A stretch of DNA of 64,000 bases, taken from positions 4,960,001-5,024,000 of the forward strand of contig NZ_OY762512.1 of NCBI RefSeq assembly GCF_963665995.1. Reading direction: 5' to 3'. This document shows, one piece after another, positions 1 through 64,000 of this stretch (positions are counted from its first letter, which is position 1; every line of letters begins with the position of its first letter). Source of the stretch: Pleurocapsa sp. FMAR1 (GTDB lineage: Bacteria; Cyanobacteriota; Cyanobacteriia; Cyanobacteriales; Xenococcaceae). The notes beneath the pieces are model-generated. The model saw only the letters and a program-made list of their open reading frames with translations, was not told where the DNA came from and made no database searches. Position numbers and translations under genes: made by a program.

Positions 1-156
1 TTTCCCTTCTGTATCCCAAAGACGACAGCCCTCTCCTCGCTCAATCGCAATGGGAAAACGACCATAGGTTGGCATCACGCTTTGATCGAAGCGATCGCGG
101 TCGAATTCGGTCTTCTGGGAGATAGTTAGATTGTCTATAGGCGGGGATTGAACCAT
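1..156 (-). CDS. argD: Acetylornithine aminotransferase, N-terminal part (cut by window edge)
   Basis: Only the first 52 codons are present; the gene runs off the left edge. The segment reads MPTYGRFPIAIERGEGCRLW (residues 28-47), the characteristic opening of cyanobacterial ArgD, a PLP-dependent transaminase of arginine biosynthesis (N-acetylglutamate semialdehyde to N-acetylornithine). The catalytic lysine region lies outside the window. The ATG at 154-156 is preceded by AGGAG about 8 bases upstream, which supports the start. It is divergent from the potassium-channel gene. Family assignment rests on the conserved N-terminal block only. Confidence 0.85.
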   Translation of the reverse strand, partial: MVQSPPIDNLTISQKTEFDRDRFDQSVMPTYGRFPIAIERGEGCRLWDTEGK

Positions 157-288
157 TAGGTTGCTCCTGGATAAAGTTTATCTTTTCAGAAAAATACATT
201 TAAAATGGCAGTTGTTATCTGATATCACGAGGATTTTGTTCAAATAATCAGACCTACATCTTAATGTAATCAATTTTAGGCACAACTG

Positions 289-1386
289 TTGTCAAAAAAC
301 AGCAGCCAATTTTACATGTATAGTTATACATTTGAAGAAAAGTATGGTCGTTTACGAAAAGAGTTAATACGGGGAGGTGTCGTATTAGCGAGCATTATCT
401 TAATTGGTACTCTTTGGTACTGGAAAGTCGAGAAGTGGACTTTTATTGAATCAGCCTATATGACCGTAATTACCCTATCCACGGTGGGGTATTCTGAGAC
501 TCATCCATTAGGAGAAAGAGGGCAATTATTCACCATTACTTTAATCTTAATGGGGTTATTCACCATTGCTTACATTGTCAATCGTTTTACCGAAGCTCTA
601 ATTCAGGGCTATTTTCAAGAAGGCATCAAACTAAGACAGGAGAAGAGTTTGATTGAATCTCTAGATCAACATTACATTGTTTGCGGTTTTGGGCGTACTG
701 GTCGTCATGTCGCCCGTGAATTTTTCGCTGAAGGTATTCCCTTTATTATTATTGACGATAACCCAGAAGAAGTAGAAGAAATTAAACAGTTAGGATACAC
801 GGTAATTTTAGGTGACGCTACTTTAGATGAATCTTTGGTACGTGCCAAAATTGAGCGAGCAACTTGTATGGTAACGGCACTGCCTTCAGATGCTGAAAAT
901 CTCTATACAGTTTTGTCAGCCAAAACCCTTAATCCACGTATAAGAGCGATCGCTCGTGCCAGTAACGAAGAGGCGGTACAAAAGTTACAGAGGGCAGGGG
1001 CAGATGCGGTAGTTTCCCCTTATATTACAGGGGGAAGAAGACTGGCAGCAGCAGCATTAAGACCTCAGGTAATGGACTTTGTTGATGGTATTATTACAGG
1101 GTCTAATCGTTCTTACTATCTCGAAGAATTTTTAATTGATTCTGAAGCCTGTCCTTTTGTGGGTCAAAGTTTGCGAGAGGCTAAATTGCGATCGCAGACA
1201 GGGGCGTTAGTATTGGCAATTCGCCGTTTTGATGGCAACTTGATTGCAGGTCCTACGGGAGATTCTCTTATTTTAGAACGAGACGCATTAATCTGTATGG
1301 GAACAGCAGATCAGCTAAGGAATCTCAACAAAATTTTAGGTCCAATAAATTCAACCAATGCTCCCAGACTTCCTAAAAATCAATAA
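289..1386 (+). CDS. Potassium channel with RCK/TrkA-N domain
   Basis: 365 residues. TM1 lies at about 29-45, the pore helix and selectivity filter TVGYSE at 65-70, and TM2 at 78-97. An RCK (TrkA-N) domain begins near residue 128 with the nucleotide-binding loop GFGRTG (133-138), and a TrkA-C-like domain covers about 270-350. This is the MthK-like layout of a two-TM K+ channel gated by a cytosolic ligand-binding ring. The longest frame starts at a TTG (289); the ATG at 316 (residue 10) is an equally good or better start. A response-regulator gene follows 16 bases after the stop, so the two are probably co-transcribed. Ion selectivity follows from the filter motif; the gating ligand is unknown. 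Confidence 0.9.
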   Translation: MSKNSSQFYMYSYTFEEKYGRLRKELIRGGVVLASIILIGTLWYWKVEKWTFIESAYMTVITLSTVGYSETHPLGERGQLFTITLILMGLFTIAYIVNRFTEALIQGYFQEGIKLRQEKSLIESLDQHYIVCGFGRTGRHVAREFFAEGIPFIIIDDNPEEVEEIKQLGYTVILGDATLDESLVRAKIERATCMVTALPSDAENLYTVLSAKTLNPRIRAIARASNEEAVQKLQRAGADAVVSPYITGGRRLAAAALRPQVMDFVDGIITGSNRSYYLEEFLIDSEACPFVGQSLREAKLRSQTGALVLAIRRFDGNLIAGPTGDSLILERDALICMGTADQLRNLNKILGPINSTNAPRLPKNQ

Positions 1387-1402
1387 AACCAATTATTTAG
1401 TT

Positions 1403-2077
1403 ATGAAGGCGCATATTTTGGTGGTAGAAGATGAACCTAAGCTGGCTCAGTTTATTAAGATGGAATTGGAGTTTGAAGACTATCAGGTAACTCATGCAGC
1501 CGATGGCTTTGCAGGCCTGTCTGCTGCTAGGGAAATTCAGCCTGATTTGATTTTGCTTGATTGGATGTTACCTGGAATCTCAGGACCTGAAATTTGCCGT
1601 CGTCTACGCCAGACAGGAGACAAAGTAGCAATTATTATTCTTACTGCCAAAGATGAAGTAAGCGATCGCGTTTTGGGTTTGGACGCTGGGGCTGATGATT
1701 ATGTAGTTAAGCCTTTTAGCATTGAGGAGTTACTTGCCAGAGTTAGAGCTAATTTACGTCGTGAGCAAGAAGAGGAAACAGATTTAATCCAGTTTAGCAA
1801 TCTTACTCTCAATCGTTCTACTCGTGAAGTATTTCGCGATCGACGCTCTATCGAATTAACCGCTAAAGAGTTTGATTTATTAGAGTATTTGCTTTCCCAT
1901 CCTCGTCAAGTATTAACCCGCGATCAAATTTTAGAAAGAGTTTGGGGTTACGATTTTATGGGGGACTCTAACATCATTGAAGTTTATATTCGCTATCTGC
2001 GCCTGAAGTTAGAAGAACAACAAGAACAGCGTCTGATTCAAACAGTTCGTGGCGTAGGTTATGTTCTGCGTGAGTAG
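1403..2077 (+). CDS. OmpR/PhoB-family DNA-binding response regulator
   Basis: 224 residues from the ATG at 1403. The receiver domain (1-115) has the acidic pair E9/D10, phospho-acceptor D53 in LLDWMLPG and K103 in VVKPFS. A winged-helix DNA-binding domain (about 130-222) ends with the typical TVRGVGYVLRE. An upstream in-frame ATG at 1358 would overlap the channel gene by 29 bases and add 15 residues absent from receiver domains, so 1403 is preferred. It resembles cyanobacterial ManR/NblR-type regulators, but no specific ortholog can be claimed. No histidine kinase gene is adjacent. Its TAG stop (2075-2077) lies inside the terminal repeat of the element at 2074-2251. Confidence 0.9.
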   Translation: MKAHILVVEDEPKLAQFIKMELEFEDYQVTHAADGFAGLSAAREIQPDLILLDWMLPGISGPEICRRLRQTGDKVAIIILTAKDEVSDRVLGLDAGADDYVVKPFSIEELLARVRANLRREQEEETDLIQFSNLTLNRSTREVFRDRRSIELTAKEFDLLEYLLSHPRQVLTRDQILERVWGYDFMGDSNIIEVYIRYLRLKLEEQQEQRLIQTVRGVGYVLRE

Positions 2078-2251
2078 GGGCGATTCGCCCTTCGGGTTCG
2101 GCATCGGAAAGCATTCCCTTGCGCCTAACGGCGACGCGGGGTCTTTCCTCAGTTTGCTTATGTCGGTGAAACCGCAAGTCGAGCGTTCCCTTGCGCCTGA
2201 CGGCGACGCGGGGTCTCGACCCACCGCAACTGTCTCACGAATCGCCCCTAC
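2074..2251. repeat. Repeat element with 14-bp perfect inverted ends
   Basis: The ends are GTAGGGGCGATTCG (2074-2087) and its exact reverse complement (2238-2251). Inside are two direct copies of a roughly 30-bp unit containing CGCCTAACGGCGACGCGGGG, at about 2111-2142 and 2182-2214, differing by a few bases. The same unit appears inverted at about 60829-60870. Short reading frames through it on both strands are low-complexity by-products and are not annotated. The remaining spacer to 2386 shows nothing recognisable. Confidence 0.75.
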
Positions 2252-2386
2252 CTGATTACTAATTTAGTTACCTGGACTACCGAATTGTCTTTAAACTATA
2301 AAAAGAGATGATCAATTGGGTTTCCTAGACAATAAGCTGTAATAAGACGGCGAGAAACCAATTTAAAAACGATTATAAAAAAAACT

Positions 2387-3376
2387 ATGGATTTAATTAC
2401 ACTTGAAAGTATTTTAGACAACGCCTCCTTTGGGGTATTGTTAGTCACCATGTTGATCTATTGGACTGGGGCAGCTTTTCCCAATCTTCCTTATTTAAAT
2501 ACTTTGGGAACTACAGGGATGGCGGTTGCTAACTTGTGTATGGCAACTTTACTAGGTTCTCGCTGGCTAGAGGCAGGTTATTTTCCTCTGAGCAATCTTT
2601 ATGAATCCTTGTTCTTTCTGGCTTGGGGTGTAACCACAATCCACTTTATTGCCGAAAAAATGAGTCGTAGCCGTTTAGTTGGGGTCGTTACTAGCCCTGT
2701 AGCAATGGGTATTACCGCATTTGCAGCCCTAAGTTTGCCTTTAGAAATGCAAGCATCTGCACCGTTAGTACCTGCCTTAAAATCTAATTGGCTGATGATG
2801 CACGTCAGCGTGATGATGCTCAGTTATTCTACTTTAATGGTAGGCAGTGCGATCGCCATCGGCTTTTTAATTATTACTCGTGGACAAAAAGTTGAACTTA
2901 AAGGTAGTTCGGTTGGTACTGGTAGTTTTCGCGAGAGAGTAAAGCACAAAACTGTTAATACTCCTGATACAGATAATGTTTTCGCTAGTACTACTGGTAA
3001 TACAGCAGTGCTTGATTTACCAAAGACAGAAACAGCCACTCTTTCTCCAGAACGTCTCACTTTGGCTGATACCTTAGACAATATTAGTTATCGCGTCATT
3101 GGTTTAGGGTTTCCCTTGTTGACTATTGGCATTATTGCTGGGGGAGTATGGGCAAACGAAGCCTGGGGTTCATACTGGAGTTGGGACCCTAAAGAAACTT
3201 GGGCGTTCATTACCTGGTTAGTTTTTGCGGCATATCTCCACGCGAGAATTACCCGTGGCTGGCAAGGAAGAAAGCCTGCAATTTTGGCCGCTGTGGGCTT
3301 TGTCGTCGTCTGGGTATGCTATTTGGGAGTTAATTTGCTAGGTCAAGGATTACATTCCTATGGTTGGTTTTTTTGA
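2387..3376 (+). CDS. ccsA: Cytochrome c biogenesis protein CcsA (system II haem exporter subunit)
   Basis: 329 residues, strongly hydrophobic with about eight membrane segments. The haem-binding tryptophan-rich WWD region [15 protein letters not shown] starts at residue 260. Conserved histidines include H139 in MMHV and H323 near the C-terminus (LHSYGWFF). CcsA, with Ccs1/ResB, exports haem and attaches it to c-type apocytochromes on the lumenal side. A hydrophilic insert around residues 168-225 lies between TM segments. Databases name this family either CcsA (Ycf5) or CcsB. Its partner ccs1 is not in the window. Confidence 0.93.
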
Positions 3377-3408
3377 AGCAGCAATGAACAGACAGTTTTA
3401 ATCGACCT

Positions 3409-3894
3409 TTAATAATTACTAAAAATTTCCTGGTCAACTGTATTTATCGAGGCAACTATTTTAGCTGTTGTAATCTGGCTTAACTTGGTTATAAATTCTT
3501 CTCCCACATCTCCTGAGGCTAAATTGCAGCCATACAGTGAAAGCCTGGGCGAAATATCTAAGTTGGACTTATGATCGATAAACCAGCTTTGAAGCTCTAA
3601 AGCATATTGAATTAAAGTGTTTATGCTTAATTCACTATTTCCCAAATATAGGCATCCTGGGTAACCTTGAGCAACAATATAGACTTCTTGACAATTACTG
3701 TTTACTAGTATTTGAGTTATTGCTTTGATTCCATCGGTTTGGGAGCCAATTAGAATAGCTCTAGCTTCTGGTATAACCTTTTGCACCAAAGTATCGTAGT
3801 TGGGAACTCCTGAATCGATAAAAACTATAGCTCTATTATCTTCGTTTTTAAATGGTATTCTGCTATTTTGAAACAGATAAGCTGAAAAAGACAT
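3409..3894 (-). CDS. Free-standing DUF4347-domain protein
   Basis: 161 residues. The sequence matches the DUF4347 pattern: IVFIDSGV (24-31) near the start, a central VYIVAQGYPGCLYLG and SLYGCNLASGDVGEEF towards the end. In cyanobacteria this domain usually forms the N-terminus of very large secreted or adhesin proteins. Here it stands alone and stops after IFSNY, about where the domain ends. No signal peptide is visible. The ATG follows an AGG-containing leader. A 19-base perfect dyad (3913-3931) lies just upstream of the start. Function of the domain is unknown. Confidence 0.75.
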   Translation of the reverse strand: MSFSAYLFQNSRIPFKNEDNRAIVFIDSGVPNYDTLVQKVIPEARAILIGSQTDGIKAITQILVNSNCQEVYIVAQGYPGCLYLGNSELSINTLIQYALELQSWFIDHKSNLDISPRLSLYGCNLASGDVGEEFITKLSQITTAKIVASINTVDQEIFSNY

Positions 3895-3912
3895 AATAAC
3901 CTGCCTAAATTA

Positions 3913-3931
3913 AATTTATGCTGCATAAATT
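3913..3931. promoter_or_regulatory. Perfect dyad upstream of the DUF4347 gene
   Basis: AATTTATGC-T-GCATAAATT is a perfect 9-bp inverted repeat with a one-base centre, 19 bases before the start codon at 3894. The position fits a repressor operator or a promoter-proximal hairpin; no regulator is known. Confidence 0.35.
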
Positions 3932-4127
3932 GTTCGCAATCCACGAATAATCGCTCAAAATCTATTCAGACTAATTTCTTGAACAATTAGCAACTTAGTA
4001 AAAAGATTACACTTTTTTGAATTGTAGAAGTCCAGGCAAGACTCTTCTTAATTAAAACTTTAATGAGATTCGGCTATTTGTAAAGTGAAGATAAAGCAAA
4101 AATATTTTAGTTATTAAATTAGTTATG

Positions 4128-4161
4128 AGCGATCGCCTTGATGATCTAACAGGCGATCGCT
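4128..4161. terminator. Hairpin downstream of the PfkB-family kinase gene
   Basis: Arms AGCGATCGCCT (4128-4138) and AGGCGATCGCT (4151-4161) are perfectly complementary and contain two HIP1 octamers. It lies 17 bases past the stop of the minus-strand kinase gene. A T-rich tract follows on the plus side only, so termination is plausible but not certain. Confidence 0.45.
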
Positions 4162-4177
4162 GTTTTATTATCAGTTA

Positions 4178-5176
4178 TCAAGCAGCTTTTGACTCATTTA
4201 AAAGAGCCTGAACTTCTTCTGTTTTTAAGCGTGCGCCCAAACTAGTAACTATTTTTGAGGAAGCCAGAGAAGCTAAACGCCCTGCTTCTGCATAGCTCAT
4301 GCCGTTAGTAATACCATACAAAAATGCTCCTGCATACATATCTCCTGCACCAACAGTATCGATCGCCTTGACAGGAAAAGGGGCAATTTCGATTAAGCGA
4401 TCGCCATCAAAGATAATTGAACCTGATGCACCGCGAGTAATAGCAAAACCTTTAGCCAAAGTTTTAAGATGGTCAACCGCAACCTCAAAATCTTCAGTAT
4501 CCGCCATCAACATCGCTTCGCCCTCGTTGGCAAAAAGAAAATCTACCCCCGAACCAATTATTTCTAACAAACCTGGCTTAAAGAATTTCACCATATTAAA
4601 ATCAGCTAAGGTGAAAGCTACCTTGTTTCCCGCAGCTTGAGCAATTTCTTTAGCTTTGATCGCTGCCTGTTTGCTACTTTCACCACTAACCAAATAACCT
4701 TCAATGTAGGTAAATTCGGCATTTTTAATCGCTTCTGGCATTAATTCTGCATCACTAAACTCGCCTGAAATACCCAGAAAAGTATTCATAGTGCGATCGG
4801 CATCGGGGGTAACAAACACCAAACACTTACCTGTCACTCCTGATTCAGCAGTCTGATTTTCTAAATTAGTAGTAACTCCGCAATCAATTAAATCTTGGGT
4901 ATAAAAGTTTCCTGGTTCATCATTAGCAACCTTGCAAGAATAAAAAGATTTACCGCCAAATTGACTTACCGCAATCAGGGTATTGGCTGCTGAACCTCCG
5001 CAAGAACGTTTTTGAGAGTACTCTGCTAAGTTACTAACTATTTTGTCCTGACTATCTCGATCTAATAAAGTCATGACACCTTTTTCTATGCCCAGATTTT
5101 GTAGTGCTTCGACTGATATCTCAAACTCAATATCCAACAAAGCATTACCAAGAGCGTACACATCGTATTTTGTCAT
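4178..5176 (-). CDS. PfkB-family carbohydrate/adenosine kinase
   Basis: 332 residues with the ribokinase fold. An N-terminal GNALLDIEF (10-18) and a GGSAANT substrate/lid region near residue 60 are present. The C-terminal anion-hole motif DTVGAGDMYAG begins at 273, with catalytic base D279. The closest family by sequence feel is adenosine kinase (ATP-dependent phosphorylation of adenosine to AMP), widespread in cyanobacteria as a PfkB protein. Related sugar kinases share these motifs, so the substrate is inferred. It stands alone on the minus strand, with a hairpin immediately downstream. Confidence 0.85.
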   Translation of the reverse strand: MTKYDVYALGNALLDIEFEISVEALQNLGIEKGVMTLLDRDSQDKIVSNLAEYSQKRSCGGSAANTLIAVSQFGGKSFYSCKVANDEPGNFYTQDLIDCGVTTNLENQTAESGVTGKCLVFVTPDADRTMNTFLGISGEFSDAELMPEAIKNAEFTYIEGYLVSGESSKQAAIKAKEIAQAAGNKVAFTLADFNMVKFFKPGLLEIIGSGVDFLFANEGEAMLMADTEDFEVAVDHLKTLAKGFAITRGASGSIIFDGDRLIEIAPFPVKAIDTVGAGDMYAGAFLYGITNGMSYAEAGRLASLASSKIVTSLGARLKTEEVQALLNESKAA

Positions 5177-5377
5177 AAATTACCTCAGTGGATATATAAA
5201 CCTGATTCAATCTAACTTATTAGTTTTCAATCGAATTAATCTTATGCAAGATATCATTATTCGAGCCTTGGCATACACATATATTTTTACTAATGAAGAT
5301 AGCGCTCGCCTGTTCTGAATTTGTATTTAGCAACAGATGTTTTAAACTGCAAGTTAATCTAAATAAAGCTACACAAG

Positions 5378-6520
5378 ATGCAGTCACAAATTTACACTAA
5401 TTATCGCTTGCTCTTACCCCATGAAGAAATATTAGGTACGATCGCCGTTCGAGAAGGAATTATTGTTGATATTCAACCAGGAGTAGTATCTCAGGGGCAA
5501 AATGGAGACGGTAATTATCTTTTGCCTGGATTAATTGAACTCCACACTGATAATCTGGAAAAGTGTATCTCGCCTCGTCCTAAAGCTAGGTTTCCCTTGG
5601 AATTAGCAGCAGTTAACCACGATCGCGATTTAATAAGTGCTGGAATTACTACAGTCTGTGATGCGATCGCCATTGGTGACGTTACCCCAAAAGATGATTC
5701 TTTACGCATACATCATTATGCAGCGATGATTGATACTATTGTCCAAGGGCAAGCAGCAGGTAGATTTAGCACAGATCATTTATTACACTTACGTTGCGAA
5801 CTAGGCTACGAACATCTCTACGATGTTATCGAACCTTATTCAGAACATCCATTGTTAGCCTTACTATCTTTAATGGATCATACTCCTGGGCAACGTCAAT
5901 TTGTCAATATCAATAAGTACAAGTCATACTACACAAGTAGACATGGTGTACCCGAAGCTAAGATGGACGAGTTTATTGCCATGCGTTTAGATAACCAACG
6001 TCAACACGCCTTAGCCAACCGTCAGGCTTTAGTTAAACTAAGTCAAGCAAAAAACATTTCTTTGGCTAGTCACGATGATGCCACAGTCGATCATGTTAGG
6101 GACGCGATCGCCGAAGGAGTAGTTTTAGCAGAATTTCCCACTACCCTTGATGCTGCCAAAGAAGCTCATAATCATGGTTTACTAGTCCTTATGGGTGCGC
6201 CAAATGTGATTTTAGGCGGTTCACATTCTGGCAACGTTTCAGCGATGGAATTAATGAAATTAGATTTGGTTGATATTATTTCTTCTGATTATGTACCTAG
6301 AAGTTTATTACAGTCAGTATTTATTATTAGTCAAGAAGCCAATCAACCACTATATGAAGTAATTAAATACATTACCTTAAATCCAGCTAAAGCAATTAAT
6401 TTAGATCGGCAAATAGGCAGTTTGTCAATAGGAAAAAAAGCCGACTTTATCACAGTTCATGATGATGGTGTTGTTCCCAGAATTTTAGAGGTTTATAAAC
6501 AAGGTGATCGTGTAGCTTAA
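5378..6520 (+). CDS. phnM: PhnM-type amidohydrolase (ribose methylphosphonate triphosphate diphosphatase)
   Basis: 380 residues. The metal site LPGLIELHTDNLEKC (H56, D58) and the downstream CDAIAIGDV and SSDYVPRSLL motifs match PhnM. In the C-P lyase pathway, PhnM releases pyrophosphate from alpha-D-ribose-1-methylphosphonate-5-triphosphate. The C-terminus carries the usual amidohydrolase ending (LNPAKAINLDRQIGSLSIGK). The other C-P lyase genes (phnGHIJKL) are not in the window. The next gene, 16 bases downstream with a strong ribosome-binding site, encodes a 2H phosphoesterase. The biochemical role in the absence of C-P lyase genes is uncertain. Confidence 0.88.
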   Translation: MQSQIYTNYRLLLPHEEILGTIAVREGIIVDIQPGVVSQGQNGDGNYLLPGLIELHTDNLEKCISPRPKARFPLELAAVNHDRDLISAGITTVCDAIAIGDVTPKDDSLRIHHYAAMIDTIVQGQAAGRFSTDHLLHLRCELGYEHLYDVIEPYSEHPLLALLSLMDHTPGQRQFVNINKYKSYYTSRHGVPEAKMDEFIAMRLDNQRQHALANRQALVKLSQAKNISLASHDDATVDHVRDAIAEGVVLAEFPTTLDAAKEAHNHGLLVLMGAPNVILGGSHSGNVSAMELMKLDLVDIISSDYVPRSLLQSVFIISQEANQPLYEVIKYITLNPAKAINLDRQIGSLSIGKKADFITVHDDGVVPRILEVYKQGDRVA

Positions 6521-6536
6521 AAGGAGTAATTGTTCA

Positions 6537-7085
6537 TTGTCAATTATCAATCATCAATTTATTATCTACGCTTGTCCTGTAGGAGAATTGAATCATCAGA
6601 TCGAAAATTATTTGCATAGAAGCCGTGAATTAGATCGAGAGAATAAGGCGCATAAATATATGCCTCATTGTACCTTGACTGGATTTTTTACGGCTAAATT
6701 AGATTCAATTCCTATTTATATTCAGGCTTTGGATAAAGCATACGCTGGAGCAAAGAATACAAATTTATCTCTTAATGTAAAAATAAAACGATTAGCTTTT
6801 AACAAAAATTGGCATGGTTTAGAATTGCAAGCTGATAGTCTTAAAATGCTAATTACTAACTTTGCTCAAACAAAAACCCTTTTAAACTATCCAGAAAAAC
6901 TAAGATTAAAAGATTGGCTACATCTCAGCTTGGCTTATGATTTTAATCCTGAAGATGAAGCTGAATTAAAGAAATTAGCAATGGTAATGATTGACATAAA
7001 AGCTAATGTTAATTGGGAACTACGTTTTTATCAAAAAAATCCAGATTGGTCTTGGAAATGTTTACAATCTTGGCAGATAGACTAA
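6537..7085 (+). CDS. 2H phosphoesterase (2'-5' RNA ligase/cyclic phosphodiesterase-like)
   Basis: 182 residues. The two signature motifs H-x-T/S occur as HCT (H44-T46) and HLS (H129-S131). The start is a TTG at 6537: AAGGAG sits 10 bases upstream and the first in-frame ATG is residue 42, too close to the catalytic motif. Members cleave cyclic phosphodiesters or 2'-5' bonds. It directly follows phnM in an apparent two-gene operon. In other bacteria 2H-type proteins (DUF1045) also sit in phn operons, where a cyclic phosphate intermediate must be opened (the PhnP step). A role in that step is an inference from context. Confidence 0.75.
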   Translation: MSIINHQFIIYACPVGELNHQIENYLHRSRELDRENKAHKYMPHCTLTGFFTAKLDSIPIYIQALDKAYAGAKNTNLSLNVKIKRLAFNKNWHGLELQADSLKMLITNFAQTKTLLNYPEKLRLKDWLHLSLAYDFNPEDEAELKKLAMVMIDIKANVNWELRFYQKNPDWSWKCLQSWQID

Positions 7086-7175
7086 GCAGCAATTTGCTCA
7101 TTAAGATAAGCACATCGCCATCGCTTTTTTTGGGAGTGTCGAATATAGAGTTACGAGATGTTCGCGTTTTAATAA

Positions 7176-7283
7176 CTGACGTTACGCAATGAAGACAAAA
7201 ATCTTGAGCCACATAAACGATACAAACAGATAAGTTACTACCTACTATCTAGGCTTCATAAATTAATTACTGCGTAACATCAG
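7176..7283. repeat. Terminal-repeat element, family A, copy 1 (108 bp)
   Basis: Bounded by CTGACGTTACGCA and TGCGTAACATCAG, inverted apart from one mismatch. Longer relatives with the same ends occur at 24722-24910, 39496-39684 and 50867-51022. This copy has a different interior and no clear flanking duplication. It encodes no protein. Confidence 0.6.
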
Positions 7284-7332
7284 TTACTGCGCTTTTCAAT
7301 TGAGTAAAACACACAAGTTTAATCTGAAAAGC

Positions 7333-7377
7333 GACACAATAGCTCTATGAGGGAAACCCTCATAGAGCTATTGTGTC
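7333..7377. repeat. Perfect 21-bp stem with 3-base loop
   Basis: GACACAATAGCTCTATGAGGG (7333-7353), loop AAA, then the exact reverse complement (7357-7377). No T-tract follows on either strand, so it is not a standard terminator. It is followed at 7379-7413 by tandem AGCTAAA-like heptamers. The rest of the 7284-7528 spacer holds the small dyad at 7472-7496 and nothing else recognised. Confidence 0.7.
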
Positions 7378-7471
7378 AAGAAGCTAAAAGCTAAAAGCTA
7401 ATAGCTAAAAACTAGTTAATCCCGAACATAGTCTATCCAATTGAAAACTGCTGTAATAACTGATGCCCAAT

Positions 7472-7496
7472 ATATAGCCAAATCAAATGGCTATGT
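7472..7496. promoter_or_regulatory. Inverted repeat upstream of the recombinase gene
   Basis: ATATAGCCA and TGGCTATGT flank a 7-base spacer AATCAAA, with one mismatch in the 9-bp arms. The geometry resembles a tyrosine-recombinase core site or an operator; it ends about 33 bases before the recombinase start. No function is shown. Confidence 0.3.
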
Positions 7497-7528
7497 TATG
7501 ATCGTGCCAAATTAGGCGCACCCAACTA

Positions 7529-8515
7529 ATGCTAGCTACTACTAACCCAACCCAATTTAGCCCCATTACCACCAATAATTTATTAGTAGTTTTTGCTGAA
7601 TTTCTGGATATAGACGTGAGTGCGGGAGATGCCTCTACAGATACCCTCAAGACGTACACTCGGCAGCTACAGCAGTTTTTAAATTGGTGCGATCGCCGTC
7701 AGTTAAATCCAGTAATGGTAACAAAAGAAGACATTAAAAAGTATCGTCACTGGATGATTAAGCAAAAAGAATATAAACCAGCCACTATTGCCTTAAAGCT
7801 TGCCGTAGTGCGTCGTTTTTATCAGGCTGCGCTAGAAAAAGGCTTAATTTCCCTTAATCCTGCCACGGGAGTTAAACCACCACGAGAAAAACGCGATCCA
7901 GCCGAGAAAATTACTTATTTAGAGCAAACAGAAGTAGAAAGCCTTTTAGGTATTATTCCCAATGATGGCACTCTAAAATCTGCTAGGGATAAAGCCATGT
8001 TAGCAATTATGGCTTTAGAAGGACCTCGCACTGTTGAACTCCACCGTGCCGATATTGCCAGCTTGGTTAGACAGGGAGGAAATTTGGGTATTAGGGTAGA
8101 AGGTAAAAGAAGCATTCGCGTTGTTCCTCTTACTCCTGATATTGCCGATCTTTTGGTTGATTATCTACATCAACGAGAAACAAGAGGAGAAATCTTAAAA
8201 CCTACTAGACCATTATTTATTGCCACAGGTACTAATTCCATCGGCAATAGGATCTCCCGCCGTGGTATTAGGTTAGTAGTTGATAAATATTTAGAGCAAG
8301 CTTCTCTCAAGCATACTCCTGGAAGAACGGTTTCTGCCCATAGCCTCAGACATACGGCAGGTACATTAGCACTGCGATCGGGAGCCGAATTGCGCCAAGT
8401 ACAGGATTTATTAGGACATAGCGATCCGCGAACTACCTGTATTTACGCTCACGTAGCCGATCGCTGGGAGAATAATCCTGCATTAAAATTAAAGATTAAC
8501 ATTCCTTCTATTTGA
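7529..8515 (+). CDS. Tyrosine recombinase/integrase (XerC/D-like)
   Basis: 328 residues. The N-terminal SAM-like core-binding domain covers about 18-115 and the catalytic domain 125-320. Active-site residues are visible: R167 (EGPRTVEL), K193 (EGKRS), H271 and R274 (AHSLRHTAG), H297 (LLGHSDP) and nucleophile Y306 (CIYAHV). The protein therefore looks intact and could cut and rejoin DNA. No phage or transposon genes flank it. A dyad (7472-7496) and a 21-bp hairpin (7333-7377) lie upstream. It could be a housekeeping Xer-like enzyme or the remnant integrase of an element; the sequence alone does not decide. Confidence 0.9.
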   Translation: MLATTNPTQFSPITTNNLLVVFAEFLDIDVSAGDASTDTLKTYTRQLQQFLNWCDRRQLNPVMVTKEDIKKYRHWMIKQKEYKPATIALKLAVVRRFYQAALEKGLISLNPATGVKPPREKRDPAEKITYLEQTEVESLLGIIPNDGTLKSARDKAMLAIMALEGPRTVELHRADIASLVRQGGNLGIRVEGKRSIRVVPLTPDIADLLVDYLHQRETRGEILKPTRPLFIATGTNSIGNRISRRGIRLVVDKYLEQASLKHTPGRTVSAHSLRHTAGTLALRSGAELRQVQDLLGHSDPRTTCIYAHVADRWENNPALKLKINIPSI

Positions 8516-8536
8516 ATTTTTGAATTTTAAGACGAA

Positions 8537-9886
8537 CTAAACTTTGCTGTGTTCAGACTGTTGAATAATAGTTCGTGGCGGAATTGAAATTGGTTTTTGT
8601 TTTTTTCGACCTATTATTGCTAGCTTTTCTAAAGGCGTTAAACCAGACTCAACCTGTTTGGGTATACACTCGTATAAAATTTCAATCTGGTCATTGTTAA
8701 CAAAAATCTTAAAATAATTAAGTTGAAAAGAAGGATAGTAAACTGCTGGCAGAAATCGAAAAATAGAAGAAATCCGCTTCAGTTTTTTGAGCCAGCTACC
8801 AGTATTGAGGACATAGCGATCGCCTGAATCAGAGTCTTTACCGTCTATCTTAGTTAACGAAGGTTGATGAGTATGTCCGTATACAAAAGCAAAAACATCT
8901 TTGTCTTGTTCAAAAACCTGCTGTGCAGCTTGAAGATAGTAGCTTTGTTTGTGAATTTTTAGACCTTTTTTACCTTTATAGCCATATCGACGCAAAGTTT
9001 TTTTGATATCTCTAAACACAAACGATAAAGGAATTAATACTAAAATTAAGCTTCCAAGAAATAGCGTATCAATAAATAAAACTAGGTTTACCGTAAAATC
9101 TAAAGCTTTACCTGCAAAACCAAAATTGTGTAAAAATGCTAGCCAGGGTTTGGAGAAAAAGCCACTGGTAACAATTCCTGCTCGTTCTAAGATGGCACTA
9201 ATTAATATAAAAGCACTGACGCTGAGCAATAGCAAAAAAGGTAATAAAATCCAGCGCAACCAAAGACTCATCTCTTTGTAAAAATAATTAGAAAAAAACC
9301 AGTAGGGAATTTGCTCATTGGGATATACTGATTCGATATCTTTGAGCCAGCGATATTTGCCCAAGCGTGACCTTTCTACTAACCCATCTACAATTTGGCT
9401 AACAATATAGTAACCAATAGGAGTAACATGAGGATTACCGAAATCAGCAATTCGATTAAAGCTATCGTGCTGATTACCATGTTCGAGCCAGATGGTTTTT
9501 CCCTGTATCTGGCGAGTAATAACTTCTTTGGCTTCTAAATTAATATTGTACGCTTGAAGCGTTTGTTTAAATTCAGCATAACAAGCGAGTTCGTAATCAT
9601 GATTTCCTGGCAACAGAGTAATTTTGATGCTTTCACCTGTACGTTTAAACTGCTCAAACAATCTCGGATGTTGCTCAATAATAATTTCTAGTTTTTCTGT
9701 GGGTGAAGTGCGCGTCATCTCCCAAAAGCTAAAGGCATCACCGACGATAATTAACTCGGTAGAATTGGTTTTGCTTTCTAAAAGCTGCAAAAAATCAATT
9801 AATTCGGTTTCAAAATCACAAACTGTTAAATTTCCCTCACCACCAATGTGAAGGTCACTGATAAAATAATATTCTGGACTAATCAT
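8537..9886 (-). CDS. Membrane-inserted calcineurin-like metallophosphoesterase
   Basis: 449 residues. The metal-binding motifs are in canonical order: D11/H13 (SDLHIGG), D50 (GDAFSFW), GNHD (94-97), EHGNQHD (135-141) and GHTH (337-340). Between the fourth and fifth motifs lies an insertion with two hydrophobic helices (about 212-232 and 264-291), so the catalytic domain is split by a membrane hairpin. LpxH-like and UDP-diacylglucosamine hydrolases share the motifs but lack this insert. It is the last gene of a likely minus-strand cluster with sbcD and a small membrane protein. Substrate unknown. Confidence 0.8.
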   Translation of the reverse strand: MISPEYYFISDLHIGGEGNLTVCDFETELIDFLQLLESKTNSTELIIVGDAFSFWEMTRTSPTEKLEIIIEQHPRLFEQFKRTGESIKITLLPGNHDYELACYAEFKQTLQAYNINLEAKEVITRQIQGKTIWLEHGNQHDSFNRIADFGNPHVTPIGYYIVSQIVDGLVERSRLGKYRWLKDIESVYPNEQIPYWFFSNYFYKEMSLWLRWILLPFLLLLSVSAFILISAILERAGIVTSGFFSKPWLAFLHNFGFAGKALDFTVNLVLFIDTLFLGSLILVLIPLSFVFRDIKKTLRRYGYKGKKGLKIHKQSYYLQAAQQVFEQDKDVFAFVYGHTHQPSLTKIDGKDSDSGDRYVLNTGSWLKKLKRISSIFRFLPAVYYPSFQLNYFKIFVNNDQIEILYECIPKQVESGLTPLEKLAIIGRKKQKPISIPPRTIIQQSEHSKV

Positions 9887-9957
9887 TTAGATGATTATGA
9901 CTGACTATACTTAATTTGTTAACAAATTTCTCACTCTTTAGTTATGTCATAAAAAGA

Positions 9958-10317
9958 CTATATATTCCACAGAATAATAATTAAAAAAGTAGACAACGCC
10001 AAAGCAAAAAGAAGTGCCTTTGCTGTTTGCTTACTAATCATGCCAATAATGATAATGAGCGTGAAGGCAATCAAAACAACGCCAAAATCGATTAGATGTT
10101 CCGCTCCATAATCAATCATAGAATCTTGTGGCGATCGTTGGGGCTGTTCTACCTGAGCAATAATTAATTGCGGTTGTAATTGAAAAGACGTTATTTTAGT
10201 CAATTGATTACACTTTGTTTTTGAGTGTACTGTTGCTGAGGCGAAGGCGGAGTTGTTTGCCATACTGCTATTGAACCAGTAATTAAGGCGATCGCATTTA
10301 TTTTGATCAACGGTCAA
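9958..10317 (-). CDS. Small two-helix membrane protein, unknown function
   Basis: Up to 119 residues. Two hydrophobic helices in the last 50 residues (DFGVVLIAFTLIIIIGMI and ALLFALALSTFLIIILW) enclose a short SKQTAKA loop. The start is unclear: the longest frame begins at a TTG only 3 bases from an AAAGGAG sequence, ATG alternatives lie at residues 19 and 67, and the N-terminal half is low in recognisable structure. The mature protein may be only about 55-80 residues. It lies 32 bases downstream of sbcD and upstream of the metallophosphoesterase, suggesting one transcript. Not recognised. Confidence 0.5.
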   Translation of the reverse strand: MTVDQNKCDRLNYWFNSSMANNSAFASATVHSKTKCNQLTKITSFQLQPQLIIAQVEQPQRSPQDSMIDYGAEHLIDFGVVLIAFTLIIIIGMISKQTAKALLFALALSTFLIIILWNI

Positions 10318-10349
10318 TTACTCCTTTCTTTGGCGATCGCGAATTTAGG

Positions 10350-11567
10350 TTACGCATTGAGCAAAGTTGAGGCTGCCTCTAATAAATCTTGTCGAATATC
10401 TTGAAGATCCTCGCGATTATTTAGATAGGTAGTCAATGCCTCTATCGGGTCAAGAGTATTGCCTACGCCTAATTCTGGCAAACGAGGGCGGGCTAGCTGG
10501 CTAACTAATTCTGGACGAATACTGTGGCTATGGGCAGCTTGTAAAGCTCGATCTATAGCAGAAGTGTTGATTACGTCCAACTGTTGCGATCGCAATTTAT
10601 AGATCAGACGCACCACTTTATCGGTAATTTCTTGTTTGGCGATCGCACTTAAAACGGCTTCTAAAGGATCTTCTGTCTTAGAAACATCTATTTCAATAGT
10701 CAAAAAAGGGCGCGCTGGGAGGGTACAAAATTGCCAGTCTACTTTTTCTGGTTCAATTTCTAGTAAGACATAGCCCTTGTCTTCTTTCTCTTCACTAAAA
10801 TCAACTCGCTCAATACTGCCAGGATAGACAACAGGAGGATCGTTACTGGGGTTTAGATTTTGATGTTTGTGAACATGACCTAAAGCTACGTAGTCAAATT
10901 CTGGACGAATTAACATCGACATGGGAATTGTAAAGCCTTTACCCACTGCTAAAAATTTCTCCGCCCCTAAATTTGCCCTATCTGCCATTAAGTGAGCAAG
11001 TAAAATAGTTGGTAGCTGCGGATCTAAACCGCGTATTTCCCCTTCTAAGACTGGCTGCAATTTTTGGATCAGCATTTCATTCACTTCAGCTAGTGCTAAT
11101 CCTTCTGTTTCGGGGCGAGTTAGTAAAGTAGAACGATTTAACCAAGGAAGAGTAATGATTTGAATTTCGCCACTGCGAGTAGCCAGACGATGAGTAGTAA
11201 TGGTATCACCAACAATAAACCCTGGCACTACCAAAGTACGATAAATCGATAAGCTAGCACCACCACTACCTTGAGAATGCTGATCGTGATTGCCTACTAA
11301 TAAAACTGCGGGTATTTGAGCATCAGCCAAACGTCTAAACTGACTAGCAAAAGCCTCATGAACATAAGGCGGAGGCGTAGCATCAGGAAAAGCATCGCCA
11401 CCAAACAATACTATGTCTACAGGCTCTTGTATGGCTCTGTCTATGCAGATACGAAGAGTATTTACAAAGTCTTCTAATCTGGTATTGATTCCTGTTTCGG
11501 GGTTGATTTTGCCATGAGAAAAACCACTGCCGATATGAATATCTGATAAGTGAAGAACTTTAACCAT
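10350..11567 (-). CDS. sbcD: SbcD/Mre11-type DNA repair exonuclease
   Basis: 405 residues. Mre11-type phosphoesterase motifs are present: LHLSDIHIG (D9, H11), LFGGDAF, VGNHDQH, LLAHLMAD and ALGHVHKH. A C-terminal cap region follows. SbcD forms the nuclease subunit of SbcCD, which opens hairpins and processes DNA ends. The ATPase sbcC is not adjacent, a common arrangement in cyanobacteria. The protein starts directly before the first motif, which supports the ATG. It heads a minus-strand cluster with the small membrane protein and the metallophosphoesterase. Confidence 0.85.
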   Translation of the reverse strand: MVKVLHLSDIHIGSGFSHGKINPETGINTRLEDFVNTLRICIDRAIQEPVDIVLFGGDAFPDATPPPYVHEAFASQFRRLADAQIPAVLLVGNHDQHSQGSGGASLSIYRTLVVPGFIVGDTITTHRLATRSGEIQIITLPWLNRSTLLTRPETEGLALAEVNEMLIQKLQPVLEGEIRGLDPQLPTILLAHLMADRANLGAEKFLAVGKGFTIPMSMLIRPEFDYVALGHVHKHQNLNPSNDPPVVYPGSIERVDFSEEKEDKGYVLLEIEPEKVDWQFCTLPARPFLTIEIDVSKTEDPLEAVLSAIAKQEITDKVVRLIYKLRSQQLDVINTSAIDRALQAAHSHSIRPELVSQLARPRLPELGVGNTLDPIEALTTYLNNREDLQDIRQDLLEAASTLLNA

Positions 11568-11742
11568 AAGAACAAAATTATTTGTCTGTTAGACATTTTG
11601 CTTTAGTTTAGGATAATACCTTTTATTTCGCCATAGCTATTAATTCAATTTAATCGCTCATATTCTTCTGAGATAATTCTCAACTTTTTTGGGAATTATA
11701 GATACAAAAACAATTATCTTTAAATTAGATTAATTACTATTT

Positions 11743-12135
11743 TTGGCGTTTTTTAGCAGGACTATTTTATTCTCGCAAGTCAAAAATCATCTGGAATTTA
11801 AACAGCAAACTTTAGCGGAAATTACCAGATTGCGATCGCGTGCTATGTCTGGAGAAGTCGGCACAGAGCGACGACTAAGTATAAAAAATCAAATCTCCCG
11901 CAGCATCGGTAATATTATGGCGTTGATTAAAAATCACCCCAAATTAAAATTTAATCAGCACGTTACTCAACTACTAGAATCATTAAACGAAACCGAAGAA
12001 CAAATTTCTGCTGCTAGACTTCATAATGCTGCGATGACTGATTATAACAATGCCTTAGAAATGTTTCTTAGTAATATTGTGGCAAGCTATATGAGATATC
12101 AATTCTTTCACCTGGGTAGTTATGGCAATTCTTAA
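11743..12135 (+). pseudogene. LemA-family fragment lacking the membrane anchor
   Basis: 130 codons. Residues 20-125 fit the C-terminal two-thirds of LemA: a helix with EITRLRSRAM, then IGNIMALIKNHPKLKFN, LNETEEQISAARLHNA, and the conserved YNNALEMFLSNIVAS. Intact LemA proteins are about 180-200 residues with an N-terminal TM helix and a LIPNLVETV-type segment; both are missing. The frame opens just after a stop, and its only early start is a TTG; the first ATG is residue 35. No N-terminal LemA sequence is visible upstream in any frame. A truncated remnant is the likeliest reading, though a divergent short protein is possible. Confidence 0.5.
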
Positions 12136-12160
12136 ATATCTTTGATATAAGTAGCTAAGT

Positions 12161-12196
12161 TTAATCAGCTAAATACAAAACTATCTAGCTGATTTA
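12161..12196. terminator. Hairpin between convergent genes
   Basis: AATCAGCTA (12163-12171) pairs with TAGCTGATT (12186-12194), with partly matching flanks. It lies between the LemA fragment (plus) and dapL (minus) and could serve both. Confidence 0.4.
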
Positions 12197-12206
12197 ATAA
12201 ATCTAA

Positions 12207-13442
12207 CTAAGCTTTAAATTTTTCGGTAATTCTTTTCATTGCCTCGTTAACGTTTTCTCGGCTGTTAAATGCAGAGATCCGAAAATAGCCTTCACCTGCT
12301 GCACCAAAACCAGATCCAGGTGTACCGACTACGTTGCAGTTCAATAGTAATTTATCAAAGAAATCCCAGCTAGACAATCCGTCGGGAGTTTTTACCCATA
12401 CATAGGGGGCATTTATGCCGCCATATACTTCAATTCCTGCTGCGGTTAGCTTTTCGCGAATGATTTTGCCATTTTCTAAATAGAAGCTGATTAATTCTTT
12501 AATTTGTTCTTGTCCAGCTTGAGAATAAACTGCCTCCGCGCCTCTTTGAACAATATAAGAAACACCGTTAAACTTAGTTGCCTGACGACGATTCCAAAGT
12601 TGCCAAAGTTTAACCTCAGTACCATCAGCAGCCTTGCCTATTAGGTTTTGGGGAACAACCGTAAAGGCGCAACGAGTACCAGTAAAACCAGCATTTTTAG
12701 AAAAAGAACGAAACTCGATCGCGCAGTCTTTTGCCCCTTCTATTTCATAAATGGAGTGGGGTAAATCTGGATCGATAATATATGCTTCGTAGGCTGCGTC
12801 AAATAAAATCAACGAGTCATGCTTTTTGGCATAATCTACCCAAGCTTTGAGGTGTTCTTTGGTAGCGGTTGCGCCAGTAGGATTATTGGGAAAACAAAGA
12901 TAGATTAAGTCTACTTTTTCTGTGGGAATCTCAGCCGTAAAGTTATTATCAGCACTAATAGGCAAGTAAACTAAGCCTTCATACTTGCCGTCTTCGCTGA
13001 CTTCTCCTGTATGTCCTGCCATAACGTTAGTGTCAACGTATACGGGATATACAGGATCGGTAACGGCAATTTTGTTATCGTTGCCAAAAATATCAAGAAT
13101 ATTACCGCAATCGCATTTAGAACCGTCTGAGATAAAGATTTCGGACGCATCTATATCACAACCGCGTGATTGAAAGTCATGTTCAGCGATTTTGTCTCTT
13201 AACCAAAGATATCCCTGTTCTGGACCATAACCTTGGAAGGTGGCGCGATCGCCCATTTCATGAGTTGCTTTAATAATTGCATCCCGACAGGCTGCGGGCA
13301 AAGGTTCGGTAACGTCTCCAATACCTAGCTTGATAATCGGTGCATCGGGATTATCTGCTGCATAAGCACTAACTCTTCTTGCAATTTCTGGGAATAAATA
13401 TCCTGCTTTGAGCTTGAGGTAATTATCGTTAATTGTTGCCAT
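12207..13442 (-). CDS. dapL: LL-diaminopimelate aminotransferase
   Basis: 411 residues from the ATG at 13442, which gives the family-typical start [21 protein letters not shown] longer frame from 13466 adds eight unlikely residues. Fold-type I PLP enzyme: [31 protein letters not shown] and the PLP-lysine segment [12 protein letters not shown] are all present. DapL converts tetrahydrodipicolinate directly to LL-diaminopimelate, the lysine/peptidoglycan route used by cyanobacteria and plants. It pairs metabolically with lysA at about 20 kb. Confidence 0.96.
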
Positions 13443-13638
13443 TGATTTTTTTGCTACAAACGCCACTTAATCAAGCTTACTGTTATCTGGTAAGTTAATG
13501 AATACCTTATTTAACAAAAGCTTTTAGCTGTTAGCTAAACAGGTTTAAGTCCCTTTTTGTGTCTTAAAGAGACGAATTTTAAACAGCACAACAAATATAT
13601 GTCAGAGGTCTAATCTGTGACTTTTGAAAAATTATAAA

Positions 13639-13668
13639 TAAAAAAGGGTTCAGCTTGCTAAACCCTCT
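13639..13668 (-). terminator. Rho-independent-type terminator, minus strand
   Basis: Read on the minus strand, AGGGTTTAGC and GCTGAACCCT form a stem followed by a run of T (TTTTTTATTT). It lies downstream of the small minus-strand frames at 13.7-14.0 kb and of the alpha/beta hydrolase gene, and could terminate that transcript. Confidence 0.6.
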
Positions 13669-13731
13669 CAATACTTAAATTATAATTTTAGTTGCTTAAA
13701 GATTCTTAATCTCCAGCGATCGGGCTTTTGT

Positions 13732-14102
13732 CTAGAGATGAAGATATTTTGCTTCTGCTTCTAGCTGTTTGACTAATTTTTCGTTTCCGTTAGCTCTAGC
13801 AGCTTCTAAGTCGTACATCTAAGCTTTTTCTCATGCTCTCGCGGTGGCTGCGACTAGCGTTCTTTTAGTATGTCTTGACGTTTATTGTTCATCGTGGACT
13901 TTATATCTGATAAAAAATCGTGTACGCTAAATGGTTGGATATATAAGATAGCATTTTTGCCAGCATAAACACTACCAATCATTAAATCTTTATAGACTAT
14001 TAACAAATTGGTATTGCTTACTATGAGGAATGGAAGAAAAGCGATCGCACATTAGAAGATTTTGCTAAAAGTGTCGATCAAATCGTTTGCCTACAAGAAT
14101 AA
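13732..14102. other. Decayed spacer with short broken reading frames
   Basis: The 13467-14134 spacer contains three short protein-like stretches. On the minus strand, a 42-codon frame (13854-13982) begins MIGSVYAGKNAILYIQ, and a 28-codon frame (13732-13818) begins MYDLEAARANGNEKLVKQLE; stops and a shift separate them. On the plus strand, 14004-14102 encodes GIAYYEEWKKSDRTLEDFAK without a start codon. They look like remnants of small genes rather than active ones. None was recognised. A 20-base GC-rich segment at about 13839-13858 separates the two minus-strand frames. Confidence 0.35.
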
Positions 14103-14134
14103 GTATTAGCACGATAGCCACAGACACTACGTAA

Positions 14135-15145
14135 CTATCGTGCTAGTAATTCTTTGATGTTGCGATCGATAAACTCAGTATCAACCGAATTAATACCGCC
14201 GCCAGCAAAATGACCCCAAATCGAAGGAATAGCGATAAACTCGGCATTCGGCATCTGCTTTACTTCATATTCATTATCTTCTGGGGGAAAGTAGAGGTCG
14301 GTTTCCCCTGGCATCACGGTCGCTTTAGCTTTAATGGCTGCCAATGCTCGCTCAAAATTGCCTTCAAATCCTGGCGTGTTGCCAATATTGCCGTTTTGCC
14401 AAGTCCATAGCATAGCTAAAAGATTGTTGGCATCCTTACGCAGAAAAAAGCCTTCCCAAAAAGCTACCAAAAAATCTTCAAGGGATGAATATCCCATCTG
14501 AAGATACACCTTTTGGCGATAGAAAGCCTGGGATAACCCCCAACCAGCATAAACTCGACCGACAGCCCTCAATCCTTTATTGGGTTGTTGCTCGTACCAT
14601 CCTTCTTGCCAAGCTACATCAGTTTGAATCGCAACTTTTACCCCTTCTAAAAAGACAATATTATGCAAGCTAGTTTTAGCAGAACCACAAAAAGGAAAGA
14701 TGCGTTCGACCATTTCTGGATAGCTGACTCCCCACTGGTAGGTTTGTCCTGCTCCCATCGACCAGCCAGTAACTAAAGCAATCTTCTCGATGCCAAACTC
14801 TTCTGTAACTAAACGCTGTTGTGCCACAACGTTGTCATAGAAAGTTACGTGAGGAAATCTAGCGCGGTCATAAGGAGGGGGAGTATTACTAGGTGAAGAA
14901 GATAAACCATTCCCGAACATATTAGGAATAATAATAAAGTATTTTTGAGGATCGAGTGCCATACCCTCCCCAATCAGCCATTCGTTGTCGTAATGTTGCC
15001 CAGAATACCAAGTCGGATAAACAATAACGTTGCTTTTATCGGCGTTAAGAGTACCATAAGTTTTGTATGCCAATTTGGCATCTCGTAACGTCGCTCCCGA
15101 CTGAAGAGTAACCTGTTCAAGATCGAAGATTTTATAATCAAGCAT
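14135..15145 (-). CDS. Alpha/beta hydrolase, homoserine acetyltransferase (MetX)-like
   Basis: 336 residues from the ATG at 15145, chosen because GGAG lies 9 bases upstream; in-frame ATGs at 15160 and 15169 are alternatives. The nucleophile elbow is GWSMGAG (Ser about 129), and the acid and base are likely D in PGETDLYF and H in WGHFAGG. The overall pattern (YPTWYSG, IIPNMFGNGLSSSP) matches MetX-like hydrolases. True MetX uses homoserine, but many relatives are hydrolases of unknown substrate. It follows the aliphatic amidase gene by 64 bases on the same strand, suggesting a joint catabolic role. An 11-bp hairpin (14107-14117 with 14135-14145) overlaps its stop codon. Confidence 0.8.
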   Translation of the reverse strand: MLDYKIFDLEQVTLQSGATLRDAKLAYKTYGTLNADKSNVIVYPTWYSGQHYDNEWLIGEGMALDPQKYFIIIPNMFGNGLSSSPSNTPPPYDRARFPHVTFYDNVVAQQRLVTEEFGIEKIALVTGWSMGAGQTYQWGVSYPEMVERIFPFCGSAKTSLHNIVFLEGVKVAIQTDVAWQEGWYEQQPNKGLRAVGRVYAGWGLSQAFYRQKVYLQMGYSSLEDFLVAFWEGFFLRKDANNLLAMLWTWQNGNIGNTPGFEGNFERALAAIKAKATVMPGETDLYFPPEDNEYEVKQMPNAEFIAIPSIWGHFAGGGINSVDTEFIDRNIKELLAR

Positions 15146-15209
15146 TGGTTGACTCTCCATTGGTCGCAAAATATTTAGCCGACTGGAATTTTGTCTAAAT
15201 AGTGAGGCT

Positions 15210-16304
15210 CTAGACTAAGCTGGGTTCTGATTTTGTTTCTAGCTGTGGCATTGGCTCTAACTGTGCTGGAGCTTCTGTAGCTGCTGTTGGTATTCCTTCG
15301 ATGGGACATTCCTCTGTACCGACGGTAGAGCGTGTAATATTCTCTGCCGTTTCTTTGGCTTTTTGGGGGTCTAGTACCCAATCGCGATAAAAATCAAAGG
15401 GACAGGTTTGTACGCCTTCTGAACCTTCTCCAGAGTTAATCAAACCAGTGTAGCCACGGTGCATTAACTTAAATATATGGTTTTGGGATTGAGCATTAGC
15501 GCGGAAGTCGCGGATAGAAAATTTAGAAAGAGTGGCATACTGTACGCCGTTTTCTTCTTCGCCACATTCCCCTAAAGTACGTCCGTCAAAACCGACAATT
15601 GCCGAGTGTCCGAAATAGCTATATACCCCGTCAAAGCCAGAAGCATTAGCAACCGCTACGTAGGTATTATTCATCCATGCCATCGCTTTGGACACAATAA
15701 TCTGCTGTTCTTTAGCTGGATACATATACCCCTGACAGCGTACAATCAGTTCTGCACCCTTCATGGTACAATCGCGCCAAATTTCAGGATAATTGCCGTC
15801 GTCGCAAATAATCAAGCTGATTTTTAGTCCTTTTGGTCCCTCTGAAACATAAGTATTATTTCCTGGATACCAGCCTTCAATGGGACACCAAGGCATAATC
15901 TTACGATACTTTTGGACGATTTCGCCCTCGTCGTTCATTAAGATTAAAGTGTTATAAGGAACTTTTGTTGGATGCTCTTCGTGTCTTTCCCCTGTCAGGG
16001 AAAAAACTCCCCAAACCTTATTTCGCTTACAGGCTGCTGCAAAAATTGCGGTTTCTTCTCCAGGAATAACGGCAGCTGTATCCATCATTTCCTGGCGATC
16101 GTACATAATACCGTGAGTTGAATATTCGGGAAAGATAACCAAGTCCATTCCTGGTAATCCTACTTTCATCCCGTCAATCATTTCGGCAATTTTATGACAG
16201 TTGGCTGTGACCTCTGTTTTAGTGTGGAGACGAGGCATTTTATAGTTAACAACTGCTACGCCAACAGCATCTTTACTAGAAGAAATATCTCCGTGAAAAG
16301 CCAT
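15210..16304 (-). CDS. amiE: Aliphatic amidase
   Basis: 364 residues. Very close to Pseudomonas-type AmiE throughout (HGDISSS near the start, [19 protein letters not shown]). The nitrilase-superfamily triad is E60, K135 (YRKIMPW) and C167 ([10 protein letters not shown]). It hydrolyses short aliphatic amides to the acid plus ammonia in the cytoplasm. The start is backed by AGGAG about 9 bases upstream. The C-terminal 20 residues form a Pro/Glu-rich tail. It lies upstream of the alpha/beta hydrolase gene on the same strand. Formamidase (AmiF) is a close relative but differs at the N-terminus. Confidence 0.93.
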
Positions 16305-16580
16305 TTTTATTAACTCCTAATTTTTATTTAATTAATTTTTGAGCAAAATTTACTTTTTACAACCAATACAAAACATTCATTATTGCGATCGCCCGTTAAA
16401 CCCTGGCTTTGTCAATCGCACTCAAAACTAAATTGATATTTGGTGATAATGAACTTAATCTTTTCCCCTAGTAAGAGAATATCAACCATTGCCTAATAAT
16501 CCTGTAACTTCAGATACGAGATTGAAGAGTGTCAATAAATCGCAATAATAGACTAAAACCAAAATAAAAATTCCAAAATT

Positions 16581-17372
16581 ATGGCTTCAGGTAGCATTGT
16601 GACTTTGTTAACCGACTTTGGCGATCGCGATGTTTATGTCGGAGTTATGAAAGGAGCGATCGCAGCAGTCAACTCTCAACTGCAGGTAATCGATCTAACC
16701 CACCAAATTCCGCCACAAAATTTACTTGCAGCCAGATTTGCTTTATTAAATGCCTATCCCTATTTTCCATCTCAGACAGTTCACGTAGTGGTAGTCGATC
16801 CAGGAGTTGGTAGCAGTAGAAGAGGCGTAGCTATTGAACTAAGCAAAGGATATGTAATTTGTCCTGACAATGGTATCTGTAGCGGTATTTTAGAACTTGA
16901 TCGAGTTATTTCTGCTGTAGAGTTAACCAATCCTCAGTATTGGCGAGTATCAGATCCCAGCCACACTTTTCACGGCAGAGATATTTTTGCTCCTGTTGGC
17001 GCACACCTAGCTAATGGGGTTAAGATTCAAGAATTAGGTCAGGCAATCGATTCAGCTAGTTTAACTAAGCTAGATTTACCAACGCTAAGACAAACTCCTG
17101 AGCAAATTACTGGCTGTATTCAATATATAGATCATTTTGGCAATCTGATTACTAATATTCCTGGCAGTTTAGTTTTAGGAAAAACATGGCAGGTAGTTAT
17201 CCAGAATATTACGATTCATAAGGGCAAGACTTATAGCGATGTCAACCTAGGCGAAAATATAGCTATAGTTGGTAGTCATGGCTGGATAGAAATTGCGGTC
17301 AATGGCGCAAACGCTCAAGCAAAATTACAGCTTACCTGGCAAGATATAGTTCAAGTAAAAATAAGTTTTTAA
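16581..17372 (+). CDS. SAM hydroxide adenosyltransferase (DUF62/chlorinase-fold)
   Basis: 263 residues. Hallmarks are LLTDFGDRDVYVGVMKG (9-25), VVVDPGVGS, FHGRDIFAPVGA and the C-terminal-domain motif DHFGNLITN. The family splits S-adenosylmethionine with water to adenosine and methionine; the fluorinase and chlorinase are relatives. A halogenase would carry a distinctive active-site loop, and the RDIF motif fits the hydroxide enzyme. The next gene (DUF2301) starts 2 bases after its stop, so they are translated from one mRNA. Physiological role unknown. Confidence 0.9.
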   Translation: MASGSIVTLLTDFGDRDVYVGVMKGAIAAVNSQLQVIDLTHQIPPQNLLAARFALLNAYPYFPSQTVHVVVVDPGVGSSRRGVAIELSKGYVICPDNGICSGILELDRVISAVELTNPQYWRVSDPSHTFHGRDIFAPVGAHLANGVKIQELGQAIDSASLTKLDLPTLRQTPEQITGCIQYIDHFGNLITNIPGSLVLGKTWQVVIQNITIHKGKTYSDVNLGENIAIVGSHGWIEIAVNGANAQAKLQLTWQDIVQVKISF

Positions 17373-17374
17373 TT

Positions 17375-18019
17375 ATGATTGCTCTTTTAGACAAAGAACC
17401 CCAAACCTATAAAGGACAATTTGGCGATTATACTATTACCAAAAGCGATCGCCTAGAAGTAATTATCTATCGTGCAGGACTAGTTTTAGCAGCAGCTAGC
17501 TTTGCGATCGCCTCTAATCTTTTTTTTGCTCAAGGTAAGGCTGCTTTACCAGCTATCACACCCTTATTTGCCCTCTTTTCTTTAGGATTGGGTGTTAGCC
17601 TATTTTATATTCATATTTACATGAAGGCTTTGCATCAAGTCTTACAAGGATTTTGGCTAATTGGTACAGTTGCCACAATTGCGATCGCCACCCAGACCAA
17701 TGAACCTTTGGCACTATACATTTACAATCATCCTCTTACCCTATTTGGTACAGGCTTTACTTTTGCTGCTTTAACAGGAATCTTTTTTAAAGAAGCTTTT
17801 TGCTTTAATCGTCTGGAAACAAAGATTTTAACTCCTATTGTCCCCTTGTTGCTATTGGGACATATAGCAGGAATTATTCCTGTAGAAATGGAACAGACAT
17901 TACTAGGAGTCTGGTCAATCGGCTTTAGTGTCTTCGCTATTAGAAAAATGATTCAGGCGATCGACCCTGATATTGGCGACAAGTCTGTATTTGCATATCT
18001 CAAGCAACAAAACAGTTAG
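17375..18019 (+). CDS. DUF2301-family integral membrane protein
   Basis: 214 residues with about six hydrophobic helices (for example FAIASNLFFAQ, FALFSLGLGVSLFYIHI, GTGFTFAALTGIFF) and a soluble N-terminus of 30 residues. The layout and the segment FFKEAFCFNRLETKILTP match the cyanobacterial DUF2301 family of unknown function. It is translationally adjacent to the SAM adenosyltransferase. Its stop is only 8 bases from the stop of convergent uppS, leaving no room for a separate terminator. Confidence 0.75.
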   Translation: MIALLDKEPQTYKGQFGDYTITKSDRLEVIIYRAGLVLAAASFAIASNLFFAQGKAALPAITPLFALFSLGLGVSLFYIHIYMKALHQVLQGFWLIGTVATIAIATQTNEPLALYIYNHPLTLFGTGFTFAALTGIFFKEAFCFNRLETKILTPIVPLLLLGHIAGIIPVEMEQTLLGVWSIGFSVFAIRKMIQAIDPDIGDKSVFAYLKQQNS

Positions 18020-18027
18020 TCGCTTGC

Positions 18028-18783
18028 TTAAGATTTTACTTTGCCAAAACGTCTATCTCTTTGCTGATAGGTGGCTAAAGCCTTATGAAACTCAGTTCTA
18101 TCAAAATCTGGCCAGAGAGTAGAAGTAACATAAATTTCCGCATAAGCTACTTGCCAAAGTAAAAAATTACTAATTCGCATTTCACCACTGGTACGAATCA
18201 AAAGATCTGGATGAGGGATTCCCTGAGTATATAAATGTTGTTCAAATAAATCTTCGTTGACTTGATTTGCTTTTAAGTACCCTTGTTCTACTTTTTTAGC
18301 GATCGCCTGACAGGCTTGAATAATTTCATGTCGACCGCCATAGTTAGTCGCCACGGTAAACTGAGTTCCTTGATTATTCTTAGTGTCTTCCATCGAGCGA
18401 TCTATTTCTTGGCGTAGAGAGGTAGGCAAATCTTCTAAATTACCTACAAAGCGAATCTTGACATTTTCTTCTTTCATCTCCTGTAATTCTCGCCTTAACA
18501 CCCGCTCGAATAAAGTCATCAAAAACTGTACTTCCCCACGAGGTCTGCCCCAGTTTTCCGTCGAAAAAGCATAGGCAGTTAAGGCGGGAATGCCCCAGTC
18601 TTTGCAGCAGCGTAGCAGATCTTTTAACGTATCGACACCTTTTTGATGACCTACAATGCGAGGCTTGCCTTGATTTTTTGCCCAGCGACCATTGCCGTCC
18701 ATAATTACTGCTACGTGCTGGGGCAAAAGGTCAGAGATTAAATCTGTAGGAAGTTGTTGCAAAGTGACTGGCTCTAGGCTCAT
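18028..18783 (-). CDS. uppS: Isoprenyl transferase (undecaprenyl diphosphate synthase)
   Basis: 251 residues. The cis-prenyltransferase signature [20 protein letters not shown] holds catalytic D29. Further conserved blocks are [18 protein letters not shown] and the C-terminal [20 protein letters not shown]. It condenses isopentenyl units on farnesyl diphosphate to make the lipid carrier for peptidoglycan. It lies downstream of cdaA and lysA on the same strand in an order that recurs in cyanobacteria. Confidence 0.95.
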
Positions 18784-18900
18784 CTTTTAACATTGAACAG
18801 GGAACATTTATCATTAAACATTAACTATAAATTTATGAACGACTAATATTTTTAATCTAAAATTACAATAAATAGGATTCTTGCGGAAACTGCAATAATT

Positions 18901-19815
18901 TTAATTTTTTTTGCGAGAATCAGGCGATCGCCAACGCTGAATACGCTCCAATAAAACTTTTCCCTGAAACCCAAGTTTACGACTAAGACGCACTGCATCC
19001 CGATCTACTACCGGGGCAAATCTAGCCTGTAATAGCTCTTTTAGTTTACTACTGGTTAGGGGTCTATTTAACGTTCCTTTTTCAGCCAAGGAGATTGAAC
19101 CAGTTTCTTCTGAGACAACAATACACAGACACTTGTCTATTCTTTCGGTGATTCCCATTGCTGCACGGTGACGAGTGCCTAACTGTCGAGATGCGGTTCT
19201 TTCTGAAAGCGGTAAGATTACTGCTGCTGCGAGGATGCGCGAACCACTAATTAATACAGCACCATCGTGTAACAAAGTGCTGGTTTGAAAAATAGTTTGC
19301 AAAAGTTCTTTAGAAACTTCTGCATTCAAATCCACTCCTGGAGACACAAAATCTTCTTCCTCTAAAGAGCCAGTGGTTTCCATTAGCACCAGTGCGCCTG
19401 TACGGTTTTGGGATAGTTCTTTAACTGCTTCTACAATACGCTCAACTACGCTGTCTGATTGGGTTTTTGGTCTACCTGAGCCTTTAAATAACTCTAAAAC
19501 TTCTCCTCTGCCAATCTGTTCTAAAAAACGGCGAAATTGCGACTGAAAAATTACTGCCATAGCTACGGCAGAACCCAGGACTAGTTTTTCTAAGAGAAAT
19601 TTGAGTAAGTTTAGCTCCAGTTGTCCACTGACTACCGTTGCCAACATCAAGACGATAAAGCCTCTTACCATCCAAAGACTACGACGTTCTCCCTCGCCAA
19701 TAATTAGCAGTAGGGCATAACTTAAAGCTAAAACTAAGCCTAGATCGATGATATTGATTAGATCTGGCAACCAGGAAACCCGATTTAAGTCAGGAACAAA
19801 ACCCGACAATGACAT
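18901..19815 (-). CDS. cdaA: Diadenylate cyclase (CdaA-type, DisA_N domain)
   Basis: 304 residues from the ATG at 19815 (MSLSGFVPD); an upstream ATG at 19869 would add 18 residues before the membrane region. Three hydrophobic helices occupy about residues 20-85. The DAC domain carries LLHDGAVLISG (DGA) and LGTRHRAAMGITE (RHR), the two ATP-binding/catalytic motifs. It makes c-di-AMP, linked to osmotic, potassium and wall homeostasis. Placed between lysA and uppS, both tied to wall precursors. No GlmM or CdaR neighbour is present. Confidence 0.92.
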   Translation of the reverse strand: MSLSGFVPDLNRVSWLPDLINIIDLGLVLALSYALLLIIGEGERRSLWMVRGFIVLMLATVVSGQLELNLLKFLLEKLVLGSAVAMAVIFQSQFRRFLEQIGRGEVLELFKGSGRPKTQSDSVVERIVEAVKELSQNRTGALVLMETTGSLEEEDFVSPGVDLNAEVSKELLQTIFQTSTLLHDGAVLISGSRILAAAVILPLSERTASRQLGTRHRAAMGITERIDKCLCIVVSEETGSISLAEKGTLNRPLTSSKLKELLQARFAPVVDRDAVRLSRKLGFQGKVLLERIQRWRSPDSRKKN

Positions 19816-19960
19816 TATTTTAATTAATTTGCTGTGAATGGTTAGCGGGACAAAAACCTCGGAATTCAAGGTATCAAATTACATTTGGTAAAAGCTTCTA
19901 GGCTTTCGTAAATACTAATACCAGCAACTAAAACAAAGTACGCTGGCTTTTATACTAAGT

Positions 19961-21370
19961 CTACTTTTTATGTTTTACCAGTCTTTCGGGAAGGCGATCG
20001 CGTTCGATTAAATTTTGATAAGATTCTCGTTCAATAATTAAGTTTGCCTCCCCTTCGTAAACTACTACTGCTGCTGGTCTACCAATACGATTGTAATTAG
20101 ATGCCATACTGTAATTGTATGCTCCCGTATCCATTACCACTAAAACATCTCCTGGTTCAGTTTCGGGTAAAGCGGCATCTTTAATAATTATATCTCCAGA
20201 TTCGCAGTGCTTACCTGCTACTGTAACCTCTTCTGTGATGGGGGCAGACATTTTATTGGCTACCACTGCACGATAAACCGATTGATAGGTAATTGGACGG
20301 GGATTATCGGACATCCCGCCATCTACCGCGACATAAGTATGAAAATTGGGAATTTCTTTGCGACTGCCAACAGTATAGGCAGTAACACAGGCAGAACCAA
20401 TCAGGGAGCGTCCAGGTTCAGCCATTAATTTGGGTAAAGCCAAGCCAACTTTGTTACAGGCATTTTCCACGGCAGTACTAACCGCTTTTACCCATTCAGA
20501 AATGCTTGGAGGATCATCAGATTCGGTGTAGCAAATACCTAAACCACCACCAACGTTAAGAGTTGTTACTGGTAAGCCATATCCTTGAGCTTTTTGCATC
20601 CAGTCTACCAAAACTTCCCCTAAGTCTTGATGAGGTTGACGCTCAAAAATTTGTGAGCCAATGTGAGCGTGTAAGCCAATGCAGCTAAGACTAGCTTGCT
20701 GACTTAAATAAGTAAATACTTCATCTAATTGATTTGGATCGAAGCCAAATTTACTGTCTAAATGCCCTGTGCGAATATATTCATGGGTGTGGCATTCAAT
20801 TCCTGGTGTGAGTCGTACCATAATCGGTACGGGCTGCCCACTTTTATCTGAGGCAATCTGAGTTAAAGTTTTTAATTCTAGCCAGTTATCTACCATAACT
20901 GTGCAGCCAGTTTCTACGGCAAATTCAAGTTCCGCAGTCGATTTATTATTGCCGTGGAAATAAATTTTTTCTTTGCCAACTCCTGCTTCAATGGTAGTGA
21001 AAAGCTCTCCTCCAGAAACTACATCAAAACCCAAGTCTTCACTATCAATAATACGACATACTCCAATACAACTCCAGGCTTTGGAAGCGTAGATTACCTG
21101 AGATTCACCACTGTAGTAAGTATTAAAGCTATCTCGATATTGGCGACAGGCTGTTCTGAGGGTAAATTCATCCAGTATGTATAGAGGGGAATCATACTGT
21201 TGAACTAACTGTTGAATTTCACAGCCACCAATTGACAAATTATCTTTACTGTTGACCTTGGCAGTTAGAGGTAGTAATTCTTGGTTAGGGGAGGGAGGAA
21301 TGTCTAAGCTGGTGATTTGAGGAACATAACGATGTCCAGTATTCGGTAAACTGCGATCGCTCGAAAGCAT
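19961..21370 (-). CDS. lysA: Diaminopimelate decarboxylase
   Basis: 469 residues. Fold-type III PLP enzyme: PLP lysine in VIYASKAWSC, LHAHIGSQIFE, the glycine-rich NVGGGLGICY, AEPGRSLI and the second-domain cysteine in GKHCESGDII. It converts meso-diaminopimelate to L-lysine. The first 40 residues form an extension common in cyanobacterial LysA. It heads the lysA-cdaA-uppS series and is divergent from rimI. Confidence 0.95.
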   Translation of the reverse strand: MLSSDRSLPNTGHRYVPQITSLDIPPSPNQELLPLTAKVNSKDNLSIGGCEIQQLVQQYDSPLYILDEFTLRTACRQYRDSFNTYYSGESQVIYASKAWSCIGVCRIIDSEDLGFDVVSGGELFTTIEAGVGKEKIYFHGNNKSTAELEFAVETGCTVMVDNWLELKTLTQIASDKSGQPVPIMVRLTPGIECHTHEYIRTGHLDSKFGFDPNQLDEVFTYLSQQASLSCIGLHAHIGSQIFERQPHQDLGEVLVDWMQKAQGYGLPVTTLNVGGGLGICYTESDDPPSISEWVKAVSTAVENACNKVGLALPKLMAEPGRSLIGSACVTAYTVGSRKEIPNFHTYVAVDGGMSDNPRPITYQSVYRAVVANKMSAPITEEVTVAGKHCESGDIIIKDAALPETEPGDVLVVMDTGAYNYSMASNYNRIGRPAAVVVYEGEANLIIERESYQNLIERDRLPERLVKHKK

Positions 21371-21498
21371 AATTTCTTTTTGGGTGGCTAGTAAAGTTAT
21401 ATTATTTCTTGTTTTCTAGTTTACAGTCTAGTTGATGTCAAAAAACAGGTAAAAGCTATTGGCTATTGGCTTACTACCCCAACCAAAAGTATTTTTTA

Positions 21499-22053
21499 GT
21501 GAAGATTTTAAAAATTGCAGCAATAACCGTACCTCAAGTGCCTAAGATAGTTAATTTAGATCGGCTTTGTTTAGGTGGCTTATGGACAGCAGAAGCTTAT
21601 CTTAGAGAAATTGATAGTCCAAACAGCGATTTAATTGCTTTACATCTTGCTGAGGATGAAGCAGAAACTACCCACAGCAAAATCATTGGTCTGGCTTGCT
21701 TGTGGGCAATTGTTGAAGAAGCTCATATTACCTCACTGGGAGTCGATCCTGAGTATCGTCGCCAAGGATTCGGGCAGTTACTCTTATTAACTTTACTAGC
21801 AAAAGCGATCTCCCTAAAGTTGGAACGAGCAACTTTAGAAGTCAATGTTAATAATTCTCAAGCAATTAACCTCTATCAAAAATTTGGTTTTCAAGTTGCT
21901 GGAAAACGTAAAAATTATTATCAAAAAACTGGAGACGATGCTTTGATCCTGTGGAGAAATAAAATACAGTCAGACAATTTTCAGCTTAGTTTGTCTCAAT
22001 GGCAGCAAAATCTAGGCGATCGCTTACGTCACAATCAATGCCAATTGAATTAA
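21499..22053 (+). CDS. rimI: GNAT acetyltransferase, RimI type (ribosomal protein S18-alanine)
   Basis: 184 residues from a GTG at 21499, chosen because the protein then opens MKILKIAAITVPQVPKIV as in the family; a TTG at 21466 would add 11 residues encoded by repeat-like DNA. The acetyl-CoA loop RRQGFGQLLL and the ITSLGVDPEYR strand are typical, as is NVNNSQAINLYQKFGF. RimI acetylates the N-terminal alanine of S18, although specificity within GNATs is hard to prove. The last 35 residues are an extra tail. It stands between lysA (divergent) and clpC. Confidence 0.8.
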   Translation: MKILKIAAITVPQVPKIVNLDRLCLGGLWTAEAYLREIDSPNSDLIALHLAEDEAETTHSKIIGLACLWAIVEEAHITSLGVDPEYRRQGFGQLLLLTLLAKAISLKLERATLEVNVNNSQAINLYQKFGFQVAGKRKNYYQKTGDDALILWRNKIQSDNFQLSLSQWQQNLGDRLRHNQCQLN

Positions 22054-22172
22054 AATAATAAATGTTAACTTTTATACCGCAATTCCCCAACTTATAGGCA
22101 GAGTCAGGAAACTAAAAGGCTGTGCTAAAATCACCATAACAAGGGCAAGCAGCAGGTGGATGGAAATAAGTC

Positions 22173-24644
22173 ATGTTTGAACGCTTCACAGAAAAGGCAA
22201 TAAAAGTAATTATGTTAGCCCAAGAGGAAGCACGCCGCTTGGGTCATAATTTTGTAGGCACAGAACAAATCCTCTTAGGTTTAATCGGAGAGGGAACCGG
22301 AGTCGCTGCCAAAGTTCTCAAGTCGATGGGAGTTAATCTTAAAGATGCTCGGATCGAAGTTGAGAAAATTATCGGGCGCGGTTCTGGTTTTGTCGCCGTG
22401 GAAATTCCTTTTACTCCCAGAGCTAAAAGAGTTCTGGAATTATCTTTAGAAGAGGCACGCCAGTTAGGTCATAACTATATTGGTACAGAACATCTTCTTT
22501 TAGGATTGATTAGAGAAGGAGAAGGAGTTGCAGCGCGAGTCCTCGAAAACCTAGGCGTAGACTTGTCGAAAGTCCGCACTCAAGTAATTAGAATGTTAGG
22601 AGAAACTGCCGAAGTGGCTGCTGGTTCTGGTGGCACACCAGGCAGAAACAAAACTCCTACCCTCGATGAATTCGGCTCCAATTTAACCCAAATGGCAGCA
22701 GAAGGTAAACTCGATCCTGTTGTGGGTAGACAAAAAGAAATTGAGCGCGTAATTCAAATTTTGGGTCGTCGTACCAAAAATAATCCCGTTCTAATTGGTG
22801 AACCTGGGGTGGGTAAAACAGCGATCGCCGAGGGACTGGCACAACGTATTACTAATAGAGATATTCCCGATATTTTAGAAGAAAAACGGGTTGTTACTCT
22901 CGATATTGGTTTATTAGTAGCTGGTACAAAGTACCGTGGTGAATTTGAGGAACGCCTCAAGAAAATCATGGACGAAATTCGTCAGGCTGGAAACGTAATT
23001 CTGGTAATTGACGAGGTTCATACTTTAATTGGTGCTGGTGCTGCCGAAGGCGCGATCGATGCTGCCAATATCCTCAAGCCAGCCTTGGCGAGGGGAGAAT
23101 TGCAGTGTATTGGTGCTACTACCATCGACGAATATCGTAAGCATATTGAACGAGATGCTGCCTTAGAACGTCGTTTCCAACCCGTACAGGTTGGTGAACC
23201 AACGGTAGAAGAAACCATCGAAATACTCCATGGTTTGCGCGAGCGTTATGAGCAACACCATAAATTAAAAATATTAGATGAAGCATTAGAAGCAGCAGCC
23301 AAGCTGTCAGATCGCTATATTAGCGATCGCTATTTACCAGACAAGGCGATCGATTTAATTGATGAAGCAGGTTCTCGCGTCCGCTTAATTAATTCTCAGC
23401 TTCCTCCAGCAGCCAAAGAGCTAGACAAGGAACTAAGAGAAATTCTTAAGCAAAAAGACGACGCGGTAAGATCCCAAGACTTCGATCAGGCAGGAGAACT
23501 GCGCGATCGCGAAATGGAAATTAAAGAGCAAATTCGCAATATTGCTTCAACCAAGAAAAACGAAGAAGATGGCACAGATGAATCTCCCTTCGTCGATGAA
23601 GAGGAAATCGCTCACATTGTCGCTTCTTGGACGGGAGTTCCAGTCAACAAAATCACTGAATCTGAGTCCGAAAAACTAATGCACATGGAGGACACCCTTC
23701 ATCAGCGCATTATCGGGCAGGAAGATGCGGTTAAAGCTACTTCTCGCGCCATTAGAAGAGCTAGAGTTGGTCTGAAAAATCCTAACCGTCCTATTGCCAG
23801 CTTTATCTTCTCTGGTCCGACTGGTGTAGGTAAAACTGAATTAACCAAAGCTTTAGCAACTTACTTCTTTGGTTCGGAAGACGCGATGATTCGCCTTGAT
23901 ATGTCTGAATACATGGAACGCCATACAGTTTCTAAACTGATTGGTTCGCCTCCAGGATATGTCGGCTACAACGAAGGTGGACAGCTAACCGAAGCAGTTC
24001 GTCGTCGTCCTTATACAGTCGTGTTATTCGATGAGATTGAAAAAGCACACCCCGATATCTTCAATATGCTCTTGCAGATACTTGAGGATGGTCGCCTAAC
24101 TGATGCCAAAGGTAGAACAGTAGACTTTAAGAATACCCTCTTAATTTTGACCTCTAACATTGGTTCTAAGGTGATTGAAAAAGGTGGCGGCGGTCTTGGT
24201 TTTGAGTTTGCTGACGACCAAGCAGAATCTCAATACAACCGTATCCGTTCTTTGGTTAATGAAGAGCTAAAAAGCTACTTCCGTCCTGAGTTCCTCAATC
24301 GTCTTGATGAAATTATTGTCTTCCGTCAGTTAAACAAAGACGAAGTCAAAGAAATCAGCGAACTCTTACTCAAAGAAGTGTTCCAACGCTTAACTGAAAA
24401 AGACATTACTCTAGAAGTTACCGACAAATTTAAAGATCGACTTGTAGATGAAGGTTACAATCCTTCCTACGGTGCGCGTCCTTTACGTCGGGCAATTATG
24501 CGTCTTCTAGAAGATGTTTTAGCTGAAGAAATACTTACTGGTCGTTTAGGCGAGGGAGATTCTGCAACGGTAGATATCGACGAAGAAAACAAGGTAGCAA
24601 TCATACCGCAAAAAGAGAAGATTGAATTACTTCCCTCTTCGTAA
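22173..24644 (+). CDS. clpC: Clp protease ATP-binding chaperone ClpC
   Basis: 823 residues. Two N-terminal Clp repeats (about 1-145) precede AAA domain D1 with Walker A GEPGVGKT near 210. A UVR-containing coiled middle domain (about 420-480) follows, then AAA domain D2 with GPTGVGKT near 549 and the C-terminal D2-small domain. HSP100 unfoldase feeding ClpP; essential in cyanobacteria and chloroplasts. Length and domain order are normal. A clear terminator follows at 24679-24713. ClpP and adaptors are not in the window. Confidence 0.97.
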
Positions 24645-24678
24645 GCGATAAATAATCGTTAAATTAGTTTAATAGTTT

Positions 24679-24713
24679 AAAAAGGTAGAGATTTAAAAGT
24701 TTCTACCTTTTTT
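24679..24713 (+). terminator. clpC terminator
   Basis: AAAAAGGTAGA (24679-24689) pairs with TCTACCTTTTT (24702-24712), followed by a T-rich tract. It sits 35 bases after the clpC stop. Confidence 0.75.
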
Positions 24714-24721
24714 ATTACTTA

Positions 24722-24910
24722 CTGACGTTACGCATTTAATCTAACTGCTGTGACGGGGTGACGGGGTGACGGGGTGACGGGGGAAGCGGAAGACGAGGTG
24801 ACGGAGAGAACAGGAGACGAGGGGCAACTACGCAGGTAGCAAATTCTTTCCCCAAGTCCCCAAGTCCCCAAGTCCCCAAGCCTTACAGATCGATGAGTGC
24901 GTAACATCAG
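24722..24910. repeat. Terminal-repeat element, family A, copy 2 (189 bp)
   Basis: Ends CTGACGTTACGCA and TGCGTAACATCAG are inverted with one mismatch. It is flanked by a 7-base direct duplication TTACTTA (24715-24721 and 24911-24917), as a transposed element would leave. The interior begins TTTAATCTAACTGCTGTGAC, shared with copy 3, then tandem octamers GTGACGGG and, near the right end, CCCCAAGT. It lies between the clpC terminator and the hflX stop. Confidence 0.75.
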
Positions 24911-24917
24911 TTACTTA

Positions 24918-26624
24918 TTAATTTCCTACTCCTGCAAAATCAACCAATAAAGATAGCTTTTGCCGAAGAGTTTCCAGTCCCAGGCGATCGCTGGCTGAGA
25001 TAAATAAAGCCAAGGGAAATTCATCTTGTGCCTTAGCTAAAGCCTCACTATCTACCTGGTCTAACTTATTGAATACTAGTAATATTGGACCTGGTGCGAT
25101 CGCCATTTGCCCTAAGATTTCCATCACCGAACGGATTTGATTTTCCCAGGTAGGATGGGATAAATCCACAACATGAATCAAAGCATCGGCCTCGGTGACT
25201 TCTTCCAGGGTGGCGCGGAAAGCATCTACTAGTGCCGGTGGTAGCTGTTGGATAAAGCCCACTGTATCAGTCAAGAGCATATTTCTTGGTTCACCCGTAT
25301 CGGCATCGGGAATAGATAAGCGACGGGTAGTAGGATCGAGGGTGGCAAATAGTTGATTGGCTACATACACTTCAGAGTTGGTTAAAGCATTAATTAGCGT
25401 GGATTTACCCGCATTAGTATAACCAACGATCGCAATACTAGGAACATCTTGTTTTTGACGTTGTTGGCGCATCCGCGAACGATGAGCCTGTAATTCATTT
25501 ACTTCTCCCTGCAAACGGGCAATTCGCTTTTGAATACTCCGTCTTTCGGTTTCTAGCTTGGTTTCCCCAGGACCTCTTGTCCCAATACCGCCCCCTAGAC
25601 GAGACATTGCCTGTCCTCTACCTACAAGGCGGGGTAACATATACTCCAGTTGCGCTAACTCCACCTGTAGCTTCCCTGCACGAGATTGAGCGCGTTGAGC
25701 AAAGATATCGAGAATAATTTCGGTGCGATCGACCACCCGTATGCCAAATTGAGCCTCTAAATTGCGAATTTGAGCAGGAGAAAGGGAGCGATCAAATGCC
25801 ACTAAATTTGCCCCTAAAGTTTGCACCCGCAGGGCAATTTCCTGTACCTTACCTTCCCCGACTAAGGTTTGAGGATGGGGACGCGATCGCTTTTGACGAA
25901 CTGTTTCTAAAACTTCTCCCCCTGCGGTGTCCACCAGCCCCACAAGCTCATTTAAGCGATCTTCAAATTCTCGCTCGGAAGTTTTGTCTACCTGCAAGCC
26001 AACCATAACTACGCGATCGTGGTTGATATCTACCTGCTGTGCTACATATTCTCGTTCAAATTCAGCCTCTAAGCCTTCGACTAAATCTAAAAAGTCTTGT
26101 CCAGTTAGAGCATCTAAATTCATCGGCTTAGATACCGACCAATACTCTTGTTCTGTTTGATTTATTGCCGATTGAGGTAACAAATGAGCCAGATAAGTAT
26201 CTTGAATATAGCCAGTGGCACCTCCACCTCTCTTTAATTTACCTGCACCAGTTAGGGTCAATACAGCCAAGGCATCTAGCCTTTGACATACCATTGCCGT
26301 CAGGCTAGATTCTTTGGGTGGCTCTGGCTTGAGCTTAGTGACAATACAGCGAATCCCTGAAAGACGCTTGGCACCATAACGAGGCAATTCTAGAGGCGGA
26401 ATTTGTGTCTGATTGGCATTCCCTACGCCGACTCTAATTGCCTGTCCACGACGATTAAAATAGGTGCAGACTGGTTGATTGATGTCTGTGCTAATAGCAG
26501 CCAACCTTTGAGCAAACTCGGTCGTAACAATAATATCTCCAGGCAACTTCTGATGATAAAGTTTTTTTAGCTGCTTGAGTTGACTTGATTTTAATCCTTT
26601 ATATTTACCGTATATAGTGTCGAT
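24918..26624 (-). CDS. hflX: Ribosome-associated GTPase HflX
   Basis: 542 residues from the first canonical start, a TTG at 26546, or 568 if coding begins at an ATC at 26624. GTPase motifs: GYTNAGKST (near residue 374 of the shorter form), LFATLDPTTR, DTVGF and NKLDQ. An HflX glycine-rich segment GRGQAMSRLGGGIGTRGPGE precedes them. The N-terminal region has a cyanobacteria-specific extension. Codons 26547-26624 encode DTIYGKYKGLKSSQLKQLKK, which matches the usual N-terminus of cyanobacterial HflX, but no ATG, GTG or TTG exists there. HflX splits stalled ribosomes after stress. Start position is the open point. Confidence 0.88.
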   Translation of the reverse strand: MDTIYGKYKGLKSSQLKQLKKLYHQKLPGDIIVTTEFAQRLAAISTDINQPVCTYFNRRGQAIRVGVGNANQTQIPPLELPRYGAKRLSGIRCIVTKLKPEPPKESSLTAMVCQRLDALAVLTLTGAGKLKRGGGATGYIQDTYLAHLLPQSAINQTEQEYWSVSKPMNLDALTGQDFLDLVEGLEAEFEREYVAQQVDINHDRVVMVGLQVDKTSEREFEDRLNELVGLVDTAGGEVLETVRQKRSRPHPQTLVGEGKVQEIALRVQTLGANLVAFDRSLSPAQIRNLEAQFGIRVVDRTEIILDIFAQRAQSRAGKLQVELAQLEYMLPRLVGRGQAMSRLGGGIGTRGPGETKLETERRSIQKRIARLQGEVNELQAHRSRMRQQRQKQDVPSIAIVGYTNAGKSTLINALTNSEVYVANQLFATLDPTTRRLSIPDADTGEPRNMLLTDTVGFIQQLPPALVDAFRATLEEVTEADALIHVVDLSHPTWENQIRSVMEILGQMAIAPGPILLVFNKLDQVDSEALAKAQDEFPLALFISASDRLGLETLRQKLSLLVDFAGVGN

Positions 26625-26924
26625 AGGCGTTGCCCCAAATTTAATAAAAGTATTTCAATAAACTATAATTTTAGCGATCCTAAGTCCTGTCTGTCTCTGC
26701 AGATTGACTGTGATTTATAACTTGTAACCTAAATACTGGTTCTCTATCATCTTGAAACGGGGTCATACTAAATCTTGTTCAAGTAAGTTACTTAACTGTT
26801 GGGTTAGTTAGTAAGTAGTAGGTAGTAGATAATTGTTTAATAAGTTGAAAATTTTAAGATACTTTTCTTAATCGGATTTAGTGTCAGTTGTCAATGATAA
26901 ATGCTCAATGATCAATGAAAAGTC
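26625..26924. other. Spacer between hflX and split dnaE
   Basis: About 300 AT-rich bases between two divergent genes. It holds short repetitive GTAGTAGGTAGTAG-like and TCAATGA stretches before the dnaE start. No gene, hairpin or known regulatory site is recognised. Confidence 0.4.
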
Positions 26925-27032
26925 ATGGTAAAAATTGTCAGTCGTCAATCATTAGGTAAACAAACCGTATACGATCTAGGTGTAGCCCAAGATCATAATT
27001 TTTTGCTTGCCAATGGCATGGTGGCATCTAAT
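26925..27032 (+). other. DnaE split intein, C-terminal fragment (IntC)
   Basis: 36 codons. VYDLGVAQDHNFLLANG (15-31) holds block F (the DHNF histidine). Block G is MVASN, with cyclising N36 followed by nucleophile C37 of the extein. The penultimate residue is serine, as in fast-splicing Npu-type DnaE inteins, instead of histidine. It assembles with the N-intein in trans and is excised from the polymerase. Confidence 0.95.
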
Positions 27033-28265
27033 TGCTTCAATAAATCTCATTCCACTGCTTATGCTTATGTAACTTATCAAACTGCCTACCTCAAAGCCAA
27101 CTATCCCGTAGAGTATATGTCGGCTTTGCTTACCGCTAGTAGCGGAAATCAGGAGAAAGTTGACAAATATCGGGAAAATTCCCAGAAAATGGGAATCAAG
27201 ATTTTACCTCCTGATATTAATCGCTCACAAGAAGACTTTACCCCTTTGGATGATCATCATATTCTTTTTGGTTTGTCGGCAGTCAAGAATTTAGGACAGG
27301 GTGCGATCGAGAATATTCTGATGGCAAGGAGTAGCGGTGAGTTTAAATCCTTGGCAGATTTTTGTGAGAGAGTAGAATTACGTACTGTTAATCGTCGAGC
27401 ATTGGAAACTTTAATTTACTGTGGTGCTTTTGATTTAGTACAGTCTAATCGTCGGCAGTTGATTAATGATATTGATGTATTGACATCTTGGGCGCAAAAA
27501 CGCCACAAAGAAAAAGCCAGTGGTCAACTTAATCTATTTGACATGATGAATAGTGGTGGCGAGTCAAAGTCTCAAGCTGCTTTTGAACAAGCACCTAGCA
27601 CTTCTAAAGTTGAAGATTATCCGCTACAGGAGAAACTACGTTTAGAAAAAGAATATATTGGTTTTTATATTAGCGATCATCCCCTCCAGGCAGTTTACCA
27701 AGCAGCACAAATTCTATCTCCTATAAGTCTAAGCGAATTATCGGAACAAAAAGCAAAAGAAAAAATTAGTGCAGTAGTCATGTTAAATTCTGTCCGCAAA
27801 ATTACAACTAAAAAAGGCGATCGCATGGCTTTTGTACAGATGGAAGACATTACAGGGGAAGCAGAGGGAACAATTTTTCCCAGTACTTACCAGGATTTAG
27901 AACCCTTATTAGCAGAAGGTAAGCAATTAATTGTTTGGGGGAAAGCACAACAGCGAAATGATAAATATCAGCTAATTATTGATGATGCTGAAGAAATAGA
28001 ACAAGTTAGAATGATTATGTTAGAAATTACTCCAGAGCAGGCTTTAGATCGGCTAAAAAGTAATTATTTAAAAAGAATCTTAGCAGAACAGACTCAAGAA
28101 CAAAATAAGTTTAAAATCCCTGTAATTGCTGCGATCGGTCAAGGAGAACAAAGGCAGTTTATTCGCTTTGGACAGAAATTTTGGGTGCAAAATGAATCCC
28201 AAGCTATGGCATCTTTACAAGAGGCAGGGTTCAAAGTTCACTGTACGCCCTTAGTTTCTCATTAA
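26925..28265 (+). CDS. dnaE: DNA polymerase III alpha subunit, C-terminal half with split C-intein
   Basis: 446 residues. The first 36 are a DnaE C-intein; the C-extein starts at C37-F38-N39 and continues KSHSTAYAYVTYQTAYLKA, the normal DnaE interior. The remaining 410 residues include the helix-hairpin-helix-containing fingers end, an OB-fold region (AVVMLNSVRKITTKKGDRMA) and the C-terminal domain. Alone it is inactive: it is joined by protein trans-splicing to the N-terminal half made from a distant dnaE-N/N-intein gene, absent here as expected. This is the arrangement known from Synechocystis and Nostoc. The 410-residue C-extein is of normal length. Confidence 0.95.
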   Translation: MVKIVSRQSLGKQTVYDLGVAQDHNFLLANGMVASNCFNKSHSTAYAYVTYQTAYLKANYPVEYMSALLTASSGNQEKVDKYRENSQKMGIKILPPDINRSQEDFTPLDDHHILFGLSAVKNLGQGAIENILMARSSGEFKSLADFCERVELRTVNRRALETLIYCGAFDLVQSNRRQLINDIDVLTSWAQKRHKEKASGQLNLFDMMNSGGESKSQAAFEQAPSTSKVEDYPLQEKLRLEKEYIGFYISDHPLQAVYQAAQILSPISLSELSEQKAKEKISAVVMLNSVRKITTKKGDRMAFVQMEDITGEAEGTIFPSTYQDLEPLLAEGKQLIVWGKAQQRNDKYQLIIDDAEEIEQVRMIMLEITPEQALDRLKSNYLKRILAEQTQEQNKFKIPVIAAIGQGEQRQFIRFGQKFWVQNESQAMASLQEAGFKVHCTPLVSH

Positions 28266-28548
28266 TTATACTTATAGGTTTAAAAATTACATAGTTTTAC
28301 CGATGACATTTTCTAGGTAAATCAAGTTCACTTTTGAAAGAGCAAATACTCTTGCCGATCAATTTTTTTAGACTAAAATAAAGAAAATAAGTAAATTATC
28401 ATAATTCTATATTCAAATATTTTTTTTGCTAAATATCAGCATATTATTTTATTTTTTCCCTAACTAACAGATATTTATACTTAAAATATCTTTAATGCTG
28501 CCTTACTTAAATATCAATGTTAGATATAAAAGTATCTATTTCAACCAG

Positions 28549-29070
28549 ATGGCTGATAAAAAACCCAAACTTACTTTAGTCAAGTTAAATAAAGCCGATT
28601 TAGCAAAAGGCAGACACGTTTTAATTGTCGAGTCTCCAGAATCGAGAAGGGCTGTCTCTCTCAACGTCAATGTATTTTCTGTAGGTCGTCACCCTAATAA
28701 TGATCTAGTAATCAATGATGCCTTAGCATCAAGACATCATGCTACTGTGGCTTGGATGAGATATTCAGAGGGAGGAGACAAAAGCGACTACTCATACTGG
28801 ATTATTGATGGTAAAGGCAAAAGACAAAGAAGCCGTAACGGTATTTCGATTAATGGCAGCAAGAAATCTCTACACCGACTAGTTTCTGGAGATATTATTC
28901 ACATTGGTAACAGCATCAAAATTGCCTATAGCTATATTACATATTCTACAGATAGCAGCCAATTTTTACGCTATTGTGATGAAGAAAAAGCAGCCTATAA
29001 ACCGATTAACCCTATTGATAAATCATCTAAAGAAACGGTAGTTATTGAAAACACTATTATGAAAGAATAG
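28549..29070 (+). CDS. FHA-domain protein
   Basis: 173 residues from the ATG at 28549 (MADKKPKLTL); a start at 28495 would add an 18-residue tail of doubtful value. The forkhead-associated domain spans about residues 40-125, with GRHPNNDLVI, SRHHATVAW and NGISINGSKK containing the phosphothreonine-binding Arg, Ser and Asn. Such proteins bind phosphorylated partners. The C-terminal 40 residues are polar. It is convergent with the anti-sigma kinase gene 36 bases away, which suggests a signalling neighbourhood, but no partner is known. Confidence 0.82.
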   Translation: MADKKPKLTLVKLNKADLAKGRHVLIVESPESRRAVSLNVNVFSVGRHPNNDLVINDALASRHHATVAWMRYSEGGDKSDYSYWIIDGKGKRQRSRNGISINGSKKSLHRLVSGDIIHIGNSIKIAYSYITYSTDSSQFLRYCDEEKAAYKPINPIDKSSKETVVIENTIMKE

Positions 29071-29106
29071 ACATGGCTGATTCGTTTTTATTAATCGGAT
29101 TTACTA

Positions 29107-29592
29107 TTAGTTAGTGTCCTGCGAATTAGAATTATTATCAGGTTGATGATTGTCAAAGAGTTTGACAATCAGTAAGCAATTTTCCTGTTTTTCTGTGCGG
29201 TAATAATTTAGGCGATCGCAAATTTTGTTCATAATCGGAATTCCACGACCACTTCCAAGCCAATCATTATTTTTTTGAGCATTTTCGGCAATAAAATTCT
29301 GTAGATCAAAAGCAGAACCATAATCCCATATTTTAATTTTTATGTCTGTTTGACTGAGAAATACTTCGATTCTAATCGAGACATCTGGGGGTAAATTTTT
29401 GTGAGCGTGTCGCACTGCATTAGTGAATCCTTCAGCCAAAGCTAATCTACACTGTAGCCAATCTCGAAGGGGAATAAAATCCTGATAGATTTGATTGAAT
29501 TCAGCTAACACTTTATCAAGTGATTGTAAATTGCTAGGGACTTTGATTTTAATAGTTCGTAAGACTTTCAACTTATTATATGCCTCGTTCAA
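29107..29592 (-). CDS. Anti-sigma/anti-anti-sigma serine kinase (HATPase, RsbW-like)
   Basis: 161 residues. GHKL ATPase motifs: N-box EGFTNAVRHAH, G1 DYGSAFD and G2 GSGRGIPIM. This is the compact RsbW/SpoIIAB form without a histidine-kinase dimer domain. Members phosphorylate an anti-sigma antagonist and bind a sigma factor or another target. A response-regulator phosphatase of the matching SpoIIE/RsbU type is divergent 680 bases away. No STAS antagonist or sigma gene lies in the window. Confidence 0.85.
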   Translation of the reverse strand: MNEAYNKLKVLRTIKIKVPSNLQSLDKVLAEFNQIYQDFIPLRDWLQCRLALAEGFTNAVRHAHKNLPPDVSIRIEVFLSQTDIKIKIWDYGSAFDLQNFIAENAQKNNDWLGSGRGIPIMNKICDRLNYYRTEKQENCLLIVKLFDNHQPDNNSNSQDTN

Positions 29593-30274
29593 ACATAACA
29601 GGCAAAAATATGGCTACAGTATTTGTTTTATGATGACTATCTAACTTGAGTTTGGGATAAGCTAAAAACCTTACTCTTTAGTTGGCTGAAAATACTATTT
29701 TTTAGTAAAATCACCGTCAAAATTGTCTCGACTCAACTAACGTTATCCATATAAACATATGGTAATAATAGTAATTTAATTCTCATATCTCTTGTATTTT
29801 CTCTTGCTTTTAGCACACTTAAAGTTATAGAAATGTGGATAATTATTGGTTAGTAATTATAGTTTAACAAGGCAACTTGATGTTTTGCTTAGAGACAAAT
29901 TCATCGGCTTTTAACAAGTAGCCAAATGAGACGTGTGGTTGCATCACTATCAAGCACAAGGCAAAAGCTTCAGCCAGATGTACGCGCATCAAGATAGCGA
30001 TCGCCTTTTTGCCAAAAATTTAACGCTCAAATTGCTTTTTTATCCTCTATAGTTGAGTACACCGTTTAATTCACCACTAAGTTTCTGTTTAAAGCGCCAT
30101 AGCCTAAACTTAAGACACGCCCTCGGATGATTTTCCTAGCTAATGGAAATAAAGCTTCTTTGAGGCAGGAGCGTCACAGTTGACATAAGCCCTAAAAGTT
30201 TTACTGCTTTGTAGCTCAGTAGGCAATGACTGCCATTACCTTCGGTCATCAGATAAGAAAACTATCAATTTACT
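29593..30274. other. Long spacer between divergent signalling genes
   Basis: 680 bases without a convincing gene on either strand. A short inverted ATATGTTTATATGG-like AT stretch occurs near 29745-29765. At 30211-30224 GTAGCTCAGTAGGC resembles a tRNA D-arm, but no tRNA can be folded around it. It presumably carries the promoters of the two flanking genes. Confidence 0.4.
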
Positions 30275-31408
30275 ATGGCTCAAATTCTGATTATTGACGA
30301 TGATTTTACAACTCAACTACTTTTAGAGAGAACTCTTAGTATGCAGGGTTATGATATCACCTTGGCAAGTGATGGTGAAGAAGGACTAATCAAAGCCAAA
30401 ACAATTCGTCCTGCCCTAATTATTTGTGATTGGATTATGCCTCGCAAAAACGGTTTAGAGGTGTGTAGTCAAATAAAATCTACTCCTGAATTGTCCACTA
30501 CCTTTTTTATTCTGCTTACATCTCTAGATTCAGTAGAAGATCGAGTTAAAGGTTTGGATGCTGGGGCAGATGATTTTTTATGTAAGCCAATCGAGATGAA
30601 TGAGCTAAAAGCCAGAGTTAGAGCAGGATTGCGTCTACATCAACTAAGCAAAGATCTCCAAATTCAAAAACAGCTACTAGAAGCTGAATTAGCTGAAGCA
30701 GCCGAGTATGTTAGTACTATATTACCAGAGCCTCTCCATCATCCGTCTTTAAGTATTGATGTGTGTTTTATTCCTTCACGACAATTGGGAGGAGATAGTT
30801 TTGATTATTTTTGGTTAGACGATCGCCATTTGGTCTTTTATCTTTTAGACGTTTCAGGACATGGCTTGAGGGCTTCTTTGCCTTCTTTGGCGGTAGTCAA
30901 CCTACTGAGATCCCGTGGATTGAGCAACGTCGATTATTATCAACCAGACTCAGTGTTAAAAGGCTTGAACCAGGCTTTTCAGATGAGCGATCGCAACGAT
31001 AAATATTTTACTATCTGGTATGGTGTTTATGATCGCCAAAACCGTAGCTTAACTTACTCTAGTGCTGGGCATCCTCCTGCAATTTTACTAACCCCAAGCT
31101 TGAGAGCTACAGAGCAGCGTCTGAAGACTCCAGGAGTACCTGTAGGGATGTTTCCTAATATTCAGTATGTAAATGCTTCGTGCCAAATTGAGGCACACTC
31201 TAGCCTGTACATATTTAGCGATGGAATTTATGAAGTTGAACAACAGTTTAATTCCCATTGGGGTTTAGATCGATTAATTAATTTACTCAAAAAATATCAG
31301 CAGACACCCGAACGAGATTTAAAACGTTTACTACAGTACGTTAGAAGTTGGCATCCTAATTTTCAATTTGAAGATGATTTATCCATTTTACAAATAGATT
31401 TTTCTTAA
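30275..31408 (+). CDS. Response regulator with PP2C-type (SpoIIE/RsbU) phosphatase domain
   Basis: 377 residues. The receiver domain (1-118) has D52 as phospho-acceptor and K104. A coiled linker (122-150) leads to the PPM phosphatase domain (about 160-375), with GGDSFDYF (172-179) and DVSGHG (192-197) and a C-terminal EDDLSIL supplying metal-binding acids. Phosphorylation of the receiver is expected to control dephosphorylation of a STAS protein, the counterpart to the HATPase kinase next door. Similar proteins occur in the IcfG/RsbU-type network of Synechocystis. Confidence 0.9.
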   Translation: MAQILIIDDDFTTQLLLERTLSMQGYDITLASDGEEGLIKAKTIRPALIICDWIMPRKNGLEVCSQIKSTPELSTTFFILLTSLDSVEDRVKGLDAGADDFLCKPIEMNELKARVRAGLRLHQLSKDLQIQKQLLEAELAEAAEYVSTILPEPLHHPSLSIDVCFIPSRQLGGDSFDYFWLDDRHLVFYLLDVSGHGLRASLPSLAVVNLLRSRGLSNVDYYQPDSVLKGLNQAFQMSDRNDKYFTIWYGVYDRQNRSLTYSSAGHPPAILLTPSLRATEQRLKTPGVPVGMFPNIQYVNASCQIEAHSSLYIFSDGIYEVEQQFNSHWGLDRLINLLKKYQQTPERDLKRLLQYVRSWHPNFQFEDDLSILQIDFS

Positions 31409-31569
31409 ATCACTAATTAATTTAATTTGAACAAGCAAAGTTCTGTGGCTTTCTTCAGTAACTTTGCCAAGACGCAGTGCAACTTTATTAGTTTATACAC
31501 CGTCATATTTTTTGCAAGGTAGTCACTTATAACACTTGTTTTCTTTAAATTAATTGTTATTCAACCCCA

Positions 31570-32430
31570 ATGTTCCAGCAATATTTTAGCTTTTCTAATC
31601 GTTTTTATCGTCGTTTAGCCTTAGGTTCAATTACTTTTATAATTACCGTTGGTATTGGCTTGGGAAATGTTCAACCTAGCTATGCTATTTCCTGGCTAGA
31701 GCTAATGATTCGGGGAGTGCAAATAGTTCAGATATCAAATATTTCTAATGCTCAAGAGGAAGAGATAGGTAAAGGCATCAATCAAGAGCTAATAAGTTCT
31801 GGTCAAGTCAAACTATACCGCAACTCCTCAATCAACAGCTATATAAATGAGATTGGACAGCAACTAGCTAAAACTAGCCAACGTCCAAATATTCCCTACA
31901 CTTTCCAAGTAGTTGATGATAACAACATTAATGCCTTCGCGACGATGGGTGGCTATGTATACGTCAATAAGGGCTTGATAGCAACAGCAGATAATGAGGC
32001 AGAATTAGCCAGCGTCATTGGTCATGAAATTGGTCATATTGCTGCTCGTCATGCTATACAAAAAATGCGCGATCGCGCAATTTCTCAGGGGTTGCTTTCC
32101 GCAGCAGGAGTAGACCGCAACAATGCTATTCAAATTGGGGTAGAATTAGCCGTTAGTCGTCCTAATAGTCGTGCTGACGAGCTACAGGCAGATCACTTAG
32201 GGCTAGAAGATATAACTAAGGCTAACTACGCCCCCGCAGGTATGTTAGGCTTTATGCAGAAGTTGTTAAGCAAAGGTGGCTCTCCTCCTACTTTTTTAAG
32301 TACTCATCCTGCTACCTCAGATCGCCTTAAAATTTTGCAGCAAGACATTAATCCTCAAACCGCCAATGTCGGCAATGGTTTAGACAATCAAGCATATAAA
32401 AATCGTATTCGTTCCCTGTATGTTAATTGA
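31570..32430 (+). CDS. Secreted M48-family metalloprotease
   Basis: 286 residues. An N-terminal signal or anchor (about 15-39) ends near PSYAIS. The zinc site HEIGH is at 152-156, and the third ligand is E in SRADELQADHLG. The layout matches single-domain periplasmic BepA/LoiP-like proteases that act in outer-membrane quality control. No TPR domain follows, so it is the short form. The next gene, KDPG aldolase, starts 28 bases downstream, so co-transcription is possible without obvious functional link. Confidence 0.88.
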   Translation: MFQQYFSFSNRFYRRLALGSITFIITVGIGLGNVQPSYAISWLELMIRGVQIVQISNISNAQEEEIGKGINQELISSGQVKLYRNSSINSYINEIGQQLAKTSQRPNIPYTFQVVDDNNINAFATMGGYVYVNKGLIATADNEAELASVIGHEIGHIAARHAIQKMRDRAISQGLLSAAGVDRNNAIQIGVELAVSRPNSRADELQADHLGLEDITKANYAPAGMLGFMQKLLSKGGSPPTFLSTHPATSDRLKILQQDINPQTANVGNGLDNQAYKNRIRSLYVN

Positions 32431-32457
32431 TATCAACTGATATTAATATAATGCCGA

Positions 32458-33123
32458 ATGTTGGATCAATGGTTACAAGTTTTAGAGCAAAATAGAGCGA
32501 TCGCCATAATTCGTTGTCCTCAAATAAGCCTCGCTTACAAAATGGCAGTAGCAGTAGCAGCAGGAGGAATGAACCTAATAGAAATTGCCTGGAATAGCGA
32601 ATCAGAGGGCAAAGTTGACCAAAGTTCTGAAGATTTAATTACTCAGTTACGAACAGAATTACCCGACTGTACTATTGGTGCAGGAACAATTCTCAACTCA
32701 GAGCAATTACAGGCTGCGGTCAACGCTGGAGCGCAATTTGCTTTCTCTCCTTATTTTAGTCAAGAGTTGCTTGATGTTTCTCAGTCTCGTTATCAAATAC
32801 CCTTTGTGCCTGGAGTCTTTTCGCCAACGGAAATAGTCAATGCTTGGCAAAGTGGTGCTAAGGCGGTTAAGGTTTTTCCAATCAAATCCCTTGGTGGTGC
32901 AGAATATATTAGATGTCTGCAAGGTCCATTAAGTCAGATTCCCTTAATTCCTACTGGCGGCATAACCCTAGAAAATGCTTCAAAAATGATTGAAGCAGGA
33001 GCGATCGCCGTAGGGATTTCTAGTAGTCTTTTTCCCACCCAGGCGATCGCCAATCGAGACTGGTCAAGTATTTCTCTCAGGACTAAATATTTACTTGATA
33101 AATTACAGGGTATTAAAAAATAA
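32458..33123 (+). CDS. eda: KDPG/KHG aldolase (Entner-Doudoroff)
   Basis: 221 residues, class I aldolase. Schiff-base lysine K138 lies in AVKVFPIKS; other conserved blocks are IRCPQ, IEIAWN (E42), GAGTILN, PGVFSPTEI and IPTGGI. It splits 2-keto-3-deoxy-6-phosphogluconate to pyruvate and glyceraldehyde 3-phosphate. In cyanobacteria it works in the Entner-Doudoroff shunt or in hydroxyproline/glutamate metabolism. The edd partner is not here. Convergent with psb30. Confidence 0.9.
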   Translation: MLDQWLQVLEQNRAIAIIRCPQISLAYKMAVAVAAGGMNLIEIAWNSESEGKVDQSSEDLITQLRTELPDCTIGAGTILNSEQLQAAVNAGAQFAFSPYFSQELLDVSQSRYQIPFVPGVFSPTEIVNAWQSGAKAVKVFPIKSLGGAEYIRCLQGPLSQIPLIPTGGITLENASKMIEAGAIAVGISSSLFPTQAIANRDWSSISLRTKYLLDKLQGIKK

Positions 33124-33181
33124 ATCTGCTCATCTAGACAACTAAAAGAGCAGTTATGAAAAGATCTCATCTAAAATTTTT

Positions 33182-33322
33182 TTAAAGATCGCCACCACGC
33201 AATGCTAATAAAAATATCACTACAGGTCCAGAGATCACAATCAAAGCTAGACAAAGCAGTTGAAAGATTACAGTAAAGTTGATATTACCAAAAACACTAA
33301 AAAGGTTGGTTACAAAGTCCAT
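33182..33322 (-). CDS. psb30: Photosystem II reaction centre protein Psb30 (Ycf12)
   Basis: 46 residues. One membrane helix (about 18-41), with the family ending SGPVVIFLLALRGGDL and preceding LLCLALIVI. Psb30 is a one-helix thylakoid subunit of photosystem II, near cytochrome b559, stabilising the complex under high light. The start has a textbook AGGAG 5 bases upstream of the ATG at 33322. The N-terminal extension MDFVTNLFSVFGNIN is of normal length for cyanobacteria. It lies between convergent eda and the livF-like gene. Confidence 0.9.
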   Translation of the reverse strand: MDFVTNLFSVFGNINFTVIFQLLCLALIVISGPVVIFLLALRGGDL

Positions 33323-33501
33323 GTTTACTCCTAAAAGTTTATCAAAACCAAATCTATAAAGGTGGCTAAATCTTGTAAGCCATCATCTATAATACCTGGG
33401 AACTATCTGCTATTTCTGAGTAACGATACAAAAATACATAAACTTTTATTGCGCTGTAAAAACATTAAAACCACACTGGTTAAAATGCAGTTTGATTCAG
33501 A

Positions 33502-34227
33502 TTAGCTTTTATAAGCAGCACCTAAATATAATTCTCCTACCCTAGGATTATTTAGTAAATCTTTTCCTGTTCCTTCAAAACGCTCTTTACCATTTTCGAG
33601 AACATAGCCTCTATTTGCCATCGCCAAAGCTTTTTTCGCATTTTGCTCTACTAATACAATAGCTGTACCCGTTTGATTGATGGCTTTTACCTGTTCTAGC
33701 ACCGAGTTAACCAAAATCGGTGATAAAGCTGCTGAAGGTTCATCTAAAAGCAAAAGTTCAGGCTCAAGCATCAATGCTTTGCCCATTGCCAGCATCTGTC
33801 TCTCTCCTCCCGATAAAGTTCCTGCTTTTTGACGACGACGAGAACCTAATCGGGGAAACATCGTATAAATCTTGTCCTTAAGGGACTTGAGAGAGCCACT
33901 GCGAATAAACGCCCCCATCTCCAAATTTTCTTCAATTGAAAGAGAAGCGAATACATTAGTTAGTTGAGGAACGTAACACATCCCGCGTTTGACAATTTTG
34001 TCTGATTTGAGTCTGGCGATATTTTCTCCTTTAAAAATGATTTGACCTTTGGCGGGAGTGAGCAAGCCAAAAATAGCTTTAGCTAAGGTGGATTTTCCCG
34101 CACCGTTAGGACCAATCACCGCCACTAATTCTCCTGGAGCAATTTGGAAGTTGATTCCCTGTAATATATGTAGATCTTTTACATAGCCAGCGTAAACATT
34201 TTTTACTTCTAAAAGATTTGTTGTCAT
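33502..34227 (-). CDS. livF: ABC transporter ATPase, LivF/branched-chain amino acid type
   Basis: 241 residues. Walker A GPNGAGKST, Q-loop YVPQLTNVF, signature LSGGERQM and Walker B LLLLDEPSAALSP are present. The ALSP and NAKKALAMANRGYVLENG features match LivF, the second ATPase of branched-chain or neutral amino-acid importers (NatE in cyanobacteria). The permeases, the LivG partner and the binding protein are not nearby, which is common in cyanobacteria where these subunits are dispersed. Confidence 0.88.
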   Translation of the reverse strand: MTTNLLEVKNVYAGYVKDLHILQGINFQIAPGELVAVIGPNGAGKSTLAKAIFGLLTPAKGQIIFKGENIARLKSDKIVKRGMCYVPQLTNVFASLSIEENLEMGAFIRSGSLKSLKDKIYTMFPRLGSRRRQKAGTLSGGERQMLAMGKALMLEPELLLLDEPSAALSPILVNSVLEQVKAINQTGTAIVLVEQNAKKALAMANRGYVLENGKERFEGTGKDLLNNPRVGELYLGAAYKS

Positions 34228-34665
34228 AAATATTGTGGGCTGAAAATGAATTTTCTAGAGAAAAGTGGAGCAAAGAAGAACAACACGTTTTAAATATTAA
34301 TTATTAAGAGCTTGTTTTTTTTCTGCATATAGATAAATTTTGCTAAAAGCAGTTTGCAGATAATTTACCTTATAACAAAAATAAATGTGAAGAGCGTATA
34401 AAGTTTATATTTTAATTGTTTAAAGTTTACCAAAGCCAAACTTTACTTTTTATACTTGAAGTATGAAATAAAACTAAAAAGTTTTACTCTAGAGTGTTCT
34501 TTTTATTTTGAATAACAGTTTATTTGAATCAATTTGGATATTTAGTTAAAAACCATAAGACTGCTGATGTTTTAAGATCAAAGTATAGTAAAAATTCAAA
34601 ATATTAGCACCTCAACTTAACAATGGCTAGAGAATTTTAACTGCAAGGAAGCTTATCTACAAGAA
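34228..34665. other. AT-rich spacer between divergent genes
   Basis: 438 bases. No gene, repeat or convincing terminator is seen. Several A/T runs are present. It must contain the promoters of the ATPase gene and the COP23-like gene. Confidence 0.4.
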
Positions 34666-35226
34666 ATGAAAACTAAATATTTATCGGCGTTGATGGTAAT
34701 GGGAGTGATGTCATCAGTCAGCATACCTGCGATCGCCGAATCATCAGATGCTCCTAAATTCAAATTTTCCTGCAAAGTAATTAAAGGAATACCTACTACC
34801 CTAGCACAAGCTGTTGCTAGCAAAGCTACTCAGCCGATCTTTCACTGGAAGAGTGATGCAACTGCCTTTAAATCTTCGGCTACTCCCCAACAATTATGTA
34901 ACAATGTTTCTACCCAGCTAGAAGAATATTCTGCAAGTGGTTACGATTTATCACAAATCAGCTTTGTTGGCACGGAAGAAAAAGGAATTCCCTTGATTTG
35001 CGCCAATACTTCAGGTGGATTAGATTGCAGCAAAGTTTTGGTAACTTTGAGTGCTGCTAATAATCCTGCTGGTGTAGCTAGCGAAGTTGTGGACTCTATC
35101 TTAGATAAAGATCTACAGCCAAAAGTAATCAAATCTAATGTCAGAGGTGTACAGTCTACATCCTACCAGGTTAATTTTTGGAGTTTGTTAGGTTTAGGGC
35201 TAGACCATAAGTTTCTTAGTAAGTAA
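34666..35226 (+). CDS. Secreted COP23-family protein
   Basis: 186 residues. A signal peptide (1-24) ends near AIA-ES. The mature part has four cysteines (FSCKV, LCNNV, LICAN, LDCSK) in the spacing seen in COP23, a circadian-oscillating membrane-associated protein of cyanobacteria. It also has the PIFHWKSD-like block. Function is unknown. The protein is shorter in its tail than some relatives. Assignment rests on the cysteine pattern and block order. Confidence 0.7.
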   Translation: MKTKYLSALMVMGVMSSVSIPAIAESSDAPKFKFSCKVIKGIPTTLAQAVASKATQPIFHWKSDATAFKSSATPQQLCNNVSTQLEEYSASGYDLSQISFVGTEEKGIPLICANTSGGLDCSKVLVTLSAANNPAGVASEVVDSILDKDLQPKVIKSNVRGVQSTSYQVNFWSLLGLGLDHKFLSK

Positions 35227-35360
35227 CGTGAGCGAGAACACGAATTTGGATTCGTAACCTCTACAAGAAACAATTTTTTGCTTAGGAGTTTGTATTGAAG
35301 CTAAAGCCCTCACTATTTAGTCTTGCCAAACTTTTCCAACCGTGGCGCGATCGCTGATTT

Positions 35361-35462
35361 ATACCAATTCTCTAAATTACCACTACACATAAATCTCCGT
35401 GTCTTCGTGTCTCCCAGTCCTCCAGTCAATTATAGTCACGCCAATTTAAAGAGAAACGGTAT
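35361..35462. repeat. Small element with imperfect inverted ends
   Basis: ATACCAATTCTCTAAATT (35361-35378) and AATTTAAAGAGAAACGGTAT (35443-35462) are imperfect reverse complements, sharing ATACC, TTCTCT and AAATT. The interior is CT-rich and non-coding. It is not related to the family A elements. Confidence 0.5.
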
Positions 35463-35475
35463 TATTAGTTAGCTG

Positions 35476-35505
35476 TTTTAATCATGGCGATCGCCATGAT
35501 TAAAA
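35476..35505. repeat. 30-bp perfect palindrome centred on GGCGATCGCC
   Basis: TTTTAATCATGGCGA followed immediately by its exact reverse complement, with no loop, so the HIP1-type core is embedded in a longer symmetric sequence. It lies 144 bases upstream of the first terD gene. The rest of the 35227-35648 spacer shows nothing else beyond the element at 35361. Confidence 0.6.
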
Positions 35506-35648
35506 TAGACTTAGCAGCAGCTAATCCAGCTTCAATAGTTATAAATAGTTATAAATTGCCTCTTTAGCTAAATGATTCTTTTAAGATAGAAACATAGCTA
35601 TTGCTTGTACATAATTTAAAACCGAGCAAGAAATCATAGAGGTAAATA

Positions 35649-36227
35649 ATGACAATTAATTTGAGTAAAGGAGAAAGAATCTCCTTAGAAAAAGTTTCTC
35701 CAGGACTAAAAGAAATTTTTATCGGCTTAGGCTGGGATATCAATCCGACTGATACTGGTGGTGATTTTGATATTGATGCGTCAATCTTCCTCTTAGACAG
35801 TAGTGAAAAGCTGATCTCTGATAAACACTTCATTTTTTACAATAACCTTTCTAGTCCAGACTCAGAAAAGTCTGTGCAGCAAAGGGGCGATAATCGAACT
35901 GGCGCAGGGGAAGGAGATGATGAAATCATTGACATGAAGCTGAAGACTGTTCCTCCAGAAGTTGATAAAGTTGCGATCGCTGTAACCATTCATGAAGCGG
36001 ATAAACGTCAGCAAAACTTTGGTCAGGTAAGTAACGCCTTTGTACGTATTGTAAACTATGAAAACGAAGAGGAAATCATTCGCTACGATTTGACTGAAGA
36101 TTTTTCTGTGGAAACAGCCTTAATTATGGCAGAAATGTACCGTAAAGACGGCGAATGGCGTATGAATGCCGTTGGTGCAGGATATGAAGGCGGATTACAA
36201 GCTTTAGTAGAAAGATATCAAAAGTAG
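35649..36227 (+). CDS. terD: TerD-family stress protein (first of three)
   Basis: 192 residues, a single TerD domain. Conserved features are the acidic calcium-site pattern FDIDASIF (about 38-45), GDNRTGAGEGDDE (about 82-94), VAVTIHEA and RKDGEWRMNAVGAGY. TerD proteins bind Ca2+ and act in tellurite, phage and colicin resistance or general membrane stress, by unknown mechanism. It is about 80% alike to the next gene by eye, a recent duplication. First of a three-gene array. Confidence 0.9.
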   Translation: MTINLSKGERISLEKVSPGLKEIFIGLGWDINPTDTGGDFDIDASIFLLDSSEKLISDKHFIFYNNLSSPDSEKSVQQRGDNRTGAGEGDDEIIDMKLKTVPPEVDKVAIAVTIHEADKRQQNFGQVSNAFVRIVNYENEEEIIRYDLTEDFSVETALIMAEMYRKDGEWRMNAVGAGYEGGLQALVERYQK

Positions 36228-36349
36228 TATTTCAAGGACGAAAAGATGAAGGATGAAGAAATACTAGAAAAATTACTTCGTCTTTCTTCTTCTCTGTTTC
36301 TATCTGGTAGAGCAACTAATAACTAACAACTAATAACTAACAACTAAAT

Positions 36350-36925
36350 ATGGCAGTAAATCTTAGTAAAGGACAGCGTATATCTTTAGAAAAAGTCGCC
36401 CCAGGCTTAAGCGAAATTTTTGTGGGCTTGGGTTGGGATACTAATATTACCGACACGGGAAATGACTTTGATATTGATGCGTCAGTTTTTTTGGTAAACA
36501 GTAATGAAAAATTAATTTCTGACAATCACTTTATTTTTTATAACAATCTTGCCAGTCCTGATGCAAATAAGTCTGTAGAGCATTTAGGAGATAATCGAAC
36601 AGGTGCAGGTGAAGGAGACGATGAAGTAGTCAAGGTTAAACTCAAGCAAGTTCCTGAAGACATAAATAAAATAGTGATGACCGTTACGATTCACGAAGCG
36701 GAAAAGCGTCAACAGAATTTTGGTCAGGTACAAAATGCTTTTGTAAGAGTCGTAAATGCAGAAAATCAAGAAGAGGTGATACGTTATGACCTCTCAGAAG
36801 ATTTTTCTGTAGAAACTGCCCTGATTATGGCAGAACTTTATCGCAAGGATGGTGAGTGGCGCGTTAATGCTGTAGGTGCTGGTTATCAGGGTGGTTTAGA
36901 AGCATTGCTAAATCGTTATCAATAA
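36350..36925 (+). CDS. terD: TerD-family stress protein (second of three)
   Basis: 191 residues with the same motifs as its upstream neighbour: FDIDASVFLV, GDNRTGAGEGDDE and RKDGEWRVNAVGAGYQGG. The 122-base gap before it contains tandem AACTAATAACTAACAACTAA repeats just before the start. Probably made by tandem duplication and co-expressed. Confidence 0.9.
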   Translation: MAVNLSKGQRISLEKVAPGLSEIFVGLGWDTNITDTGNDFDIDASVFLVNSNEKLISDNHFIFYNNLASPDANKSVEHLGDNRTGAGEGDDEVVKVKLKQVPEDINKIVMTVTIHEAEKRQQNFGQVQNAFVRVVNAENQEEVIRYDLSEDFSVETALIMAELYRKDGEWRVNAVGAGYQGGLEALLNRYQ

Positions 36926-36964
36926 ATAATTGAAAACTTACAACTAACAATTAATAATTAAATA

Positions 36965-37555
36965 ATGGCAATCAATCTTACAAAAGGACAACGTATCTCT
37001 CTTACCAAAGAAGACCCCAGCCTCAAGCAAATGATGTGTGGTCTTGGTTGGGATGTTGCGCCAAAATCTGGCGGTTTTTTTGGAGGGAATAAACAATTCG
37101 ATCTTGATTCTTCGGTTCTTTGTTTAGATACAGACAAGAAGTTGACCGATGTTAAAAATATAGTTTACTTTGGTAATTTAAGACATAGCTCTAGCGCGAT
37201 CGCACATCAGGGAGACAACCTAACTGGTGCAGGGGAAGGAGACGACGAGGTAATTAATATCGATCTACCTTTAGTTCCCGCTAACATTGCTTATTTGGTA
37301 TTTGCCATCAACATCTATAAATGCGAACAGCGCAAGCAAGATTTTAGTATGGTAGATAATGCCTTTGTGCGTTTAGTCAACCGCCAAAGTAATCAAGAAT
37401 TAGCTCGCTATAATCTTTCTGGTTCAGAATATCAAGGCATGACGGGAATGATTCTCGCTGAAGTCTATCGCAAAGACGAAGAGTGGAAAATGGCAGCAGT
37501 GGGCAACGGGTTTAAGGTGTCTACTTTAGCTGATATTGCTAAAATTTATACTTGA
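36965..37555 (+). CDS. TerD-family protein, divergent third member
   Basis: 196 residues. TerD domain with FDLDSSVLCLDTDKK and GDNLTGAGEGDDE. It differs from the first two by an insertion SGGFFGGNKQ near residue 35, an FGNLRHSSSAIAHQ segment replacing NNLSSPDSEKSV, and an IYKCEQRKQDF helix. It resembles the TerX/TerE subgroup, so the array holds two kinds. The gap to the second gene is 39 bases. It converges with the dynamin-like gene. Confidence 0.88.
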   Translation: MAINLTKGQRISLTKEDPSLKQMMCGLGWDVAPKSGGFFGGNKQFDLDSSVLCLDTDKKLTDVKNIVYFGNLRHSSSAIAHQGDNLTGAGEGDDEVINIDLPLVPANIAYLVFAINIYKCEQRKQDFSMVDNAFVRLVNRQSNQELARYNLSGSEYQGMTGMILAEVYRKDEEWKMAAVGNGFKVSTLADIAKIYT

Positions 37556-37634
37556 GTTGGTTAGTGGCGATCGCCCACGATAATTAGAGCGATCGCATTA
37601 TCTTTAGATACTTTTGACTAAGGTTCACAGCAGA

Positions 37635-39251
37635 CTAACTTGTTACAGACACTTGCTCATTACTCTGTGAAAGTTGTTCAACTTCGGTAGTAATCTTCTT
37701 GATTTCTGCTTTGATAGTCTCTACTTCAGTGGCAATTGATTCGCTGGTAGTTATTTTTTGGGCAATCTCTTCCTGCTTCGGTCGAATTACATCAGCAAAC
37801 TGCTGTAAACACTTATTCAACTCTGCTGCCAAGGTATCTTTTAAGGTGTTGGTGTAATTTTCTTGGAGATTACGGTAGGTTTGTTCTAGTTCCGCTTTGA
37901 CCTGCTTGCGCTTGCGAGGTAGAGCATTAAAGCTCATCAAGGCAAATAGACCAGCAACAAAAAATGCCGTTACATCAGCAGAGGCTGCAGTAAACAGAAG
38001 CTGTCCGCCAAACCCTGTCGCAGCAGCAGTGATGCCCAGCCGCCAAACGCTATCTAATCCTTCTTCGGCTGCTTCTTTGATTCTGGCTGCAAATTCATTA
38101 ACCTCTAGCTGACTAGTATTAATCGGCGGTAATGCCAAATCTGCCTCAGATACGGTGATAGCGGTAGATAAATCTTCTTTTGCTTCTCTGACAATACGCT
38201 CTCGATATTTAAGGAAAGTAGATGTGGCTTCTTTGAATATCTCTTGCAGATTTTTATCTAGCTGCACATCTTTAATTGTTTTAGCTAGTCTTTCTTCGAC
38301 AAAATCTTCTTCTTTGGTAATTCTTCTTTTGAGGACGGTCAAAAAGCCAGTATTGCTATCAATTAGTTTGTTCGTCTCTTGAATTAGGTTGGTAAATAAA
38401 TCGTCGATGTTATCGCCAAAGATACCAAATAAAAGATTATACTCTTCTAATCTTTCTTCAATGCGTCGAGAAGTGCGATCAAAAATAACTTTTTCTGACT
38501 GTAATTTAGACTGTATGGACTGATTTTGCTTCTCCAATTGATTTAAATAAACCAGCAATGAATTTTGTGGTCCCTGTAGCTTTAATTTAACTTTTTCTCC
38601 ACCTGCCAAAAATGCCAGTAAAAAGCTTTTTAACTCGTCAATTCCTGCCCCCGTTTGCGCTGAAATAGAAAATATAGGCGGCATTTCGGCTAAAATCTTG
38701 CCCAAGCCTTCGCTGACATATTCACGGATTTGTCTGGCTTGATCATCATTAACTAGATCTGTTTTGTTGATGGCAACAATAATTTTACGCGCCCAAGTTT
38801 GATCGACCAAAGTAAGAAAGTCCTGTTCCGATTTACTTAAAGGGCGTTCAACTGAGGTCACAAACAAGATAATATCTGCCTGCTGTAAATAATTTTCGGT
38901 TAATTCTTGGTGTTGCTCAATAATGGAGTTGGTACCAGGACTATCAATAAATGCCAAGCCACCAAAGCCTTCAGGGTTGTAAGATTCAATTTCTTGGGTA
39001 GTAGGCAAAAAACCAACCTTAGCAATTTCCTGGTTATTAAGCTGATTGAGCAAGCTAGATTTACCTGCGTTAAACTCACCACAGATAAAGATAGAGAAAG
39101 GATTAGCTAGCTGTTTTTTGAGGACTTCGGTGTCGGGATGAAACTCAGGAAAGAGTACTTTTGCCTCCACAAAAAGACCTTCAACCTTTTGAATGGTGTT
39201 TAGGCTGCGATCGAAAAGTTGCTGTTGTTCTCCTGAAAGAGTTAGAGGCAT
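37635..39251 (-). CDS. Dynamin-like GTPase
   Basis: 538 residues. G1 GEFNAGKSS (58-66), switch PTTQ, G3 DSPGT and G4 NKTDL form the GTPase. A long coiled-coil region follows (about 215-370), then a hydrophobic hairpin (about 405-440) that probably inserts in membrane, and a final coiled coil with KKITTEVEQLSQ. This is the bacterial dynamin-like protein layout (Nostoc BDLP), membrane remodelling or protection. Convergent with three terD genes 79 bases away; membrane stress is a plausible shared theme. Confidence 0.87.
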   Translation of the reverse strand: MPLTLSGEQQQLFDRSLNTIQKVEGLFVEAKVLFPEFHPDTEVLKKQLANPFSIFICGEFNAGKSSLLNQLNNQEIAKVGFLPTTQEIESYNPEGFGGLAFIDSPGTNSIIEQHQELTENYLQQADIILFVTSVERPLSKSEQDFLTLVDQTWARKIIVAINKTDLVNDDQARQIREYVSEGLGKILAEMPPIFSISAQTGAGIDELKSFLLAFLAGGEKVKLKLQGPQNSLLVYLNQLEKQNQSIQSKLQSEKVIFDRTSRRIEERLEEYNLLFGIFGDNIDDLFTNLIQETNKLIDSNTGFLTVLKRRITKEEDFVEERLAKTIKDVQLDKNLQEIFKEATSTFLKYRERIVREAKEDLSTAITVSEADLALPPINTSQLEVNEFAARIKEAAEEGLDSVWRLGITAAATGFGGQLLFTAASADVTAFFVAGLFALMSFNALPRKRKQVKAELEQTYRNLQENYTNTLKDTLAAELNKCLQQFADVIRPKQEEIAQKITTSESIATEVETIKAEIKKITTEVEQLSQSNEQVSVTS

Positions 39252-39495
39252 TATATTCTCTTCCTTAATCTTAGATTAGGTACATTCTTCATATTAGTAG
39301 AAGTTTTTGAGTTAATCGACCTCAGACTTTAAGATTAACTAAGATTATGAAGAAAAAATTAAAATACGTCTGCTGTGAATTAAAAAGCCTGCAAATGCTG
39401 AGGTTGAATGTTTTATTAGCGAATTTTGTTACTTGCCTCATAGAAATACAGCGCGATCGCTACTTTCACAAGAGGTCTACTGAAGAAAACTTTAA

Positions 39496-39684
39496 CTGAC
39501 GTTACGCATTTAATCTAACTGCTGTGACAGAGTGACGGGGTGACGGGGTGACGGGGTGACGGGGAGAAGATTTGCTCTTTAACCGAAGGTTCTCCAAGTC
39601 CCCAAGTCCCCAAGTCCCCAAGTCCCCAAGTCTTCAAGTCCCCAAGTCTCCAAGCCTTACAGATCGATGAGTGCGTAACATCAG
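39496..39684. repeat. Terminal-repeat element, family A, copy 3 (189 bp)
   Basis: Same ends as copy 2 and exactly the same length. The flanks ACTTTAA (39489-39495) and ACCTTAA (39685-39691) match at six of seven bases. The interior has four to five GTGACGGG octamers, then a unique middle, then seven or so CCCCAAGT-type octamers and AGATCGATGAGTGCGTAACA. A plus or minus reading frame through it is an artefact. The surrounding 39252-39943 spacer otherwise holds only AT-rich DNA. Confidence 0.75.
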
Positions 39685-39943
39685 ACCTTAATATTAAACA
39701 GCAACAACATCTAGCACCAGCAAAGCTATTGAGTTGGAATAAAAGGCGATTACTCATTATCCTAGTAAAGGAATGATCGAAACTTCAATTTTAAATTACA
39801 CGAAATTAGCATTTTGTGTAACTTTAGATACAGGCTTGAAAATGCCGTAAAGCAGCCACAATTACTCGAAAAGTGAATAACAGGGAATAAAGAGCGAAAT
39901 TACCTATCCTCTCTAATTTATCCTTCATCCTTGGCTATTAATC

Positions 39944-42900
39944 CTAACTTAAATCACTATTAGTTAATGTAATATAACGAACTATGGAGTTCGGATCATT
40001 AATTAATTTTTGTTGGATATCATTCGGAGTATTAGGATTAGTTGCGACTGCATATCTTTCTAACCAATAAAGCGATCGCGATTTTTTAACTAATATTTTA
40101 GCTGGTATTTGAGGCTGTAATAAAGTAAGTAGTCGAGCAATATTTGGTTGGGAGTTTTTACTATATAAAGCCAGTACTTCTGATAAGCCTTGGGGATATT
40201 TTTTAAGATAGTTTTCGATTGCTATTTTGCGTACTCTTTTATCGCTATCCTTAATTAATTTAGCTAGTAAAACAAGCGAGATATTTTGATGGTTGGCTAC
40301 AGTCGATCTGATTATGTAGTCTTTATTATTAGAAAGGCAATTGAGTATATTTTCTGAAGCATTATTATGAGATGCAATCGCTTGCAACGTTTTGGCGTGA
40401 TTGATGTTAGTTTTATATTGTTGAATTCTGATAGTTTTGATTTGCTTTATAACCTCAGATACTTCATCTTTATTTGTTAGTAATGTTAGTAACTGCTCTA
40501 AAATATGCTGGGTAGCGTTGAGATTATTTGCTAAAGAGCTTATTATCGGAAGAGTCTGCAAACAGCGATATCTTAAATTATCACAATCTTCAGTTAGATA
40601 AGATATTTTGTTAGTAGTAATTTGTTCTAAAGCAGAAATGGGAGTATTGATATTACTAGCAACAGCAGCACTAACATAATGCCAATCTGTATTTGCTAGC
40701 TGCGCTAGCTCTTTTGCTGAAGTAGAATAACAAGCATTGTAATAAGCTTCTTTTACTTCTTCAATTAAAGAGGTTGGTATATTGGAATTTTCTCTTACTG
40801 TTTGACGTATTATATTATTAATATCTCCTATAAGCTCGGATAAAACATCTAAAGAAATATTAGGATGTTTTGCTACTTCTTTGCGCACTTCGCCACTAGG
40901 ATTAAAGGCTAAATTTTTTAAAACGCTTTGAGGAGTATGGGGATTATCGTAAATAGTCGTTCTTTTACTTCTATCGTTTTTATCTCGTGCTATTTTTTTT
41001 GCAATTTGTGGAGGTAGATTAGGATTTTGCAATAAATACCAATATAAATTAGAGTCTGTAGATAGCTGTTTTAAAATATTAATGGGAGTTCTAGGGTTTT
41101 GCGCTACACTCCCTCTAATCTGCTCACCTTTGTCTTCTCGTGCAAAGTATTCTAGAAAGTGTAAAGGTAAATTAGGATTTTCTACTAAAGCGATCGCTAA
41201 TTCTACGGCTATTTGACGACCTTGTATAATTGGAACATGATTAGCTTGTATCCATTTGTTTTTTTTGTCTTCAGTCATCCCAGCTAATTTTTCTAGCAAA
41301 TAAACGGGAGTGTTGGGGTTTTTAGCTATGGAGACGGGTACAGAATCATTAGTAATACCTTCTTGAGTGGAATAGTTAATTAATTCCTCTAACATTTCTA
41401 CGGTAGTGTTAGGATTTACCGCAATTCCATCCCAAGCACCTGAGTAACCATATCCCATAATATTTTTGAGAATACTAACAGGTGTTTTCGGATTTTTCGT
41501 TACACCCCTTTGTACTAACGCATATTGACTAGTACTCAATTCCTCTAAAATACTCAAAGGCATATTAGGTTGTTGTGCTATTTCTTCTAGAGCATACATT
41601 CCACAATTCTTTATTTCTTCTGACAGTTGCTCTAAAATGTGTTCGGGCGTATTGGAGTTTTTAATTACAGCTATATAAATAGCCCGAATAGTTTTTGTTG
41701 CTAAATACTCTAAAGTAGAGATAGACGTATTAGGATGAGCAGCAATTTCTTGTAGGATTTTACTATCCGACACCTTAGCTATTTGTTCTAAAATATTAGC
41801 TGAAATATCAGGTTTTCTTACTATTTTTTGTAGAGTAGATGTATCGAGATTAATAATTTCTGTTGATAATTGCTCTAAAATATTTTTGGGAGTATTAGGA
41901 TTGCCAAGAAGATTAATAAAAATATTGCGATCGCCTTCAGTAGCCAAATCTTCTAAGATACGAACTGGTGTATTGGGATTACCAGCGATCGCACTCATGA
42001 TTTTAGTATTTGGAATTGTTGCCAAATCTTCCACAATATTTACGGGCGTGTTCGAGTTTTTGGCAATATTTTCTAGTTGAAAAATAGCAAGGTTGCGAGT
42101 TTTACTATTTTTATCTTTGGCTAAAATTAATAGTTTTTCTGTCGGAATATCTAAGTTAACGATCGCAGAATTAGATTGCTTGAGTAAATTTAGTTTTTCT
42201 TTGATTTTTTGTGGAGTGTTAGGATTTTGGATCAGTGCTTCTTGTACTTCGGGATTATCTTTTGTTGCTAAAATCTCCAATGTACTGATGGGAGTATTAG
42301 GATTAGCTGCAACCGCACTTAAAACATTATATTGATAATAATCAGAGCGTTGTGATAAATGTTTTAGCAGATCACTAGGAGTATAGGAATTTTTAGCAAT
42401 AAATAAACAGATATATTCATCAGTATCTCTAGCTAATTGTTTGAGAATATCTATTGGAATATTAGATGCAGATACAGCAAGATCGACTTCATAAATAGAA
42501 TTATTTTCTTGCACTAATCTTTCTATAATAGATTCGGGTATTAAGCCTAATTGAGCTATATTTCTACGAACATCGAAATCGGTAGATCGAATTAAATTGA
42601 TAATTTCTTTTTCGACAATATTCTCCCAGTCTTTAGGAATTTTATCGTCATAATTAATATGCAAGCTAGCAGCCTGAGATATTTTGCAATTGTTATGTCG
42701 AACTAATTTATCTAAAATACTTTTAGGGGTATGGGGATGATTAGCTACAGCTAGTAAGACTTTATTATTCGATCGCGTTGCAGCAATTTCTAATGCTTCT
42801 GGGGATAAGTCATCTCCGCGAAACAAACTAGTGAATATATCTTTAATCTTGTCTTCTGTGTCATCTTCCGTGAGGTTATTTTGTTCTAAATTATTAACCG

Positions 42901-45613
42901 CAGCATCCCTAACTATTTGATTACCATCGCGGGTTAGTTGTTCTACAATTTGACGAGGAGTATTACTATTTTGGGCGATCGCATATCTTTCTAACCAAAT
43001 ATGAGAAGCATTATTTTTAATTAAAAACTGTTTGGGTGTTAGGGGATGGAAGAAAGCTATTAAACGACTCCAAGTAGGTGTAGAATGTCGGGCGTATTTG
43101 GTTAAATATATCGATGCAGTTTTAATATCGCGATCTAATAAGCTTTTAATTGCCAGTTTTCTCAGGCGAGAAGTTTTATCTGCTGCTAATTCTTCTAATC
43201 TCTCAATTGGGAAACTAGGATTATTGATCGCAACTTTAACTACCTTTGTCTCTTCATCCCTTAATAAATTATCTAATAAAGCAACGGGAGTATTAATATT
43301 ACTAGCAACAGCAACCCTAATTGCGATCGCATTTTCTTCTAAAAGCTGTTCTAAAATATTTGGAGAAGTATTTTTATGGGAAGCAACAGCAAGTTTAATT
43401 ACTAACCACTGACTGTCAACCAAACTATCTATAGTAGCTGTATCGCTATCAGGGTTATTAACTAAATTCCACTGATAAATAAAATCTGTAACTACTGGAT
43501 CGTTTCTTTGTATCAGGCGATCAACTGCAAGATTGCGAATGCAACCATTATTATCTTGAATTAGTATTTCTAAAGCCTTCAAAGAGACGTTATGATTTTT
43601 AGCAACTAGTTCTTTTACCTGCCAATATTGGCTAGTTGCTAATTGCTCTAATATATGTGCTGAAAGATTTTTCAATCTTGCTAAAGTGGCTTGTATTTCT
43701 AATTTATCTATTTCTGCCAATAAAGAAAGTAACTCTTCAGTACAGTAAAACTCTGTAAGTAGTTTTTGAGCTATCTGATAGCTTGATTCATTGTTTAAAT
43801 TAGTTATATCTTCTTTAACAACTCTTTCTAAAATATCTAGAGAAATATTAGGATTACAGATTACAGCATTTTTTACTTGCTGTAACTCGTCAACAGCTAA
43901 AATGTTTAAAATCTCTTCATTGCTATTAATATTTCTCCCAACATTAATACGTACTTGTGTAGATTTATCTGTGGCCAATTGTTTTAAAATACTTATAGGT
44001 ATAAAAGATTGGCAAGCTACCCGACTTCGAGCGTAGTCATCTTCACTACCAGCTAATTTTTGAAGAATTTCAACTGGAGTATTTTCGTTCAAAACATAAA
44101 GACGATAACTCCAATTATTACGGCTAATATTTTGAACTACATCATCTAACTTTTCTATCTTCAGACTATTCAAATAAGAATTATATACAACTCCCATTTC
44201 TGTAGATAAAATTCTCATTCTATAAATACCGTCAGGTGCATTTTTGCGATGGGGAATTATATTATTAGCAATGATAATATCTGAGTTTTTGTTGGCTGCT
44301 TCGGAAGTATCTTCTAAACGTCTCTCTGCAACATCTCTAATTTCAGCATCTTTATCTTTAAGTAACTCATGTAAAATATTTTCGGAAGTACTAAAATTTT
44401 GCGCCACAGCCCAACGTACTTCCCAATAACTATCTTTAACTAACTCTTGCAAAGTATCGATGGAAGTCTTCAAATTAAAAGCAATAGCTAACCTTAACTG
44501 CCATTCCGAAGCCTTAGCAAAACTAGCCAAAATGTCTTCAGGAGTTTTACTATTTCGCGCTATCTGCAAGCGAATTTCTAAATCCTTACTTGTTGCTAAC
44601 TCTCTTAAATTCTCTACGTCAATATCTAATTTATTGACTGCTTGATGTTGGCGATAATGTTCTTGAATAGTATCAATTGATGTTCTAGGATGACTTAGGG
44701 CTAATAACCTCACCTCCTCCGATTCATAGCCTATTAACTGTTCCAAAATATGACTTGGTGTATTGGGATGTTGAACAGCAAGCTTATAAAAATTATCGCG
44801 ATCGCATTTATCTTCTAGATCTATGTACTGGCATAATTGAGCTAAAACTTCGGAAGAAGTATCATTATTATTCGCCAATTTAAATTTAGTATCTGTATGA
44901 AAAATAGGAAGAATCCAATCTGGGACTATATCCAAAAATAGTAGTTGTTTTAGTAACTCTCTCTCTCCATAACTATATTCATATCTATCTTTTTCTATAT
45001 CTGCAACAACAACAGCATTAAATAATATCTCTTCTAGGGATTTATTATTTTTATCTCGCCCATTAATATGAAGTTTCACCCCTTCCACCACTTCGGGAAA
45101 CTTACTTTTACTCAGCTTTTCTAAAACAGCGGTAGGAATATTCTCGTGTCTCAAAATTGCCAACAAAGCTTTTTTATCTTGACTCCCTGCCACCCATTCC
45201 AAAAAACAAATAGGTAGTCGATCTTGTTTCAATAAATGTAATAAAGACCTAGAAGAAAGCTGTAATAAAAAATTAGGATTATGTTTAATCGAATCTACAA
45301 ATCCACTATTATTCAATACCGTCTGGGGGAACTGCCTAATTAATTTTAATAATATCTGGAACGGCGTATTAAAATTACTGGCAATATTCCGACGAGTAAT
45401 ATAATCTCCCGTTACAACCAAATCCCTCAACAAATTCCCATCTATACTAGGATTAGTCGCCACAACTCTAGCTAATTCAATACTTTCCGATGCTAAGGCA
45501 CGTAAAGTCTCAATTGACGTATCTACTTCTCTAGCTTGTTGCGAGGGATTATTCATCTGTACACTCGAAATTAACAATAAAACTATTGTACTAATGTATT
45601 TATCAAATCGCAT
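39944..45613 (-). CDS. Giant LRV-repeat (leucine-rich repeat variant) protein
   Basis: 1889 residues built almost wholly of about 24-residue helical units of the pattern NPNTPVSILEELA...VRxAVA, the LRV solenoid; more than 60 units are visible. A non-repeat module (TKYARHSTP...SRLIAFFHPLTPKQ...HIWLERYAIA) occurs at about 835-885 and a second version (SRSLYWLERYAVATNPNTP) at about 1810-1855, close to the C-terminus. Known LRV proteins are mostly under 1000 residues, so this looks like a fused pair. No N-terminal iron-sulphur cysteine cluster as in the Azotobacter prototype. An alternative start at 45556 would remove a short hydrophobic stretch. Function unknown; a binding scaffold is likely. 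Confidence 0.85.
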   Translation of the reverse strand: MRFDKYISTIVLLLISSVQMNNPSQQAREVDTSIETLRALASESIELARVVATNPSIDGNLLRDLVVTGDYITRRNIASNFNTPFQILLKLIRQFPQTVLNNSGFVDSIKHNPNFLLQLSSRSLLHLLKQDRLPICFLEWVAGSQDKKALLAILRHENIPTAVLEKLSKSKFPEVVEGVKLHINGRDKNNKSLEEILFNAVVVADIEKDRYEYSYGERELLKQLLFLDIVPDWILPIFHTDTKFKLANNNDTSSEVLAQLCQYIDLEDKCDRDNFYKLAVQHPNTPSHILEQLIGYESEEVRLLALSHPRTSIDTIQEHYRQHQAVNKLDIDVENLRELATSKDLEIRLQIARNSKTPEDILASFAKASEWQLRLAIAFNLKTSIDTLQELVKDSYWEVRWAVAQNFSTSENILHELLKDKDAEIRDVAERRLEDTSEAANKNSDIIIANNIIPHRKNAPDGIYRMRILSTEMGVVYNSYLNSLKIEKLDDVVQNISRNNWSYRLYVLNENTPVEILQKLAGSEDDYARSRVACQSFIPISILKQLATDKSTQVRINVGRNINSNEEILNILAVDELQQVKNAVICNPNISLDILERVVKEDITNLNNESSYQIAQKLLTEFYCTEELLSLLAEIDKLEIQATLARLKNLSAHILEQLATSQYWQVKELVAKNHNVSLKALEILIQDNNGCIRNLAVDRLIQRNDPVVTDFIYQWNLVNNPDSDTATIDSLVDSQWLVIKLAVASHKNTSPNILEQLLEENAIAIRVAVASNINTPVALLDNLLRDEETKVVKVAINNPSFPIERLEELAADKTSRLRKLAIKSLLDRDIKTASIYLTKYARHSTPTWSRLIAFFHPLTPKQFLIKNNASHIWLERYAIAQNSNTPRQIVEQLTRDGNQIVRDAAVNNLEQNNLTEDDTEDKIKDIFTSLFRGDDLSPEALEIAATRSNNKVLLAVANHPHTPKSILDKLVRHNNCKISQAASLHINYDDKIPKDWENIVEKEIINLIRSTDFDVRRNIAQLGLIPESIIERLVQENNSIYEVDLAVSASNIPIDILKQLARDTDEYICLFIAKNSYTPSDLLKHLSQRSDYYQYNVLSAVAANPNTPISTLEILATKDNPEVQEALIQNPNTPQKIKEKLNLLKQSNSAIVNLDIPTEKLLILAKDKNSKTRNLAIFQLENIAKNSNTPVNIVEDLATIPNTKIMSAIAGNPNTPVRILEDLATEGDRNIFINLLGNPNTPKNILEQLSTEIINLDTSTLQKIVRKPDISANILEQIAKVSDSKILQEIAAHPNTSISTLEYLATKTIRAIYIAVIKNSNTPEHILEQLSEEIKNCGMYALEEIAQQPNMPLSILEELSTSQYALVQRGVTKNPKTPVSILKNIMGYGYSGAWDGIAVNPNTTVEMLEELINYSTQEGITNDSVPVSIAKNPNTPVYLLEKLAGMTEDKKNKWIQANHVPIIQGRQIAVELAIALVENPNLPLHFLEYFAREDKGEQIRGSVAQNPRTPINILKQLSTDSNLYWYLLQNPNLPPQIAKKIARDKNDRSKRTTIYDNPHTPQSVLKNLAFNPSGEVRKEVAKHPNISLDVLSELIGDINNIIRQTVRENSNIPTSLIEEVKEAYYNACYSTSAKELAQLANTDWHYVSAAVASNINTPISALEQITTNKISYLTEDCDNLRYRCLQTLPIISSLANNLNATQHILEQLLTLLTNKDEVSEVIKQIKTIRIQQYKTNINHAKTLQAIASHNNASENILNCLSNNKDYIIRSTVANHQNISLVLLAKLIKDSDKRVRKIAIENYLKKYPQGLSEVLALYSKNSQPNIARLLTLLQPQIPAKILVKKSRSLYWLERYAVATNPNTPNDIQQKLINDPNSIVRYITLTNSDLS

Positions 45614-45935
45614 TCATAGAGGGAAGGTTAAACTAAGCAACATTTTTTAGGTAGAAGTGTTACATTTGTCATTCTAGGTATTTGCTATTTTTAAGATAGT
45701 TCAGTAAAACGTCCGATAAAATAAATCTTGCCTGACAACTACTAAATCAGATTGATCGCATTAATAAACAGGGACTGTCTAACAAACGATTTAAGAGTCT
45801 GTTTTGAGCCATCAAATTCTTTAATGTTCGTAGAGAAAATTAAAATTATTGCTGCATTTCCATCTTATGTGTCAACCAACAGCAAAAAACCAATAAACTT
45901 AAACAAAATAATATATATCAGGCGTAGAATATAAC
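45614..45935. other. Spacer upstream of the oxoprolinase-type gene
   Basis: About 320 AT-rich bases between divergent genes. A 60-codon frame starting with TTG has no recognisable composition and is not annotated. Nothing else is seen. Confidence 0.4.
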
Positions 45936-47966
45936 TTGGCTATGAGTTCACGTTGGCAATTTTGGATTGATCGCGGTGGCACATTTACCGATATTGTTGC
46001 CCAAAACCCCGCAGGAGAAATTGTAATTCATAAGTTGTTATCAGAAAATTCTGAACAATACGAGGATGCACCGATTCAGGGAATTAGAGACGTGATGGGC
46101 ATCGATCGCCATCAGCCCATTCCTACAGCCGAGATAGAAGCGATCAAAATGGGAACAACAGTGGCAACTAACGCCCTTCTAGAGAGAAAAGGCGATCGCA
46201 CTGTTTTAGCCATCACTCAAGGATTTAAAGATGCTCTGCGTATTGGCTATCAAAACCGTCCTGATATTTTTGCCTTAGAGATTATTCTGCCCCAAATGCT
46301 TTACGAACAGGTAGTAGAAATCAACGAACGTTATGATGCCCAGGGCAATGAACTAATTCCTGTAGATACATCAAAAGCAAAACAAGATCTACAGGCTGCA
46401 TACAACTCAGGAATACGCAGTTGCGCCATTGTTTTGCTGCACAGCTATCGCTTTCCTCACCATGAGTTAGAAGTTGCCAGTATTGCCCGTGAAGTTGGCT
46501 TTACTCAAATATCTATTTCCCATCAGGTTAGCCCGTTAATTAAATTTATCTCGCGGGGAGACACTACCGTTGTCGATGCCTATCTTTCGCCTATTTTGCG
46601 TCGTTATGTAGATCGCTTTACCCAACACTTAGATACAGCTCAAAACCCAGTTAAACTAATGTTTATGCAGTCCAATGGTGGACTAGTAGATGCAGATTTG
46701 TTTCAAGGCAAAGATAGCATTCTTTCTGGTCCTGCGGGGGGCATTGTGGGGGCAGTCAAAACCTGTGCTTTGGCTGGCTATGACAAGATAATTGGCTTTG
46801 ATATGGGGGGAACGTCCACCGATGTCAGTCATTATGCAGGAGAGTATGAACGTAGCTTAGAAACAGAAGTGGCGGGAGTGCGATTGCGATCGCCGATGAT
46901 GTCCATCCATACCGTAGCAGCGGGAGGCGGTTCAATTCTTTACTTTGATGGTAGTCGCTATCGGGTAGGTCCTGAATCAGCAGGGGCGAATCCTGGGGCT
47001 GCTGCCTATGGCAAGGGTGGTGATTTAACCGTTACTGATTGCAACGTAATGGTAGGGAAACTTCAGCCAGAGTTTTTTCCAAAAGTATTTGGGATCGAAG
47101 GTAATGCACCTTTAGATCGGCAGATTGCCCAAGAAAAATTTCAAACTTTAGCTAACCAAATTCAAGACGGTAAAACTCCCGAACAAATTGCCTCTGGGTT
47201 TTTAGCGATCGCAGTAGCGAATATGGCAAATGCTATTAAAAAGATATCTTTACAAAAAGGTTACGATGTTTCTACCTACACTCTTTGTTGCTTTGGTGGC
47301 GCGGGGGGACAGCACGCCTGTCTAATTGCCGATGTGTTGGGCATCAAGCGAATTTTTATTCATCCCTACGCGGGAGTGTTATCTGCCTATGGTATCGGGC
47401 TAGCGGAGATGAGAATTATGAAAGAGAAATCTATTGAAGCAGAATTAAAACCAGAGTTACTAGCAACTTTAGAACAGGCTTTCCAAACATTAACCACTCA
47501 AGCCGAAACAGAATTGGTAGTTGAAACACCAGAAGCCCAAATTTTAGCGAAGGTACATCTCAAATATAGCGGGGTAGACTCTAGCCTGATTGTAGATTTT
47601 GCTGATATTCCAGCAATGCGATCGCAGTTTGAACAACAATATACTCAACGCTATGGCTTTGTAATGGCTGGCAAAGATCTTGTGGTAGAAACCATCTCTA
47701 TCGAATTAATTTGCCCGACCTATAGTCCCGAATTCAACCTGATTAAACGGCAAAATAATAATTCACCTCAAGCAGTTACATCCGTTCCTATCTACACTGC
47801 TGATGCTTGGCATGATGCCTCTGTATATCAAAGAGAAAGTCTTCAACCAGGAGATATAATAGATTCCCCAGCAATTATTACTGAACCTACAGGCACAAAT
47901 ATTATTGAACCAGGTTGGCAGGGGAGAATTAGCGATCGTCTTAATTTAATTCTCGAAAAAATTTAG
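45936..47966 (+). CDS. hyuA: Hydantoinase/5-oxoprolinase A-type protein
   Basis: 676 residues. N-terminal FWIDRGGTFTDIVA (9-22) is the actin-like ATPase start; DMGGTSTDV, GGGSILYFDG, GPESAGANPGAAAYGKGGDL and CCFGGAGGQHACLIAD are typical of HyuA. The ending LNLILEKI matches the end of the A half. Cyanobacterial and eukaryotic oxoprolinases are usually A-B fusions of about 1200 residues, and the two-gene form has hyuB directly after. Here no B half follows; the next gene is an unrelated minus-strand one. Either B lies elsewhere or the enzyme is incomplete. Substrate unresolved (5-oxoproline or hydantoin). Confidence 0.85.
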   Translation: MAMSSRWQFWIDRGGTFTDIVAQNPAGEIVIHKLLSENSEQYEDAPIQGIRDVMGIDRHQPIPTAEIEAIKMGTTVATNALLERKGDRTVLAITQGFKDALRIGYQNRPDIFALEIILPQMLYEQVVEINERYDAQGNELIPVDTSKAKQDLQAAYNSGIRSCAIVLLHSYRFPHHELEVASIAREVGFTQISISHQVSPLIKFISRGDTTVVDAYLSPILRRYVDRFTQHLDTAQNPVKLMFMQSNGGLVDADLFQGKDSILSGPAGGIVGAVKTCALAGYDKIIGFDMGGTSTDVSHYAGEYERSLETEVAGVRLRSPMMSIHTVAAGGGSILYFDGSRYRVGPESAGANPGAAAYGKGGDLTVTDCNVMVGKLQPEFFPKVFGIEGNAPLDRQIAQEKFQTLANQIQDGKTPEQIASGFLAIAVANMANAIKKISLQKGYDVSTYTLCCFGGAGGQHACLIADVLGIKRIFIHPYAGVLSAYGIGLAEMRIMKEKSIEAELKPELLATLEQAFQTLTTQAETELVVETPEAQILAKVHLKYSGVDSSLIVDFADIPAMRSQFEQQYTQRYGFVMAGKDLVVETISIELICPTYSPEFNLIKRQNNNSPQAVTSVPIYTADAWHDASVYQRESLQPGDIIDSPAIITEPTGTNIIEPGWQGRISDRLNLILEKI

Positions 47967-48028
47967 CAAAAATCGGCGTTACTAATAATTTTAAGGTTGT
48001 GCAAGTCAGAGGTCAGAGATTGCCAAAA

Positions 48029-48652
48029 TCACTTGGCTTTTTTTAGGGGTTGACGATTAAGATAATAGTGCCACAGAATTTGCGTAGCAACGGCTCTATA
48101 GGGTTGCCAAGATTGAGTAATCGACTCTAATTCTGCTGCTTTGGGACGAGTTGTAAGGTTTTTGATTTCTTTGACGGCGATCGCCACAGCTAAATCCTTA
48201 GAGGGAAATACATCCAGGCGTTGCAAAGCCATCATTAAGTACATATCTACAGTCCAGTCACCAATACCTTTGATTGCGGTTAGTTTCTTTCTAATGGTTA
48301 AGTCATCTAGTTCGTGCAAACTTGCTAAATCTAAGGTGCGATCGGCGATCGCTTGAGACAATTCACGACCATATCTGGTTTTCTGGCGACTAAAGCCAAT
48401 CGCTTTAAGTTCAATATCATCCAAAGCTAAAAAGCTGTCTGGAGTTAATTCTCCTACAAAGTTCTTCAGACGCTCAAAAGCTGCCTTAGCCGAAGCGAGT
48501 GAAACCTGCTGTTCTAAAATAATCTGAATTAGAGTCGCAAAACCAGGATCTCTTTTCCACTGAGGCGGATAGCCATAAGCTTCAACTATTTTAGCCAAAT
48601 CGCGATCGCGTTCGATCAGCTTTTGTATATTGGTAATAAATGTTCGATCCAT
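48029..48652 (-). CDS. DNA-3-methyladenine glycosylase (AlkA/HhH-GPD family)
   Basis: 207 residues from ATG at 48652 (MDRTFITNI); ATG at 48667 would add five. Helix-hairpin-helix LTAIKGIGDWTVDMYL and the downstream catalytic aspartate in FPSKDLAV (D in the usual FPxxDLxL position). TLIQIILEQQVSLASA is the GPD helix. It excises alkylated purines in base-excision repair. Compact form without the AlkA N-terminal domain, as in many bacterial paralogs. Confidence 0.88.
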   Translation of the reverse strand: MDRTFITNIQKLIERDRDLAKIVEAYGYPPQWKRDPGFATLIQIILEQQVSLASAKAAFERLKNFVGELTPDSFLALDDIELKAIGFSRQKTRYGRELSQAIADRTLDLASLHELDDLTIRKKLTAIKGIGDWTVDMYLMMALQRLDVFPSKDLAVAIAVKEIKNLTTRPKAAELESITQSWQPYRAVATQILWHYYLNRQPLKKAK

Positions 48653-48717
48653 ACTTGGAAGCAGCAAACTTCGCTAAAATTTTAGGTGTAATTGTAACTG
48701 TTTATTTTTAGTTAATC

Positions 48718-50406
48718 ATGAGCCAGACGACGCTTAATTTTGCCGATATTCAAGCCCAAACGCCTACTATAGAAGATGTTAGCGCAGAGTATGAGAGTAT
48801 TAATGCTGCTTTAGATGAGGCAGATACTACAGAGGCAAAAAAACAGGCTTTACAACAGTGGGATAACTTACGTCGTCGCTTAGATAATTGGTCTGCTTTG
48901 ACCTCCCTCCATTTTAGTCAAGATACAACCAACAAAGATTATAAACAGGCGCAGGAATATAGTGATGAACTACAGCCAAAACTAACTGCATTGGCGATCG
49001 CCATGAAGCAAAGATTATTAGATAGTCCCGATCGAGAAGAATTTGAGTCGATTTTAGGCAAGCAAGCTTTTAGTCTCTGGTCAGCAGATGTTACCACTTT
49101 TGAACCCGCAATTGAAGCTGATTTGGTTCAAGAGTCTAAACTCGTTAATCAGTATGTAGAACTTTTAGCCTCGGCTGAAATCGAGTTTCAAGGAGAGACA
49201 GTAAACCTGTCGGGGATTCGTAAATATACTCAAGATAGCGATCGCCATATCCGTTATCAAGCAGAAAAAGCCCGCTGGGATTTCTTTACTCAGCATCAAT
49301 CTCAGCTAGACAGTATTTTTGATCGGCTAGTTAAGTTACGTCATGGTATGGCGCAGAAGTTAGGTTACGACAACTATATCGGTTTAGGCTACAAGCGGAT
49401 GCAGCGCATCGACTACACGGAAGCTGACGTGGAAAATTATCGTCAAGGAGTAGTAGATAATGTCGTTCCCTTAGCGCAAAAAATCATTGCCAAAAAAGCC
49501 GAAAAGCTCAACTTAGATGCAGTTAACTTTTGGGATGAGTCGGTATTCGATCTACAGGGAAACCCAAAACCCCAGGGAGATCATGACTGGATGCTAAACC
49601 AGGCACAATCGATGTTTGATAATCTGCACCCAGAGTTAGGCAGCTTTTTTAAGCTGATGAACCAAGGCAACTTTCTCGATCTCAAAACTCGCCCTGGTAA
49701 AGCTGGTGGTGGCTTCTGTACTGGTTTTCCTCAAGAGGGTGTTCCCTATATCTTTGCCAATTTCAACGGCACCCAAGGGGATGTTGAAGTTTTCACTCAC
49801 GAAATGGGTCATGCTTTTCAGGCTTGGAAAAGCCGTAATCTTCCTACCGACTATCTTTGGCCTACCTATGAATCCTGCGAAATTCATTCTATGAGTTTGG
49901 AGTTTTTAACTTGGTCACAGATGGATAAGTTCTTTGGTGATGATGCAGACCGTTTTCGAGAAATTCATTTGGCACAATCAATCTTATTTCTGCCCTATGG
50001 CTGTGCGGTTGACCATTTTCAGCATTTAGTCTATGCTAACCCCGAAGCCACGCCTCAAGCAAGAAACCAAATGTGGCAACAAATGGAGGCGCGTTATCTT
50101 CCCTGGCGACAGTATGGCGATTTAGCATACCCTGCCCAAGGTGGTTTGTGGCAAGAAAAACTGCATATTTATTGCTATCCTTTTTACTACATCGATTACA
50201 CCCTTGCTTTGTGCTGTGCGATGCAGTTTTGGGTCAAAGCGGAATCTGATTTTGAACAAACCCTAACTGACTATATTGCCCTATGTCAACGGGGTGGAAA
50301 AGCTCCGTTTCAGGAGTTGGTAAGTTCGGCTAACTTGGTTTCTCCTTTCAAACCTGATTCTCTGGCTAATGTGGTCAATAAAGCTCAAGAATTTTTGCAT
50401 CTATAG
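48718..50406 (+). CDS. M3-family oligoendopeptidase (PepF-like)
   Basis: 562 residues. Zinc site HEMGH at 361-365 in FTHEMGHAFQAW, with the third ligand in the following ESCEIHSMSLEF. The N-terminal helical channel region (about 20-270) is normal. It degrades short peptides in the cytosol. Length agrees with the pz-peptidase/PepF group (about 560-600). It is divergent from the glycosylase gene, with about 65 bases between start codons. Confidence 0.92.
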   Translation: MSQTTLNFADIQAQTPTIEDVSAEYESINAALDEADTTEAKKQALQQWDNLRRRLDNWSALTSLHFSQDTTNKDYKQAQEYSDELQPKLTALAIAMKQRLLDSPDREEFESILGKQAFSLWSADVTTFEPAIEADLVQESKLVNQYVELLASAEIEFQGETVNLSGIRKYTQDSDRHIRYQAEKARWDFFTQHQSQLDSIFDRLVKLRHGMAQKLGYDNYIGLGYKRMQRIDYTEADVENYRQGVVDNVVPLAQKIIAKKAEKLNLDAVNFWDESVFDLQGNPKPQGDHDWMLNQAQSMFDNLHPELGSFFKLMNQGNFLDLKTRPGKAGGGFCTGFPQEGVPYIFANFNGTQGDVEVFTHEMGHAFQAWKSRNLPTDYLWPTYESCEIHSMSLEFLTWSQMDKFFGDDADRFREIHLAQSILFLPYGCAVDHFQHLVYANPEATPQARNQMWQQMEARYLPWRQYGDLAYPAQGGLWQEKLHIYCYPFYYIDYTLALCCAMQFWVKAESDFEQTLTDYIALCQRGGKAPFQELVSSANLVSPFKPDSLANVVNKAQEFLHL

Positions 50407-50433
50407 AAGGTACTTTGGTACGCCTGATGTGAA

Positions 50434-50585
50434 TTAAACCGCGTCCACATAGAAAACTGTAGTTTTATTTTTAGGAACAACTTGTATTCCTAATTCCTAG
50501 TCCCCAGTCCCTAATCCCTCGAACAGTATATGCCGACAAGTCCTTTATCTTAAAAACTATGGGTTTCAAATTAGACGCGGTTTAA
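50434..50585. repeat. Element with 12-bp perfect inverted ends (152 bp)
   Basis: TTAAACCGCGTC (50434-50445) and GACGCGGTTTAA (50574-50585) are exact reverse complements. The interior contains CCTAGTCCCCAGTCCC-type simple repeats and no frame. No flanking duplication is obvious. The sequence TGTGAATTAAA at its left edge recurs after other genes (near 39373 and 58513). Confidence 0.55.
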
Positions 50586-50642
50586 ATGAGGCTTATTCTC
50601 TCTCTTATACATGAAATTTATCTGTAAAACCATAATTCAATG

Positions 50643-50760
50643 CTGGGGCGAATGTATTCGCCCCTTTATAAGCGCCGTCCTGTTGGGGAGGACACGAGGG
50701 GCGAACCTCTTCGCCCCCTTGTGATGTCCGTTGACGTTACGCCCTCCCCAAACCCCTGAC
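50643..50760. repeat. Cluster of short GGGGCGAA palindromes
   Basis: GGGGCGAATGTATTCGCCCC (50644-50663) and a second dyad AGGGGCGAACCTCTTCGCCC (50697-50716) are followed by GTTGACGTTACGCCC, similar to the family A end. A patch of degenerate repeats with no gene. Confidence 0.5.
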
Positions 50761-50866
50761 GTAAACATTAACCTTAATTTTCTGCCCTATTAACTAGAGT
50801 CTCATTATCTACAATAAATTGTAAAATTTATTCAAATTCAACTTGTAAAAAAAATCTTTTTATTTA

Positions 50867-51022
50867 CTGACGTTACGCGGAATAACGAAAAATCCATACT
50901 TTCATAAAGCGCGTGGAAGCAAAAAAATAAAATCCCTGACGGGCGTGGAACAAGCTCCTTAAACGGGAGCGTTTCCGCCCGCCCTACCTACTCTTCACAG
51001 GTTAATTAGTGCGTAACATCAG
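50867..51022. repeat. Terminal-repeat element, family A, copy 4 (156 bp)
   Basis: Begins CTGACGTTACGC and ends GCGTAACATCAG. The interior differs from copies 2 and 3 and holds a small GC-rich hairpin region near 50938-50985. The right end overlaps the 3' end of the transglutaminase gene and supplies its final codons and TAA stop (51006-51008). No flanking duplication is evident. Confidence 0.65.
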
Positions 51023-52703
51023 CGTCCAAAGAATGTTCGGGATTTAATTCTTCTAAAATTACAAAGCGTATATGATTTAAAGCTAACGCGCCGATTGAAA
51101 CCTTTTCCTTTTCTACTCTTACTCCCTCACTGGTAATCATTTCAAAAGTTGTATCTTTTGCCATCTCTGCATGATACCAAGCCAATCCCATAAAAAAGCG
51201 GGTGGGATAGGGACCCCCCTCAAAGAGATCGTCGGGATTAGATTCCATTGGTAGCCAGCCATAGTTAGGAAGATAGAACTCCATCCAAACATGGTTAAAA
51301 TCAGGCTGTAAAGGCATATTTAGCTTGAGAGGATCGCCAGGACATTTGTATCTACCAACGGTACGACAGGCTATACCGTTAAGACGACATAAAGCTAGAA
51401 GTAAGCCCAGATATTCTCCACAAGAACCTACACCGCGCTTCAGCACAATATCGGGAGTATCAATATGGGGTTTGATGCCGTAAGCCAATTTATCATAGAC
51501 ATAGTTGCGGATACTATAGACTTGACGCAAAATATTCGTTTCTGAGCCGATCGCGCTAAGGGCAGCTTGACGAATAATCTCCGTATCCATAGCTAAATTA
51601 TCATTATCTGTTAGATATTTTTGCTGATATTCCTCCTTAAGTTCGGAAGTGTTTTCGCACTGGTTGGGTTTGATTTGATATTTGATACTCCAGACTTCTA
51701 AAATTGCTTTCCAGCCAAAGATATAACGCTGTTCAGAATTAAAATCATTAAACTTAAATACGGCAATTCGTTGCCCATCCTTAACCTCTTCTGTAAACGG
51801 TAAGCCGATCGCCCTAACTTCTCTGATTTTCTGTCTGTTTGTCTCAGCAGGTAAAGCCATACGCCACTCTAAGTTTTTAAACTCGATGGGATCGAGAGGA
51901 GAAACCTCCTCTGCATAAGACATTTCCACTAGATAGCCGTTGGAAAGAGCATATTTTTGCTCGTGATTGTAATGAAAATAAAGCGGATGAATAAAGGTGC
52001 GATCGCGATACTGCAATTCGTAATTGGGTTCTGCGTTGGGGTTGTCGCGGATATAGACCTCGCGATCGGCATAGGCTATATATAAAGTCTCTTTTTCTGT
52101 TTCTCGATCGAGATCGAAAGCCAACCCTGTAGGCGAGGTGAAGGGAGTCAAAACACTAAAGATAGTTTCTCCTGTTGCCCGATCGAGACAGTAAACAGTT
52201 TGTTCTAAAGTATCACTCAGCCAAATCTCTTCATCTTTAATGGTAATGTTTTCTACCCCAATTCCAGGAGCATAAAAGTGGGTTATTTTAGTACGGCGAT
52301 CGCGATCGTAAATTAAGATCTTGCCTTGTTTTTGACTGGTAAGATAAATAGTCGATTCCCAAACAGCAATCCCTTCAATGTCACAATCTAAGCGCAAAAA
52401 TAACTGAGGTTCAAAATCTTGAGTGATCAACGAACAGCAGTAAACACATTCTCGGTTAGTAAACCAAAGAACGTCATCAGTAATGGCTAAACCTGTTGCG
52501 CCCAAAAAATCTGACCAGTAATGAGTATTTAAAACTTTAGTGTTGTTAGTCTCTGGTTCGATCTCTAGTAAATATCCGCTTTGAGAATCGATCGCCCAAA
52601 GAAAGCCTTTGTGGAACACAATACCGTAAATAGAACTAGCCGCGATCGGTCTTATGGTTTTACTAGTCTCAGCAGCCTTCTTGGAGATCATATACTCAGT
52701 CAA
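51006..52703 (-). CDS. Transglutaminase-like protein with beta-propeller N-terminus
   Basis: 565 residues. Residues 1-250 contain repeated YLLEIEPET / IYDRDR / VYCLDRATG strands typical of a six-bladed SMP-30/NHL-like propeller. The transglutaminase core lies at about 395-500, with Cys in GVGSCGEY (near 427), His in FNHVWMEF and Asp in ESNPDD. The last five residues come from the repeat element at 50867-51022, so the gene may have been shortened. ATG at 52691 (residue 5) is an alternative start. Substrate and role unknown; the propeller-protease fusion is uncommon. Confidence 0.8.
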   Translation of the reverse strand: MTEYMISKKAAETSKTIRPIAASSIYGIVFHKGFLWAIDSQSGYLLEIEPETNNTKVLNTHYWSDFLGATGLAITDDVLWFTNRECVYCCSLITQDFEPQLFLRLDCDIEGIAVWESTIYLTSQKQGKILIYDRDRRTKITHFYAPGIGVENITIKDEEIWLSDTLEQTVYCLDRATGETIFSVLTPFTSPTGLAFDLDRETEKETLYIAYADREVYIRDNPNAEPNYELQYRDRTFIHPLYFHYNHEQKYALSNGYLVEMSYAEEVSPLDPIEFKNLEWRMALPAETNRQKIREVRAIGLPFTEEVKDGQRIAVFKFNDFNSEQRYIFGWKAILEVWSIKYQIKPNQCENTSELKEEYQQKYLTDNDNLAMDTEIIRQAALSAIGSETNILRQVYSIRNYVYDKLAYGIKPHIDTPDIVLKRGVGSCGEYLGLLLALCRLNGIACRTVGRYKCPGDPLKLNMPLQPDFNHVWMEFYLPNYGWLPMESNPDDLFEGGPYPTRFFMGLAWYHAEMAKDTTFEMITSEGVRVEKEKVSIGALALNHIRFVILEELNPEHSLDADVTH

Positions 52704-52901
52704 AATTTTTTATTTATTTAGATTTTATATTTGTTTGGTCAATCAAAGTGTCGATGTTGAACAATGTTATGTAAAACAACCATGCAAGATAAGAACGAAT
52801 CGCTCTTTAAGATTTATAATTTTTGAATTCTGCACAATGCCACTGTGTTGTTATACAGTTATGAAAGAATAAAGTAATTAGCTCAGTTAGCTATTGTTTG
52901 C

Positions 52902-53726
52902 ATGAGTTTTCATTCGTCAACTAGCCAATCTATTTTAGATGCTCTACAACGTTTAATTGAAGTGGTTGCTCAATTGCGATCGCCTGAGGGAGGATGTCCA
53001 TGGGATTTAGCACAGACTCCTCAAACCCTAATTCCCTATGTGATTGAAGAGGCGTATGAAGTAGTAGATGCAATTCAGGGCGGAGATAAAAAGGCGATCG
53101 CCGAAGAGTTGGGAGATTTACTGTTACAGGTGGTGTTACAAACTCAGATAGCTAGTGAACAGCAAGACTTTACTTTAGAAGAAGTCGCTACAGGCATCAC
53201 CGAAAAGCTCATTCGTCGTCATCCTCATGTATTTGGTGATCTAGAAGTTAACAGCGCAGCCGAGGTAAATCAAAACTGGGAGCAAATTAAAGCTATTGAA
53301 AAAGGTGAAACCCCAGAAGAAGCCAAGTTACTCAGCCGTAAACTGGAACGTTATGCCCGCAGTTTGCCCCCTTTGATGGCAGGGATGAAAATATCTACCA
53401 AGGCAGCCTCAGCAGGTTTTGAATGGTCAAATGTGCAGGGAGTTTGGGATAAATTTGATGAGGAGTTAGCAGAGTTGAAAGAAGCTTTGGCAACTGAAAA
53501 TAAAGTTCATCAGCAAGAAGAATTAGGCGATTTGCTGTTTACTATAATCAATATTGCTCGCTGGTATGACTTAAATCCTTTTGATGGCTTACAGGGAACA
53601 AACCGTCGCTTTATTCAACGTTTGACAATAATGGAAAAGTTAGCTTCTGGTTCGCTTACAGACTACGATATCAATGAGTTAGAATCTCTTTGGCAACAGG
53701 CTAAGGCGCAACTAAACAACAAATAA
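52902..53726 (+). CDS. mazG: Nucleoside triphosphate pyrophosphohydrolase MazG
   Basis: 274 residues, two tandem MazG domains. Each has the EExxE...ExxD metal motifs: EEAYEVVDAI and EELGDLLLQVV in the first; DEELAELKEA and EELGDLLFTI in the second. It hydrolyses non-canonical or surplus NTPs and limits (p)ppGpp-type stress. Length and two-domain layout match E. coli MazG. The next gene begins at the base after its stop. Confidence 0.94.
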   Translation: MSFHSSTSQSILDALQRLIEVVAQLRSPEGGCPWDLAQTPQTLIPYVIEEAYEVVDAIQGGDKKAIAEELGDLLLQVVLQTQIASEQQDFTLEEVATGITEKLIRRHPHVFGDLEVNSAAEVNQNWEQIKAIEKGETPEEAKLLSRKLERYARSLPPLMAGMKISTKAASAGFEWSNVQGVWDKFDEELAELKEALATENKVHQQEELGDLLFTIINIARWYDLNPFDGLQGTNRRFIQRLTIMEKLASGSLTDYDINELESLWQQAKAQLNNK

Positions 53727-54896
53727 ATGGCGACATACGATTGGATTGTAATTGGTGCAGGGATAACTGGTGCTTGTCTTGCTTATGAGCTTAGTCAACA
53801 GGGATTTACGGTACTTTTATTAGAAAAAGACCCCAAGCCTGATAACGCTACTGTATATAGCTATGGGGGTTTACCTTATTGGTCAGGTGTAGATGATTTG
53901 ACTCGCATTTTAGGGAAAGAGGGAATCGAGCTACATCGCAACTTGACAGAAGAATTAGGAGGAGAAACAGAGTTTAGAGAGCTAGATTTGGTACTAACCA
54001 TAGATCGCCAAGACGATCCCGAAGTCATTGCTCAAAATTACGCTCGCTTTGCCATTACTCCAGAATTATTAAGTGTTCAAGATGCCTGTATCTTAGAACC
54101 CTTACTTAATCCTAATGCGATCGCAGGAGTATTAAAGCTACCTCATGGTCATATTCACCCCCAAAAGACTACCGATGCCTATTTGCAAGCATTCAAACGT
54201 AACGGTGGCGAAATAGTTTATCAGGAGGTAGTAGATTTACTGCGTCAAAAAGATTGTGTTACGGGAGTGCAAACCCTAAATGATTTCTATCATGCTGCAA
54301 ACACCGTAGTTTGTGCGGGGGGACTATCGCGATCGCTTTTACAACAGGCAAACATTACTATAGGCAACTATTTCACCCATGCTCAACTAATTACCACCCC
54401 TCCCGTAGATTTAGAATTAGCAACGGTGGTCATGCCAGCCGTGCAGCAAAGATTTAGCTTACAAGCCAAAGCCCAAGAATTAGAGCCAGAAACCGCCTGG
54501 AATCCTCCTGACGATCAGCTTGCTAAACTAATCCTCGATCCTGGGGCAGTGCAGTTTCAAGACGGTAGCTTATGTATAGGGCAAATTAGCGCGATCGCTC
54601 CTAACCCAAACACCAAGCTCGATCCTTTGGCAGCAGAAGCACAAATCCGCGAACAGGTGGGTAATGTTCTACCTCTATTGGAAGATATTCCTGGTACTTG
54701 CCACAGTTGTTTGGTAGCGTTTAACAATCAAGCGATCGCTCTAGTAGGTAATTTAGCTAATATCAAGGGAATTTATTTGTTTTCAGGCTTTACCAGCACT
54801 TTGGTATTTGCCCCTGTACTAGCTAGGCGTTTTGCTTATTGGGCTTCAGGCACTGAAGACAAGATTATTGAGCAATTACAGTTGGCTATTAAGTAA
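53727..54896 (+). CDS. FAD-dependent oxidoreductase, glycine-oxidase-like (DAO family)
   Basis: 389 residues. Dinucleotide motif GAGITGACLAYELSQQG with ELSQ and acidic LLLEKD at the strand end. DAO-type C-terminal IYLFSGFTSTLVFAP. Members oxidise glycine or D-amino acids (ThiO in thiamine synthesis) or act on related amines. Thiamine genes are not present, so the substrate is unclear. The ATG abuts the mazG stop, a clear operon. Confidence 0.85.
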   Translation: MATYDWIVIGAGITGACLAYELSQQGFTVLLLEKDPKPDNATVYSYGGLPYWSGVDDLTRILGKEGIELHRNLTEELGGETEFRELDLVLTIDRQDDPEVIAQNYARFAITPELLSVQDACILEPLLNPNAIAGVLKLPHGHIHPQKTTDAYLQAFKRNGGEIVYQEVVDLLRQKDCVTGVQTLNDFYHAANTVVCAGGLSRSLLQQANITIGNYFTHAQLITTPPVDLELATVVMPAVQQRFSLQAKAQELEPETAWNPPDDQLAKLILDPGAVQFQDGSLCIGQISAIAPNPNTKLDPLAAEAQIREQVGNVLPLLEDIPGTCHSCLVAFNNQAIALVGNLANIKGIYLFSGFTSTLVFAPVLARRFAYWASGTEDKIIEQLQLAIK

Positions 54897-54898
54897 TT

Positions 54899-55072
54899 GT
54901 GACAAGTTAAAATACTTCGTTGTTTGTCAATCGGTTTTTAGCTATTAGCTCTTAGCTATTAGCTTTTAAGATATTTTTCATGAATTTTAACTCCTTAAAT
55001 AACGATCACCGTATAAATTTCTTTCAATCCAGATTTCGCATTGACTAAAACTGCTTTTTCTTAACTTGTCAC
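54899..55072. repeat. Element with 12-bp perfect inverted ends (174 bp)
   Basis: GTGACAAGTTAA (54899-54910) and TTAACTTGTCAC (55061-55072) are exact reverse complements. Inside is a tandem patch of TTAGCTATTAGCTCTTAGC. It starts four bases after the flavoprotein stop. No protein coded. Confidence 0.55.
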
Positions 55073-55116
55073 CAATGGCTAACAAGTAACTCCTAAAAAA
55101 AACTGTCCTAACTACC

Positions 55117-55413
55117 CTAACTGTGGCTTACTTCTTTGATGACAACAAAAGGTTGTACTATCAAAGCTGCAAATTCCTTTTCTAAATGACTGTTCCACTC
55201 CGTTAACTGTTCGACAGTCGGCTTGGCAATTAATTGATTAGTGATCCAATTTTGAACTGAAGCGGCATTATCTTGAGCGATCGCTGCTGCTACTTCAGGT
55301 AGATCCAATTTATCTTGGATCACAATTATGGCATCTCTTTTAGCGTGAGGCTGCAAATCCTTCCAGCTGATCTCTGCAACGTCCTGGCTTAGTTTTTTTT
55401 GTAGATCGGACAT
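55117..55413 (-). CDS. DUF2288-family protein
   Basis: 98 residues. ISWKDLQPHAKRDAIIVI and LDLPEVAAAIAQDN followed by FAALIVQPFVVIKE match the DUF2288 family of small cyanobacterial and proteobacterial proteins of unknown function. No membrane segment. Separate from its neighbours by more than 100 bases on both sides. Confidence 0.75.
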   Translation of the reverse strand: MSDLQKKLSQDVAEISWKDLQPHAKRDAIIVIQDKLDLPEVAAAIAQDNAASVQNWITNQLIAKPTVEQLTEWNSHLEKEFAALIVQPFVVIKEVSHS

Positions 55414-55521
55414 GATAAATTAAATTTCGTTCAAGCTGAAATTATCTTAAAGCGATCTGAGGAAATTTAGCAAATTTAGTCTTGGTGATTGCTACGGTTG
55501 ATTTAATGGATCTATAAAAAG

Positions 55522-56400
55522 TTATCTATTAAAAAAGCCTTTAAACCAACTTTGAATTTTGTTTTTAAATTTGGGTTCGGTCAAGATTCCCTGACTTGGG
55601 CTAAAGGTAAATGCTAATAAGAAAAAAGCAAATATTACCATGACAATCGCAGCACCAGAAGGTAAATCGAAATAATAACTACAGTACATTCCTGTAATGC
55701 TGGAAGCTACGCCGATTAATGCTCCAAGGAACATCATTTGCGATAGTTCTTTGACTATTAGATAGGAAGTAATTGCAGGGCCAACTAATAGAGACATCAC
55801 CAGCAATACCCCTACGGTTTGCATACTGGCAACAATTGTGAGGGTGATAGCGCAAATTAAGCCAAAATAAAGCAGATTAACTGGTAAACCAGAGGCTTTT
55901 GCCCCTAAAGGATCGAAGGTGTAAAATTCTAATTCTTTGTAAAATAACCTAGTTAATAGCAAAATAATGGCTGTAATGATTACCGTGCGCCAAACATCAC
56001 TGCTGGTTACTCCTAAAATATCCCCGAATAAAATCTCGTCTAAGTTGACCTGATTTGTTTTTAAGGAAGTAATTAAAATTACTCCCAGGGCTAAAAAACT
56101 GGTTAGGGTTAACGCCATGGCTGCATCAACCTTAATTCGCGATCGCTTTTGGATACCCATGACCACTAAAGCACTTAATATTCCTGCCACAAATGCGCCA
56201 ATTGCTAAATTTATTTCCAAGAAAAAGGCAATAGAAATTCCTGGTAGCACGGCATGGGAAATCACTCCACTCATCATGCCCATCTGCTGCAAAATCAAAT
56301 AGCTACCCACCACCGCACCTAAGATACCCAAGGATATGCCAATGGCGATCGCCTGACGCATAAATTCAAATTCTAGGGGTTCAACTAACCAAGTTAACAT
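55522..56400 (-). CDS. znuB: Zinc/manganese ABC transporter permease (ZnuB/MntB family)
   Basis: 292 residues, eight or so membrane helices. The ABC-3 family start LEPLEFEFMRQAIAIGISLG and the SHAVLPGISIAF and DILGVTSSDVW motifs are present. It forms the channel for divalent metal import. The ATG lies within the ATPase gene's last 20 bases, giving translational coupling. Metal (Zn or Mn) cannot be told from the permease. The C-terminus is short and basic. Confidence 0.92.
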   Translation of the reverse strand: MLTWLVEPLEFEFMRQAIAIGISLGILGAVVGSYLILQQMGMMSGVISHAVLPGISIAFFLEINLAIGAFVAGILSALVVMGIQKRSRIKVDAAMALTLTSFLALGVILITSLKTNQVNLDEILFGDILGVTSSDVWRTVIITAIILLLTRLFYKELEFYTFDPLGAKASGLPVNLLYFGLICAITLTIVASMQTVGVLLVMSLLVGPAITSYLIVKELSQMMFLGALIGVASSITGMYCSYYFDLPSGAAIVMVIFAFFLLAFTFSPSQGILTEPKFKNKIQSWFKGFFNR

Positions 56401-57145
56401 TTGCAGGCTGCTGGTTAATTGTTAGTGATTGATAGCTAGGCTTAAAGTATCTGTCGTATGCCTGATTAATGTTTTCATTGGTTAACACTTCGGCTTGAGT
56501 TCCAGATGCCACTAAGGTTTTATTTAATAATAATAGCTGGTCATAATTGTTTAGAGTTTCGCCTAAATCGTGACTGATAACTAAAAGTGTTTTTTGTTGG
56601 GCTTTTAATTCGCCAAAGACATCAAAAATAATTGCTTCTGTCTGTCGATCTACATTGTTAAATGGTTCGTCCAATAATAACAAATCTGCTGATTGAGCGA
56701 TCGCTCTAGCCAAAAAAACCCGCTGCTGTTGTCCCCCTGAAAGTTCCCTGATCTGATGCTGGCGATACTGCCACATTCCTACTCTTTTTAAAGCATTTCT
56801 AACTATCGATCTCGACTGACGACTGTAGTTGCGAAACCAGCCTGTAGAAACTATTCGCCCCATCATCACTACTTTCTCGACGGTTACGGGATAGTCCCAG
56901 TCAATTTGCGATCGCTGAGGAACATAAGCCACTTTATGTAATTGTTGACAGACAGGTTTACCTTTCCATTCCACGACTCCCTCAGCTATAGGTACCAAAT
57001 CTAAGATCGCTTTGATCAAAGTGCTTTTTCCTGCTCCATTTGGACCCAACAAACCAGCTAGCTGTCCTGGCTGTAGCCAAAAGGAGACGTTTTCAACTGC
57101 CCAAGTGTGGCGATAATTTACGCTTAGGTTACGAATTTCTAACAT
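56381..57145 (-). CDS. znuC: Zinc/manganese ABC transporter ATPase (ZnuC/MntA family)
   Basis: 254 residues. Walker A LGPNGAGKST, Q-loop YVPQRSQIDWDYPVTV (typical of Mn/Zn transporters), signature LSGGQQQR and Walker B LLLLDEPFNNVD. Two Zur-like boxes lie directly upstream of its start (57159-57173 and 57190-57204), suggesting repression by zinc or iron-type regulator. Overlaps znuB by 20 bases. Confidence 0.93.
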   Translation of the reverse strand: MLEIRNLSVNYRHTWAVENVSFWLQPGQLAGLLGPNGAGKSTLIKAILDLVPIAEGVVEWKGKPVCQQLHKVAYVPQRSQIDWDYPVTVEKVVMMGRIVSTGWFRNYSRQSRSIVRNALKRVGMWQYRQHQIRELSGGQQQRVFLARAIAQSADLLLLDEPFNNVDRQTEAIIFDVFGELKAQQKTLLVISHDLGETLNNYDQLLLLNKTLVASGTQAEVLTNENINQAYDRYFKPSYQSLTINQQPANVNLVS

Positions 57146-57158
57146 TAACGATCAATAA

Positions 57159-57204
57159 TGAGATTCGTTATCATTTTACCTTAAAATAATTAGAATCATT
57201 ATCA
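57159..57204 (-). promoter_or_regulatory. Two Zur/Fur-like boxes upstream of znuC
   Basis: TGAGATTCGTTATCA (57159-57173) and TTAGAATCATTATCA (57190-57204) both resemble the 7-1-7 inverted consensus TGATAATNATTATCA, with perfect or near-perfect right halves. They sit 14-45 bases upstream of the znuC start. Binding is inferred from pattern only. Confidence 0.6.
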
Positions 57205-57284
57205 TTATTATGCTTTCTACGAATTAGCAAGATTCAGATTTGTTAGTTTAAAGCTCTTAGCTTCTTACGACACTTGCTCAAGTT

Positions 57285-57470
57285 ATGGAAACCAACACCG
57301 CGAGAGTGGATTCGGGCGGTCAACATTGGGCGCGAAACCCCACAAGCGCGATTGTTCAAGCGGACGCACCTTGGCGCGAATCTCGCGCTCAGAATTACGC
57401 CCTCAGAATATGCGCCGTGAGACGACGCATTTCCGTGCAGCAAAGACCGCAGTGTCGCGCTATTAGCTAT
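57285..57470. repeat. GC-rich repeat between the metal-transport boxes and znuA
   Basis: A GC-rich block. About 57344-57390 (GCGCGATTGTTCAAGCGGA...) is nearly the same as 60731-60777. Its right end is tandem GCTATTAGCTATTAGCTACTAG. Frames through it are artefacts. It separates the Zur-like boxes from the znuA start. Confidence 0.6.
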
Positions 57471-57525
57471 TAGCTACTAGGGAAAAAGCTCAAAATCGAA
57501 ATGTTTTATTTAATTGATCGCCATT

Positions 57526-58506
57526 ATGTTAAAAAATATCAGAATCAAAAATATAATTAATCTTGCTGTTTTAAGTATTGCAGCTAGCTTAGTCGGATAT
57601 GGTGCTAACGCAGTACAAGCCGAAACAAAGCCAAAAGTCGTAGCCTCCCATAATGTTATTTGCGATCTGGTTAAAACCATTGCCCAAGATACTGTTGATT
57701 TAACCTGTCTAATTGATGGAAATCAAGATCCTCATACTTTTCGCCCTACCCCTTCCCAACGTAAAGCGATAGAAGAAGCACAAATAATTTTTTATGGAGG
57801 TTATCAGCTAGAACCGCAAGTAATTAAGCTGCTAAATGCCACAAAAACTCCCGCACCTAAGATAGCAGTATATGAACAGGCAGTTACTAAGCCAATTCTA
57901 GCTGAACATGATGAACACGAGGAGACAGAAGAGAAAAAACCAAATACAAACAAACAAGCAGATTTAGAACCAGATCCTCACGTCTGGAACAACGTAGAAA
58001 ATACCGTGGCAATGGTGGAACTACTTAAGGGAATATTTCTGCAAGCAAATCCCGCAGCAGCAGATGTATATCTAAAAAATAGCGTGGATTTAACCCAAAA
58101 GCTTTGGCAGCTTGACGCTTGGATTAAAGACCAAATTGCCACTATTCCCGAAAATCAAAGAGTTTTGGTGACAACTCACGATTCTTTTAACTACTATGTC
58201 CAGGCATATCGCTTAAAAAACTATGACAGCCTGCAAGGATTAAGTACAAATACTTCTCCCACTGCTTCCCAAGTGCGAGAATTGGCGACAGAAATCAGGC
58301 AAACAGGAGTACCCACTATTTTTGCCGAATCAACAGCTAACGATCGCGTTATCAATAATGTTGCCCGTGCTGCTAATGCCAAGCTATCAAAGGAAAAACT
58401 GTATGCTGATGGTTTGGGAGGTAGCAATAATTATATCGAAATGATGTCTCATAATACCTGTGCGATCGTCGATGGTTTGGGTGGTAAATGTCAGCCTTTT
58501 AAGTAA
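57526..58506 (+). CDS. znuA: Zinc/manganese-binding periplasmic protein (ZnuA/MntC family)
   Basis: 326 residues from ATG 57526; a TTG at 57514 gives four more. A signal peptide (about 1-32) ends near AVQAE. Metal ligands are H in NQDPHTFRPTP, H in EPDPHVWNN, E in FAESTAND and D in LYADGLGG. A short His/Glu-rich loop AEHDEHEETEEKK between the first two favours zinc, although the loop is shorter than in E. coli ZnuA. It is divergent from znuCB. The promoter region is separated from the Zur-like boxes by a repeat. Confidence 0.88.
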   Translation: MLKNIRIKNIINLAVLSIAASLVGYGANAVQAETKPKVVASHNVICDLVKTIAQDTVDLTCLIDGNQDPHTFRPTPSQRKAIEEAQIIFYGGYQLEPQVIKLLNATKTPAPKIAVYEQAVTKPILAEHDEHEETEEKKPNTNKQADLEPDPHVWNNVENTVAMVELLKGIFLQANPAAADVYLKNSVDLTQKLWQLDAWIKDQIATIPENQRVLVTTHDSFNYYVQAYRLKNYDSLQGLSTNTSPTASQVRELATEIRQTGVPTIFAESTANDRVINNVARAANAKLSKEKLYADGLGGSNNYIEMMSHNTCAIVDGLGGKCQPFK

Positions 58507-58559
58507 AATACCCAATGTGAATTAAATCCTACACAAATTAAAGCGATCGCGATGCTATC

Positions 58560-60491
58560 CTATCCAAAGACAAAAGATAATAAGCCCATAAATAGAAAAG
58601 AAAATAAAGTTCTTAATAAAATTAGAAGTAATGCCGTGACAGCTACAAACGGGTAGCCAGAAATCCAATCTATTGTGAATCCTTTAACACAACCGCTCGT
58701 AATGCCTAAAGCTAAACATTCCATAGGAACAAGAATCGACAAACCTATTGCTGGAAAAAAACTCAAAATAGATTTAGTCATACCTAAAATAAATGATGCT
58801 TGATATAAAGTATCAAGAGAATCTACCCTAATTGCCATACCAGATATAGCTATAAGATAAATTGCGATCGCCGTAAAAAATGTATGTATGCCAAAAATGC
58901 TCAAAAAACTGTAGGTGCGTACAGTCTTATTTAATGTATGCAAGGATTTAATCTTTTCTGTCGGTTCATAGGCTACTGTTGGCCATTCAACGTCTATTTG
59001 ATCCATTGCTAAGAATTTGATGTCATCTGGTTTAGATGTTTTTTTGACTTTGTAGAAGAAACAGGCAGTTCTTACTGTGGGATTTCCCGCTTTCAAATTA
59101 GTTTGCTCTACATCGGCAACATAAAAATCTGGCAGTATTTCTTTTGTAGATGAAGATAATGGAGCTATTTTGGATGATGCTGCTTCTTTAAAAGGAACTC
59201 CCGCTGCAATATTGCCATAAAGTTCACAATTCAATAGACCTTTTTGCATCATAGATTCTGGTACTAAATTTTCCTCTTCTTTTAAAGGTTCAGGTAGGTT
59301 ATTAATTACAGCATTTAACGATTCTTCTCCTACAATTTTCGCAGCCAAAGAACAGTAAGCTTGGTTTTCTGCTGCAATATTTTCACAGGCAACAGGCAGA
59401 GAAATTAGAGGCTTATGAAGATCAATAATTGCGAAAGATAAGGTGAGGAATAGCCAAATGATAGGCACAAGTAATTTTTTTTTAGATGAAGCACCTTTTT
59501 TTGACTTTGCTTTTAAATTTCTGTTTGTATTGTCGTCTTTATTTCTACTATTAGAAGGCGATACTCGCTCATCTTGCTTTAGTAGCTTCTGAGAATATTC
59601 TGTTGAAGAATGAATATTTTCTTCTTCTGGTGTTTCTTTTTTAGCTTTTTCTATAGAAGCTTTAGTTATAAAAACTGATTCTATGATTGAAAGAGTTTCT
59701 TCTGAATTAAAACAATACCGACTTAACCAAATTGCTGTTTTTCGCTGTTCTTCTGAGCTTAATTCCAGAATTTTATCCCACCATAGTTTTACCTCTGGAT
59801 TAAAATTAGCTGTACTAGGATTACAAGATTTTTGAAAATAATCATTTAAGATTGGTAATTGTTTTTCTTTAACAGATCTTGCAAATTCATGAAAAGTTTT
59901 AGTTAATTGAGCAATATTGAACTTAGGAGCAATAAGTTCACTAGATAAAAGAGTTTGGTTACGAATAAAACAATATGACTTTAAATCTATTTCTGTCTCC
60001 GCCAAAATTTTGTTTTCTTTTGAATCATCATCAATATCACTTGATATTTCGTAATTTTGAAGTACTTGTGACTCGTAAGGTAAATCAAATGCAGATATCT
60101 TTTTTGCTTCGCTTCTATCTCGATTGGCAAAAGAATTTGGTACTTCAAAGTCTAATTTATTATCAATTCTTTTAATTCCAGATTCCGTATTATCTTGTTT
60201 ATAATCAATAGTTTCATCTAAATTACTTGGCTTTAAGTCAAAAGTTATTTGCCAATCTGGTTCTATGTTTCTTGATATACGGCTATACAAATAAACTTCT
60301 CTTATATCTAAATTATCTAAATTAGATATTGCTGAAAGTACATTGTTTTTTAGGTTTTTATAGTCTATACTATCTTCAGTTTCTCGATTAATATAAATAT
60401 AAAGTTTGGTATCTTGAGTAATTATCTGAAAAACAATATTGTCATCTTGGCAATAATTCGTAATTGCATTGAGTATTTGTTCTTCACTCAT
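58560..60491 (-). CDS. Large membrane protein, unknown function
   Basis: 643 residues. The N-terminus (about 1-90), with VFQIITQDTKLYIYINRETE and IEPDWQITFDL, looks like a cyanobacteria-specific alpha-beta domain found at the start of several hypothetical proteins. A charged, low-complexity stretch follows (about 95-340), with a KAKSKKGASSKKK basic patch before a TM helix at about 344-360. Next comes a predicted extracytoplasmic domain with four or more cysteines (about 365-500), and then four hydrophobic helices (about 525-643). Not recognised as a known family. It stands alone on the minus strand. Possibly a sensor or envelope protein. Confidence 0.6.
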   Translation of the reverse strand: MSEEQILNAITNYCQDDNIVFQIITQDTKLYIYINRETEDSIDYKNLKNNVLSAISNLDNLDIREVYLYSRISRNIEPDWQITFDLKPSNLDETIDYKQDNTESGIKRIDNKLDFEVPNSFANRDRSEAKKISAFDLPYESQVLQNYEISSDIDDDSKENKILAETEIDLKSYCFIRNQTLLSSELIAPKFNIAQLTKTFHEFARSVKEKQLPILNDYFQKSCNPSTANFNPEVKLWWDKILELSSEEQRKTAIWLSRYCFNSEETLSIIESVFITKASIEKAKKETPEEENIHSSTEYSQKLLKQDERVSPSNSRNKDDNTNRNLKAKSKKGASSKKKLLVPIIWLFLTLSFAIIDLHKPLISLPVACENIAAENQAYCSLAAKIVGEESLNAVINNLPEPLKEEENLVPESMMQKGLLNCELYGNIAAGVPFKEAASSKIAPLSSSTKEILPDFYVADVEQTNLKAGNPTVRTACFFYKVKKTSKPDDIKFLAMDQIDVEWPTVAYEPTEKIKSLHTLNKTVRTYSFLSIFGIHTFFTAIAIYLIAISGMAIRVDSLDTLYQASFILGMTKSILSFFPAIGLSILVPMECLALGITSGCVKGFTIDWISGYPFVAVTALLLILLRTLFSFLFMGLLSFVFG

Positions 60492-60699
60492 ATCTGACTA
60501 GTAACAACAATAATTATATAATTCCCAAAACCTATAACCAACTAACATCAACCAAGTTTTTGTTTTTGCCTCAAAAAAACTCATTAGCAATATAGAGCGA
60601 AATTTAAGCTCTGTATTGGTCGGAGATCAAAAAAAGCTACTCTCTTACAATTAGGTCAGGTTTTGATAATCTAAGTAAGTAGGCAGAATTAAAACGAGC

Positions 60700-60890
60700 G
60701 ACCCCCTAAAGGGTTCGACAGTTCCTTCAACAGCGCGATTATTCAAGCGGAACTAAATTCCGCGAATCTCGCGCTCAAGTCGGGGAACGCGCCCAACGGA
60801 CTGTCTCACCGCGTCGCCGTCAGAGGTCAGACCCCGCGTCGCCGTTAGGCGTAAGGGAATGCTTACCTAGCAAGGGAAGGCGCGAGGTAT
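60700..60890. repeat. Composite GC-rich repeat related to the 2074 and 57285 elements
   Basis: Carries both the CGCGATTATTCAAGCGGA block (as at 57.3 kb) and, inverted, the CCCCGCGTCGCCGTTAGGCG block (as at 2.1 kb). This links the two repeat types in one element. No gene; the rest of the 60492-60969 spacer is AT-rich. Confidence 0.6.
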
Positions 60891-60969
60891 AAAACTGAAC
60901 AAGCAAGATTTTACTTCCTACTTCCTATATAGGAAAAACTAAAAAATCATAGATTTAAACTAACGGTAT

Positions 60970-61365
60970 TTAAAATTTATATATGGGTATAGACACAGAA
61001 TATTCCTCTCCACTTCCAAACTTGTCCCAAGTCCTCTGTGTGTTTATATTTCTTTGATCTTGTTCCGTAGAAATATCAAACTGACCTAATTGATTTAAAT
61101 TGTTGTCTAGAGATTTAGATTCTGATGCGCTAGAAAAACCCCAGGGACTATCCCCAGCTTCTATACCCTTAAGATAATCAGAATCATCACTAGAAATGGG
61201 GTCAGCAACGGGTGTAGATGAATCTTTGGTATATTGTCTGGGATTGCTCTGAGCATTTGCCTGGACGCTATAAAAGCCAGTTAATAAGAAGCTTAAGGCG
61301 ATCGCCAAGCTACTATAAATTGCACTATATTTATTAAAAAATCTTGTTTTATTGGCAATAGTCAT
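60970..61365 (-). CDS. Small secreted protein, unknown function
   Basis: 131 residues. Signal peptide 1-39 (IALSFLLTGFYSVQANA then Q). The mature part is acidic and low-complexity, rich in Ser/Asp, with no cysteine. There is no known domain. It is alone on the minus strand upstream of the PSII S4 gene. A real protein is suggested by the good signal peptide and lack of overlap; function cannot be inferred. Confidence 0.55.
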   Translation of the reverse strand: MTIANKTRFFNKYSAIYSSLAIALSFLLTGFYSVQANAQSNPRQYTKDSSTPVADPISSDDSDYLKGIEAGDSPWGFSSASESKSLDNNLNQLGQFDISTEQDQRNINTQRTWDKFGSGEEYSVSIPIYKF

Positions 61366-61482
61366 AGAAAAGTCTTAAATTCCATTATTTAGAACCTTAG
61401 AAATTTTTTGGGGCTACGACATCCCTACAAAGGCATATTTTGCTATCTATCAAAAGTATTAAAGGCTTAATAAAATTGCTAA

Positions 61483-61533
61483 AAGGAAAAATTGTATGTC
61501 GATGGTTTGCAAGGCAGTTATAGTCATACGGAA
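61483..61533 (+). pseudogene. Possible ZnuA C-terminal remnant
   Basis: The short frame reads KEKLYVDGLQGSYSHTE. It matches KEKLYADGLGGSNNYIE of znuA at about 58 kb at 11 of 17 positions. There is a stop just before and no further match. A tiny decayed copy is the simplest reading; chance is not excluded. Confidence 0.3.
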
Positions 61534-61592
61534 GTGAAAATCCTACCAGTATTCTCGCTAAGATATAGTATAAATCAGAGAATCATAACTAA

Positions 61593-62372
61593 ATGCTGCC
61601 AAAAGAAGACTTACTTAAGCGCGTCGAGAATAAAAAGGAAATTACTCGCGTTATAGATAAAGCTGACCAAGCAATAAACAACTGGGAAGTAGTCGTAACA
61701 GATTTTTTATCTCCGCCAGTGGTTGCCGAAGTGGAGGCTATCTTGCAAAATCTTACGGAAATTAAAGCTTTGCCTTGGGGAGGATATGCTCAAGCAGAAA
61801 GAAGGCGTATTGCTTTGTCTCGCCCAGACATTCCCTTGGATGAATTACAGGTTGAATTAGCAGCATTAGACATTGCAGGGAATTTTTTGTTTGACCCTGC
61901 TACCCATCGAGATTTTTTGGGTTCAATATTAGGTACAGGTATTGTTAGAGAAAAAGTAGGCGATATTCTAGTACTGGGAGAGAGAGGCGCACAGGCTATA
62001 GTTGTCCCAGAAATGGTTGATTTTTTGACAGCTTCTTTGACTCAAGTGCGCTCTGTGGCAGTCAAAACTCAGCAGATAGAATTTAGTGAATTAAAAATCC
62101 GTCCACCGAAGAAAAAAGAAATGACTACAGTAGAAGCATCTATGCGTTTAGATGCGATCGCTTCCGCTGGCTTTGGAATATCCCGTAGTAAAATGGCAAG
62201 TGCCATTTCTAGCAATGATGTTAGAGTTAATTGGAAAGAAATAACTCAAGCTAGTCACAACGTTAAGGCAGGGGATTTGATTGCAGTCAGGGGTAAGGGA
62301 AGATTAGAGGTAGGAGATGTTTCAGTCACTAAAAAACAACGCTACCGTGTCAATTTAGTCCGCTATAAGTAG
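61593..62372 (+). CDS. Photosystem II S4-domain protein (YlmH-like)
   Basis: 259 residues. An N-terminal alpha-beta part with FLSPPVVAEVEAIL and GGYAQAERRRI is followed by a C-terminal S4 RNA-binding domain (about 185-250): MRLDAIASAGFGISRSK, DVRVNWKEI, VKAGDLIAVRGKGRLEV. The family is known from cyanobacteria and plants as PSII S4 protein, related to bacterial YlmH. It binds RNA, with suggested links to photosystem assembly or stress. It is followed 31 bases later by the HAD gene. Confidence 0.85.
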   Translation: MLPKEDLLKRVENKKEITRVIDKADQAINNWEVVVTDFLSPPVVAEVEAILQNLTEIKALPWGGYAQAERRRIALSRPDIPLDELQVELAALDIAGNFLFDPATHRDFLGSILGTGIVREKVGDILVLGERGAQAIVVPEMVDFLTASLTQVRSVAVKTQQIEFSELKIRPPKKKEMTTVEASMRLDAIASAGFGISRSKMASAISSNDVRVNWKEITQASHNVKAGDLIAVRGKGRLEVGDVSVTKKQRYRVNLVRYK

Positions 62373-62403
62373 GACTTACTAAAAAACCAAAATCTGAGAA
62401 GTT

Positions 62404-63066
62404 ATGATTACTCATATTATTTATGATCTGGATGGATTACTGTTGGACACAGAATCTCTCCATGAGCGAGTAAATAAAGAAGTTGCTCAACGCTACGGTA
62501 AAACTTTTAATCAAGAGCTTAAAATGGCGATCGCTGGTAGACCGACTTTAGATTCTGCCAAAATATTAGTTGAGACTCTTGGACTTCCTATTACCCCCAA
62601 AGAGTATTTAGTTGAACGCAATAAGTTACTGTATCCTCTTTATCAGACAGCAGAGGCTTTACCAGGTACACAAAAACTAACTCAGCATTTATTTAACCAT
62701 AATATTCCGCAAGCGATCGCCTCTAGCTCTACCCGTCATCATTTTGAGATGAAAACCATTAGGCATCAGCAGTGGTTAAAGCATTTTCAAATAACCACCC
62801 TGGGAGATGATGCAGAAATTGCCCAGGGAAAACCTGCGCCAGATATCTTTCTGTTGGCAGCCAAAAGATTAAATGTTGCGCCCCAAAACTGCTTGGTGTT
62901 TGAAGATTCTCTAGCAGGAATGGAAGCTGCGATCGCAGCGGGAATGTCTGTAGTGGTAATTCCTGACTCAGTATTTGATAAAAAGCTGTTTCAAAAGGCA
63001 CATCAAGTATTTAATTCCATGACAGAATTTAAGCCTGAAGCGTGGAGTTTACCGAAATTTAAATAA
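62404..63066 (+). CDS. HAD-family sugar/nucleotide phosphatase
   Basis: 220 residues. HAD motif I DLDGLLLDTE, motif II IASSSTR, motif III QGKPAPDIFL and IV VFEDSLAGMEAAIAAGMSVV. The cap is of the beta-phosphoglucomutase/GS1 subfamily (pseudouridine 5'-phosphatase-like or 2-deoxyglucose-6-phosphatase-like). The exact substrate cannot be deduced. Likely in one transcript with the PSII S4 gene. Confidence 0.85.
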   Translation: MITHIIYDLDGLLLDTESLHERVNKEVAQRYGKTFNQELKMAIAGRPTLDSAKILVETLGLPITPKEYLVERNKLLYPLYQTAEALPGTQKLTQHLFNHNIPQAIASSSTRHHFEMKTIRHQQWLKHFQITTLGDDAEIAQGKPAPDIFLLAAKRLNVAPQNCLVFEDSLAGMEAAIAAGMSVVVIPDSVFDKKLFQKAHQVFNSMTEFKPEAWSLPKFK

Positions 63067-63075
63067 TTCTTGCAA

Positions 63076-63342
63076 CTATGTAGATTCTTCGTCTTGACGG
63101 TCTAATAGTTCTTTTTTAGAGGTTTTTAACTGATGCCATAGCTGTTTAATTTGCTTATAAGCCTCATCAGAAGATACTTTACCATTGGTTTCCAATCCGC
63201 AAATATAAACCACTTTTTGAGCGAATTCTTGCAAATTGGCGTTAAATACTAAATTGTTAGGATTACTAGGCGTTAGTTCACCCCGATAATTTACCTTGGG
63301 ATACAAAAAGTTCTTTTTACTATTGTCTGATTCCTGACTCAT
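63076..63342 (-). CDS. Small cyanobacterial protein, DUF7219-like
   Basis: 88 residues. NFLYPKVNYRGELTPSN, LVFNANLQEFAQKVVYIC and SSDEAYKQIKQLWHQLK follow the pattern of a small conserved cyanobacterial family (DUF7219). Soluble and helical; the function is unknown. It converges with the HAD gene. Confidence 0.65.
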   Translation of the reverse strand: MSQESDNSKKNFLYPKVNYRGELTPSNPNNLVFNANLQEFAQKVVYICGLETNGKVSSDEAYKQIKQLWHQLKTSKKELLDRQDEEST

Positions 63343-63559
63343 TTTTGATTTGCCATTCTGTGATTCATCTTTACTTAAGAATTAAAGCATTAAGGTTAAC
63401 AAGACAAGAAGTAATGATTAACTTTAGATTAACAAGAGCAAATGCTATGTACTTGACTCCTTTTTTTATCTGTGGCATTGGTGAATCGAGGCATGATAAC
63501 GACAATAATTAATAATTATCTATGTTAAAGATAATTAAAACTAAGAGCTAAGACCTGGT

Positions 63560-63665
63560 AGCCCTTCGGATTTCAGCAGTTGCTTCAACAGCGTGGCTAA
63601 ACAAAGGGCTTGTATAACCACGCTTAAGTCAATACATTTGTCTAACCTACTGCCTCACCACGAAC
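63560..63665. repeat. Degenerate copy of the GC-rich repeat
   Basis: GCAGTTGCTTCAACAGCGTGG resembles CAGTTCCTTCAACAGCGCG at 60718-60736, and CTACTGCCTCACCACGAAC resembles the distal end of that repeat. The middle has diverged. The rest of the 63343-63752 spacer is AT-rich without a gene. Confidence 0.4.
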
Positions 63666-63752
63666 AATACTACTTTCTATCCCAGATACTTGTTGAATAT
63701 TGTTTATTTATCAACTAGCTGGATATAGGTAGTGCATATAGCCATGATTTAA

Positions 63753-63932
63753 TTATTTTTCTTCTGCTTCTTGTCTTAAATCATCTGCTTTCTCTTGTTT
63801 TTCCTGACCATGTTCAACTGCTTGTTGATCGTCAGAAAAATCTCCTAACTTTTCTCTGATTGTACCTTCAATATCTTCACTTCTAGCTTCTGCTTTAAGC
63901 TTTAGTTCTTCTGCTTTATCTTTAATACCCAT
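63753..63932 (-). CDS. CsbD-family stress protein
   Basis: 59 residues, MGIKDKAEELKLKAEARSED then a highly charged helical repeat (EGTIREKLGD, QEKQEKADDL) without hydrophobic residues, the CsbD pattern. GGAG lies 7 bases before the ATG. CsbD proteins are small, induced by general stress, function unknown. Confidence 0.8.
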   Translation of the reverse strand: MGIKDKAEELKLKAEARSEDIEGTIREKLGDFSDDQQAVEHGQEKQEKADDLRQEAEEK

Positions 63933-64000
63933 ATATATTCTCCAAATTTTAGTTGTATAATTAAAGGTACTATTTTTACTCTCAAATATCTTCTATCTTC

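What the first reader, a model, noticed from the sequence alone, without database searches (positions are those of the whole stretch)
26925..27035. Split DnaE intein with serine before the splice asparagine
The gene opens with a 36-residue C-intein, block F DHNF and splice junction VASN then CFN. The polymerase is therefore made by protein trans-splicing from two loci. The penultimate Ser is as in the fast Npu DnaE intein; other substitutions in the body (GKQTVYDLGVAQDHN) make it a natural variant between Ssp and Npu types.
Basis: partly seen in the sequence, partly recalled or inferred. Interest (0 to 1): 0.7.

Follow-up and report, generated by a model that had tools for sequence, protein, structure and literature searches.

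The report
Ordinary cyanobacterial split DnaE intein
This cyanobacterium encodes its main DNA polymerase in two distant genes whose protein halves are predicted to be stitched together by a split intein, which is a well-known arrangement in cyanobacteria.

Summary
Window 26925-28265 (+) is dnaE-C; its first 36 codons (26925-27032) are a DnaE C-intein ending VASN|CFN. The partner was found: dnaE-N at G000:C1:1935746-1938487 (minus, about 3.05 Mb away) ends in a 113-residue N-intein after FAEY. In the single-contig, 99.88%-complete genome the DnaE palm, finger and HHH_6 families each have one match above cut-off, divided between the two genes; no full-length dnaE was found. Two contiguous, intein-free orthologues read straight through the predicted ligation point, FAEY-CFNKSHS. 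Serine before the splice asparagine is the common state: 68 of 78 named loci, 22 of 24 same-family genomes. So this is a new member of a known kind, of low interest. Splicing was not tested. A more unusual feature lies outside the window: the 5' end of dnaE-N is duplicated around a PIN-type toxin-antitoxin-like pair here, and around other cargo (ParE-like or YoeB pairs, Uma2, an unnamed ORF) in some relatives, with repeat ends at or near GCGATC.

The parts
26925..27032 (+). C-intein (IntC) of the split DnaE intein, 36 codons, block F DHNF, ends VASN
   Evidence: TIGR01443 over cut-off; solved DnaE intein chains matched; compared position by position with 102 other loci
27033..28262 (+). C-extein: C-terminal 410 residues of DNA polymerase III alpha, beginning Cys+1 Phe+2 Asn+3
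   Evidence: NF005616 726 bits; lengths
27192..27461 (+). HHH_6 helix-hairpin-helix domain of DnaE (residues 90-179)
   Evidence: PF14579 109 bits, cut-off 25.6; the only match at E <= 0.001 in the genome
27792..27995 (+). OB-fold domain of DnaE (residues 290-357)
   Evidence: PF01336 40.8 bits, cut-off 27
28263..28265 (+). stop codon of dnaE-C
   Evidence: The partner gene dnaE-N lies outside the window at G000:C1:1935746-1938487, minus strand

Best explanation
The gene is dnaE-C of a naturally split DnaE (cyanobacterial split DnaE intein, a small splicing domain without homing endonuclease). DnaE-N (793-residue N-extein plus 113-residue IntN) and DnaE-C (36-residue IntC plus 410-residue C-extein) are made from two genes about 3.05 Mb apart on opposite strands. 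IntN and IntC associate and form the splicing domain. Cys1 attacks the peptide bond after Tyr-1, the N-extein is transferred to Cys+1, and Asn36 of IntC cyclises and releases the intein. The result is a continuous polymerase of about 1203 residues joined ...FAEY-CFNKSHS.... Shown here: both halves, the motifs, no other copy found, and the exact match of the predicted junction to intein-free orthologues. Inferred (from the established mechanism of class 1 inteins): association, splicing and rate. The rate is probably fast, because IntN carries K70, M75 and M81 and IntC the penultimate Ser, as in Npu.
For: Family and motif matches. Own-genome searches: one PF07733 match and one PF14579 match at E <= 0.001, and one PF17657 match over cut-off, in two different genes. 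IntN is 73 of 100 identical to Npu IntN, with T69-K70-D71-H72, M75 and M81. The junction matches the contiguous orthologues L119 and L120. In the same GTDB family, 26 of 27 genomes (own included) have a DnaE-C match and 26 of 27 a DnaE-N match; 24 other family genomes show an IntC of the same form.
Against: None against the identity. No expression, splicing or mass-spectrometry data exist here. The statement that K70, M75, M81 and the penultimate Ser speed up splicing is recalled (work on the Cfa consensus intein); two literature searches listed no paper that I could use as a source for it.
Confidence: 0.97

Rival explanations
1. The intein halves are decayed, and the polymerase works as a two-subunit complex without ligation.
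For: No direct splicing evidence is available here. The IntN tail varies in length (IntN 100-121 residues in 16 distinct sequences, own included), so part of it is not under constraint.
Against: The splice residues are intact, and the stretch TKDHK plus M75 and M81 is identical in 16 of 16 distinct IntN sequences that the pattern found (27 loci gave one, 18 did not). IntC positions H24 and F26 are the same in 95 of 95 distinct relatives (N36 too, but the search pattern required it). Decay without constraint would not keep these.
Confidence: 0.02
2. The C-intein start is a chance resemblance, and dnaE-C is a 3' fragment of a broken dnaE.
For: A 36-residue fragment scores below the Pfam Intein_splicing cut-off.
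Against: TIGR01443 is over its cut-off, an IntC stands before the same CFNKSHS in 78 of 80 named loci, and the partner IntN is found.
Confidence: 0.01

Closest known systems
Npu DnaE split intein (Nostoc punctiforme; PDB 2keq, 4qfq, 4lx3, 5ol7)
   Same: Same host gene, same kind of split, IntN 73 of 100 and IntC 23 of 35 identical, penultimate Ser, K70, M75, M81. That these PDB entries are Npu is recalled, apart from 2keq, which PMC2664965 names as NpuDnaE
   Different: IntN 113 residues against the 102 given for Npu in PMC2664965; substitutions in the body of IntC, of which T14, L18 and M32 are less common states (4, 8 and 9 of 95)
Ssp DnaE split intein (Synechocystis PCC 6803; PDB 1zde, 5ol5; assignment recalled)
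   Same: Same gene and kind of split; IntC 21 of 35 identical
   Different: Ssp has Ala before the splice position, and TSDHR in block B where this intein has TKDHK (both seen in the alignments)
Contiguous, intein-free cyanobacterial DnaE (Stenomitos frigidus ULC18, L119; Phormidesmis priestleyi ULC007, L120)
   Same: Same polymerase; reads FAEY-CFNKSHS through the splice point
   Different: One gene, no intein at this site

Membership tests
Cyanobacterial split DnaE intein | C-intein of about 36 residues at the start of a DnaE C-terminal half, with blocks F and G, terminal Asn and Cys+1 | tested here: met
Cyanobacterial split DnaE intein | Separate dnaE-N gene ending in an N-intein with Cys1 and block B TxxH | tested here: met
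   G000:C1:1935746-1938487 minus; FAEY|CLSYDT..., TKDH at 69-72
Cyanobacterial split DnaE intein | No contiguous dnaE in the genome | tested here: met
   Own-genome searches with PF07733, PF14579 and PF17657; genome 99.88% complete, one contig
Cyanobacterial split DnaE intein | Insertion site identical to Ssp and Npu (FAEY|CFN) | tested here: met
   Extein junction read from both halves and matched to contiguous orthologues; that Ssp and Npu use this site is recalled
Cyanobacterial split DnaE intein | Closest solved relatives are DnaE split inteins | tested here: met
   For IntC the first 14 of 17 chains (E < 1e-6) are DnaE inteins, some deposited under the name 'Nucleic acid binding, OB-fold, tRNA/helicase-type', which I take to be the Npu DnaE C-half; for IntN the first 14 of 22 chains are, and the other 8 are PI-MtuI/RecA-type inteins (one called only 'Intein') at E > 1e-6
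Cyanobacterial split DnaE intein | Trans-splicing activity | not testable with these tools
   Needs expression of both halves
Fast (Npu-like) splicer | K70, M75, M81 and penultimate Ser | tested here: met
   Residues present. That these residues set the speed is recalled; the rate itself is not testable here

The most novel reading that the evidence does not exclude
The most novel reading concerns the partner gene, not the intein. The start of dnaE-N may be a recurrent landing site for small toxin-antitoxin or Uma2 cassettes. A cassette would arrive with its own copy of the dnaE-N promoter and first 35-48 codons, probably joined at GCGATC/HIP1-type palindromes. It would replace the 5' end of the essential gene and leave the old 5' end as a truncated copy upstream. 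The direct repeats would let the cassette be lost or exchanged by homologous recombination.
Probability: 0.4. Interest if true: 0.4.

Novelty: new member of a known kind. Interest (0 to 1): 0.12.

Why it matters
It adds one more complete, intact split DnaE intein pair whose residues predict fast splicing, from a lineage of Pleurocapsales-like cyanobacteria. It could be a natural variant for the protein-ligation toolbox, but it changes no understanding. The duplicated 5' end of dnaE-N could matter more: it would show how toxin-antitoxin or Uma2 genes lodge beside an essential replication gene; I recognised no integrase among the ORFs listed in the inserts, though not every ORF was searched against families.

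Tried and rejected
Looked for a second polymerase or a full-length dnaE: none found. Looked for other inteins that could cross-react: one contiguous intein in dnaB, and two weak TIGR01443 hits in frames of 32 and 45 codons taken as chance, one of them just over the cut-off (17.1 against 15.6 bits). Searched the literature for the accelerator residues: nothing usable listed. Looked for viral contigs carrying the start of dnaE-N as a possible carrier of the duplicated 5' end: 18 loci, best 76% identity over 70 residues, not examined further. Rfam (gathering threshold) on the dnaE-N region and on the IntC locus: no family. PADLOC on ten ORFs from the insert regions: the two Uma2 proteins match PDC-S03, the own small ORF has weak matches (best E 7e-5), one G111 ORF a very weak one (0.007), the other six none. 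Structure prediction was not used; it would not change the verdict.

In the side finding, one ancestral duplication followed by exchange of cargo is not excluded: gene conversion between repeats could hide a single origin. The reverse reading for the G018/G017 pair (loss of the cassette in G017 by recombination between repeats) is equally possible.

Full report
What is there. The ORF at 26925-28265 (+) encodes 446 residues beginning MVKIVSRQSLGKQTVYDLGVAQDHNFLLANGMVASN and continuing CFNKSHSTAYAY. The first 36 codons (26925-27032) are a DnaE C-intein. TIGR01443 matches over its cut-off, and NF005616 (PRK07373, 'DNA polymerase III subunit alpha') covers residues 1-445 with 726 bits against a cut-off of 646. 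A phmmer search of the first 47 residues against PDB chains gives DnaE inteins for the first 14 of 17 rows. The rest of the protein carries HHH_6 and OB-fold domains.

The partner. The genome is one contig of 5,429,540 bases, 99.88% complete; the window is C1:4960001-5024000. PF07733 (DnaE palm) has one match at E <= 0.001, at C1:1936703-1937545 minus, in a 914-residue frame. PF17657 (fingers) has one match over its cut-off, in that same frame (a second, at 13.4 bits, is below cut-off in a 40-residue frame with a stop). PF14579 has one match, in dnaE-C. No contiguous dnaE was therefore found. From its probable ATG (MSFVG) DnaE-N is 906 residues: 793 of N-extein ending VLFAEY, then a 113-residue IntN beginning CLSYDTE. 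dnaE-N and dnaE-C are on opposite strands, 3.05 Mb apart one way round and about 2.38 Mb the other if the contig is circular. Intein_splicing finds three places in the genome at E <= 1: a contiguous intein in dnaB, over the cut-off, and the dnaE-N and dnaE-C halves, each below it.

The product. Of 80 named loci encoding relatives of DnaE-C, 78 carry an IntC in front of CFNKSHS, and two do not (L119, Stenomitos frigidus ULC18; L120, Phormidesmis priestleyi ULC007). The 80 are the best of 574 confirmed stretches, so this is the part nearest to the query. The two exceptions are contiguous polymerases that read FAEY-CFNKSHS exactly where the window's two halves would be joined. The predicted spliced product of 1203 residues aligns with the L119 polymerase through the junction, 60% identity over 949 columns. 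This is the best evidence, short of an experiment, for the ligation product.

The serine and the 'type'. Penultimate Ser occurs in 68 of 78 named loci and Ala in 10; in the same GTDB family it is Ser in 22 of 24 and Ala in 2. Rows dropped before the family count were L013 (own), L039 (second match of G018), and L036 and L037 (fragments without the start). Some named loci appear to be the same genomes as family loci (identical IntC); 95 distinct IntC sequences remain. The pattern required Asn before CFNKSHS, so that Asn is invariant by construction. The Ser is the majority state. IntC is 23 of 35 identical to Npu and 21 of 35 to Ssp; these two are 19 of 35 identical to each other. Rarer states in this IntC are T14 (4 of 95), L18 (8 of 95) and M32 (9 of 95). 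IntN is 73 of 100 identical to Npu IntN. K70, M75 and M81 are the same as in Npu and in 16 of 16 distinct IntN sequences (own included) that the pattern found; 18 of the 45 loci scanned gave none. That these residues and the penultimate Ser set splicing speed is recalled (searches listed no usable source). In PMC2664965 (passages) the authors state that the N-terminal part of Npu is responsible for its higher efficiency and that variation between the last 15-16 residues of the C-inteins has little influence. PMC4031507 (passages) describes the mechanism and gives a half-life of 1 min or less for Npu; [quoted passage not shown] 2003; not held), neither of which I read.

Relatives. The nearest named DnaE-C relatives are Waterburya agarophytonicola KI4 (85%) and a Myxosarcina MAG (84%). 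The window is therefore inferred to come from a Pleurocapsales-like cyanobacterium; it is not identified further.

Verdict on the finding. Splicing was not tested.

Side finding at the partner gene. A tblastn row showed a second, partial copy of the start of DnaE-N in this genome at C1:1939362-1939499. It is a 222-bp direct repeat (94.6% identity) of the dnaE-N 5' flank and first 107 coding bases (35 codons), about 1 kb upstream and truncated there. Between the copies lies a pair of ORFs, a PIN-domain protein (PF01850, 58 bits) and a small ORF overlapping its start, which looks like a toxin-antitoxin pair (the small ORF has no Pfam match). Same-genus genomes G018, G016 and G023 have such a truncated copy too, with other cargo: Uma2 in G018, a ParE-like pair in G016, and a ParE-like pair, a YoeB/YefM pair and other ORFs in G023. 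G015 has a 48-bp remnant and a Uma2 gene, and G111 from another family has a 225-column repeat around an ORF without a Pfam match over cut-off. The other eight same-genus genomes showed no such copy, some of them on short contigs.

How common it is. In a search of 291 genomes of the order (drawn evenly from a larger group) with the first 42 residues, 278 matched and 12 had two matches. Of these 12, five are such upstream truncated copies (G000, G016, G018, G023, G111). Two (G021, G204) have a second gene start on another contig. In five (G063, G119, G220, G254, G256) the second match is weak (E 2e-6 to 9e-4) and lies elsewhere in the genome, so it is not such a copy. The G015 remnant was found only by DNA comparison, and shorter remnants elsewhere could be missed.

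Where the repeats end. In the functional copy the repeat ends at coding base 107 (own), 113 (G016), 121 (G111), 144 (G015), 145 (G023) and 146 (G018); GCGATC stands at coding bases 103-108 in all six and at 139-144 in G015, G023 and G018. So five ends lie within about five bases of a GCGATC and G111's about 13 beyond. The left ends lie close to a GCGATCGC-like sequence roughly 100-120 bases before the ATG in own, G018 and G023, but not in G016 or G111. In G018 the truncated copy's 5' flank is 98% identical to that of G017, against 63% for the functional G018 flank; G017 is also the genome closest to G018 in the body of the gene (94.0% over codons 50-380). So either the functional 5' end was replaced in G018, or G017 lost a cassette by recombination between the repeats. 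In this genome the two copies are each other's closest relatives (flank 93%, codons 98%), so here a local duplication explains the data as well. [quoted passage not shown] HIP1 is frequent (88 in the 64-kb window), and no chance calculation was made, so the coincidence is suggestive only. Two literature searches (12 of 17 papers listed, 12 of 53 listed) showed no title or abstract start describing this arrangement at dnaE; that is a limited search.

Noticed in passing
L003 (G000:C1:1930000-1944000): truncated copy 9370-9591, functional copy 8358-8577, both minus; ORFs 8682-8933 and 8930-9349 plus: The dnaE-N 5' flank and first 35 codons are duplicated around a PIN-type toxin-antitoxin-like pair; similar truncated copies around different cargo occur in G016, G018, G023, G111 and as a remnant in G015.
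   Followed up: partly
G000:C1:1679774-1680355 plus (L004 337-2274): A contiguous intein of about 195 residues lies in dnaB (PF14890 107 bits; the 645-residue ORF also matches DnaB and DnaB_C).
   Followed up: partly
L162 (G015), L159 (G014), L160 (G019), L161 (G021): dnaE-N frames of several same-genus genomes are 1319-1766 codons long, with breaks in the match near residue 387 and, in G015, also near residue 760; in G015 the sequence shows extra inteins there, in the others this is inferred from the breaks. The window's own dnaE-N lacks them.
   Followed up: partly
L038/L039 (G018:C25:3263-4596), probably also L070: dnaE-C of G018 is read in two frames overlapping near residues 296-329, so the frame is broken there; this may be an assembly error in a draft genome.
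   Followed up: no
window 35649-37555 (+): Three tandem TerD-domain genes (192, 191 and 196 residues; PF02342 235-275 bits); the first two are 72% identical in DNA.
   Followed up: no
window 39944-45613 (-): A 1889-residue protein with many leucine-rich-variant and HEAT repeat matches.
   Followed up: no
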